Below are positions 1 to 36,214 of a stretch of 36,214 nt of DNA, one piece after another. Source of the DNA: a virus; the IMG/VR virus record IMGVR_UViG_3300044675_003887, positions 1 to 36,214 of that record; one strand, 5' to 3'. The notes beneath the pieces were generated by a model. That model saw nothing but the letters and a program-made list of their open reading frames with translations, did no database searches and was not told where the DNA came from. The first letter of the stretch is position 1, and each line of letters opens with the position of its first letter. The position numbers and the translations under genes are program-made.

Positions 1-457
1 TGAGAATCACAGCCAAGTCGTCGGTCGATGCGGCAACTTCGACTTTCGCCAACAGCTTTCGTTCCTGCTGAGCTATCGTGTGCCTGTTGTACCCGCTACG
101 CACCTCCTTTGTGGCGACGTGCTTTGCGATGTCCTTCAGTAGTTCTCTGTAATCGCCAGTGCATTCACAGTTGTCCCAGCGGTTTCGACGCGACCTGTCC
201 CAATATTCAATTACCATGTCGGCAGGCCTCGCCTTGCGAACTGATTCGGCCAATTTCTTCCGGAGTTCAGCCGCCTTCTTTTCAGCAGCGTCCAACTGAG
301 CAATCATCGCCGCCAACTTGAGAGACTTTGTCAGGCTCTCTGCAGCCTTCTGGATATCCGTATCACTCGGCTCACGAGTCGCCGCCGTCAACCGGGACGA
401 AAACTCCCCCTCCACCAACTCCGCAACTCGCTGACGGTCACGCAAAGAAACAGCCAT
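1..457 (-). CDS. Hypothetical protein, C-terminus beyond the left edge
   Basis: An open frame of at least 152 codons starts at the ATG at 457 (MAVSLRDRQRVAEL...) and runs off the left edge without a stop. A GAAAGG ribosome binding site lies 9 nt upstream. Residues about 40-75 are rich in Ala, Lys and Glu and look helical or coiled-coil. The following segment contains YWDRSRRNRWDNCEC and many basic residues. I do not recognise the family. It is the last visible gene of the early operon, separated from the ribbon-helix-helix gene upstream by a 109-nt gap with repeats. Confidence 0.6.
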   Translation of the reverse strand, partial: MAVSLRDRQRVAELVEGEFSSRLTAATREPSDTDIQKAAESLTKSLKLAAMIAQLDAAEKKAAELRKKLAESVRKARPADMVIEYWDRSRRNRWDNCECTGDYRELLKDIAKHVATKEVRSGYNRHTIAQQERKLLAKVEVAASTDDLAVIL

Positions 458-566
458 TTCAGATGCCTTTCAAGCAAATCAACAGCGGACTCAAATCCGC
501 CGAATAAACCCAGTAAATTCCACCAATCACACCGAATCCGCCATCAACAGCGGATGTTCCACACCG
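458..566 (-). repeat. Intergenic hairpins with the repeated motif TCCGCTGTTGAT
   Basis: This 109-nt gap contains, read on the minus strand, two copies of TCCGCTGTTGAT. One can pair as ATCCGC...GCGGAT and the other as GCGGA-TTTGAG-TCCGC. A related hairpin followed by TGTTG occurs at 34909-34930. No U-run follows, so these are not simple terminators. Function is unknown; RNA processing sites or protein-binding sites are possible. Confidence 0.4.
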
Positions 567-740
567 CTAGCCTTCAGCGTCATCAATCAGCCTTCCAATC
601 GCCTCCGACACCGACAAGCCTTGCCGCTTTGCACGGGCCTTAATCTTATTGCGTCGCTTCGGAGTGATGCCGATGGACATCACCTCAACCTTGATTGCCG
701 CTGCCACTTTTGGACGGCCTTTAGATGCTTTCTTTTTCAT
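567..740 (-). CDS. Small ribbon-helix-helix-like DNA-binding protein
   Basis: Encodes 57 aa from the ATG at 740 (MKKKASKGRPK...). A TTG at 776 would add 12 residues and overlap the helicase stop. The N-terminus is very basic. The C-terminal part, a predicted strand then ITPKRRNKIKARAKRQG and LSVSEAIGRLIDDA, has the spacing of an Arc/CopG-type ribbon-helix-helix. Such proteins are usually dimeric autoregulatory repressors. An AT-rich inverted repeat (743-756) sits just before the ATG and could be its operator. The ribosome binding site is weak for either start. The fold assignment is from pattern only. Confidence 0.6.
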   Translation of the reverse strand: MKKKASKGRPKVAAAIKVEVMSIGITPKRRNKIKARAKRQGLSVSEAIGRLIDDAEG

Positions 741-742
741 GC

Positions 743-756
743 TAATAATCTTATTA
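743..756. promoter_or_regulatory. AT-rich inverted repeat, possible operator
   Basis: TAATAA-TC-TTATTA forms 6-bp arms immediately upstream of the ATG of the ribbon-helix-helix gene, in an otherwise GC-balanced region. Autoregulation is inferred. It could also simply be part of the coding sequence if the upstream TTG start is used. Confidence 0.3.
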
Positions 757-772
757 AGACTATTGCGGGAAG

Positions 773-2077
773 TCAATTGCCGAATCGGTTTTCCGCCCAG
801 TCAATTGAAGATGTATCTGGCCCTGCTCCCGTTATCTTTTGCCTCGCCGGATCGAATCGGCACTGCACAACGACATCGACTATTTCGCGGTTTCGATTCT
901 TGGCAACAAAAACCACGTACTCTTCTTTTGGCTTCTCACTGTCCAATTTCCACGGCCAAACCAAAAACAGCAAAACGTCTGCGTCCTGCTCAAGTTGTCC
1001 CGATTCACGCAAGTCGGATGTCTTTGGGACAAAAGAGTCTCGCCCCTCAATGGCTCGTGACATCTGCGCTAGCACGATCAGGAGCACTCCCGTTTCGGTG
1101 CAGACCTTCCTGAGCGTCACGCTGTTTGCCGTTACGGTCTCAAAACGATTTCCAGAACTGGAAAGCAACTGCACATAATCCACCACGATAGCTTTCACGC
1201 CTTTTGCGGCCAGTTCACGAATCTCCTCCGCGACACGTTCCGCCGTCCTGCAATTCTCGATCACCTCGCATTCAGCCCTGCTGCTAAAATGTGTTTCGAC
1301 ATCCGCCTCAATCTTTGGCCTGTTCGTGTTCCACATTGTTTCTGGAGTCGAAACCACAAACTGCAGAACTCGCTTTCCTACCGTCAGGGAGTTCATTTCC
1401 TCGCTAAAGAATGCGCACGCGATTCCGTCGCTGGTCATCTGGTCAATCATTTGCAATGCGATGGCCGACTTTCCATGTGAGGGTCTAGCCGCAATCATGA
1501 TCATTTCGCCGAATTCAGCACCGCCGCCGATCGCTCGATTCAGTGCTGGAATTCCCAAATCGATCAGGTTTTTCTTTCCTGTCGCCGAATGCTCAATCGA
1601 CTGCTGAACGGCATCACGAAGGCTCTTTCGTGTCGGTTTGGATCGCTCTGGCTTTTCAGCCTGCTTCGGCTTTGCTTTTGGCTCCCGGTATTCCGGCACA
1701 GCTACAGACTCCCATCGTTCAGGCTTTGCATTGCGCAAATACCCGCTTTGGCCGCTAGCCTTCTGTGCGTCGTCTAGTTTGTGCTGGAGTTCATAATCTG
1801 ACCAAGGAGGGTCGCATCGGGCATTAAACTCTTTCAGGATGCTCATTGCCTGATCACTGGAAAGCTCGAAGCCTTTGACCAGCACACAGGCAACGTGGTA
1901 TGTTCGAGCATGTCCATTTTCGCCAGAGACTGCTGACGGCATTTTTTCAACGTACTTGGCAGCACGCTCAACCACAGCATCTTCGGACCGAAAGTCTCGC
2001 TGGTGATGGTAGTCCAATGGTTGAGCGGAACCGTACTCACTCAGGATATCTGTAATCAAAGCATTGCCAGCACTCAT
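773..2077 (-). CDS. DnaB-like replicative helicase with primase-C-terminal-like N-domain
   Basis: 434 aa. The C-terminal two thirds is a RecA-fold DnaB/RepA-type helicase core. Walker A is ARPSHGKSA at about residue 197, Walker B is VVDYVQLL at about 300, and LAQMSRAIEGR and DLRESGQLEQDADVL correspond to the downstream helicase motifs. The first ~110 residues (HVACVLVKGFELSSDQAMSILKEF, then a WSDYELQHKL-type segment) resemble the PriCT helper domain usually placed between an archaeo-eukaryotic-type primase and its helicase. The protein should unwind phage DNA at the replication fork as a hexamer. Its start overlaps the primase stop by 4 nt, so the two are translationally coupled and look like a split primase-helicase. 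Confidence 0.88.
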   Translation of the reverse strand: MSAGNALITDILSEYGSAQPLDYHHQRDFRSEDAVVERAAKYVEKMPSAVSGENGHARTYHVACVLVKGFELSSDQAMSILKEFNARCDPPWSDYELQHKLDDAQKASGQSGYLRNAKPERWESVAVPEYREPKAKPKQAEKPERSKPTRKSLRDAVQQSIEHSATGKKNLIDLGIPALNRAIGGGAEFGEMIMIAARPSHGKSAIALQMIDQMTSDGIACAFFSEEMNSLTVGKRVLQFVVSTPETMWNTNRPKIEADVETHFSSRAECEVIENCRTAERVAEEIRELAAKGVKAIVVDYVQLLSSSGNRFETVTANSVTLRKVCTETGVLLIVLAQMSRAIEGRDSFVPKTSDLRESGQLEQDADVLLFLVWPWKLDSEKPKEEYVVFVAKNRNREIVDVVVQCRFDPARQKITGAGPDTSSIDWAENRFGN

Positions 2078-2592
2078 GACTTAAAATCTTTCAGCTTGTG
2101 ACCAGTGACCGCAAAGTATCGGCCATGCGTGTAAATCTCAATTCCCGGCTTCTTTCCAGGCACTAGTGGATCTTCATCGATTTTTATGTTCCGGCCCTTC
2201 TCAAGGTGCATGTCAGCCTTTACCCAAATTTTGACCCCTGTTCCTGACGGGCTGACCTCGCAATAACAATCATCAGACTTGTCGATCCACTTCTGCGCCC
2301 ATTCTGCAATCCTTCCCGTCTGAGGGTCTCTGCATGAGTCCAGGTCGATTCCGGCCAGTCCATCCGACCTCTGAAACACAAACCCGATGCCAGCGTGCCG
2401 ATTGGCTTCGTATCGCATCACAACGCATTCAAAAGAACTCCACGTTGCCGGATCTGTTGAGCTTGCTGGCTTGTCGTAAACAGACCAAGGGATCTTGGTG
2501 TCTTTGCCGTCTCGGGTGATAACCTTCCAGAGAACCCACTGGTTAAGATCCTGAAGAAGCTGCGGGACTGTGTCAAATTTTGGTTCGATCAT
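2074..2592 (-). CDS. Bifunctional primase/polymerase (AEP prim-pol) domain protein
   Basis: 172 aa. Starts with the NQWVLWKV segment typical of phage prim-pol proteins. The core shows GIGFVF, then GIDLDSC (motif I acidic pair), SPSGTGVKIWV (motif II position) and GIEIYTHGRYFAVTGH (motif III). In many prim-pols motif II carries a histidine where this one reads K, so catalysis may be altered. The protein contains only the primase core; the PriCT and helicase parts are in the next gene. It likely primes phage DNA synthesis. ATGA overlaps exist at both ends. Confidence 0.8.
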   Translation of the reverse strand: MIEPKFDTVPQLLQDLNQWVLWKVITRDGKDTKIPWSVYDKPASSTDPATWSSFECVVMRYEANRHAGIGFVFQRSDGLAGIDLDSCRDPQTGRIAEWAQKWIDKSDDCYCEVSPSGTGVKIWVKADMHLEKGRNIKIDEDPLVPGKKPGIEIYTHGRYFAVTGHKLKDFKS

Positions 2593-3350
2593 GAGTGCAG
2601 CCCGTCCAGAAACATCTTTTCGAGTTCTGCCTTTCCGCTAGGGGTGTTGTAGTCAGGCAGGCGAGGTTTCTTCGTCTGAGTCGTCGTCTCGTCTGACCAA
2701 CGCTCGGCGTTCAGCCATGTCGCCGGATGAGCGATGTATTGCGGATCAGTTCCGATAGCTGTCTTTGCGTAAACTTTCATTCCATCAATGATTGTTTCTG
2801 GCGACGTGGTTTTGATTGCTTTCGCCCATGCCTTCCGCGCCGATCCCTTGGCTGTCTTCCGAGGACAAATAGACCAGAAGTCCTCGAACTGGAGAACCTG
2901 CGATTGATTGTTATCACAATCGCTCATCTTCAACGAAGTTGAAGATGAAGGGGTTCGTTTTTGCTTAACCCCGGTGGTTGGTTTTTGCTTAAGCAAAACA
3001 GGGTTTCCGCCTTTGCTCCCGGCCTCTTTCCTAATGTTTCTGAGGTTTTCGTCCCGCAGCATCCTCCGGCACATGATCGCGCCAGTTTCTTCGCATCGTG
3101 ACGCGACACCAAAATCCAAAAGGGTGGTTAAGGTGGTGGTTAGATTTTGGTTATCCAAACCGAGAAGCCTTGCTAGTGCTGGCTCTGGCATCGGCTTCCC
3201 ATTCAAAAGCAACTTTCCTCGCTCGTCTGATTCGTGCATGAGCAGAATAATCTCGAACCACACGCCGCGATCGTGAAAGGACAAGGCCTGAACGCCCGGA
3301 TCTTTTCGCCAGTCGCCGGGGTAGAATTGGATAGCGGGAAGTTTGCTCAT
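2589..3350 (-). CDS. Phage replication initiator / replisome organiser (DUF1376-like winged helix)
   Basis: 253 aa. The N-terminus (IQFYPGDWRKDPGVQALSF, WFEIILLMHES, then ALARLLG) matches the winged-helix origin-binding region of phage replisome organisers. A low-complexity linker (about residues 130-155) leads to a C-terminal segment, FEDFWSICPRKTAKGSARKAW...YIAHPATWLNAERW, common to initiators that recruit the helicase or its loader. It likely binds the phage origin, possibly within its own gene, and delivers the DnaB-like helicase encoded downstream. TGACATG spacing couples it to the nuclease gene. Confidence 0.8.
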   Translation of the reverse strand: MSKLPAIQFYPGDWRKDPGVQALSFHDRGVWFEIILLMHESDERGKLLLNGKPMPEPALARLLGLDNQNLTTTLTTLLDFGVASRCEETGAIMCRRMLRDENLRNIRKEAGSKGGNPVLLKQKPTTGVKQKRTPSSSTSLKMSDCDNNQSQVLQFEDFWSICPRKTAKGSARKAWAKAIKTTSPETIIDGMKVYAKTAIGTDPQYIAHPATWLNAERWSDETTTQTKKPRLPDYNTPSGKAELEKMFLDGLHS

Positions 3351-3351
3351 G

Positions 3352-3924
3352 TCACCTGCTCCCGTTCTTGTAGCCGCATTTGAGGTTTACAAAATGCAGC
3401 CCGCGTTCTTTGTGTTGACGGAACGTCCATGAACTCGACACGGAAAGACCACATCCGTGATTGTCTATTGAAGCAGCCCCTATCCTGTGATTTGCCATCA
3501 CGCTACCGAGGGTTCCGCCCGCGACAAACGATGGGAATGAATAAACACTTGAAAGGCAGACAAGTGAGCTACCGGCCGTCTCAGGAAGCCTGTAAACAGC
3601 TTTTGAGTAGTCAATCATCTGGCAAAGTAGCGGCCCCGCCTTGTGCCCGCTTTTCTTGACCTCAACTCCCACAATTCCGTTTTTCCAGCCTGCATCAAGA
3701 AGTGGCTTTTGCGGAGTCAAAAGGAAATCAATTCGGCCGGTTGGCTTGTCCCCGAAAACGGAGCCGCCGAAATACCAGCACTCAACCTCGCTGAAAATCT
3801 TAAAACACCCCGTGAGACTAAACGCAGAAAGAAAAGCCTCTTTAGCGTCATCTTCATGCCCATAGTCGCCGCTTGTTATTGCGCTGTCACTGTAGCTTTT
3901 TACAGCATCGCCGATTGTCTCCAT
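3352..3924 (-). CDS. PD-(D/E)XK-like nuclease
   Basis: 190 aa. GRIDFLLTP (about residues 62-70) followed by IVGVEVKKSGHKAGPLLCQMIDY (about 84-106) gives the D...ExK catalytic pattern and following helix of the PD-(D/E)XK superfamily. The function inferred is cleavage or processing of DNA during phage replication or recombination. The ATG is preceded by GGGG about 7 nt upstream, directly after the U-run of the terminator at 3936-3983, so expression depends on read-through of that terminator. The specific family is not recognised. Confidence 0.6.
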   Translation of the reverse strand: METIGDAVKSYSDSAITSGDYGHEDDAKEAFLSAFSLTGCFKIFSEVECWYFGGSVFGDKPTGRIDFLLTPQKPLLDAGWKNGIVGVEVKKSGHKAGPLLCQMIDYSKAVYRLPETAGSSLVCLSSVYSFPSFVAGGTLGSVMANHRIGAASIDNHGCGLSVSSSWTFRQHKERGLHFVNLKCGYKNGSR

Positions 3925-3935
3925 TCAATACCCCA

Positions 3936-3983
3936 ATAAAAAACCGCCGCGCAAAAAGGTCGAGATCTTTTTGCGGGCGGTTA
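3936..3983 (-). terminator. Intrinsic terminator between the accessory and replication modules
   Basis: On the minus strand AACCGCC-CGCAAAAAG pairs with CTTTTTGCG-C-GGCGGTT, 16 bp with one bulged base and an 8-nt loop. It is followed by a run of six U ending at 3938. Only about 12 nt separate the U-run from the next start codon at 3924, leaving no room for a new promoter after the terminator. It should attenuate or gate replication-gene expression. The ~90 nt between it and the preceding stop contains one more small hairpin (CGGG-CTTGT-CCCG). Confidence 0.85.
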
Positions 3984-4074
3984 CATTCGGGACAAGCCCG
4001 ATGCAATTAAATTGTATGTGATGGAAGTCTCGACTCAACCAACACGCCCGTATCATCTTTACATTGCGGATTTT

Positions 4075-4293
4075 CTAAATACTTTCCGCACACGATTGCC
4101 ACGTTCCCTGATCGAAGTGCTTCGCAGCAATAAGCATTACTTCCTTCCGCTCCACGTACTTGCACCCAACGCCATGCTGATCGTGGCATTCCTCCGCCAG
4201 CTTCCAGAACGATCCGTCTGGCCGCCGCTCGCAGATCGATCCGTAGTAATGCCCGCCGCATTTGGGGCAGGTGAATGGCTCCGGCGCTACCAT
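4075..4293 (-). CDS. Small zinc-ribbon protein
   Basis: 72 aa. The N-terminus has FTCPKCGGHYYG, and further cysteines and histidines follow (SICERR, EECHDQHGVGCKYVE), consistent with one or two zinc-binding knuckles. Its ATGG start overlaps the TGG TAG end of the preceding gene. It is the last gene before the terminator at 3983. The family is unknown; a DNA- or RNA-binding adaptor is possible. Confidence 0.65.
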   Translation of the reverse strand: MVAPEPFTCPKCGGHYYGSICERRPDGSFWKLAEECHDQHGVGCKYVERKEVMLIAAKHFDQGTWQSCAESI

Positions 4294-4571
4294 TGGTCAT
4301 CCCCGAAAAGATTTCTTTGCTTCTCCAAAGGTTTCTTTGCCTCTGGCTGCTCCGTAATCCACGCCTGCAGTTCTTCCCACGTCTTGACAGGAGTGTTCTC
4401 GCCATGAATGACCGCCGATCCATCGCCAGCAGCAAGCCAAAACGATTCCACTTGGCCTTGCCGAATGCCTTTGACGCAAACGGCGCGGCCAAGTTCTTTG
4501 AGATCCGCTCCCCAATCCTCCGGAGTAAATCCGAGCGTGCGAAGCCAGTAGAGTCTTTGGTTGTGGCTCAT
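4287..4571 (-). CDS. Hypothetical protein
   Basis: 94 aa (MSHNQRLYWLRTLGFTPEDWGADLKELGRAVCVK...). It starts in an ATGA overlap with the 76-aa gene upstream and ends overlapping the zinc-ribbon gene. The composition is that of a soluble protein, with a helical LGFTPEDW segment and a WEELQAWITE helix. Not recognised. A longer antisense-looking frame over the same bases (4007-4492) is Arg-rich and rejected. Confidence 0.65.
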   Translation of the reverse strand: MSHNQRLYWLRTLGFTPEDWGADLKELGRAVCVKGIRQGQVESFWLAAGDGSAVIHGENTPVKTWEELQAWITEQPEAKKPLEKQRNLFGDDQW

Positions 4572-4798
4572 GGCGATTCCTTGCTAAGTTCCTCGATCGG
4601 AACCAGTCGCAACGCCTTCTCAATGGGCATACCAATGATTCGAATCTTTGCACACAACGCGATGCCGCCAGATGACGTCTGCACGTCTTCGTTGCCGACA
4701 ATTTCTACATATTGCCCTTTCCACATCAGAAGAGGGTCTGCTGAACTTTTTCTGTAGATTGCTGTTTCTCGAAGTTGCTTTTTAGTCTGCCTCGACAT
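4568..4798 (-). CDS. Hypothetical protein
   Basis: 76 aa (MSRQTKKQLRETAIYRKSS...). A strong GGAGGTGA ribosome binding site inside the end of the IbrA-like gene precedes the ATG, and the two genes overlap by 17 nt. The middle (WKGQYVEIVGNEDVQ, IALCAKIRIIGMPIE) looks like a small beta-rich domain. Not recognised. The tight overlap suggests co-production with the IbrA-like protein. Confidence 0.65.
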   Translation of the reverse strand: MSRQTKKQLRETAIYRKSSADPLLMWKGQYVEIVGNEDVQTSSGGIALCAKIRIIGMPIEKALRLVPIEELSKESP

Positions 4799-6014
4799 GG
4801 CTCACCTCCAATGCCTTTGCTGCCCGTCGCTTTGTTCGCAATTCTTTGAACGTCTGATATGCGTCTGACAGCGGCTGAGACTGACCAAGACCTTTGCACC
4901 AATAATCATTTCGCAGAATTACCTTGCACATTCGCCGCCACGACGGTGCCCAGCACTTAACCTCCAGTTCGTGCGGGGCTTCTTCTGGAATTGTCACGTA
5001 GCCACGCTGCTGCCACCCTGCGATAAACTTTCGAAACCTTGCCAAATAGTGATCACGGGTTTTTTTTGGCATTGTCCGCAACAGCAAATTGCAAAACGAT
5101 TTCCATGTGTGGCCGTCAGGCTTGCTGATCTTGTTGTATCCGGTCATGTTGCCCGTTTCTTGAATGTACATCGCTCCGCTGTTTACGCCATTTACGCGAA
5201 CGATAAGCTTGTACCACGTCAGTGGCTCAAGAATGTGATATAGCCACAGTCCCTTGCGTTGATCGTCGCCATATGGTTGGCAAAGCCGCTGCTGACTGAG
5301 AGGAACGCCAGCCTTAGTCATTTGGTCATAAACCCTGTTATGATGACGATCCGGGTTTTTGCCATGGTAAACCCAAATGTCTTCAACTCGCCAATCATAA
5401 ATCGGATAGACGTTGTACAACTTACGAGCGACCTTCGTTGTCCACTTGTGCCCGTTAGCCATCAATCCGTCTTTGCGTGACACGATCGCCCTGTATCGAT
5501 GCAATGACTCATCTGAACGAATACCGATGAACGCCCCTGTCTTTTTTCCCTGAGAGTACCACTCGCCAAAGATTACCATCAACTCTTCAAATTCCATCTT
5601 TGGAGTGTAGAAATCGTATTGGCTTAAATCAGATGCCATTGCTGGCTTTTCGCGAACCCAAATATCCTTCTTGCCTTCATCCCAGCAGACCCATCGCGGC
5701 TGGTAATTCGACACGGCATTTCGCAGTAGTAGTTCGCCACAGAACCAATGCAAATCAATGTTGTCCGCATAACACGTAACCATTTCTTCAATGTGCTTGA
5801 TGGTGTCGGAATACTGTGCTTCCAGATCAATAATCAAAACGCCAACCTTGCGGTTCCGTCGCTTAGCCTCATCCATAACAAGATGAAACATTACCGAGCT
5901 ATCTTTGCCGCCGGAGAACGAAATATAAAGCCGCTCGAACATATCAAACGACTTAGCAATTCTTTCGCGAGCTTCATCAAGTACCGATGTCAGCAAATGC
6001 ACTTTTTTTGTCAT
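4782..6014 (-). CDS. PAPS-reductase-family ATP-pyrophosphatase, IbrA-like (DUF3440)
   Basis: 410 aa from the ATG at 6014, chosen because it follows the exonuclease stop by 4 nt with a GGAG site. The PP-loop is SFSGGKDSSVMFHL near residue 30. Other family signatures are IDLEAQYSDTI, WVREKP, IGIRSDESLHRYRAI and VYPIYDWRVEDIWVYHGKN. The C-terminal half has EPLTWYKLIVRVNG, typical of the IbrA/DUF3440 branch rather than assimilatory PAPS reductases. The PP-loop activates a substrate with ATP. The substrate of this branch is not established. In E. coli, IbrA acts with the ParB-like IbrB to switch on prophage genes, and an IbrB-like gene lies one gene upstream here. Confidence 0.85.
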   Translation of the reverse strand: MTKKVHLLTSVLDEARERIAKSFDMFERLYISFSGGKDSSVMFHLVMDEAKRRNRKVGVLIIDLEAQYSDTIKHIEEMVTCYADNIDLHWFCGELLLRNAVSNYQPRWVCWDEGKKDIWVREKPAMASDLSQYDFYTPKMEFEELMVIFGEWYSQGKKTGAFIGIRSDESLHRYRAIVSRKDGLMANGHKWTTKVARKLYNVYPIYDWRVEDIWVYHGKNPDRHHNRVYDQMTKAGVPLSQQRLCQPYGDDQRKGLWLYHILEPLTWYKLIVRVNGVNSGAMYIQETGNMTGYNKISKPDGHTWKSFCNLLLRTMPKKTRDHYLARFRKFIAGWQQRGYVTIPEEAPHELEVKCWAPSWRRMCKVILRNDYWCKGLGQSQPLSDAYQTFKELRTKRRAAKALEVSHVEAD

Positions 6015-6018
6015 ACAG

Positions 6019-6537
6019 TCACTCCAGTCTAATCGCGTATTTTGTAAGAATCGCCTGCATCTGTTTTGCCTGCGCAACTGCGTCAGATGCCGCGTTATGC
6101 TCAACCTCAGAAACAACCCTTTCGACCGGAAACACTTCTTTCATCGTGCGAAAGCATCGGTCTGCTGAATAGGGCCACGGCAACGCCATCCGACAAGCCC
6201 GATACGCAGACGCAAGTAAGGCATTATCAAATGCAGCTCCATCGCCCCAAATGCAGCACTTGCCTTTGCCGATGTAATCTGCAAACGACTGCAGTGCGTC
6301 GCGAATCGGAACAGCATTTAACGCCAAGGATTTGCGAGCGGCTTCGCTTTGTTTCATCCACCACATCACTGTCGATGGATCAATTCTCATTCCGGCCGCA
6401 ACGCAGGACTCAAGACTAATCGTGATCAATAGCGGATCGCCAACCTTGTAAATCGAAAACTCCACTGCCCCAATTTGCACCACAGCGGACCCCGGCGCAG
6501 TGCCCATGGTTTCTAAGTCCAGCATAATATGCCGCAT
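6019..6537 (-). CDS. DnaQ/DexA-like 3'-5' exonuclease
   Basis: 172 aa. The ATG at 6537 overlaps the ParB-like stop as TGATG. Exo I is MLDLETMG (Asp and Glu), Exo II is WGDGAAFDNALL near residue 90, and Exo III is EHNAASDAVAQA near 145 with the H...D pair. This is the DEDD(h) layout of phage DexA-like and Rv2179c-like exoribonucleases/exonucleases, at a normal length. Wedged between the IbrB-like and IbrA-like genes with 1- to 4-nt junctions, it may act on the same nucleic acid or transcript pathway, or simply degrade host nucleic acid. Confidence 0.82.
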   Translation of the reverse strand: MRHIMLDLETMGTAPGSAVVQIGAVEFSIYKVGDPLLITISLESCVAAGMRIDPSTVMWWMKQSEAARKSLALNAVPIRDALQSFADYIGKGKCCIWGDGAAFDNALLASAYRACRMALPWPYSADRCFRTMKEVFPVERVVSEVEHNAASDAVAQAKQMQAILTKYAIRLE

Positions 6538-7655
6538 CAGTAAATCTCCACTTGGCGGCCATACGACAACGCAGAGTGCATATCCAGCGTTTCCATTCCG
6601 CGAGCAGCAAGCCACTTGTTTAGTGCAATCAGTGCCGTTTCGTTTGCTGCTTCCTGCTGCTCAATTGTCAGCAGGTTGAATCCAGAGCAGAACTGACTTG
6701 GAATACCTCTGGCAATGCACATCGACGCCTGACCCAGCCACGCAATCCGATTCATGGCTATATTCGTAAGGTAGTGCTCGCAGGACGTGGGCCACTGCTC
6801 AAACACCTTGTCTAGTGCCGCCGCAAACTGTTCCGTGTCCGACAAAAACTCAGCGTACTCCAGCTTGCATTGTTCCTTAGTCTTTCCGTCTACCGTCGAA
6901 GAATAGAATCCTGCCTTAACGCACTCCCACTTGTCGTGCGTATGAAACACCCTGTTTGGGTCTGAAGTGTTTGCGGTCCGCGTTTCTTGACGAATCTCAT
7001 CCGAAATCTCATCTGTCAACTCCGTGAAATTATCAGTCGGATTACTGTCCGCCGCTTCCCACGCCCGTGAAAAGTCCTGATCCGTAAACAAGTGCTCAAG
7101 CCCGGTGATCTGGCACAGCCGAAGAATCTCATCCTCATCCATGCCGAGTTCTTTCGCAATTCGCTTGTTGGTCCAGTTTCGATTCTTTAGCTCAAGGACG
7201 ATTTCTGACATCGCGTCAACTTGATGCTTTCCGCGTGCCCTGTTGTGCCGAATCGTTGACGCTATTCGGTCATTCTTCCCCTGCTGCTCTTTGCGAATTT
7301 CTACCACTGGTAAGTAGCCCTGAATCCTTTGCGCGACCAGTTTAGATTCCTTGCCTACTCGCGATCGGTGGAATCCATCGACGACTTCGTGCGTGTCATC
7401 TTTTGCCCACGTCACGATCGGCTGCGTGTAGCCGTCATTGACGATTGACACCTCCAGCAATTCCATCTCTGGCGGCGCGACCTTGTTGGGGTTGTACTCG
7501 TTTGCCGTGATGTTTTCCGATGCGATCCACAGCACGCAATCCACAGGTTCATCTTTAAATGGACTCACTTCGTGAATTCTGCGTTTTAGCTCGTTGATCG
7601 CAGCCACTTTCTCCGCAAGCGGCATTGCTGCGATTGTTTTTAGTAACTCATCCAT
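6537..7655 (-). CDS. ParB/sulfiredoxin-fold protein, IbrB-like
   Basis: 372 aa from the ATG at 7655; an upstream ATG at 7703 would overlap the preceding gene. Residues about 40-130 hold the ParB/Srx domain: ITANEYNPNKV, LLEVSIVNDGYTQPIVTW and EVVDGFHRSRV. A helix-turn-helix region follows (NRNWTNKRIAKELGMDEDEILRL, then FSRAWEAA). IbrB proteins share the DGYTQPIV and DGFHR signatures. The C-terminal ~170 residues are an extension without a family I can name. With the IbrA-like protein it likely forms a DNA-binding and nucleotide-activating partnership. ParB/Srx domains can hydrolyse or transfer phosphate from nucleotides, so regulation or DNA modification are both possible. Confidence 0.8.
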   Translation of the reverse strand: MDELLKTIAAMPLAEKVAAINELKRRIHEVSPFKDEPVDCVLWIASENITANEYNPNKVAPPEMELLEVSIVNDGYTQPIVTWAKDDTHEVVDGFHRSRVGKESKLVAQRIQGYLPVVEIRKEQQGKNDRIASTIRHNRARGKHQVDAMSEIVLELKNRNWTNKRIAKELGMDEDEILRLCQITGLEHLFTDQDFSRAWEAADSNPTDNFTELTDEISDEIRQETRTANTSDPNRVFHTHDKWECVKAGFYSSTVDGKTKEQCKLEYAEFLSDTEQFAAALDKVFEQWPTSCEHYLTNIAMNRIAWLGQASMCIARGIPSQFCSGFNLLTIEQQEAANETALIALNKWLAARGMETLDMHSALSYGRQVEIY

Positions 7656-7678
7656 ATAAATTCTCGTCACTGTAAATG

Positions 7679-7876
7679 TTAGTGTTGCTTGTGTGCATCC
7701 CATTCAGTCATCGAATCATCATTCCCGCTCGTCTCAGTCACTGGCCGATGCTTTCGCCGGCCAAACTCAATCGCTTCCTGAATCTGCCCGATCGGCAATC
7801 GTTCCACGTGAGCAGGCATTTCGTAGCCATAGATTGCGTACCATTCGTCGTGAAATCGTGTTTTGCGTTTGGTCAT
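7679..7876 (-). CDS. Hypothetical small protein
   Basis: 65 aa (MTKRKTRFHDEWYAIYGYEMP...). An ATGA overlap with the upstream gene supports it. It ends 23 nt before the IbrB-like start. The composition is polar, with a helical IGQIQEAIEFGRRKH segment. Not recognised. Confidence 0.6.
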   Translation of the reverse strand: MTKRKTRFHDEWYAIYGYEMPAHVERLPIGQIQEAIEFGRRKHRPVTETSGNDDSMTEWDAHKQH

Positions 7877-8082
7877 CGAATCACCTCCACGCCTTTGACC
7901 TTTGCCCGCAGCAACGCAGGCTCTTTCGGATGTCGCAGAATCACTTCCTCGCAGTCCTCAAATTCTGCAGCCTGTGCAGCATTGAGCGACGCACGAAGAA
8001 CGATTAGGTAATCAACTGGCTTGTCTGATGGCCGCTGTGATAACTCCACGTTGCCATCCGGGCCGATGGTGATGCCGCTCAT
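7873..8082 (-). CDS. Hypothetical small protein
   Basis: 69 aa (MSGITIGPDGNVELSQRPSDKP...). It is coupled by ATGA overlaps on both sides between the candidate annealing protein and the 65-aa gene. Part of it, YLIVLRASLNAAQAAEFEDC, is probably a helix. No family is recognised. Confidence 0.6.
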   Translation of the reverse strand: MSGITIGPDGNVELSQRPSDKPVDYLIVLRASLNAAQAAEFEDCEEVILRHPKEPALLRAKVKGVEVIR

Positions 8083-9053
8083 GCCGCACCGCCCTTCAGC
8101 TCCGCTTGTCTAGACTGATAGAATGGACGCACCAGCGACAGTACCTGACTGCTAACGCTGGCTTTCATCGCCGCCAACTCCTTTCCGGCCTCCTCAAGCT
8201 TCTCCTGAGTCCTTGCCGCTGCGATCTCATTCCAGACCGACTCCACGAACGTCAACTGGTCCGGGTTGTCAGCGAGAATCTTCCGGATGCGTGCGAGCGA
8301 TGGCTCGTGCTTTTCGGTTTCGGATGGCTCCGGCGCGACTAGTACCGAATCTTCCACCACATGTTGCGGATCTTCAATCAGCAGCGTCTGCGGAATAATC
8401 TCCACATCGTCCGCGTGATCGTCATTCAGGATAGGGCTTACTTTAGTCCACAACGCTTTCAAAAGCTGCCTGCGGCCCTTGGCAGTGATTCCCGCCACAT
8501 TATCCGACTCGTAGCCAGGAAGCCCCAAAGCCATAGCCCCAGCGAACTCCACCGCGTATTCCTTGCCACCGTAGGAGCAAGACGCCTTTCCTTCAACTCG
8601 CCAGATTTTCTTCCCTGACTTTCCAAGTGGCACAAACTCAGGATGTCCCACCGAAACCTCTGGCACAATCCCAAGGTGAGCAAACAGCGTCCGAAAGCCC
8701 GCTTCTTTCGTGTAAAGCTTTCCCCCGCCCTTGCCGCCAAAGACAGCAAACTGATCATCGCCGGGGCAGAAGCCACTCAGGATGGCAATCGCACAAACCC
8801 TGATCCTGTCTTCGTCGGTTGGATTATTGGCAAGTTCAACCATGTTAATTCGTGGGTCAGTCATCCGCAGCAGGCGGGCCTTGATGTTTTCATCTGTGAG
8901 CGACTCAATCAGTTGCACCCGTGCTTCCGCCATCGCAAACGCCGCACTGATTCGTGAGCCATTCTTTGCCGCGTCAATCAGTTCGTTCCGGCTTGCGTCA
9001 ATTCGCGTGAGCCAGTCTGAGACTGTGTTGGTTGTCGTAGTGATCGCGCCCAT
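8079..9053 (-). CDS. Candidate single-strand annealing protein (RecT/Erf/Rad52-like)
   Basis: 324 aa. The central region, CAIAILSGFCPGDDQFAVFGGKGGGKLYTKEAGFRTLFAHLG followed by a strand-rich part and GRRQLLKALWTKV, has the look of phage annealing proteins: a flat beta sheet after a TKEG-type segment and a basic helix. The tail (about 220-324) is acidic and then helical. The position next to a RuvC-type resolvase fits recombination. The similarity is by pattern only; an unrelated DNA-metabolism protein is possible. The GAGG site 9 nt before 9053 supports this start, giving a 76-nt overlap with the gene upstream. Confidence 0.45.
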   Translation of the reverse strand: MGAITTTTNTVSDWLTRIDASRNELIDAAKNGSRISAAFAMAEARVQLIESLTDENIKARLLRMTDPRINMVELANNPTDEDRIRVCAIAILSGFCPGDDQFAVFGGKGGGKLYTKEAGFRTLFAHLGIVPEVSVGHPEFVPLGKSGKKIWRVEGKASCSYGGKEYAVEFAGAMALGLPGYESDNVAGITAKGRRQLLKALWTKVSPILNDDHADDVEIIPQTLLIEDPQHVVEDSVLVAPEPSETEKHEPSLARIRKILADNPDQLTFVESVWNEIAAARTQEKLEEAGKELAAMKASVSSQVLSLVRPFYQSRQAELKGGAA

Positions 9054-9349
9054 TTTCGTATTGCCTCTATTTCGGAAAGAATTGTTTCGTCTGTAAGTTC
9101 GTCAGCGAGCAACTGCACCCGCTGTTCTGATTTGTGCTTCTCGATGTCTAGTTTTGCTTTCGCAACTCTTGCGTTCCATGCTGGCACCTCAGCAGGCTCT
9201 CTGAGGTCAATCGGAAGTCCGTTTGGGCATGGGTACATTTCGACGTAATCGCGAAGCCCGAGGTAGTAGGTATCGCCTGCCGTGACGCCGTGTGATGGCA
9301 TGTTTCGACAGCGTGACTCCCAGCGAATCCATGCCGCGACGCTACTCAT
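8978..9349 (-). CDS. Hypothetical protein
   Basis: 123 aa (MSSVAAWIRWESRCRNMPSHG...). An ATGA overlap with the resolvase gene supports the start. The first half has AGDTYYLGLRDYVEMYPCPNG. The second half is a long charged helix (about residues 58-95). It overlaps the next gene by 76 nt, more than any other pair in this operon, which suggests the C-terminal tail was added by stop-codon loss. Not recognised. Confidence 0.6.
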   Translation of the reverse strand: MSSVAAWIRWESRCRNMPSHGVTAGDTYYLGLRDYVEMYPCPNGLPIDLREPAEVPAWNARVAKAKLDIEKHKSEQRVQLLADELTDETILSEIEAIRKWARSLRQPTQSQTGSRELTQAGTN

Positions 9350-9789
9350 CGCCCGTTCCTAATCTGCCTGCAAAACTCCGCAATCAGCAAAGCATCAGCA
9401 TTAGCGTGAGTGATCTTCGTTGATGGCCAGAGTCGCTGTGCAGCCGCCTTGCTCACGTTCTTGTCGCCTTTCGTCAAGCATCTCATGTGCTTCTGCCAAA
9501 CTTGAGGCCGATATGATTCGTAAGGCACTTGCAACGCCGTCAGGATGCCAATCAAGAAGCCAAACGACTTGCCGAACTTGAAGGTTGATGAGACGCCCTG
9601 CTTTGGCATTGCGTTAACTTGCTCAATGACTGCTGCCAGTTCGTGCGACAAGGCCAGTTCACGAATCCAGTTTGCCAGCTCATGTTCTGTGCTGTCGTTC
9701 TTAATCCAGCAAACATTGCCCGAAGCAAAGACGACTGCGATTGCGCCGGATGCTCCGGGGTCAATTCCAATCCATGCTTGTACTTTCAT
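9346..9789 (-). CDS. RuvC-fold Holliday junction resolvase
   Basis: 147 aa from the ATG at 9789, an ATGA overlap with the gene upstream. The N-terminal strand carries the first catalytic Asp in WIGIDPGASGAIA. A Glu follows in AVIEQVNAMPKQG, and the C-terminal acidic residue lies in THANADALLIAEF. PYESYRPQVWQKHM corresponds to the conserved basic region. Length and motifs match phage RuvC-like resolvases, which cut four-way junctions before DNA packaging. Confidence 0.85.
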   Translation of the reverse strand: MKVQAWIGIDPGASGAIAVVFASGNVCWIKNDSTEHELANWIRELALSHELAAVIEQVNAMPKQGVSSTFKFGKSFGFLIGILTALQVPYESYRPQVWQKHMRCLTKGDKNVSKAAAQRLWPSTKITHANADALLIAEFCRQIRNGR

Positions 9790-10037
9790 CCCTGCCCCCT
9801 CAATACGCCGCGACCACTGGGCAGCATCCGCGTCGAACACTGCCGAATCTGTGAAGGCCGATACAAGCCTTTGTTTTCCGGGTGATCCGGCCGTTCCATG
9901 CGGATCATTTCCGCCATCCCGATCGTTGTTTCTGTGCCCCAGATCTCTTCCAATGATGGATCTCGCGTCATTGGCTTGTGGCCTGTTGGAACGTGTAGCC
10001 TGTTTGATTTCTTTCCGGCTTTCTTGCGTCGTGTCAT
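9786..10037 (-). CDS. Hypothetical protein
   Basis: 83 aa (MTRRKKAGKKSNRLHVPTG...). A basic N-terminus is followed by a segment with DPSLEEIWGTETTIGMAEMIRM that is probably helical. Its start abuts the csrA stop and its end overlaps the resolvase start. Not recognised. Confidence 0.55.
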   Translation of the reverse strand: MTRRKKAGKKSNRLHVPTGHKPMTRDPSLEEIWGTETTIGMAEMIRMERPDHPENKGLYRPSQIRQCSTRMLPSGRGVLRGQG

Positions 10038-10312
10038 TACACTTTCCTCCGCATTAGTTCGCCGGGGAGTCGTTCGCCAATTCGCACGACTGGCTGAACC
10101 GCTGGACGTTCCTTGCGTGGCTTGAATCCGTCCCGCTCAATTGCTTCAGCGATCTCAAGGCGATGAACCGCAATCGACCTGTCAGCCTCGATGCCAAGCC
10201 TGACTTTGTCGCCGCGAAGTTCATTGACGTTCAGCACAATGCGATGCGGGACGCTTGACGCTGGCACGTCGAAAATGATCTTTTCATCCAAACTCCGAGT
10301 AAGCACCAACAC
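10037..10312 (-). CDS. csrA: CsrA-family RNA-binding regulator
   Basis: 91 aa from a GTG at 10312. MLVLTRSLDEKIIF, IVLNVNELRGDKVRLGIEADRSIAVHRLEI is a clear CsrA domain: the N-terminal LTR, VRLGIEA and VHR residues used for RNA contact are present. A ~30-residue extension beyond the usual ~60 aa (KPRKERPAVQPVVRIGERLPGELMRRKV) is unlike bacterial CsrA. CsrA dimers bind GGA in hairpin loops and control translation and mRNA stability. Phage CsrA could redirect host metabolism or control phage genes. The gene follows a structured leader, and GAAAGGATTTC, overlapping its ribosome binding site, could be an autoregulatory site. Confidence 0.92.
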   Translation of the reverse strand: MLVLTRSLDEKIIFDVPASSVPHRIVLNVNELRGDKVRLGIEADRSIAVHRLEIAEAIERDGFKPRKERPAVQPVVRIGERLPGELMRRKV

Positions 10313-10316
10313 AGCG

Positions 10317-10327
10317 AAATCCTTTCA
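10317..10327 (-). promoter_or_regulatory. Candidate CsrA site at the csrA ribosome binding site
   Basis: GAAA-GGA-TTTC puts GGA in the loop of a 4-bp hairpin 5 nt before the GTG start. GGA in a loop at a Shine-Dalgarno is the known target type of CsrA. The three-base loop is small, so pairing may be partial. Autorepression is inferred. Confidence 0.35.
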
Positions 10328-10333
10328 TTGATT

Positions 10334-10398
10334 AAAAACCAGCGAGCGGCCAAAGGTGCCCACAGCACCATCCAACCGCTTGGACGGCCGCTCACTGG
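10334..10398 (-). terminator. Compound hairpin B with U-run, before csrA
   Basis: CCAGTGAGCGGCC (10398-10386) pairs with GGCCGCTCGCTGG (10351-10339), 13 bp with one G-U. It encloses TCCAA-GCGG-TTGGA and GGTGC-TGTGG-GCACC, a three-way junction. Five U follow directly. csrA starts 22 nt later. Confidence 0.6.
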
Positions 10399-10403
10399 GA
10401 GAG

Positions 10404-10474
10404 AAAACCTGCGGACGGCCTTGACGACCCTTGACCGTCATCCCCATGCCGACCGATGTCAGACCGTCCGCAGG
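10404..10474 (-). terminator. Compound hairpin A with U-run
   Basis: CCTGCGGACGG (10474-10464) pairs perfectly with CCGTCCGCAGG (10418-10408). It encloses TGACG-N9-CGTCA and probably another short hairpin, and is followed by UUUUCUCUC. It resembles hairpin B in layout, so the two form a tandem. Confidence 0.5.
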
Positions 10475-10636
10475 ATTCAAAAACAAAAGAGGCCGCGATT
10501 CTTTCGCACTGGGGATCAGCCACGATGACTTCATTCATCGCCTCTCGTGTATTCGCCCGCCGCCGTTGACAGCGGGCCGGACTGGAAACAATCCAGCCCG
10601 TTCCGATTTGATCCGGTGGACCCTTGCTCTCGCCGG

Positions 10637-10783
10637 TTAGTACGTTGGCGGGTAGTTATCTCTTGCCCATTTGTTCCCACGCTTGATCTGGCTTCGCTCG
10701 TCAGCGAGTTGCGATGATCCAGCCGCAAACCACGCCAAAACGATAAGTAACACTGTTGCGATGATTTCATTTAATAGCGGCAT
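10637..10783 (-). CDS. Small single-span membrane protein
   Basis: 48 aa from the ATG at 10783, with a GGAGAG site 7 nt upstream. Residues 5-22 (NEIIATVLLIVLAWFAAG) form one hydrophobic span followed by a charged tail. It overlaps the zinc-ribbon gene by 17 nt. An inner-membrane location is predicted. The function is unknown; small early membrane proteins of phages often alter host physiology or exclude other phages. Confidence 0.6.
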   Translation of the reverse strand: MPLLNEIIATVLLIVLAWFAAGSSQLADERSQIKRGNKWARDNYPPTY

Positions 10784-11048
10784 GTTTCTCTCTCCTGGCT
10801 TGCTGAGCGTGCTTGATCGCGTCGCGTGACATTTCTTTTCGCAGGCATCCACATGACTTGGTTTCACCGCTCTGGATTCGGTGTCGTGCGGTCAGGATGA
10901 TGTTTCCGCATTCGCAACGGCACTTCCAGATTGGGCGACCGCCGCCTCCTGACCGTCGAATCTTGATGACTCCCAAGCAAACAATCGGAGTCAATCGCGA
11001 ATCCTTATGTGGGACTGGTGGCTTTGACTTGCTTTGCGGAATAATCAT
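10767..11048 (-). CDS. Small zinc-ribbon protein
   Basis: 93 aa from the ATG at 11048, an ATGA overlap with an AAGGAG site. The core WKCRCECGNIIL...SGETKSCGCL has the CxCxCG...CGC layout found in many phage proteins, often beside HNH or AP2 domains. Here the zinc ribbon stands alone with a basic C-terminal helix. It probably binds nucleic acid. Confidence 0.7.
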   Translation of the reverse strand: MIIPQSKSKPPVPHKDSRLTPIVCLGVIKIRRSGGGGRPIWKCRCECGNIILTARHRIQSGETKSCGCLRKEMSRDAIKHAQQARREKHAAIK

Positions 11049-11401
11049 TTGCACTCCTTTGCTTTGAACAACTGCCCGCCATCTCTCTCCGCATCCAGCT
11101 TCACGCAGAGGTCTTCGTTTCGCTTAATCTCGTCAGCCCTCTTGCGAAAGTTGTCGAGCTTCTTTGCGTACTGCACAGGATCAACTTTCAAGTCTGAGCA
11201 GAACTGATTGCAGCACGCTTCGGCCAGTTCGCTGCTTGTCATTGGCTGCCCGTGTTCGCGGAGAACTTCGAGGCATTGCATTTGACGAGCAGTGACTGTT
11301 GGCTGAATTCGTTCGGCGGCTTTGTGGCTGGTGATTGGATCGCTGTGGCGTGCGATTGGGGCCGTTGTTTCGGGGATGTCGAAGAGAGTGCGGTAGTTCA
11401 C
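11045..11401 (-). CDS. Winged-helix-like phage protein
   Basis: 118 aa from a GTG at 11401 in a GTGA overlap. RHSDPITSHKAAERI at about residue 18 is a motif widespread in phage early proteins. It leads into a helical domain (TARQMQCLEVLREHGQPMTSSELAEACC) that looks like a winged helix-turn-helix. The C-terminal half is charged and helical. A DNA-binding or regulatory role is likely, but the target is unknown. Confidence 0.7.
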   Translation of the reverse strand: MNYRTLFDIPETTAPIARHSDPITSHKAAERIQPTVTARQMQCLEVLREHGQPMTSSELAEACCNQFCSDLKVDPVQYAKKLDNFRKRADEIKRNEDLCVKLDAERDGGQLFKAKECK

Positions 11402-11553
11402 GCTTTCCGCCCCTTAAAGTACTTTGCCGCAATCCGCCACAGCACGCCCTGCCTCGTTTCGCCGGTCTTCGTCGCTTCATCCGCCAACGGCTTTTGCAGT
11501 TCCGGCGGAACACGCAGCAGCAGTTGAGGATTGCCTTTGACTTTCTTTGTCAC
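11398..11553 (-). CDS. Small ribbon-helix-helix-like protein
   Basis: 51 aa (VTKKVKGNPQLLLRVPPELQK...) from a GTG at 11553, with GTGA overlaps at both ends. PQLLLRVPPELQKPLADEATKTGETRQGVLWRIAAKYF has a strand, a helix, then a TG-turn and a second helix as in Arc/MetJ-type ribbon-helix-helix proteins. It is too short for ordinary gene calling, but its neighbours' start and stop overlaps frame it exactly. Possibly an early transcription regulator. Confidence 0.65.
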   Translation of the reverse strand: MTKKVKGNPQLLLRVPPELQKPLADEATKTGETRQGVLWRIAAKYFKGRKA

Positions 11554-11663
11554 TTCACTTTCTCCAGTTCCTTTTTTAGCCGCAAGACTTCGGCGTGGTT
11601 GCCGTCGTGCTGGGCGTAAATGATGCGGGCTTGCAGGTTTCGGATTGTTGCGAGTGTTGGCAT
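11550..11663 (-). CDS. Very small helical protein
   Basis: 37 aa from the ATG at 11663, with AAGGA 8 nt upstream. MPTLATIRNLQARIIYAQHDG...VLRLKKELEKVK is almost entirely helical and could form a coiled coil. A start at 11777 in the same frame exists, but it lies inside the previous gene and its extra residues are not protein-like. Not recognised. Confidence 0.5.
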   Translation of the reverse strand: MPTLATIRNLQARIIYAQHDGNHAEVLRLKKELEKVK

Positions 11664-11703
11664 TTGCGGTCCTTGTTCGTTTTGCGGCCCACTATCGCCA
11701 CAA

Positions 11704-11725
11704 GCCAGCCCTCGAAAGGACTGGC
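11704..11725 (-). promoter_or_regulatory. 9-bp hairpin with UUCG loop in an early leader
   Basis: GCCAGTCCT-TTCG-AGGGCTGGC, all nine positions paired with one U-G, lies between the first two genes of the early operon. There is no U-run after it, so it is not a terminator. It may be an RNA processing or protein-binding element. Confidence 0.5.
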
Positions 11726-11748
11726 CGTGTGTTGTGATTGTTGTATTA

Positions 11749-11892
11749 TCACCTGTATATTTCTCGCTCCATTTCATCGATATCCGCGTATGTAAACCCA
11801 GCGGCCAAGCCTGCGTGTATCAGGCTTACAATTACATCAAAATGCCCTGTTGTTTTTCGCATCAACTTGTGTGTATTAATGATTTCATTCAT
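11749..11892 (-). CDS. First early protein, small and helical
   Basis: 47 aa from the ATG at 11892, with AAGGA about 10 nt upstream. The start is fixed by the promoter: the predicted transcript begins near 11926, excluding the longer frame that opens at 12045. MNEIINTHKLMRKTTGHFDVIVSLIHAGLAAGFTYADIDEME is probably alpha-helical. As the first gene after the main early promoter it may be a regulator or antiterminator, but there is no sequence proof. Confidence 0.6.
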   Translation of the reverse strand: MNEIINTHKLMRKTTGHFDVIVSLIHAGLAAGFTYADIDEMEREIYR

Positions 11893-11932
11893 CGTTCTTT
11901 TCCTTGCCAGTGTTTTGCGTCTCGGTGCGGGC

Positions 11933-11942
11933 ATGATATCAC
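11933..11942. promoter_or_regulatory. Operator 1 overlapping the -10 box
   Basis: ATGATATCAC contains the palindrome TGATATCA and overlaps the -10 element. It is the exact reverse complement of the site at 11967-11976. A repressor bound here would block the early promoter. Confidence 0.65.
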
Positions 11943-11960
11943 TATCGGCAGGGGCGTCAA
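11933..11960 (-). promoter_or_regulatory. Early promoter of the left operon
   Basis: TTGACG (11960-11955) and TATCAT (11938-11933) with a 16-nt spacer match the sigma-70 consensus well. Transcription would start near 11926 and lead into the 47-aa gene and the whole left operon. Confidence 0.75.
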
Positions 11961-11966
11961 TGGATG

Positions 11967-11976
11967 GTGATATCAT
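11967..11976. promoter_or_regulatory. Operator 2 upstream of the -35 box
   Basis: GTGATATCAT, centred 34 bp (about three helical turns) from operator 1, lies 6 bp upstream of the -35 box. The spacing favours cooperative binding on one DNA face. Confidence 0.6.
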
Positions 11977-12071
11977 TTTGTGAGATTGCGGGAAAGATTT
12001 TGTTTTGCCCGTGTTTTTATTGGGCCTTCTGATCAGCATGACCACGGAACGGCTCGCGGCGGGCTAGTCAT

Positions 12072-12100
12072 TTGACAATTCTCCCCGCCCCGTGCATCCT
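12072..12100 (+). promoter_or_regulatory. Possible promoter of the small plus-strand operon
   Basis: A perfect TTGACA (12072-12077), 17-nt spacer and CATCCT as a poor -10 (3 of 6). Transcription would start at about 12107, next to the ATG at 12108, implying a leaderless mRNA. This is uncertain because the -10 is weak. Confidence 0.4.
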
Positions 12101-12107
12101 GTCCCCC

Positions 12108-12203
12108 ATGAACCCGTCGCGCCGAATCGCCGGTGATCTGAAAGCCTGTTTTGTCGCAGGCCCGATTCTGCTGCTGATGTGGTTTGCAAGAGGGTGTGGG
12201 TAA
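12108..12203 (+). CDS. Very small membrane protein
   Basis: 31 aa (MNPSRRIAGDLKACFVAGPILLLMWFARGCG). A basic N-terminus and one hydrophobic stretch (about 14-26) suggest a membrane peptide. Its TAATG stop overlaps the next start, which supports translation. No ribosome binding site is visible. Confidence 0.45.
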   Translation: MNPSRRIAGDLKACFVAGPILLLMWFARGCG

Positions 12204-12388
12204 TGCAACGTACTGCGATCAAATCAAAGCATTGCGGACGATGCCGGCGTGTCACGAAGTTTGAGCGGAACGTCACCGCCATGGGATGCGGAGACCTGTT
12301 CATGGTCTTTCTGACGTTGGGGCTGTGGCTGCCAGTTCGGTGGATTTTCACACCGGGATATCGCTGCACTGTTTGTGGCGGGAAGTGA
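12203..12388 (+). CDS. Small zinc-ribbon membrane protein
   Basis: 61 aa from the ATG at 12203. A CGRC knuckle near the start (KSKHCGRCRRVTKF) and a CTVCGGK knuckle at the end flank a hydrophobic span (about residues 31-45, LFMVFLTLGLWLPVRW). The two halves could complete one zinc ribbon on the same membrane side. It stands against the general transcription direction with its own possible promoter, and its stop is followed directly by the shared hairpin. Confidence 0.65.
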   Translation: MQRTAIKSKHCGRCRRVTKFERNVTAMGCGDLFMVFLTLGLWLPVRWIFTPGYRCTVCGGK

Positions 12389-12438
12389 AAACACAGCAAG
12401 GACTGCCGGTAGCCCTGCAGTCCCCTCCCAGTGCTGTG
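12388..12438 (-). terminator. Terminator of the late operon
   Basis: CACAGCA (12438-12432) pairs with TGCTGTG (12398-12392) around an inner GGACTGC/GCAGTCC stem (12423-12417 and 12406-12400), followed by UUUU. On the plus strand the same hairpin directly follows the zinc-membrane gene but lacks a U-run. A further 8-bp inverted repeat (TGACCGGC...GCCGGTCA, 12440-12475) lies beside it. Confidence 0.7.
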
Positions 12439-12484
12439 CTGACCGGCTTCGCTTTTTATCCGCTGCTGCCGGTCATTGATGACT

Positions 12485-13162
12485 TCATCCGCAAAACCTC
12501 GACACTAACTTGTCCCCATCTGGCCGCCACGAGTTCGAGCTATTCGCCGTCGCGAAATAGTTCCGATTCTCTTCATCCAGATTCGTCGGGTCCAGATACC
12601 AGGGCATGTGCCGGGCTATGTAATAGCCTGCCGATCTGACCGCACGAATACCGGCAACCTTTGTGGCAATCCTGACTGGTGTGTTGGCTCGATACATTGC
12701 CAGCGTCGTGTCGATCGGTGCCCAGTATCGAAAGCCGTCCACGGGCTTATGCCAGAAAGTTGACTCCCATCCTTTGACAACGGTTTGCCACGGCGGGAGA
12801 TCATCAATTCGAAGTGCGACACCCGACTTGACCGGCGGATTGCTCCACGACGTAAGTGGCTTGCGAAGTACGTCAATCAGATCGGCCGGCACGCCCTCCA
12901 AGTCAAGATCGCAGTCAGTGACACAGTAGAACCCATTGTTCGGTCTTGTCGTCGCACCGCATTTCCACGGGGCATGGTGGCCCATGTTGCCGGGGAGTCG
13001 GATCACTTCGAACGGGCAGTGCTCATACCAGTCCAGCAAGGGCTTCCATGTTGAAGCATTATCGATGATGACCGGAACAGCATTATCGAGTGCTGCAATT
13101 TGTTCGCAGAGTCTACGAGTTGTCGTTAGTCTGTTGAATGTGTTGACATAAATTGGTGTCAT
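12485..13162 (-). CDS. Glycosyltransferase family 2-like protein
   Basis: 225 aa from the ATG at 13162, in an ATGA overlap. TPIYVNTFNRLTTTRRLCEQI starts a GT-A fold. VPVIIDNAST is the nucleotide-sugar-binding strand, and FYCVTDCDLDL holds a DxD-type metal-binding motif at about residue 86. It should transfer a sugar from a nucleotide donor. Last gene of the late operon, next to another sugar-related gene. It may decorate the virion or the host surface. Confidence 0.7.
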   Translation of the reverse strand: MTPIYVNTFNRLTTTRRLCEQIAALDNAVPVIIDNASTWKPLLDWYEHCPFEVIRLPGNMGHHAPWKCGATTRPNNGFYCVTDCDLDLEGVPADLIDVLRKPLTSWSNPPVKSGVALRIDDLPPWQTVVKGWESTFWHKPVDGFRYWAPIDTTLAMYRANTPVRIATKVAGIRAVRSAGYYIARHMPWYLDPTNLDEENRNYFATANSSNSWRPDGDKLVSRFCG

Positions 13163-14352
13163 TCGATGCCCCTCGCTGCCTTCCAGCTCGACCACTCTGG
13201 CTCAACATGCTCCGCGAAGTAGTCGTGATTGAGGACGGAAGACGGGACAAGATCGTGAAAAATGCAGGCTGATTTGGCGAATGAAAACAGATGAGCAGGC
13301 ACGTATTCCACGATCCATCTGTTGGCCTCTTTCCATTGCCATTCACGCTCAAAGACCTCTTTGGCCCGCATCCAATAAAATGATCCCGCAAAGAAGAAAT
13401 CCCCCGGCTTCTTCCGCACCAGTGGCGTTTGCGAACGCATCACACCGCACGTCAGGTGACTGGCCAAAGCATCGTCAACAGACGGCAAATCCATGTTGCC
13501 TTCCCATAGTACCTCCGCCCACTTCTGCTCAACAGAGTCGCGTTGGTGGGTAACGCCTTTCGTATGAGCCCTGAAGATAATTGCGTTTGGGTCATTCGTC
13601 TGAAGTAGGCCCAGCATCTCGACGTGCGTATTTGTTTCGGCAAGCTTATTGTTGTCGGCCCGCAGCCAGTGATCTACTCGAATGCCTTCGAACATCGCCT
13701 GCACTTGATCAATCGTCGCCGTCTTTGCATCGACGCCCACGCCAATGACGATCTTGCCGTTAAACTTGTCTTGATGCTTTCGGATCTGCTCAATGTGCCA
13801 GTGCCAGTTCCACTCCTTGCCCCTCAGAGGATATAGGTGAAACATCAGGCTTCGAGTCGGATTCACCAACGGCCTGTATTCATCCCGATACGCCGACCAC
13901 TTTCCGAGCGGGCAGAATGACGAACGAGGCATAACCTTCAGCGATAGATTGCACCCGCAGCCGCCCTTCGTATCGTCGCACCATTTATCGTTATTGAGCG
14001 GACAAGTTGCACAGATTGCTGACCGATGGGCCTGTTGTTCCTCAGTAGCTACGTGCATCCCGTCAGCGAGGAAATTGACGGCAGCGTTTTTGAGGTTCCT
14101 AACTCGATCGACGGCGCGGGATAGTGCTGATTTCTGATTACATGTCGTGCATGGCTTGCGGCACGATTTTTTGACTACCCGGCCGGCCTTTCCATTCGGT
14201 GACAAAGGCACCATTTTAGGCGGCTTTGCTGCGACATAGTCCGGCAGCTCAAAACGGATACCGAGTCTCGCCCGATACTCTTGCACAACATGAAACGGCA
14301 ATTCAGACCGACCGCTGACGATTTCCAAGGCACGTCCTGAAAGTTGCTGCAT
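13159..14352 (-). CDS. Cys-rich plus glycosyltransferase-like protein
   Basis: 397 aa; the ATG at 14352 is preceded by GAGG. Residues about 60-150 carry many cysteines (CRKPCTTC, ICATCPLNNDKWCDDTKGGCGC, FCPLGKW) that probably bind zinc. The following part resembles a glycosyltransferase-like domain: FHLYPLRGKEWNWHWHIEQI, GKIVIGVGVD, FRAHTKGVTHQ (an HTKG motif seen in polysaccharide-synthesis proteins) and FFFAGSFYWMRAKEVF. It is coupled by overlap to the GT2-like gene. The enzyme activity is inferred. The Cys-rich segment may attach it to virion or DNA. Confidence 0.6.
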   Translation of the reverse strand: MQQLSGRALEIVSGRSELPFHVVQEYRARLGIRFELPDYVAAKPPKMVPLSPNGKAGRVVKKSCRKPCTTCNQKSALSRAVDRVRNLKNAAVNFLADGMHVATEEQQAHRSAICATCPLNNDKWCDDTKGGCGCNLSLKVMPRSSFCPLGKWSAYRDEYRPLVNPTRSLMFHLYPLRGKEWNWHWHIEQIRKHQDKFNGKIVIGVGVDAKTATIDQVQAMFEGIRVDHWLRADNNKLAETNTHVEMLGLLQTNDPNAIIFRAHTKGVTHQRDSVEQKWAEVLWEGNMDLPSVDDALASHLTCGVMRSQTPLVRKKPGDFFFAGSFYWMRAKEVFEREWQWKEANRWIVEYVPAHLFSFAKSACIFHDLVPSSVLNHDYFAEHVEPEWSSWKAARGIE

Positions 14353-14363
14353 TACTCTACGCC

Positions 14364-14513
14364 TCAAAACGTACAGAGAAGATCGCCGTTCCGGATTACA
14401 AAGACTGTGCCATCAGTATGCACGCGAAATCTCATTAGATGAGCCTGCGTTTCTCTTTCAGTCAGAAACAGCGACATGACTGCGATGGCAACACCTACGA
14501 AAAGCATTTTCAT
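14364..14513 (-). CDS. Small membrane or secreted peptide
   Basis: 49 aa from the ATG at 14513. MKMLFVGVAIAVMSLFLTERETQA looks like a signal peptide or membrane span, followed by a short beta-like tail ending NGDLLCTF. It sits between the large lectin-like protein and the glycosyltransferase genes. Not recognised. Confidence 0.5.
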   Translation of the reverse strand: MKMLFVGVAIAVMSLFLTERETQAHLMRFRVHTDGTVFVIRNGDLLCTF

Positions 14514-14524
14514 TTCATGATCTT

Positions 14525-16489
14525 TCACAATGTCACGATATAAGTTTGAGGACAAACAACCTGAGTGGGAGTAACCTCCCCACAGTGACCCGGCGGGATG
14601 GTTAGCATCCATCCATTCCCGATACAGATATTATCGAAGATATTTAGCAATGGCCCACAACCATCACTGACGTTCTGGGTGGAATTGTCCCCAAGTGTTA
14701 TTGGATCATACGTCGGATCATTTTCCTCGACGACAGCAGTCACAGACAAGTTGTATCCAGAACCGCAAGTCCAAGCAAAATTGAGTCTTGCTCTGAATCG
14801 GTATCTAGAGATGACCGTACACATCGAACCGTAGCCATTCATCACGTACCACCCAGTGACAAACGAGCCGTTCCATGTTTTCAGGGTGGCATCATCGCAT
14901 GGGCCTACATCACAACCAAGACCTGTGTCTTTATCGACACAACCAAGGGCCAGTGTAGTTCCCCCTAAAAGTCCACCGGAGACATAAAGCGTTGAAGGGA
15001 TTCCTTCTGGACAACATCCAGCGCAAATTGACTCCTCGCACGCACACTGCTTGCACGCCACACTGATGACTGTGCCATCGTATAGCGTCACGCTCGCTGA
15101 CATATCGGAGCAACCAGTGACAAATACCGGCTCCGGCTCCTCGCCGTTCGCGGTCAGACTGATGACACACTCAGCGGTGTATTCATCTCGACCAAGAGCA
15201 ATCGACAGATCGTAGTACCCGAGTGTCCCTTCCCATACCGGAGCGTCACACGGATAAGATGCCGTGCAGAGTTCTCCTCGGATGACATTCCCGTCAGGTT
15301 CTACAATCGTCACGCAAAGGCATTCACAAGTGCATCGACACGTTCCGCAAAAGAAGTCTCGACAGCCCGTGTCAGGATCGACGATGAGTGCCAGTTCTCG
15401 TGGGTCAAATTTGGACCAGCGTAACGTGCCCTGCAGGTAGGCCGTTGCCACGTCAACGTCGCCGGATGGATTGCGACAAGATGCCCCTTCGTAACAGGTC
15501 GCACGGTACACTTCCTCGTCGTCAAGCGTAACGACATATTCGCATTCGCCAAACTGAGGTATTGGGGACCGAACCATCACAACCCGAAAGCCGATGTCGT
15601 TTCGTTTCGTCGTTTCGGCAATCAGTGTGCGGTTTGCTGATCTGCATTCCGCAGCAGTGGAATTCCAGCCGCCACCGCGAATGACCTGATCACCGGCAGA
15701 ACCGTCTGCTCTTGAGTTTTGTGCCCACTCCCAGACGTTGCCGTGAGCGTCGACAAGGCCCTGAGCATTAGCCGGCTTGCCGCCCACATCGTGAGTTTCT
15801 GCCGCGCTGTTTGTGACAAACCAACCATTGTCTGGAAGGTCCGCAGAATTTGCCCCGAAATTGTAGGCTGTCGTTGTCCCAGCTCGGCAAGCAAATTCCC
15901 ATTCAGCCTCGGTCGGCAGCCGGTAGGATCTGCCCATTGCAATTTCGGCCGGCAGTGCGGATAACGCCGCGCAAAATGCCAGAGCATCCGCGTAAGACAC
16001 TTTTTCAACTGGCCTGCCGCTGCCGCTAAAATGACTCGGACTCAATCCTCGCACAGTTAGGTACTGCGATTGCGTGACCTCAGTTGTACCGATCACGAAT
16101 TCATCGACACTTGTTGAGACCTCGGTTTCGTCGGCATCTCGCCCGGTTTCCGATCCGGGGCTGCCCATCGTGTATGTGCCCGCTTCGATCAGGGCAAACG
16201 GCATTCCGATCGAATTGCTACTGACTGGCGGAGTGATGTCTGGGAGGATTTCACGTTCCCAATACGAAACGAACGCATGTCCGCCAACTGTGCCTGTCCA
16301 TGATGATCCAGCGAATTCTGCCGAACCGTAAGCGATGCCGTCGTCGTAGGTTTCCCATTCAAGACAGAGCTTGCAGGGAATAACTCCGCAGCAACCGTCG
16401 GCAGGAGCGTTGTCGCACGTCTCGACCATGCGTTCCGCACATGGTTTGAGGCGTGTTGTTGCCGGTCGTTTGAGGTAGTTCGGAATCAT
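14525..16489 (-). CDS. Large virion protein with FGE/C-type-lectin-like domain
   Basis: 654 aa from the ATG at 16489 (TGACATG junction with the upstream gene). After a Cys-rich N-terminus, residues about 96-308 form a formylglycine-generating-enzyme-like (C-type lectin fold) domain: PFALIEAGTYTMGS, TTEVTQSQYL, YRLPTEAEWEFACRAGTTT, DAHGNVWEW, VIRGGGWNS, and RNDIGFRVV. The rest is Cys-rich and beta-like, with repeats of a CECLCVTIV / CACEESICAGCC type. This fold is used in phage receptor-binding proteins, including targets of diversity-generating retroelements, but here it is central rather than C-terminal and no reverse transcriptase lies in the window. Likely a tail tip or fibre protein; FGE enzymatic activity is not expected. 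Confidence 0.8.
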   Translation of the reverse strand: MIPNYLKRPATTRLKPCAERMVETCDNAPADGCCGVIPCKLCLEWETYDDGIAYGSAEFAGSSWTGTVGGHAFVSYWEREILPDITPPVSSNSIGMPFALIEAGTYTMGSPGSETGRDADETEVSTSVDEFVIGTTEVTQSQYLTVRGLSPSHFSGSGRPVEKVSYADALAFCAALSALPAEIAMGRSYRLPTEAEWEFACRAGTTTAYNFGANSADLPDNGWFVTNSAAETHDVGGKPANAQGLVDAHGNVWEWAQNSRADGSAGDQVIRGGGWNSTAAECRSANRTLIAETTKRNDIGFRVVMVRSPIPQFGECEYVVTLDDEEVYRATCYEGASCRNPSGDVDVATAYLQGTLRWSKFDPRELALIVDPDTGCRDFFCGTCRCTCECLCVTIVEPDGNVIRGELCTASYPCDAPVWEGTLGYYDLSIALGRDEYTAECVISLTANGEEPEPVFVTGCSDMSASVTLYDGTVISVACKQCACEESICAGCCPEGIPSTLYVSGGLLGGTTLALGCVDKDTGLGCDVGPCDDATLKTWNGSFVTGWYVMNGYGSMCTVISRYRFRARLNFAWTCGSGYNLSVTAVVEENDPTYDPITLGDNSTQNVSDGCGPLLNIFDNICIGNGWMLTIPPGHCGEVTPTQVVCPQTYIVTL

Positions 16490-16490
16490 G

Positions 16491-17174
16491 TCAGCAATCT
16501 GGCTGCGCACAGAGGAAGTCGACAAACCACTTCGGGACGCATGCGCCGGTCAACGGGTAGGCATAGGTCGCCTTGCCGCTTGTCCCGATCAAATCTGCCG
16601 GAGTCAAACCAACAAAATTGCTGCAATAGTCGGTGATATTGTAACTGCCGTCATCGTTCGCCCCTGGTGGCGTCCCTGTACAGCTTTGGTTGTAGTACGT
16701 CGCAGTGGCCACCAGCGTCGTTTCTGCCACATAGTCAGTGTCAGGGCACAGAACATCTGTGATTGTGAACCAGATTGTATGGCCTCCGCCGCCGCCGCTC
16801 GGCAAGGCAACCCATTCACCTTCAATCCATGCTGCCCGAACCTCATCCCCTGCCGCCTTTGCCTCTGCTGATTCGAACCGTTGCTTAATGTTTTCGTTGC
16901 GTCCTGAGTCGATCAAGTCGCCATTTTGGTCTTTGAACCAGACTGACATAACTGCTTCGCCCGGAGTCGTTCCGAAGTTTGTGGCGGCGGGCAGATCGTC
17001 ATCGAGTTTGCCAATTATTTCCAGCGGAGCCTTAACTCCAAATGCTGCGTTAGCAGATTGCTGTTTGTGCCAGAGCAGTTTGGCGATAGCATCAGCCAAT
17101 TCATTCAGCCTCGCGGCGCTTAGCCGTTCGCCTCGCTGAAAGTCAGGAACATGTGGCTGAAAGTTATTTGGCAT
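16491..17174 (-). CDS. Tail-tip/virion protein
   Basis: 227 aa. The N-terminus FQRGERLSAARLNELADAIAKLL is a motif common in phage virion proteins. A glycine-rich linker (SGGGGGH) near residue 130 separates a helical front from a Cys-containing beta-like C-terminus. It lies immediately between the distal tail protein and the lectin-like protein. Family not named. Confidence 0.65.
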   Translation of the reverse strand: MPNNFQPHVPDFQRGERLSAARLNELADAIAKLLWHKQQSANAAFGVKAPLEIIGKLDDDLPAATNFGTTPGEAVMSVWFKDQNGDLIDSGRNENIKQRFESAEAKAAGDEVRAAWIEGEWVALPSGGGGGHTIWFTITDVLCPDTDYVAETTLVATATYYNQSCTGTPPGANDDGSYNITDYCSNFVGLTPADLIGTSGKATYAYPLTGACVPKWFVDFLCAQPDC

Positions 17175-18017
17175 TTAAGCAAATATCCGATTCAAATCAG
17201 TAATCGGGAACGTGGTTGCTGACCCGGATATTGGAATGTCGTAGTCGTTGATATCCTCTCTCCATTGCCAATTCCATCCGTAGCATGTCAGCCCTGTATT
17301 TCCATGTGCGGATCTTCCTGTGTTACTCCACGACCGCTGCGATTTTTCCAAAAACGTAAGAGTTAGTTTCCAAGTAGTTCGGCCCATCGTGCCGAGCGTT
17401 ATTGAAGCTGATTTTTCTGCAAATAGCAGCGTTCCGGTTTCCATCCATGTTTTCGTGATAGGAACATAAAACGGAGTGCTGTTAACGCAGTTGATACATT
17501 CAGACAACACCCTCCACGGTGGTTCGACAACTTGTGCCCATGTCACAACATGCCGAGTCGTTGTGGTTGCGTAGGCGGCATTAACGTCAGCCGGAAGTGA
17601 AATCGCGTCAGATGCCCAAACTAGCCCGCGACTTGGAACGGTGACGAATTCCCCCTGCTCCTGCATTTCATAGGTGATCAGCGTCCCGTTTTCTGTTGGC
17701 ACCATCGGCTTGTATCCGATGGTAATCTTTGCTTCGCCAGCGTGAGTTAATGCTTGGGACTGCGGATCGCTGATGACTGCGTTGCGAGGGTTCGGCGCGA
17801 TCTTATCGATGCTGAATGTGTCTGCAAAAACACCGGGCCATCCAGGGCCATAGACCATCGGCAATCCCAAAGGTCCGCCCGTGAATATGCCGTTCACAAA
17901 CGCCCATCGATCATCGAACGCCGTGACGAAGATTCGCGTGAACTGAAAATCGCCGTCACGATTGCCGGATTCGATTGGGCTTTCTTCGTGTTCGACAAAT
18001 GGCACCGTGATTGGCAT
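17175..18017 (-). CDS. Distal tail / baseplate-like protein
   Basis: 280 aa directly downstream of the tape measure gene, where siphophages encode distal tail components. It looks beta-rich (ITVPFVEHEESP, TWKLTLTF, EDINDYDIPISGS). The overlap with the tape measure stop is one base (18017). The role is inferred from position only. Confidence 0.55.
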   Translation of the reverse strand: MPITVPFVEHEESPIESGNRDGDFQFTRIFVTAFDDRWAFVNGIFTGGPLGLPMVYGPGWPGVFADTFSIDKIAPNPRNAVISDPQSQALTHAGEAKITIGYKPMVPTENGTLITYEMQEQGEFVTVPSRGLVWASDAISLPADVNAAYATTTTRHVVTWAQVVEPPWRVLSECINCVNSTPFYVPITKTWMETGTLLFAEKSASITLGTMGRTTWKLTLTFLEKSQRSWSNTGRSAHGNTGLTCYGWNWQWREDINDYDIPISGSATTFPITDLNRIFA

Positions 18018-19657
18018 TAGGCAAGCCCCATATTCATGTTGCGAACACCTTCAGCCGTTTGCTGCTGCGCGATCAACTGCTGCGTTTGAATTTGCAGTGA
18101 CTGCTGTGCCAGTCCAAGTTGCTTACTCAATGTCGATTCTCGCAGGGAGGCAAACAACGCTTCGGCTGAAAACGTTTTAGATTGGGCAGCCTCTTTGACC
18201 TGTGACGCAAACTGTTTCGGTAAACGCTTGTTGGCATCAACTGAGGTTTCGTCCACGCCTTTTTTCTTGGCCTTATTTGCTTCATCTTCCGCTACGAGCT
18301 GATCTGTTTTAATTCTGCGGGCCGCCGCCAATTCTTCGTCGATCTTCTCCATTAGCGAAGATCCGCGTCCGCTCCTAAGTTCCGGCATTTGGAACTCGCC
18401 AAGGGGAACAGTAAACTCCGTCACTTCTTCGCCCATTAGCATCTGCTTCATCGCTCGCATTCTGGCCCCAAGATTGTCGACCATTTTGCCAGAGTTTGCC
18501 TGAATCCAATCAAAGGCTGCTTTGGCAATGCTAACGATGTCTTCAAAGGCATCCCGGAACCTGTCAGCAATATGAACCGCAGTCACTCCGACAATGACGC
18601 CGACGCCTTCGAACTTTTCCTGCGTTTCCGTGAACCAGTCGCGAACCGATGTCTGCAGTTTGCTGAACGTCGACGGCATTTCGTCTGTTTGGTCGAAAAA
18701 CTTGCGAGCCCATTCCAGCAGTTTGTTAGCCTCTGGTAAAAGCGTCGTTCCCATCGCTATTGCCAACATTTCGACTTCGCTTTTCAGTTTCGCGTATTGG
18801 CCTGCAGTCGTTTGGCTCATGCGGTCATTCATCCCCGCGAATCGACCACCAGCAGACGTTGCATCAACAAAAGCCTGCTTGACCTCTGCAACTGAAACAT
18901 TGCCGTCCTCCATTCGTTTCTTGAGGACCGCCATCGATTCGCCGGTTCGCTTGCTAATCTCCTGCAGCGGACTGAATCCTGCGTTGATCATTTGATTTAG
19001 GTCTTGCCCCATCAATCGCCCAGCTCCGGACATTTGCCCGAATGCTCGCGTCATTCCTTCGAGCTTTTGCGAGTCTCCGGCTGCAATGTCGGTAATCATT
19101 GACAGGATTGGAACAACTTCCTCGCCAGCGACGCCAAAGTTGAGCATCATTTTGGCGGACTCGGAAAGCTCCCGCATTCCGAAAACCGTCTTCATGTCCA
19201 ACGCTCTCATGGCGTCGATCATCGCTTTCGATTTCTCGGCTGAGCCGAGAAGCACTTCAAACGCAATGGCGGTCTGTTCTGCTCCGGCCGCCAGCGACAT
19301 CATGCCGCCAACCGCCGCACCAGCACCGAGTGCCGCAATCGTTCCGACAGCACCGCCAATAGCGGAGGAGACTCGCCCTCCCGCAGACGCAAAAGCCCCG
19401 CCCGCGCCTCGAAGTTTATCTGACAACCTGCCAGCGGAAAGCGTGGTCTTGTCGATCGCTGTTGCTGCGGTCGCAGCTTGGGTTTTTACTGATTCAAGTC
19501 CTTTGTTCCGCCTTAGCTCATCCAACTTCTGCTGCATTCGTCCCGCTTTTTTTGCGGGAGTGTCGATTGCTAAGCCTGCAAGAAATGCCTGTCGCTCGAC
19601 TTGACGAAGCCCATCAGCCGAAAAAATAACCTGTGCTTCTTGAACTGTGATCGCCAT
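18017..19657 (-). CDS. Tail tape measure protein
   Basis: 546 aa. Residues about 115-300 contain the tape-measure domain: QTAIAFEVLLGSAEKSKAMI, MRELSESAKMMLNFGV, ITDIAAGDSQKLEGMTRAF, QDLNQMINAGFSPLQEISK. There is a Gly/Ala hydrophobic patch before it and a helical C-terminus rich in Gln. It sets tail length and is injected; about 546 residues predict a tail of roughly 80 nm. It follows the GT frameshift product with a TGATG overlap. Confidence 0.92.
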   Translation of the reverse strand: MAITVQEAQVIFSADGLRQVERQAFLAGLAIDTPAKKAGRMQQKLDELRRNKGLESVKTQAATAATAIDKTTLSAGRLSDKLRGAGGAFASAGGRVSSAIGGAVGTIAALGAGAAVGGMMSLAAGAEQTAIAFEVLLGSAEKSKAMIDAMRALDMKTVFGMRELSESAKMMLNFGVAGEEVVPILSMITDIAAGDSQKLEGMTRAFGQMSGAGRLMGQDLNQMINAGFSPLQEISKRTGESMAVLKKRMEDGNVSVAEVKQAFVDATSAGGRFAGMNDRMSQTTAGQYAKLKSEVEMLAIAMGTTLLPEANKLLEWARKFFDQTDEMPSTFSKLQTSVRDWFTETQEKFEGVGVIVGVTAVHIADRFRDAFEDIVSIAKAAFDWIQANSGKMVDNLGARMRAMKQMLMGEEVTEFTVPLGEFQMPELRSGRGSSLMEKIDEELAAARRIKTDQLVAEDEANKAKKKGVDETSVDANKRLPKQFASQVKEAAQSKTFSAEALFASLRESTLSKQLGLAQQSLQIQTQQLIAQQQTAEGVRNMNMGLA

Positions 19658-20297
19658 CAGCCTGGCCTCTTTTCAAAGATGTCTTCCGGGCACCATGCTC
19701 CGGCTGCGACCAGCACTTGGTACATCGTCATTCGTCCGATTTCCTCGAACGTCCAGCCATACTTCTCGGCAACATTGCGGAACACTGTAGCCCACGGAAT
19801 CGTTCGCCGTGTTACTGGCCCGACGCCGCCACTGCTGTCAGGCCATTTGAGTTTCCCACTTCGGTCTTTTCTTCAATTGCGTGGATCGCTGACACAATGC
19901 CGTTGATGTCGTCGTACCAGTCGATGAAGTCCGCCCCGAGCTGAATTCCTTGTTCTGCAGGCAAATCCTGCGGGAACTCTGCCGCATGATTCTTTCCCAT
20001 CGCTCGCCAGATCGACCACGATAGGCCACGCATTGACCTATCGAACCGATCTTCATCAACCATCGTGGCAATCAGAGGACGCGCCACTGTATCCGCCGCG
20101 ATCTTCATTGCCATTTGCTGAACTGAACGGTCTTTAATGGATTCGATACCCGCGTAAGGATTTCCAACGCGGGCAAGAATCGCTTCCTCTTTTTTTGCGT
20201 AGTCAGCCAGCGACCGAATCTCAAGCCGATACGTTCTGCCGTCTTTGCTAAGCTCTGCAGTCCGCCGACCGCAGAGATTGAACAATCCATCCGCCAC
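19657..20297 (-). CDS. Tail assembly chaperone GT (-1 frameshift product)
   Basis: Read G from 20297 to the slippery site at 19857-19851, then -1. The shifted frame is open from there (LKWPDSSGG...) through KYGWTFEEIGRMTMYQV and VAAGAWCPEDIFEKRPG to a stop at 19659-19657 that overlaps the tape measure ATG. It adds about 65 residues to the ~148 of G upstream. As in lambda GT, the extension should recruit tail tube subunits to the G-bound tape measure. The signal is strong enough that I call this a programmed shift, not an error. Confidence 0.85.
19812..20297 (-). CDS. Tail assembly chaperone G
   Basis: 161 aa from a GTG at 20297 with GGGGG upstream. Lies between the tail tube and tape measure genes, as lambda G. 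It is mainly helical: LEIRSLADYAKKEEAIL, RSVQQMAMKIAADTV, WSIWRAMGKNHAAEF. The unshifted product ends SNGLTAVAASGQ. It should coat the tape measure protein during tail assembly and is absent from the virion. Confidence 0.82.
   Translation of the reverse strand: MADGLFNLCGRRTAELSKDGRTYRLEIRSLADYAKKEEAILARVGNPYAGIESIKDRSVQQMAMKIAADTVARPLIATMVDEDRFDRSMRGLSWSIWRAMGKNHAAEFPQDLPAEQGIQLGADFIDWYDDINGIVSAIHAIEEKTEVGNSNGLTAVAASGQ
19816..19857 (-). promoter_or_regulatory. Programmed -1 ribosomal frameshift signal
   Basis: GGGAAAC (19857-19851) is in the correct phase (G GGA AAC) for tandem -1 slippage. After a 5-nt spacer comes a 9-bp stem, TGGCCTGAC (19845-19837) with GTCGGGCCA (19824-19816), one G-U pair and a 12-nt loop. 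The G stop codon follows at 19814-19812. Confidence 0.9.
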
Positions 20298-20310
20298 GGA
20301 TTACCCCCGA

Positions 20311-20715
20311 TTAAGAAAGAGTGAAAGCACCGGCACCAGTTGGGATGCCTTGGAAATCAAATGTGAAATCGCAGGCCACTGGCTCGCCTGAGTCGGCATC
20401 GAAAGTGATGTCGCCCACATCAGTGACCATGATTGTTCCGGTGATTGTGTCGCTGGATGCTGTGCCGTGCAGGACAACTGAGTATTCAGTTCCAATGACC
20501 ATCGCCATTGTCGCGCCGGCGTGAATAAACACAGTGGCCGATCCGGTCCAGTCTTTCACGCCGACAGTTGTTTTTCGACCGCCGGAGGTTGAGTTGCTGG
20601 CGTAGCGACCTTTTGCAGCCGTACCTTTAACCATCCATTTTGATGTATGCTCGATTGCGGCTCCGCTAATCTTGAACGTCATCGCGTTGCCGGTGAGCGG
20701 TGTTCCTGCTGACAT
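20311..20715 (-). CDS. Major tail tube protein
   Basis: 134 aa. TFKISGAAIEHTSKWMVKGTAAKGRYAS, then VKDWTGSATVFIH and GTIMVTDVGDITFDADSGEPVACDFTFDFQG is the pattern of a siphophage tail tube subunit of the gpV/XkdM class, beta-rich with a GEPVAxDFTFxxxG end. Position between the tail terminator and G/GT supports this. It has an AAGGA site before the ATG. Confidence 0.82.
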   Translation of the reverse strand: MSAGTPLTGNAMTFKISGAAIEHTSKWMVKGTAAKGRYASNSTSGGRKTTVGVKDWTGSATVFIHAGATMAMVIGTEYSVVLHGTASSDTITGTIMVTDVGDITFDADSGEPVACDFTFDFQGIPTGAGAFTLS

Positions 20716-20762
20716 TATTTTAAATCCTTATTGAGCGAGAAGAAAAACAGATTCAGCAGTTG

Positions 20763-21173
20763 TTACGGCTTAGCGATTTCGCTGGCGTTGATCTTGATGT
20801 TCAGATTGCTTGTCGTCGTCGCAATGCCGAGGATTGTGACATAGTCACCGCTGGCGAGATCAGTATCTGGAGCGATTCCTCCGGCTGTTGTGGAAACCAC
20901 ATAAACGACGCCAACAGTAAAGCCTGCGTTAAACGTCAAGTTGCCACTGGTGGCATACTTCAAAGGCTGGCCCGCTGATGCTCCGTGAAGTGCGATTCCC
21001 GCCGCAACGCTCGTGGCCTGCACATCGCAATCCGCAGCTTTCAGCTTGCTGCTGTCGGTCGTGTCGATGTAGACAGGCATTCCCGCCGTCACCGTCCCGC
21101 CTGCTATGCCTTCACTGATTGCTGTGTTTGCTGTCTTGACCACGCTTGCGGCCGTTACTGATACGTCAGCCAT
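20763..21173 (-). CDS. Beta-rich virion protein, decoration-like
   Basis: 136 aa. ADVSVTAASVVKT, GGTVTAGMPVYIDTTDSSKLKAADCD and VGVVYVVSTTAGGIAP resemble DUF2190-type decoration proteins, with the GMPVYxD segment and exposed loops. It sits between tail tube and tail terminator genes, so it may decorate the tail rather than the head. Exact role unknown. Confidence 0.6.
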   Translation of the reverse strand: MADVSVTAASVVKTANTAISEGIAGGTVTAGMPVYIDTTDSSKLKAADCDVQATSVAAGIALHGASAGQPLKYATSGNLTFNAGFTVGVVYVVSTTAGGIAPDTDLASGDYVTILGIATTTSNLNIKINASEIAKP

Positions 21174-21175
21174 TA

Positions 21176-21604
21176 TCAGACTCCATTGTGTTGAATTTCA
21201 AAACTTACAGTGCTGTCCCAAATTCCAGTCGACTCATCCTGTTCAGATGAAATCCCACTGGACCGGCAAAACGAAATGACTGACTCTGATCCGGTGAACG
21301 TGTTGCTATCCCAAAGCGTTTCACATCTCTGTGCTACCGCTTTCCCTCGGTCGTAATCAATTGACATCACCGAAACTTTCACCTGGCTTTTCCAACCTCG
21401 CCCGCTGTTCGTTCTCCAGTGCGGCTCCGTCGCAACTTGCAGAACAACGCAGTCGTCAAAATGGCCGTCCTTGTCGTCATCCGAATCAATTGTTTCATTC
21501 GTCTGAATGACCTCGGTGCCAACTAGCTTCACGGGAATCAGCGAGTTGAGGCCCGCCGTATCTCGCCAGCGTTCGATTAAACATTGATCGAGACCAGTGC
21601 TCAC
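21176..21604 (-). CDS. Tail terminator / completion protein
   Basis: 142 aa from a GTG at 21604 in a GTGA overlap. Position after the gp10-like protein and before tail tube fits lambda gpU or DUF3168. The sequence has WKSQVKVSVMSIDYDRGKAVAQRCETLW, a helix after a strand, and ends IWDSTVSFEIQHNG as the last strand. It caps the tail tube at the head-proximal end. Confidence 0.6.
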   Translation of the reverse strand: MSTGLDQCLIERWRDTAGLNSLIPVKLVGTEVIQTNETIDSDDDKDGHFDDCVVLQVATEPHWRTNSGRGWKSQVKVSVMSIDYDRGKAVAQRCETLWDSNTFTGSESVISFCRSSGISSEQDESTGIWDSTVSFEIQHNGV

Positions 21605-22299
21605 TTAACAACCGCTTTCTTCCTGCCACCACTGCTTGATTGCTTCAGTTCATTCCCAATGACTTTTCCGAAACTCTCTTTGTTGTCTTCAACTGCAGGC
21701 TTTAGGAATGGCCTGCCTTTGCCGTCTTTTCGAAACTCCCACATCGCCATGTATCCAGCGATCTTTTTGTCGACATAAACGCGGCTTTCCAGCTTCTTGC
21801 CTTTAAGCCTTAACTGAGCCTTAATTGATGATCTGCCTTTGCCAGTCCTCATCTTTGGTGGCTCGCCAGGCTTGCTTGCCCCCGGATCTGAATTTGATGT
21901 TCTGACACGAGCCCCGGTTATGTCGGCTGTTCCACTGAGATCAAGCTGTGTTCGCTTTCTGTTTGTTTCACGCTGCTGGCGTCTTGCCAGAACTCCGCGT
22001 TGCTTTCTGTCTCGCCTGACCTTGTTCAGAAACCTCCTAACGACAGTCCGTTTTTGTTTCACTGTTTTCCTGAGTGACTTCAGGTTTTTCTTCAGCCTCT
22101 TCGCACGCTTAACCGTTTTTTTTGCTTGTCGCTTGCCAAGTCTCGCCAGTGAATTCGATTTCAGAAAACGCGACACGGGGCGGGTCTTTTTACGGATCAC
22201 CTTTTTGAATGCTTTAAGTTTTTTTCGGCTCACCTTCGACGTTGCAGAGATCAGCTTTCCAGCACGATACCTCAATGTTTTTTGCTTACGTTTGGCCAT
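21601..22299 (-). CDS. HK97 gp10-like neck protein with basic N-terminal extension
   Basis: 232 aa. The C-terminal ~100 residues, ASKPGEPPKMRTGKGRSSIKAQ..., YMAMWEFRKDGKGRPFLKPAVEDN, match the HK97 gp10 / lambda gpZ-like family that joins the tail to the head. The first ~115 residues are an extreme Lys/Arg extension (about half of residues in 24-118), helical and coiled-coil-like, which is absent from the usual ~120-150-aa family member. It could bind DNA or the acidic inner surface of the connector. Confidence 0.75.
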   Translation of the reverse strand: MAKRKQKTLRYRAGKLISATSKVSRKKLKAFKKVIRKKTRPVSRFLKSNSLARLGKRQAKKTVKRAKRLKKNLKSLRKTVKQKRTVVRRFLNKVRRDRKQRGVLARRQQRETNRKRTQLDLSGTADITGARVRTSNSDPGASKPGEPPKMRTGKGRSSIKAQLRLKGKKLESRVYVDKKIAGYMAMWEFRKDGKGRPFLKPAVEDNKESFGKVIGNELKQSSSGGRKKAVVK

Positions 22300-22540
22300 C
22301 GGGTTTAACTTTTGGCTTTGTTGATTTGAAGAACTCTCGAACCTGTTTTCTGGTGTGTTCCTGATCGAGCTTTTTTTCTTCGGCCGTTTTTTGTCGCTTT
22401 GGTTTTTTTGTGTATTTCCGGCTGACGGACTCTTTCGCGATTGCTTGCAACTTTAGTGCGGCCGCCTCCAGTGCGTCTGCAGTTTCCTTTTGAAGTTCCC
22501 TCATCATCTGAACTGTTCGGTCTATCCTCTTCGTCCTCAT
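22286..22540 (-). CDS. Small helical protein in the connector region
   Basis: 84 aa, ATGA start overlap at 22540 and 14-nt overlap with the next gene. Residues 1-38 look like a coiled coil (QMMRELQKETADALEAAALKLQ); the rest is strongly basic. The N-terminal half could be the missing N-terminal helix of a gp10-like protein. Not recognised. Confidence 0.6.
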   Translation of the reverse strand: MRTKRIDRTVQMMRELQKETADALEAAALKLQAIAKESVSRKYTKKPKRQKTAEEKKLDQEHTRKQVREFFKSTKPKVKPDGQT

Positions 22541-23151
22541 GCGTCAGACCTTGAGCAAATCAGGTAAGGCAATTCGTCGCGATTAAACCCTTTCTCAAGT
22601 CGATCAACACGGAACGCCCTGTTGTTTGAATCAGTGATTGTCAGATCCGTATCGAGATCAGGGACTGTTTCAAGAAGGCAGTACCACTCACCTTGCATCA
22701 TTCGCCGCTTGTTATCTACGTCGATCTCCGCTGATGACTGAAACCACTGGCAGCGATATGTTGTCGCCAGCCCAGACTTCACCAGAGCATCAGCCCCGCT
22801 TGCCCGCTTGTATTTAACCCGAGGGACAACCGTGATTGTGTCCGTCAACTGAAGGTGGCAATGAGACCGCTGCAAAGCAGTCTCTGCCGGATCTGTGTAA
22901 AGGACTCGCCATGTCGTTGTGATGTTGCCACGCTTAACGCGAAACAGATCACCCTGCCGTGTTGCTGTGCCCTTCTGAACTGTCCAAACAAATGCCCGCC
23001 TGATTGTTTGCAGGTCTGGCTGCTCAATCAGGCGAACTGTTCTGTTGAGTCCCGAGCTTTGGCCGTATGGTGTCCACAATGCCGGTTCACCGAGTTCATC
23101 GGTGTTCAGGATCGCACACGCATCGACGGCCATTTGCTCGCGAAGGCTCAC
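22537..23151 (-). CDS. Head-tail connector / head closure protein
   Basis: 204 aa from a GTG at 23151 (TAGTG overlap). Position after capsid and before gp10-like fits a connector. The central QGDLFRVKRGNITTTWRVLYTDPAETALQRSHCHLQLT is beta-rich as in head closure proteins, and the C-terminus (AFRVDRLEKGFNRDELPYLICSRSD) likewise. Assigned from position and strand pattern. Confidence 0.55.
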   Translation of the reverse strand: MSLREQMAVDACAILNTDELGEPALWTPYGQSSGLNRTVRLIEQPDLQTIRRAFVWTVQKGTATRQGDLFRVKRGNITTTWRVLYTDPAETALQRSHCHLQLTDTITVVPRVKYKRASGADALVKSGLATTYRCQWFQSSAEIDVDNKRRMMQGEWYCLLETVPDLDTDLTITDSNNRAFRVDRLEKGFNRDELPYLICSRSDA

Positions 23152-23438
23152 TACTCGCCTTTCTCAGACAGCTTCTTGCGAGGTGGGGCATTCACGTCTG
23201 TCAGATAGCCCTTTTGGACCATTGAAAGGACGCTCTTGCTTAAATTCACTCGCGTTGCTTCTGCCGTGTCCAGCTTGATCGTGACCGGCGATTCACCAAC
23301 CTCGATGTTGCCGGATTCATCAATTTCTTTCCCGTCCTTGTCGACCTTGTTTTTGAAGGCCCGGAACGCGAACGTCTTGCCGGTCGCGAGTGGACCTTTT
23401 ATGACTGTGATCGACTTTGGTAATTCCTTGACTGCCAT
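23151..23438 (-). CDS. Head-region protein, gpFI position
   Basis: 95 aa from the ATG at 23438 with a GGAG site. It lies just after the capsid gene, where lambda has FI. It contains GPLATGKTF, which fits the Walker A pattern by chance, but no Walker B or further ATPase features, so no ATPase is claimed. The C-terminus is basic (APPRKKLSEKGE). Two hairpins lie in its leader. Confidence 0.55.
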   Translation of the reverse strand: MAVKELPKSITVIKGPLATGKTFAFRAFKNKVDKDGKEIDESGNIEVGESPVTIKLDTAEATRVNLSKSVLSMVQKGYLTDVNAPPRKKLSEKGE

Positions 23439-23476
23439 GTTCTGAACTCCACTTCCGCCGCCACAAAATGCCCTGC

Positions 23477-23524
23477 GAGCATGGCGGATGCTCACAGAGC
23501 CGGAACCGACCGTCGCCGGTTCCG
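23477..23524 (-). promoter_or_regulatory. Tandem hairpins after the capsid gene
   Basis: CGGAACCG...CGGTTCCG (23501-23508 with 23517-23524, 8 bp, 8-nt loop) and GAGCAT-N5-ATGCTC (23477-23482 with 23488-23493). They fill the 106-nt gap after the capsid stop. No U-run follows. They may protect the capsid mRNA or reduce downstream expression. Confidence 0.5.
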
Positions 23525-23544
23525 TTGCTCAGAATTCACCGCCA

Positions 23545-24474
23545 TCAGGTGAACGTGTAAAGAACAGCGTTCCACCACGCACCGTATCCGATGTTGTATC
23601 GGGCATATGTGCCGAACTGCATCGTCTTTGTGTTCATATCATCCATGCCCGCTGTGGTTGATGCCAGCGGTTCGCGTGCCTGGAAGATGAACGGCTTCAG
23701 CGGAACGTCGACGCGGAACAGATACCACTTTGCGGCACTGGTCAGGTGCGTTGAGCAGCACACCGTTGGGCGGTCCAAAACGATGTTGCTTTCGCCGTTG
23801 CCTTTCAGCGACTGATTGAAAGCAGTCTTAGCAACTGTTTCAAATTCAGGAGGAACCAAAGCCACAAACTGCATCCCGGAATCCATGCCGGTGATGACGT
23901 CTTCATGCAGCGGCTCGCCGTTGTCGTCCACGAATGAGAGCATTTGGGCTCGCATCGTTTCGTAACTTGAAAGAAACTCCGCAACTGTTGGCTGTGTCGC
24001 GGTCGCTGCCGCTCCGGTAAGATCGTTGTCCTGAGATCCAGAGGAACCCCACGAGTGATCTGTGTCAAAGAAATACTGTCCATCGAAACACACGGTTGAT
24101 TCACCGTTGACAATTGCTTGCATCAGCAGCTTATCAGGATGGCGGGCCGCTCGCTGAGACAACGAAGTCAACGCCCCGTCATAAAGACTGAGGCGATCGT
24201 CGGCGATGTCCTTCTTTTCGATTTCCAGAGAGACTTCCCACTCTTTGTTGGCCAAAGTGTAGGTCGCCCCACGCAGCTTGCTGTACTGCCGCTCTCCGAG
24301 ATATTCGCGAACGCTCGGCATCGCTCCGAGAATCCCATAGGATTCATCAGCTCCATCACTTGGCGCGATGGTTGCAATTGTCGGATACCACGTTTTTACC
24401 GCTGATGATTCACGGTTGAACTTCGCAGTCAACGATCGTGATGCGGCCACTGCTTTTGCTGTGTCCAAAGCCAT
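23545..24474 (-). CDS. Major capsid protein, Mu gpT-like (HK97 fold)
   Basis: 309 aa with a strong AAAAGGAAAT ribosome binding site. Family features: YSKLRGATYTLANKEWEVSLEIEKKDIADDRLSLYDGAL, AARHPDKLLMQAIVNGES, CFDGQYFFDTDHSWG, and a C-terminal strand-rich region ending ARYNIGYGAWWNAVLYTFT. The NKEWE...DIADD and FFDTDH signatures mark the Mu gpT branch. It forms the icosahedral shell after processing of the prohead by the upstream protease. Confidence 0.9.
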   Translation of the reverse strand: MALDTAKAVAASRSLTAKFNRESSAVKTWYPTIATIAPSDGADESYGILGAMPSVREYLGERQYSKLRGATYTLANKEWEVSLEIEKKDIADDRLSLYDGALTSLSQRAARHPDKLLMQAIVNGESTVCFDGQYFFDTDHSWGSSGSQDNDLTGAAATATQPTVAEFLSSYETMRAQMLSFVDDNGEPLHEDVITGMDSGMQFVALVPPEFETVAKTAFNQSLKGNGESNIVLDRPTVCCSTHLTSAAKWYLFRVDVPLKPFIFQAREPLASTTAGMDDMNTKTMQFGTYARYNIGYGAWWNAVLYTFT

Positions 24475-24500
24475 TGTTATTTCCTTTTATGATGATTCAC

Positions 24501-24524
24501 AAAAACGGTTTCCGCATCGGAAAC
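24501..24524 (-). terminator. Terminator-like hairpin before the capsid gene
   Basis: GTTTCCG-ATG-CGGAAAC is a perfect 7-bp stem with a 3-nt loop, followed by CG and five U. The capsid ATG is 27 nt further on. It may trim or partially terminate transcripts and give a defined 5' end to the capsid mRNA. Confidence 0.5.
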
Positions 24525-24530
24525 ACAAAA

Positions 24531-25127
24531 TCAGAGAATGCGATTTTCCAACGCAAGAACACGTTCCTGCAGGTTCTTAATCACGTAAAGCAGCGTGATT
24601 GCTTCTGCTGCTGTCGCCAGTCCATATGGGCTGGATGTCGTCAATGCCGATAGAGCATAGTCTGGAGTTCCCGCCGCATCGGCGATGGTTACAGTTGTAA
24701 GTGCAGCCACTGGCAAAGCACCCACGCCCTTTGGCCGAATTTCAACGATAGCTTTCGTGCTGCTCACATGCTTGACGCATCGGCCAATCGGGACGCTCGT
24801 CGATCCGATTGCGAAGACGCAGGCATAGTTGTCGTCGCCGTAAACGATAGAACCGACTTCCGCCTGAGCACCACCGGTGACAGTAAGTTCAAAGTCACCC
24901 TCAACCCACACTTCGATGCTGAGATCACCAGCACTTCCAGCCGAGTTATCAACTTCCTCTTTGGCGATGCCGACGAAACCGTTCACGCCAGTGGCGGTCA
25001 CGTCTGTGGCATATCCGGCCGCAGTCAAATAGACCAGCGTGCCCTCATAAATGTGAACCGCCGCAACAGGGTATGATCTAGTTTCCCCGTATTGCTTTTT
25101 AACAATCTGATTTGCTGTGACCGCCAT
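24531..25127 (-). CDS. Head decoration protein (DUF2190-like) with helical C-terminus
   Basis: 198 aa. Residues 1-~125 carry the decoration fold: IVKKQYGETRSYPVAAVHIYEGTLVYLTAAGYA, GFVGIAKEEVDNSAGSAGDLSIEVWVEGDFEL, VGSIVYGDDN. The C-terminal ~60 residues form a Ala/Thr-rich link and a coiled coil (LLYVIKNLQERVLALENRIL) that could trimerise. Located between protease/scaffold and capsid as lambda D. Stabilises the expanded shell. Confidence 0.75.
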   Translation of the reverse strand: MAVTANQIVKKQYGETRSYPVAAVHIYEGTLVYLTAAGYATDVTATGVNGFVGIAKEEVDNSAGSAGDLSIEVWVEGDFELTVTGGAQAEVGSIVYGDDNYACVFAIGSTSVPIGRCVKHVSSTKAIVEIRPKGVGALPVAALTTVTIADAAGTPDYALSALTTSSPYGLATAAEAITLLYVIKNLQERVLALENRIL

Positions 25128-25179
25128 TTGCGGCTCTCCTTATTCTGGATTGAAATGAATGAACAAAACGCCGCAAACG

Positions 25180-25590
25180 TCAGGCAGTCTTCTTTCGAGC
25201 GTGTGCAATGTAGTCTGCCTCAGACTGTCCCATCGTCACCTTAAACTTGACCATTTCCGCGTATTCAGCCTTGAGCTTCGTGTCTTCGCTGGATTCTGAT
25301 TCCTGCGCGACAGCCTGAGACAGAACCGGGCTTTTCTTGGCGACGATGTCACGTAATGCGGCTTGTGTTTCCGCAACGCTGAAATTGTTGTCTACGAACG
25401 TGTTGAACTTGTCGGATGCTCCGGCGAGCTCACACAAGGCCCGAATTTTCTTGCATCGGTCGCGCTCAACTGCTGCAAGGTCGGTCGACAGGTCCGCAGT
25501 TGGTTCTGCTTTGGGTGCTGGCTCCGGTGTTTCTTCAACTGGCGTTTCAGTTGGTTCAACGATTTCTTCAACTGGCTTTTCGTCGGCCAT
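25180..25590 (-). CDS. Nested scaffold from an internal start
   Basis: An in-frame ATG at 25590 (MADEKPVEEIVEP...) follows AAAGGA 9 nt upstream, at the end of the protease domain. It would give 136 aa containing the acidic linker and the helical scaffold part, as lambda Nu3 lies inside C. No independent evidence beyond the ribosome binding site and domain boundary. Confidence 0.55.
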   Translation of the reverse strand: MADEKPVEEIVEPTETPVEETPEPAPKAEPTADLSTDLAAVERDRCKKIRALCELAGASDKFNTFVDNNFSVAETQAALRDIVAKKSPVLSQAVAQESESSEDTKLKAEYAEMVKFKVTMGQSEADYIAHARKKTA

Positions 25591-26292
25591 CGGTGACGTT
25601 CCTTTATTGGCTAAATAGCGGTCCAAAAACGCATTGATGCGACCTCGGACCACTTCAGGTTCCGCATCTCCGAAATATGTGGAAAGCAACACGGTCGCTT
25701 GAGCTGGCAGATTGCGAAGATCTGGCGTTGTCAGATCAAACATGCCGCCGCGGGTCGCTGCAGGCTCGTCTACAATGTCCCCAGCCCTGATATCCGAAAA
25801 ACGCATCGGCCATTTTTCGCCGGTTCGCTTTCGGTCGAATTCTTCTAGGTCTTTTTGATTCAATCGCGTTGCAAGAGACACGCCGAACGCCTCAGGATCG
25901 CTTTCCGCTAAATCCATGACGTATGTGCCAAGATCACCTTGCGGGCTCTTAAATGCGGCGTCCGCGATGTGCAGATCACCACGCAGGGTTCCGCCATCAA
26001 CGCGAACGTTTTTCCATCGACCGAGATAACTCCCCATTCCATCGCTGGACATATTGGGGTGCGTAAATCGAGCCTTGGAACCATTGTTGCCTTTGCTCAT
26101 AAACGACTGAGCTTGCAATAGCGATTCCGCGTCTACTGTCCACGGTCGCGAATCGCCGTCGTTTAGATCGCCAACCTGCATCAGGTTTGCACCAAAAATG
26201 ATATTGGCTTTGCGGTCCACCTTTGCAGGCATCTCTGATGTTCTGGTAGTCCGGAACAATGCTGGATCCGCTACGGTTTCAAGCTGTGGCAT
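25180..26292 (-). CDS. Prohead protease fused to scaffold
   Basis: 370 aa from the ATG at 26292 with GGAG upstream. The N-terminal ~230 residues look like a phage capsid maturation protease: ARFTHPNMSSDG gives a catalytic His, EAFGVSLATRL the Ser. A Pro/Glu-rich linker (about 245-275) leads to a helical scaffold domain. The protease releases the scaffold and itself from the prohead. It overlaps the portal gene by 14 nt. Confidence 0.75.
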   Translation of the reverse strand: MPQLETVADPALFRTTRTSEMPAKVDRKANIIFGANLMQVGDLNDGDSRPWTVDAESLLQAQSFMSKGNNGSKARFTHPNMSSDGMGSYLGRWKNVRVDGGTLRGDLHIADAAFKSPQGDLGTYVMDLAESDPEAFGVSLATRLNQKDLEEFDRKRTGEKWPMRFSDIRAGDIVDEPAATRGGMFDLTTPDLRNLPAQATVLLSTYFGDAEPEVVRGRINAFLDRYLANKGTSPMADEKPVEEIVEPTETPVEETPEPAPKAEPTADLSTDLAAVERDRCKKIRALCELAGASDKFNTFVDNNFSVAETQAALRDIVAKKSPVLSQAVAQESESSEDTKLKAEYAEMVKFKVTMGQSEADYIAHARKKTA

Positions 26293-27904
26293 CTTGTTTC
26301 TCCCGCACTGCCTTTGATGATGCTGACGGCTTGCCAACTGGTCGTGCCGCATCCATCGGATCTGGCAAACCGAGTTGAGTTCTGGCGTCTCGAATGCGTG
26401 CCTCTGACTTCATCTTTGCCATTGCTTCGCGTTCACGCTGAGCAAGTGTTTCGTCAAAGTCTCTGCCGCGTGCTGCAAGTGATTCCGTTTCCGTCTGCAG
26501 CCCACCAGCGATTGCCGCTAAGTCTGCGGTGACTTCTTTTTCAGGATCTACCCACGGCCAACCGGGCGGAATCCATGCGTGCTGCAGAAAGTGCGATCGG
26601 TTCGCCTCGTACACAACAGGATCAATGTCGATTGCCCCTTGGAACACGCACTGGTCGATAAACTTTTCCCAAACTGGCTCGAGCATCGATTCAATTAGGC
26701 AACTTTGCCAAACCTTGAACGTGATCCTGCCATCAATCAGAGCGAGCCGGCCGCCGCTGAAATTGTTGGTGAACTGCTTCGCCAGCAACTCATATGGATA
26801 GCGAATTGCAGCCGCTACCCCATGTAAAGCCCATTCGACATATGGAGCAAGCGTGGTTCCAGGTCTCGCCGGATCCGAAAACGCCACGCCCTCACCATCA
26901 GCAAGATACTGAATTGTTCCGGGTGATAAATCTTCGAGATTGCTTCGCGAACGCCCCTGTTCAGCGATAACAACCGGATCTGTGATGCCCGTAATAAATG
27001 CCGAATGGCACGCTGCTACCTGTTCCGCAATCAGATTCGCGTGAACGAAATCCTTCAGGTCTTTAAGTCTCGCCATGGCCGGGGAGATCCACGGAACGCC
27101 CCGCAATTGTCCAGGAAACAATTCTTCGAAGCAGTGCAGAATCTCTGTGCCGATATCTCTTTCGTCTTCTGCCTGGTCGTAGGCTTCTGAATCGCCCGGA
27201 TGTGATCGCCGCACATAAGCCGACACTCCTTGCGATTTTGAATCCAGACGCAAGCCAAGACGACGACGCTCGCCTGTCTTCAACTGCTGATACGATACGA
27301 TGGGGATTCTCTGCGGTGAAATCACCTGCACAGAAAGCGAGACTGGCTTTGTTGGATTGTCATCGTTGCCGATGTCCAGCCAGCTTTCCCCATAGATTCC
27401 GTTGCAACGCTCAAGCTGTCGCTGTTTCGCGTAAAATCGCTCAATTTTAGCCCATCGCGAAAACAGCCATTCAGCCATGACGTTGAATTCTTCGGCCTTC
27501 GCTGGCGTGATAATGCCGCGTTCTGGCTGAACTCGTGATTGTGGCCGAATCCCGGATCCGATGACGTTGTCAACGCGGCCATTGATTGCCGACGCTGCAT
27601 AACAATCGTTGCGGTACAAATCTAAGGACCGATCAACCAAGGTCTCAAGTTCGGTCTGCAACTGGTCGTTGCTGCTAAGCTTGCTTGTCAACCACTTTTC
27701 GCCGCGAATTCGGTCATTCTCCGCGCCTTCATAGGCCGCGAACCTTTCGACGGCTCGCTCGCTCATCATCATGCGAATTTCGTGATCAACACGAGCCCTT
27801 ACACGCTTTGCCGCCCGATCAGGGGACACGGCAAAAAGAACTCGGTCAAACCTTGTCGGCAGTTTTGCTTTTTCGATTCGCTGGACGTAGGGTGATTTTG
27901 TCAT
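26279..27904 (-). CDS. Portal protein, lambda gpB family
   Basis: 541 aa. RSLDLYRNDCYAASAINGRVDNVIGSGIRPQSR, FNVMAEWLFSRWAKIERF, GIYGESWLDIGND and QSCLIESMLEPVWEKFIDQ are the lambda-type portal pattern (PF05136), at typical length. It forms the dodecameric DNA channel at one capsid vertex and docks terminase. ATGA overlap with the gpW-like gene. Confidence 0.9.
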   Translation of the reverse strand: MTKSPYVQRIEKAKLPTRFDRVLFAVSPDRAAKRVRARVDHEIRMMMSERAVERFAAYEGAENDRIRGEKWLTSKLSSNDQLQTELETLVDRSLDLYRNDCYAASAINGRVDNVIGSGIRPQSRVQPERGIITPAKAEEFNVMAEWLFSRWAKIERFYAKQRQLERCNGIYGESWLDIGNDDNPTKPVSLSVQVISPQRIPIVSYQQLKTGERRRLGLRLDSKSQGVSAYVRRSHPGDSEAYDQAEDERDIGTEILHCFEELFPGQLRGVPWISPAMARLKDLKDFVHANLIAEQVAACHSAFITGITDPVVIAEQGRSRSNLEDLSPGTIQYLADGEGVAFSDPARPGTTLAPYVEWALHGVAAAIRYPYELLAKQFTNNFSGGRLALIDGRITFKVWQSCLIESMLEPVWEKFIDQCVFQGAIDIDPVVYEANRSHFLQHAWIPPGWPWVDPEKEVTADLAAIAGGLQTETESLAARGRDFDETLAQREREAMAKMKSEARIRDARTQLGLPDPMDAARPVGKPSASSKAVREKQDATA

Positions 27905-28134
27905 CGCTGGAACCTCACAAGGTTCCTACGCCCTGCAAGCCCGGTCCCGGCCTGCGAACGAAGATCTGCTATTCTTGCGTCAAGTTCAGCGAGCCAAGTT
28001 GACGTTGGCTCTTTCTGAACTGTCTGGCCGTCCATAGAATACGAAACGACTGGAGATCCAGACGCGAGGGCTGATTCAACCTTGTCGCGGATGTTCTCAA
28101 ACAGCGTTAGACGTTCTTGTGGAGAGCGTGCCAT
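27901..28134 (-). CDS. gpW-like head-tail joining protein
   Basis: 77 aa from the ATG at 28134. SPQERLTLFENIRDKVESALASGSPVVSYSMDGQTVQKEPTSTWLAELDARIADLRSQ follows the lambda gpW pattern: a helix, the VxSYSMDGQTV hairpin, then a helix and basic tail. Position before portal fits lambda. No good ribosome binding site is visible, perhaps because the moron insertion removed the coupling to the upstream gene. Confidence 0.7.
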   Translation of the reverse strand: MARSPQERLTLFENIRDKVESALASGSPVVSYSMDGQTVQKEPTSTWLAELDARIADLRSQAGTGLAGRRNLVRFQR

Positions 28135-28143
28135 GCGAGCATG

Positions 28144-28173
28144 TTGCATTGGCTACGCGATTGACGGTATGCT
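28144..28173 (+). promoter_or_regulatory. Possible promoter of the plus-strand moron
   Basis: TTGCAT (28144-28149), 18-nt spacer, TATGCT (28168-28173, 4 of 6). Transcription would start at about 28180 at the palindrome, 29 nt before the ATG. Confidence 0.4.
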
Positions 28174-28179
28174 GCTCCT

Positions 28180-28191
28180 CCAGACATCTGG
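28180..28191. promoter_or_regulatory. Palindrome CCAGACATCTGG at the moron start site
   Basis: CCAGA-CA-TCTGG, 5-bp arms, sits at the predicted transcription start of the moron. It may be an operator or a 5' hairpin. Confidence 0.35.
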
Positions 28192-28208
28192 AAGCAACGA
28201 GGGAAACA

Positions 28209-28547
28209 ATGGACAGAAACAACGTTGGAAATCTGCGTAGACGAATGCTGGATGAAGCACACGATGCCGCACTGCTTGATAAGCGAGTGCAAACAGCGGT
28301 TAATGCTGAAATACGGGAACTATTCCCCGAACTTGCAGACAAGCCATTTGACGACATTAAGAAGTCACTGGAAGGAACCTTCACGTATCAGCAAATGCAG
28401 ATACGGCACAACTTAAATGCAATTGTGTCAGTTACCGTACTACCACTGGCAACACGAATGTTGGCCTGCATCAACCGTGTTCTCCAGAGATTCTCACAAC
28501 AGTCTGAAACCGATGACCACAAGAGCAAGCCCGATTCTGAATCTTAA
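28209..28547 (+). CDS. Plus-strand moron gene, probable membrane protein
   Basis: 112 aa from the ATG at 28209 with GAGGGA 5 nt upstream. It opposes the direction of the head genes around it. Residues about 5-60 are charged and helical (LRRRMLDEAHDAALLDKRVQTAVNAEIRELF). Residues about 70-90 (HNLNAIVSVTVLPLATRMLACINRVL) are amphipathic to hydrophobic, maybe membrane-binding. The tail is polar and disordered. Its own promoter and orientation mark it as a moron, a gene carried for lysogenic or host benefit. Its last 77 nt overlap the zinc-ribbon gene 28471-28680 on the other strand. Confidence 0.6.
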   Translation: MDRNNVGNLRRRMLDEAHDAALLDKRVQTAVNAEIRELFPELADKPFDDIKKSLEGTFTYQQMQIRHNLNAIVSVTVLPLATRMLACINRVLQRFSQQSETDDHKSKPDSES

Positions 28548-28680
28548 ACTCTGCGTTCGTCTGGGTTCCGTCGACCCTCGCGAATTGACCGCAGATCGGG
28601 CATAGTCCATGCCCTGGCACCTGATGCCACTGGTGATAGACTCGTTTCTGCACATACCCAGGCTCTTTCAGTGGCTTCAC
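28471..28680 (-). CDS. Com/Ogr-like small zinc-ribbon protein
   Basis: 69 aa, starting in an ATGA overlap with the large terminase stop. HGLCPICGQFARVDG...NRACSCGHRFQTVVRI has CPIC and CSCGHRF knuckles about 25 residues apart, like Mu Com or Ogr-type regulators. It may regulate late gene translation or transcription. The 3' end is antisense to the end of the plus-strand moron. Confidence 0.65.
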   Translation of the reverse strand: MKPLKEPGYVQKRVYHQWHQVPGHGLCPICGQFARVDGTQTNAEFKIQNRACSCGHRFQTVVRISGEHG

Positions 28681-30698
28681 TTGCGTTTCCTTACAAACGG
28701 CTCTGCTTTTTTCCCTGAAATCACGCCATTTGTAGGCGTATTCTCTGCCCTTTTTCGTGCCTTTTCAGACTCGTATTCCGCCACGCTGATTCCCACCAGC
28801 GACATATAACACGCATCCAGAAGATGGTTTCTCGTGAATGTCTGAACCCATTTTCTGACCGTGCCTTTACCGACTTCGAATTGAGTTGTTTCGCGTTCCG
28901 CTGTCAGTTGCTTGGCGACTTCAATGCGGCCTTCAACCTTTTCAGACTTTGGTAGCAGTAACGCCGCCGCACTGTCGGCCGCCACCGTCAAAGCCTGGTG
29001 AACTCTTCGCTTCCAGTGATCCGCGTTGTTTTCAAGTTCCCTGAATCGCTTGTTTCCGCGAGTCAAAATCACATCATGCCAGCCCTCGCCAATCTGGTGC
29101 ATCTGTCGATTCTTGTTCTGCGGAGCCACGTAGGCGGATCCGGAGTGCTGCTTAAACCCAAATCCCTTTGCACGCCTCCAAAGCTGATGTTCGTTCAGCC
29201 CCTCTCGAATCGTGTCTGTTTCCCATCCGATGTCGATCAACGCGATATCGATTCCGCGAAGTCCTGTCAGCCCTTCAATTTCCCATCCTTTGTCGAACTT
29301 CTCCTGCAAATACCTGATTGCCTGCTTCAATGCTGTTTTCAGGTCGCTCGCCTCTCTCAACACCGGTTCAAAACCATAGTCGATGCAAAGTGGCTGACCA
29401 TTTGCCCGCTTTGCCGTCACAAACCAGTCGAGCTGCTTTTCTCGAACGTCAACTCCAGCCGCGATCGTGACAACATCGGACGGCATTAACCCGCGTTTCC
29501 ACTGGCTTTGCCGGTGCATTACCGTCCGGAAATCCAATGGTTCAACGTCTTGCTCTTTTGGCTTTGCTGGTAGTGCCCACGTCCATTGAAGGAGTTCCTT
29601 TTCTGCGTTGTCCTGATCAACTTCGCGTGCCCCTTTCCATTCATCGGCCCCGACGATCCCGGCCGTTACGAATGTGTTCGTTGCTGCCGAATACCTGAAC
29701 CCCATTGTCTTCGATGCGACGATCTGGCCCGTGATTGTTCCGTCAGACAGGATCGACTGACCTTTGTGCCTGACCTTGCAGTTCGTCAATTGTTTCAGCC
29801 GCACAGCATCATCAAACAGAATTCCGCAGCACGGACAGGCCCACCGACTGTTGAGTTCCGCGACATCTTCAGTCGTCGCATCCTGCCAGCCAATCAAGTT
29901 GTCTCGCCCTGGGCACATCCACTCGTCACAGGCGTGGCATTGAATGACGACCTCTCCGGCCGTCCCGTTGCCCCACTCCTGCCAGATGCGGCCCTGCTCA
30001 ATGGTCACTGTTGATTCAAGATAAATGCGAGCCTGTCCACTGGCACGGTAAGCCCTAACGCGGCCTTCCATCTGCTTGAGCTTTGTCGCTTCGTCTGATG
30101 TCCCGCCAACTTGATCAAGGTGGGAAACCTCCGTGACGACCAGAATCGGACCTGTGAAGCCCGCTCGCTTTTCATCGCCGCCTCCGGCGGTTATGAACTT
30201 CAGATTGCTTCCATTCGCGAACTGAATCAGCTCCGGCGTTCCTCCATTCGACCCCGCACCCTTGCGCGGCAGATATTTAGCAAACTGGCTCGCCTCAATT
30301 GCTGGCTTGATGTCCAGCTTCCACTTGTCGTTCGCCATGTCCATTGATGGCAAGCCAAACAGCACTGTCTGGTTTCTTTCGAATAGGTGGTACAGAATCG
30401 GAATGACAACGAACGCCAATGTCTTTCCAGATTGCTGTGGGCCGGTGCAGGCATATCGAAACCAGTTGCCTGAATCCACTTCGCGGAAAAACGCTCCATG
30501 TGCAGGCTGTCGCGAGATCCTGAAACGCTGCCCCTGGAATGGGCCGTCCGGAAGAATGATTTCCTGCTCTGCGAAGTCTGAGATTGACCGATAACGCGCA
30601 ACGATTGCGATCCGCTGAAACGCTTCCCGGAGTGCTTTGGCTCCAGGGATCGCGTAATCAGTCCACGTCTGTTTCGATTGTGGAACTATCATGTCCAT
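28677..30698 (-). CDS. terL: Large terminase subunit (lambda gpA family)
   Basis: 673 aa. Walker A GPQQSGKTLAF near residue 87, Walker B ILVVTEVSHLD near 180, and zinc-like CHACDEWMCPGR and WACPCCG. The nuclease part has VTIAAGVDVREKQLDWFV and DIALIDIGWETD as acidic residues of the RNase H-like fold. The ATPase pumps DNA into the prohead and the nuclease cuts it to length. It overlaps terS by 41 nt; a second ATG lies two codons in. Confidence 0.95.
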   Translation of the reverse strand: MDMIVPQSKQTWTDYAIPGAKALREAFQRIAIVARYRSISDFAEQEIILPDGPFQGQRFRISRQPAHGAFFREVDSGNWFRYACTGPQQSGKTLAFVVIPILYHLFERNQTVLFGLPSMDMANDKWKLDIKPAIEASQFAKYLPRKGAGSNGGTPELIQFANGSNLKFITAGGGDEKRAGFTGPILVVTEVSHLDQVGGTSDEATKLKQMEGRVRAYRASGQARIYLESTVTIEQGRIWQEWGNGTAGEVVIQCHACDEWMCPGRDNLIGWQDATTEDVAELNSRWACPCCGILFDDAVRLKQLTNCKVRHKGQSILSDGTITGQIVASKTMGFRYSAATNTFVTAGIVGADEWKGAREVDQDNAEKELLQWTWALPAKPKEQDVEPLDFRTVMHRQSQWKRGLMPSDVVTIAAGVDVREKQLDWFVTAKRANGQPLCIDYGFEPVLREASDLKTALKQAIRYLQEKFDKGWEIEGLTGLRGIDIALIDIGWETDTIREGLNEHQLWRRAKGFGFKQHSGSAYVAPQNKNRQMHQIGEGWHDVILTRGNKRFRELENNADHWKRRVHQALTVAADSAAALLLPKSEKVEGRIEVAKQLTAERETTQFEVGKGTVRKWVQTFTRNHLLDACYMSLVGISVAEYESEKARKRAENTPTNGVISGKKAEPFVRKRK

Positions 30699-31137
30699 AA
30701 ATTCGCTCTAGGTTTGACAGCACCTCGCGATTTGCTTCCTCAATCAACTCCAGCGTGTCGGTATCGCCTTTTCGCTTCACATGCTCCGCAACCCTTCTGA
30801 GCGGCCCAAACAATGCTGGTGCCGCATCCTCAAAGTCATTCAGCATGATTACTTGGCCGCGAGTCTGAGCGAGCTTAATTTCTTCCTGTGCTGCCCTCGC
30901 TTGCCGGTATCGTTCAAGCCCGTCTGAGTCGTCGCCAGCCAGCAGGCTTTCATCTGTCGGGACTGGGTTCGCCTCTTTTCTGAGATACCACCAAACGCAG
31001 ACGGCGTAAATTTCTGCTAGTCCGTTTTTGTCGAACTCAGGAAACGATGGATCTGGCTTCATTTTGGCGATTGCCTGATGTGACACGCCAAGAATCCGCG
31101 ACAACTCGGCCTGATTTACTCGCTTCCTGAATGCCAT
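30658..31137 (-). CDS. terS: Small terminase subunit (Nu1-like)
   Basis: 159 aa. The N-terminal helix-turn-helix NQAELSRILGVSHQAIAKM is typical of gpNu1-type small terminases. A central WWYLRKE segment and a long helix (ERYRQARAAQEEIKLAQTRGQVI) support this, and the C-terminus should bind TerL. It recognises the packaging site, which could lie in the repeats upstream (31140-31167) or elsewhere. Confidence 0.85.
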   Translation of the reverse strand: MAFRKRVNQAELSRILGVSHQAIAKMKPDPSFPEFDKNGLAEIYAVCVWWYLRKEANPVPTDESLLAGDDSDGLERYRQARAAQEEIKLAQTRGQVIMLNDFEDAAPALFGPLRRVAEHVKRKGDTDTLELIEEANREVLSNLERIYGHDSSTIETDVD

Positions 31138-31139
31138 TG

Positions 31140-31167
31140 ATGGTGGTAACCATGTTTCAATGTTTCA
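31140..31167. repeat. Tandem 8-bp repeat and palindrome before terS
   Basis: ATGTTTCA occurs twice head to tail (31152-31159, 31160-31167). It is next to a palindrome, ATGGT-GGTA-ACCAT (31140-31153). These are candidates for small terminase binding (cos or pac) or for a promoter element. Confidence 0.4.
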
Positions 31168-31172
31168 AACAC

Positions 31173-31198
31173 AAAAAAACAGGGATGGACAAGCCCTG
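31173..31198 (-). terminator. Intrinsic terminator upstream of terS
   Basis: CAGGG-N9-CCCTG, 5-6 bp, followed by seven U. It ends the transcript of the 36214-31329 block. Head genes must therefore be expressed by read-through or from a promoter between 31172 and 31138. I see no clear promoter there. The rest of the 191-nt gap (31199-31328) holds AT-rich stretches only. Confidence 0.8.
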
Positions 31199-31328
31199 CG
31201 CGGCACCCCTCAATACCCGGAGGACCCGCTAACTACCCTGCACCTGTTTTCGCTGCACTCCATATAACCACGGGCTCTATAAACCAAATGGTGAAAATTC
31301 ATATGCTCGTCTACGTTTTGAGAACGCA

Positions 31329-31679
31329 TCAAAGCACCTTCACTCGCAGGGTTGCCTGCTCGGTGCCTGCTGATGTTGTGAATGTGAACGTCAGTTTCGC
31401 CGTGTATTCATCATCCTCAATGCCTGCCGTCCCTGCTCCCATCGTCCACTTGATTCCTGTGTTCGCCTCAATGGTAAGTGCGTTTCCTTGCTGATCGTAA
31501 TCACTCGTATCGGTTGAAATGATTGAAATCGTAGATAGCGTCAACAGGGCATCATCAGCGGTGATACCGCTCACGGCAGTGATCGTCCTGCCCTTGATCG
31601 CTTCACCCAGATCATAGTAATAGATCTTGGCTTCTCCGGTTCGATGGAGAAGGATGTCTTGCGTTGAACAGCACGTCAT
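31329..31679 (-). CDS. Virion-associated beta-rich protein
   Basis: 116 aa. ATGA overlap with the gene upstream. RTITAVSGITADDALLTLSTISIISTDTSDYDQQGNALTIEANTGIKWTMGAGTAG...AKLTFTFTTSAGTEQATLRVKVL is an Ig-like or fibre-type beta sandwich. It is the last gene before the terminator. Probably a fibre or decoration subunit. Confidence 0.55.
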   Translation of the reverse strand: MTCCSTQDILLHRTGEAKIYYYDLGEAIKGRTITAVSGITADDALLTLSTISIISTDTSDYDQQGNALTIEANTGIKWTMGAGTAGIEDDEYTAKLTFTFTTSAGTEQATLRVKVL

Positions 31680-31891
31680 TGTCTTCCCCTTGCCACTGCG
31701 GTTCTGCTTCTAAACTCAGCAACGCCTGTTCTTGATCGTGTTTCCGTTGTGGCTGTTCTGCTTCTGAATTCTGCAAACGATGTTCCCGCTGCAATTTCAC
31801 TGGCCGCACCATCACCCCCAGCCAGCCCCCACGTCCGAAACGCAAAGCTCTGAAACGCAAACCCCCGTTGTGAGTATCTTCCTTGGCTCAT
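31676..31891 (-). CDS. Small repetitive protein
   Basis: 71 aa with ATGA overlaps on both sides. The C-terminal half repeats AEFRSRTA-like units (FAEFRSRTATTETRSRTGVAEFRSRTAVA), seen at the DNA level as repeated GTTCTGCTTCT on the plus strand. A short structural linker or adhesin-like segment is possible. Not recognised. Confidence 0.5.
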   Translation of the reverse strand: MSQGRYSQRGFAFQSFAFRTWGLAGGDGAASEIAAGTSFAEFRSRTATTETRSRTGVAEFRSRTAVARGRQ

Positions 31892-32553
31892 GGCTTGCTC
31901 AGCGTTGGCGCTGTCCTTGTTCCGGTGGAAGTCAGCCCGGCCATCGCAACGCGATAATTAACGCCGAATTGGGTGATGTCGTATTGCTCCGTCGACGTTT
32001 GCGGATTCGCGACGGCTCCCGAGCTGATGGCCAACAGCCACCCGGCAGCGTCTTGGATGTTGCCAATCTCCGTACTACCACTCAACCCATCCGCCTGGCA
32101 GTCGTGGACATCGGCAGCAATGTGATTAGCTCCAGTGACCTTTACCGCTCTGCCGTTTGTGCCATCGCTAATCAACAGCAACTCACCAAATGAATCTGCT
32201 GTAAATGTTTCTGTGGTGAGAGTATTCCAAATCGCGAGACGACTAGCGGAGTCCAGTTCCGCTACTCCCGCTGTGTCGCTGGCAGATGGCACGACTGTCA
32301 CCTGTGCAGGAAGGCAGGCAGTCTTGTACGCAATCACACAAAACGCCGTATGATTCGTTTCGGCCTGTGTCGGCGTGTAGTAAACGACTCCGCTGGCTGC
32401 ACTGTAGGCGATCGTTCCGCCGCCTGCTGATTCCGCCCCGCCTTCCGGCCTGACAACAATAGAAACACCGGATGTCTGCACAGCACCATCTGAGATCTGT
32501 ACAACAGCACCGACTGCGATTCGCGGTGGACTTGCTGCATTTCGCGGGTACAT
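31888..32553 (-). CDS. Fibre-like virion protein
   Basis: 221 aa. Strand-rich and low in charge, with TQAETNHTAFCVIAYKTACLPAQVTVVPSA and ITQFGVNYRVAMAGLTSTGT segments typical of phage structural or fibre proteins. TGATG overlap with the upstream LamG-like gene. Family not recognised. Confidence 0.5.
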   Translation of the reverse strand: MYPRNAASPPRIAVGAVVQISDGAVQTSGVSIVVRPEGGAESAGGGTIAYSAASGVVYYTPTQAETNHTAFCVIAYKTACLPAQVTVVPSASDTAGVAELDSASRLAIWNTLTTETFTADSFGELLLISDGTNGRAVKVTGANHIAADVHDCQADGLSGSTEIGNIQDAAGWLLAISSGAVANPQTSTEQYDITQFGVNYRVAMAGLTSTGTRTAPTLSKP

Positions 32554-33320
32554 CAGTTAATACCTCCACCAATAACTAACGAACGCCGACGCACCCAGTG
32601 GGCACGGAAACCGGCCACCAATGCAGACCTGCGACGTGGAGCAAGTTCGTAAGCAATGCCGCGACGTGATGCCAATGTGCGAATTTCTCGCCGTCCTCGC
32701 ACACGATTGCACAGCATAATGTCATCAAATAAGCCTGGGAAAAACTGACCAAAACTTCCGTAACGAGATCCGAACGTCAAGTTATCTATTATTCCAGCGG
32801 CAGCGGCTACTGTGTTTCTTTCACTACCATTTACAAAGCCTACGGTTTCTGTTGTGGTCGCTGTTAAACATAAATGAGTCCACACGTTTGCAGTGATTCC
32901 GGTCGCCAGTGTAAGCCACGTATCTCCGCCTGCATTTAAGACCTCAAAATTCCCTGAGTTTATTCGGCAAAAAAACTGCGGATACGTGCCCACGGATGGA
33001 TTAAGCAATCTGATATCACCGCTCACAGACGTAGGATTGATCCAAAATGATGCGGTGAATGGACGCGGCAAAACGACCGCAGACAATGATAAAAACTGGT
33101 CCGTTCCGTTCAGCAAAATAGCGAAGCGGCTTGAGACCATGAATTGACCGCCAGATACTAAGGTGCCGTGTCGCGCCAGTCCGCTCCAATCACGCAACGT
33201 CACCCCTGTCGGCCCGAGGCATGGTGCCCAAGCACCGACGCAACCACGCCACAACTCAGGAAACAGCGGGCGTCCGTCGCGTGGTGCAAATCCGTTAGCG
33301 TATGATCCCGGAAGAATCAT
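32553..33320 (-). CDS. LamG/concanavalin-like virion protein
   Basis: 255 aa. FAILLNGTDQFLSLSAVVLPRPFTASFWINPTS, VWTHLCLTATTTETVGFVNGSER and PGLFDDIMLCNRV mark a concanavalin/LamG-like jelly roll (DUF-type phage fibre domain). The C-terminal ~45 residues are Arg-rich. It likely binds host surface glycans. Confidence 0.7.
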   Translation of the reverse strand: MILPGSYANGFAPRDGRPLFPELWRGCVGAWAPCLGPTGVTLRDWSGLARHGTLVSGGQFMVSSRFAILLNGTDQFLSLSAVVLPRPFTASFWINPTSVSGDIRLLNPSVGTYPQFFCRINSGNFEVLNAGGDTWLTLATGITANVWTHLCLTATTTETVGFVNGSERNTVAAAAGIIDNLTFGSRYGSFGQFFPGLFDDIMLCNRVRGRREIRTLASRRGIAYELAPRRRSALVAGFRAHWVRRRSLVIGGGIN

Positions 33321-34036
33321 TACACGTCCTCAACGATCGTGTCTTCAAGCGGAGTGAGCGTAATCACGCAGTTGGCATCATTCGAATGGAATGCTGCACC
33401 ACTGCGATTTACCACGACAAGGTTCAACCATCGGCCCTTTGGAAATATCACACCGACAAGCGACCGCTGAACTGTTGATGTGACTTGGCTCGTGCAAATA
33501 TGCGAGCCAAGAAACTCCAATTGATTTAAGGCAGCATTCAGGTTGCTGCTGTAGCCTGAATACGCTGCATCACTTCCGCTGGTATTTGCGTCACCTGCTC
33601 CAGTTGCTGAGTTCCAAGAAGCGTGGAGGTCGATTGCGTTACCGGCGGTTGGAGTAGCCGCAAGTTCAAAATTGCATTCTAAACGCCATCGCTGAGCCCA
33701 ATTTGCTCCCATGTCCAGCGAAGCCGATTGCCGCCCACCTGTTGAGGTTCCGTTGCTGTTTGCCAACGATGCAAGCGTTATGGCAGCACTTCCGCCGCTA
33801 CTTCGAAGCGTCTTTGCTATTCCCTCTTGAATCTTAAATGCGTCAGGTAATGCCACTGATCCGCCCCCTTCTGAGGGTTCTGAGTCAATTCCTAAAAGCC
33901 CATCTGCTGCATCCAGTGCAGCAATCCAGATTGTCTGATTGACTTCTGGCTCGTCCCACTCTCTGACCCCAGACTTTGCAATCAGGGCGAGGTATATGTC
34001 TCGCCGCAGTTGCAGCAGTTCGGAGTCGGTAATCAT
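33320..34036 (-). CDS. Virion-associated protein
   Basis: 238 aa. The N-terminal ~60 residues are helical (SELLQLRRDIYLALIAKSG, TIWIAALDAADGLLG). The rest is beta-rich and Ser/Asn-rich (WRLECNFELAATPTAGNAIDLHASWNSATG, RWLNLVVVNRSGAAFHS), like a fibre or spike domain. ATGA overlap with the gene upstream. Confidence 0.5.
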   Translation of the reverse strand: MITDSELLQLRRDIYLALIAKSGVREWDEPEVNQTIWIAALDAADGLLGIDSEPSEGGGSVALPDAFKIQEGIAKTLRSSGGSAAITLASLANSNGTSTGGRQSASLDMGANWAQRWRLECNFELAATPTAGNAIDLHASWNSATGAGDANTSGSDAAYSGYSSNLNAALNQLEFLGSHICTSQVTSTVQRSLVGVIFPKGRWLNLVVVNRSGAAFHSNDANCVITLTPLEDTIVEDV

Positions 34037-34449
34037 GTTGCGTTCCGTGCGTTTGCAATGTCGGACGGTGTCAGCGTCACATACCGATCAAGCAGTTGAC
34101 GCGCCCGTGATGCTGGCTCAGTCGATACCGAATCAAAAGACGCCCTTGCCGCTGTGTTGCTGCCAAACAACTCGTAGAACCCGCTGACGATCACGGCAGG
34201 CTTCACAGTGCCGTCAAGCGTCTGATTGTTCCACCAGCTTTGCTGAGCCGGGGACAATGCAGCCCATTCGGACGGGGAAACCACAATTTCGTCAGAGGCG
34301 ACCGAAGCCCGATAGACTTGAATGTCTTGGCGAATCTCATTAAGCAAATTCGCGTTTGCTTCATCGTCCTCTGGTGCTGTCGTTAGCCCCAGATTCTGAG
34401 GGTCGTTTGTCAGTTCCGCTTTGATCAATAACAGTTCTGCATTATCCAC
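34033..34449 (-). CDS. Hypothetical virion-region protein
   Basis: 138 aa from a GTG at 34449, 4 nt after the previous stop and behind GGAG. It is helical with WAALSPAQQSWWNNQT near its middle and RARQLLDRYVTLTPSDIANARN at its end. Not recognised. Confidence 0.55.
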   Translation of the reverse strand: MDNAELLLIKAELTNDPQNLGLTTAPEDDEANANLLNEIRQDIQVYRASVASDEIVVSPSEWAALSPAQQSWWNNQTLDGTVKPAVIVSGFYELFGSNTAARASFDSVSTEPASRARQLLDRYVTLTPSDIANARNAT

Positions 34450-34453
34450 GGCA

Positions 34454-34888
34454 TTACACTCCAAAAGGCCATGCGGTCGAAACATCGGCCCCGGAGATTT
34501 CCGGAGCTACTTCAGCAGCCGCCAGCAAAGGCCTGGCTAATTCTTGACTCAATCCAACTCCGCCGGACTGCACTGGAGCAACCAGCAAGCCTCGCACGCG
34601 AGCATCTCCGATATCAATTCCGGGTGCCCCAGGCTGAAGCCATTTCAGCACGCGATTGACGACAGGATTGGCTTTTGCCACTTCTTCGATCGTCTGTAAA
34701 ACTGTTTCCGCGTCCGCTGGATTCGGATACACGTTGAGAATCGAAAGCTCGCTAATCATGGTCTGTCGCGTCACTTTTGGTGCGATATCGCGACACCGAG
34801 CCGCACAGAGATCGGCAGCCCCCGTTGACGCGAGCCGTGTGGCTTCCGCGTCAGATTCGATCAGTGCTTTCAGTTCCTGTGGACTCAT
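34454..34888 (-). CDS. Hypothetical protein
   Basis: 144 aa. SPQELKALIESDAEATRLASTGAADLCAARCRDIAP and a Gly/Ala-rich C-terminus. Mostly helical, no motif recognised. The next gene begins 4 nt after its stop. Confidence 0.55.
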   Translation of the reverse strand: MSPQELKALIESDAEATRLASTGAADLCAARCRDIAPKVTRQTMISELSILNVYPNPADAETVLQTIEEVAKANPVVNRVLKWLQPGAPGIDIGDARVRGLLVAPVQSGGVGLSQELARPLLAAAEVAPEISGADVSTAWPFGV

Positions 34889-34912
34889 GTTTTCCTCTAT
34901 TTCTTACCAACA

Positions 34913-34930
34913 GCGGATCAACAGATCCGC
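34913..34930 (-). repeat. Intergenic hairpin related to the left-end repeats
   Basis: GCGGATC-TGTT-GATCCGC, 7 bp with 4-nt loop, followed by TGTTGG. It resembles the elements at 458-566. No U-run follows. Confidence 0.45.
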
Positions 34931-34932
34931 GT

Positions 34933-35028
34933 TTACTGCAACTGTTTCCAAACGCTGTAAATCAGCCCGCCCGTTGCGTCCCAAATCATTGACAACAAAA
35001 ATGCCACAACATTGATAACCGCCGTCAT
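34933..35028 (-). CDS. Very small membrane protein
   Basis: 31 aa (MTAVINVVAFLLSMIWDATGG...) starting in an ATGA overlap with the coiled-coil gene. One hydrophobic span (about 4-15). It may be part of a holin-like set with the two genes upstream. Confidence 0.5.
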   Translation of the reverse strand: MTAVINVVAFLLSMIWDATGGLIYSVWKQLQ

Positions 35029-35246
35029 TTGTCGTCACTCAATCGGCCTTCAAGCCGTCCTACTGTTGTGCTGATCTCGGCGATATTTTGGTGCATCTGC
35101 TCTACTCGATCGTTGAGCGATTTGCGGTCGTCTTTGCACTCACGTAGTTCGGCAGTAAACCAAATCCACATCTTTCCGACAGCCCCACTCAGGACCGCAC
35201 CGAGTGCGGTGATCACTCCCAAAATGACTTCTGCTGAGATATTCAC
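35025..35246 (-). CDS. Membrane-anchored coiled-coil protein, holin-like
   Basis: 73 aa from a GTG at 35246 (GTGA overlap). Residues 5-30 are hydrophobic (EVILGVITALGAVLSGAVGKMWIWF). The rest is a coiled coil (SLNDRVEQMHQNIAEISTTVGRLEGRL). The layout recalls XhlA-like haemolysin proteins, which work with a holin, but no endolysin is visible. Lysis function is a guess. Confidence 0.55.
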   Translation of the reverse strand: MNISAEVILGVITALGAVLSGAVGKMWIWFTAELRECKDDRKSLNDRVEQMHQNIAEISTTVGRLEGRLSDDK

Positions 35247-35587
35247 CGCTGCAAATCTCCTGATGCTGTTGCGATTGGGTCGCCGTGCAAGTAATCCCAC
35301 AGCCAGCCAGCAACCTGAATTGCTAAGCGATACTGTGGAAACAAAAACGCCAGAGCCATCCCAACGGCCCCGACAATCATTCTGATCGCTTCATTTCGTG
35401 ATCTTGGTGGGTTGTTCGACTCCAGCACGGTCAAGCCACTGGCAACGGTCTCGCTGATTCGATGCCGCTTCTGTCGTTGCGCCTTCGATTCCTTCAGCAC
35501 GCCGGCCGCTATGGGAACGACGCCGAACTCTCGCCAGGCTTGAGCCTCGATTGAGTATGCGTCGCGTTGTGAAAATGCTGCTGTCAT
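35243..35587 (-). CDS. Small membrane protein
   Basis: 114 aa, ATGA overlap at 35587. A hydrophobic region at about residues 70-95 (MIVGAVGMALAFLFPQYRLAIQVAGWLW) could span the membrane once or re-enter; the N-terminal half is polar. Possibly a holin. Family unknown. Confidence 0.5.
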   Translation of the reverse strand: MTAAFSQRDAYSIEAQAWREFGVVPIAAGVLKESKAQRQKRHRISETVASGLTVLESNNPPRSRNEAIRMIVGAVGMALAFLFPQYRLAIQVAGWLWDYLHGDPIATASGDLQR

Positions 35588-35892
35588 TCAAACTCAATCC
35601 TAACACTTGCCCACGGCCACAACTCAAACTCGATTCGGTCCCTGTATTGCCTAATCTCTCTCAATCTCGAATCCGGCCCCGGCGTTGACACTTTGACCGG
35701 CTCCGGGAATGTCCACAGCACATGGTCATCGCGTCGGACAGCGACCGGAAGGGCAGGATTGTCGAGTCGAATACTTCGCCCGCCCAAAGAAACTGACCCG
35801 CTGTGGAACAGATCGAACAGAAGTGCGTTGACTGGTGATTCCACTCGTTCGGTTATTTGGAAAGATGCCGCCCGATACTGGCTGACCTCCAT
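35584..35892 (-). CDS. Hypothetical protein
   Basis: 102 aa, taking the ATG at 35892 (MEVSQYRAASFQITER...). The segment PVNALLFDLFHSGSVSLGGRSIRLDN...RDRIEFELWPWASVRIEFE is protein-like and beta-rich. No convincing ribosome binding site is near the possible starts (35892, 35904, 35916). It overlaps the end of the next frame by 167 nt, so it may instead be joined to it by a +1 shift. Confidence 0.45.
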   Translation of the reverse strand: MEVSQYRAASFQITERVESPVNALLFDLFHSGSVSLGGRSIRLDNPALPVAVRRDDHVLWTFPEPVKVSTPGPDSRLREIRQYRDRIEFELWPWASVRIEFE

Positions 35893-36214
35893 TCGTGCCG
35901 TCATGGATCGACGCATGAATGTCTGCCATTTCCTGGTGAGTCATGCCGTCAGTGTCGATTCCATGCTCACGCAGATGTGCTGAGGTCTGAAGGATTGTCG
36001 GATTCCAATTGCCCTCGATATTCCACCGAAGCACGGTCCCGTCCGATGCAACACGAGAAGAAGCCGCCGGCGTAGCGACTTGAGAGGAGTTAGGGGTGTT
36101 GTTCGCTGTTGCCGGCGGCTCACTAGACTGGATCACCTCCTGACCTTTGGGGGTTTCGGATTTGACCTGTAGTGCTTCAATGTTGGCTTTTATCGCTGCC
36201 AGTGCGGTTGTATT
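35726..36214 (-). CDS. Large virion-region protein, N-terminus beyond the right edge
   Basis: The frame is open from the right edge (NTTALAAIKANIEAL...) and contains a Ser/Thr-rich linker then RWNIEGNWNPTILQTSAHLREHGIDTDGMTHQEMADIHASIHDG, a protein-like helical segment. Its last ~45 codons, which overlap the 102-aa gene in another frame, look like a shadow. So the true end may be near 35890, or the two may be fused by +1 slippage or a sequencing error. Confidence 0.45.
   Translation of the reverse strand, partial: NTTALAAIKANIEALQVKSETPKGQEVIQSSEPPATANNTPNSSQVATPAASSRVASDGTVLRWNIEGNWNPTILQTSAHLREHGIDTDGMTHQEMADIHASIHDGTNGGQPVSGGIFPNNRTSGITSQRTSVRSVPQRVSFFGRAKYSTRQSCPSGRCPTR

Follow-up and report, generated by a model that had tools for sequence, protein, structure and literature searches.

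What does a 324-nt gap do in front of a phage csrA gene? The gap lies in a virus record of 36,214 bases (the window, i.e., the whole stretch of DNA analyzed), whose genes are mostly on the minus strand and run from terminase and portal through tail genes and small genes to csrA, a RuvC-like gene, and DnaB. An initial annotation had proposed that this gap holds structured RNA or tandem terminators and serves as an attenuator of early genes, as a small RNA that titrates CsrA, or as both.

The csrA locus and its structured gap

Between the stop of the upstream ORF (10637) and csrA, the gap contains the elements E0, E2, S3c, domain A, and domain B in this order, followed by the csrA ribosome-binding site:

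10611-10640 (minus strand): E0, a small two-part hairpin of the form CCGG-(GNNC)-AAGG-(GNNC)-CCGG; 11 distinct variants
10551-10608 (minus strand): E2, two directly abutting hairpins (the first at 10573-10600 and the second at 10551-10572 in the window); 9 distinct sequences, 16 pairs
10478-10550 (minus strand): S3c, a multibranch fold with a U-run; a 97% identical copy in L028/L124
10401-10477 (minus strand): domain A, a 13-bp P1 stem with a branched interior, then a U-run (arms 10405-10421/10461-10477); 32 distinct sequences
10330-10398 (minus strand): domain B, a compound terminator-like hairpin with a U-run directly before csrA (arms 10339-10351/10386-10398); found in only some relatives
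10320-10325 (minus strand): AAAGGA, Shine-Dalgarno sequence of csrA, directly after the U-run of domain B
10037-10312 (minus strand, read from 10312 to 10037): csrA, 91 aa, GTG start; Pfam PF02599 (CsrA), E 8e-14
9346-10037 (minus strand): an 83-aa ORF and a 164-aa ORF directly 3' of csrA; order kept in many related contigs

The gap folds with an energy of -155.8 kcal/mol (z = -6.05), and none of 100 shuffles was as low. An Rfam search of the window returned no family at or above the gathering cut-off, riboswitches included, and no tRNA-like element was seen in the gap. The two compound stems of the initial annotation are both present as domains A and B, with a U-run after each of them on the csrA strand, and its third hairpin (10573-10600) is real and forms the first half of E2; the second E2 hairpin, S3c, and E0 had been missed. 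Domain B does adjoin csrA, at a distance of 26 nt from its end to the GTG, the earlier figure of 22 nt having probably been counted from the U-run. A covariance model of domain A (R1) scored 59.7 bits on A and 28.5 bits on domain B. The TAA of E0 doubles as the stop codon of the upstream ORF; its inner pairs are of the types GAGC/GCUC, GCGC/GUGC, GAUC/GGUC, and GGGC/GUCC, and 98.9% of cells are paired across its variants, the window copy having one A-C mismatch.

In the CsrA alignment L4, R6, and R51 are conserved and the RNA-binding residues are kept, and most of the CsrA proteins from related phages share with the window's CsrA a C-terminal tail (VxRIGERLPGELMRRK) that ordinary CsrA lacks. 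Shine-Dalgarno sequences resembling AAAGGA or CGGAGG precede csrA in most relatives. The 164-aa ORF was judged RuvC-like from its sequence, and both downstream ORFs are probably read together with csrA. Since most of the closest cellular CsrA proteins belong to Planctomycetota, the phage host is probably a planctomycete, as far as this one protein can tell. A PAPS reductase-like protein is encoded elsewhere in the window (4782-6116, minus strand; PHROG 2302, E 5e-81).

Selection on pairing and strand

A null for pairing was obtained by re-scattering the observed substitutions on the tree in 1000 simulations. The paired-cell fractions of A, A1, S3a, and E2 exceeded all 1000 simulations, and S3a and E2 had more two-sided changes than any simulation of the null. 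Specifically, 97.9% of the E2 cells were paired (null maximum 95.1), with six two-sided pairs (null maximum 5). The P1 stem of domain A is 100% paired across 32 distinct sequences; taken alone, its paired-cell fraction lies above the null and its two-sided pair count within it (173/1000). Likewise, 17 domain-A sequences keep the 13-bp stem 100% paired, five of its pairs being compensated, and the pairing is lost when the partners are shifted along. A per-column-pair covariation test of the R-scape kind yielded 0 significant pairs; this test was without power, and therefore only the aggregate tests carry the support for pairing.

Counts of GU versus AC were 8/0 in A, 23/0 in S3a, 20/0 in E2, and 8/1 in E0. 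Because GU pairs are tolerated and AC mismatches are almost absent, these counts point to folds that were selected as RNA of the csrA strand. A conserved protein in the frame 10325-10534 had been named as the observation that would speak against such a reading. This frame is not conserved: the closest region, that of L124, is frameshifted by an indel in domain A, and other relatives are missing the sequence or have another in its place.

Module exchange and linkage to csrA

Among csrA relatives in IMG/VR, the same gap is filled by an ordered array of interchangeable parts comprising at least ten element types. The slots follow the order E0, E2, one slot-3 element (S3a, S3b, or S3c), a domain A subtype, and sometimes domain B; the third slot, held by S3c in the window and by S3a or S3b elsewhere, has at least three unrelated occupants. 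E2 is absent from some arrays, and in the few cases where domain A is absent the last module present bears a U-tract (S3b in L128, S3a in L120). H-type pseudoknots occur in some arrays and fall into two kinds; their connecting motifs are kept, and the sequence of both helices is replaced. Other arrays include tRNA-like elements, those of L002, L018, L026, L117, and L046 being recognized by eye only, and the Rfam matches among relatives were limited to tRNA in L013, L052, and L059.

These slots are exchanged between phages while the flanking genes stay, with DNA identities of 92-98% reached in flanking genes beside a differing module, and the order of genes around the array is conserved among array contigs. 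L113 resembles the window in g10637 (92% DNA identity), E0 (97%), E2 (91%), and ruvC (98%), and is unrelated to it in S3, A, and csrA, while L124 has S3c and A in common with the window and a different csrA. Across the arrays, the same domain A family precedes csrA types that are about 45% identical. The csrA gene is itself swapped between the window (10037-10312) and L113 (43% identity), the flanking proteins being mostly 94-100% identical.

Protein genes sit between the modules in some phages, and a second inserted ORF was found within the arrays of L082, L093, and L105. Such insertions favour a polycistronic transcript over an autonomous small RNA. The ORF located between E0 and E2 in L007-L009, L108, and L117 (about 270 aa) is ParB-like as judged from its sequence.

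Module scans with A, E0, S3b, and S3a sequences, none of which contains csrA, retrieved 58 loci (L082-L139). The next gene was csrA in 53/53 evaluable contigs, the other five breaking off no more than about 105 nt past the last module. In each of 18 records, the covariance model of domain A found a single array; its opposite-strand matches are shadows of the palindromes, and it matched domain B of the window too. Domain A was not found in GTDB genomes, neither the leader nor csrA had a relative in INPHARED, and the csrA leaders of unrelated phages gave no match to the domain A model.

The tRNA of L013 (2208-2275; Rfam 48.7 bits, tRNA-Glu-like by eye) has an anticodon arm that is a paired stem with a loop of about 3 nt. 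As this arm is without a normal loop, the tRNA probably cannot decode, and it may be a processing signal or a mimic. In three unrelated csrA contigs (L046, L052, and L059), csrA (2501) is immediately preceded by a terminator-like hairpin together with a tRNA or an element resembling one, and the tRNA of L052 carries a very large insertion.

A second RNA element was observed in the window at 12390-12447 (minus strand), consisting of a hairpin built around an invariant bulge, CUGGGA(A/G), with U's after it. Both of its helices are replaced between relatives, and it occurs in other loci of array phages, in several of them just 5' of g11749. No early promoter was found upstream of g11749, where this element lies instead, and a loose scan for it produced too many chance matches.

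Termination, read-through, and alternative readings

Intrinsic terminators were recognized as a stable GC-rich hairpin with an immediate U-tract on the transcribed strand, and by their hairpins and U-tracts A and B look like such terminators on the csrA strand, with loops of about 30-45 nt that are long for this class. With the d-score of d'Aubenton-Carafa (a formula with an E. coli calibration; d > 0 taken as positive), 24/32 variants of A and 4/5 of B were positive, against 0/57 for E0, E2, S3a, and S3b. The window copies scored +2.8 (A) and +20.1 (B), and the one S3c copy scored was borderline (-1.4). On the opposite strand 0/35 were positive (A 0/30, B 0/5), the U-tracts being on one strand only. 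In 22/22 distinct array csrA genes, the 100 nt 5' of csrA include a terminator-like hairpin; the same hairpin criterion selected 6/40 other phage csrA genes, 2/79 cellular csrA genes, and 26/411 control ORFs. The original reading as structured RNA or tandem terminators is thereby supported by the pairing in 32 domain-A sequences, by the strand-specific d-scores, and by the contrast between 22/22 and 26/411.

We give about even chances to the gap being a modular RNA leader, or attenuator, that gates csrA together with recombination and replication genes. Transcripts from the upstream genes would mostly stop at A and B, and csrA and the genes after it would be made when RNA polymerase reads through. 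Read-through would be set by the upstream non-terminator modules (e.g., E2) or by a phage or host factor. Because modules are exchanged between phages, such a gate could be retuned without any change in the genes. The array hairpins stop 25-43 nt short of the csrA start codon, a distance that can scarcely accommodate both a promoter and a Shine-Dalgarno sequence, so that csrA most likely depends on read-through; a promoter may be concealed within A or B. Attenuation of the downstream early genes, as the initial annotation had it, is plausible and favoured. Attenuators have mutually exclusive terminator and antiterminator folds; no conserved alternative pairing that could act as an antiterminator came to light, and the one candidate considered, a 5'-arm repeat in the loop of domain A, did not go beyond chance in comparison with shuffles.

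The array resembles leader attenuators and tandem terminators in having GC-rich hairpins that immediately precede a coding region and have a U-tract on their 3' side, in being restricted to one strand, and in having RNA structure upstream. It differs from them in its large branched hairpins, in the lack of a detected antiterminator fold, and in its exchangeable upstream modules. The put RNA of phage HK022 is a cis-acting antitermination element of about 70 nt with two stem-loops, which suppresses termination through the zinc-binding domain of the RNA polymerase beta' subunit (PMC9378689). E2 likewise has two adjacent stem-loops 5' of terminators in a phage operon and is presumably transcribed. 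This likeness is one of architecture (58 nt, and absent from some arrays) and offers a lead rather than membership. More broadly, we tentatively entertain the possibility, on balance a doubtful one, that the locus is an island of noncoding RNA cassettes in which each of the at least ten unrelated folds swapped in ordered slots before csrA (among them pseudoknots, branched hairpins, and tRNA-like elements whose anticodon arm is shortened or aberrant) acts either in cis, on transcription, or in trans, on host defence.

A simpler account would be plain insulation, with A and B as ordinary terminators placed in tandem at the end of the upstream operon, low basal expression of csrA through leakage or an unrecognized promoter, and the other hairpins acting as RNA-stabilizing 3' ends or persisting as neutral passengers. 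It would suit the terminator scores, which are confined to A and B, the hairpins before csrA in 6/40 other phage loci, and the position of the upstream hairpins after ORF stop codons. We nevertheless regard it as rather unlikely, because the 25-43 nt from U-tract to Shine-Dalgarno sequence leave hardly any promoter space, the upstream non-terminator elements are kept by compensatory change, unlike passengers, and the next gene is always csrA.

The modules might instead form an island of noncoding RNAs, processed to stable small RNAs (tRNA-like or pseudoknotted) that would act in trans, for instance in counter-defence or host take-over, A and B being merely 3' terminators. The Rfam tRNA with the shortened anticodon arm in the L013 array (48.7 bits), the pseudoknots with both helices replaced, the cassette-like swapping of slots, and the tRNA elements directly before csrA in the unrelated L052 and L059 all agree with this idea. 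It would, however, leave the strict linkage to csrA (53/53 contigs) unexplained, and the window is without a tRNA-like element, so we hold it to be unlikely. GOLLD and ROOL (PMC12286853) are also phage noncoding RNAs, elaborately folded and located near tRNA islands, whereas the array consists of short, separate, recombining modules tied to csrA and has no Rfam match.

The classical target of CsrA is GGA in a hairpin loop, and sRNAs of the CsrB/RsmZ type carry many such motifs. A CsrA-sequestering sRNA of this kind beside its target gene was suggested by the initial annotation from the GGA motifs inside the gap. There are indeed six, against 7.3 in shuffles. Compared with dinucleotide shuffles, the arrays contain 2.7 GGA where 4.1 are expected and 0.58 A(N)GGA where 1.72 are expected (an approximately threefold depletion), and hairpin loops with GGA stand at 0.25 against an expected 0.33, so without enrichment. 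Titration of CsrA is thus unsupported because its motifs are depleted, and binding of CsrA to the array through the classical GGA-in-loop motif is not expected. Although the array adjoins csrA, as structured RNAs do at CsrB/CsrC/RsmX-Z loci, the phage CsrA retains its RNA-binding residues, and S3b has an AGGAA loop, the absence of any match to the Rfam CsrB family in the array and the occurrence of one domain A family before csrA types only about 45% identical make such an sRNA very improbable. An element acting as DNA (an origin, recombination, or packaging site) would fit hairpins at an operon boundary and recombination hot spot, and is equally improbable given that AC, which is GU on the other strand, is almost never seen in A, S3a, E2, and E0 and that the U-tracts are confined to one strand.

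Phage homologues of CsrA/RsmA have been proposed to repress host CRISPR-Cas (PMC8450108); the portion of that source considered here likewise concerns a phage csrA gene, and treats the protein rather than the leader RNA. Terminators, leaders, and phage noncoding RNAs near tRNAs are known kinds of element. Neither Rfam nor the literature searched yielded the element families described here or their cassette-like exchange before csrA. The gap belongs to a previously uncatalogued set of phage RNA elements, supported by covariation in aggregate and tied to one gene, csrA; among ordered slots, phages shuffle these noncoding modules just as they shuffle protein genes. This opens to test both the timing of a CsrA-family regulator by the phage and the possible use of RNA-based antitermination by planctomycete phages.
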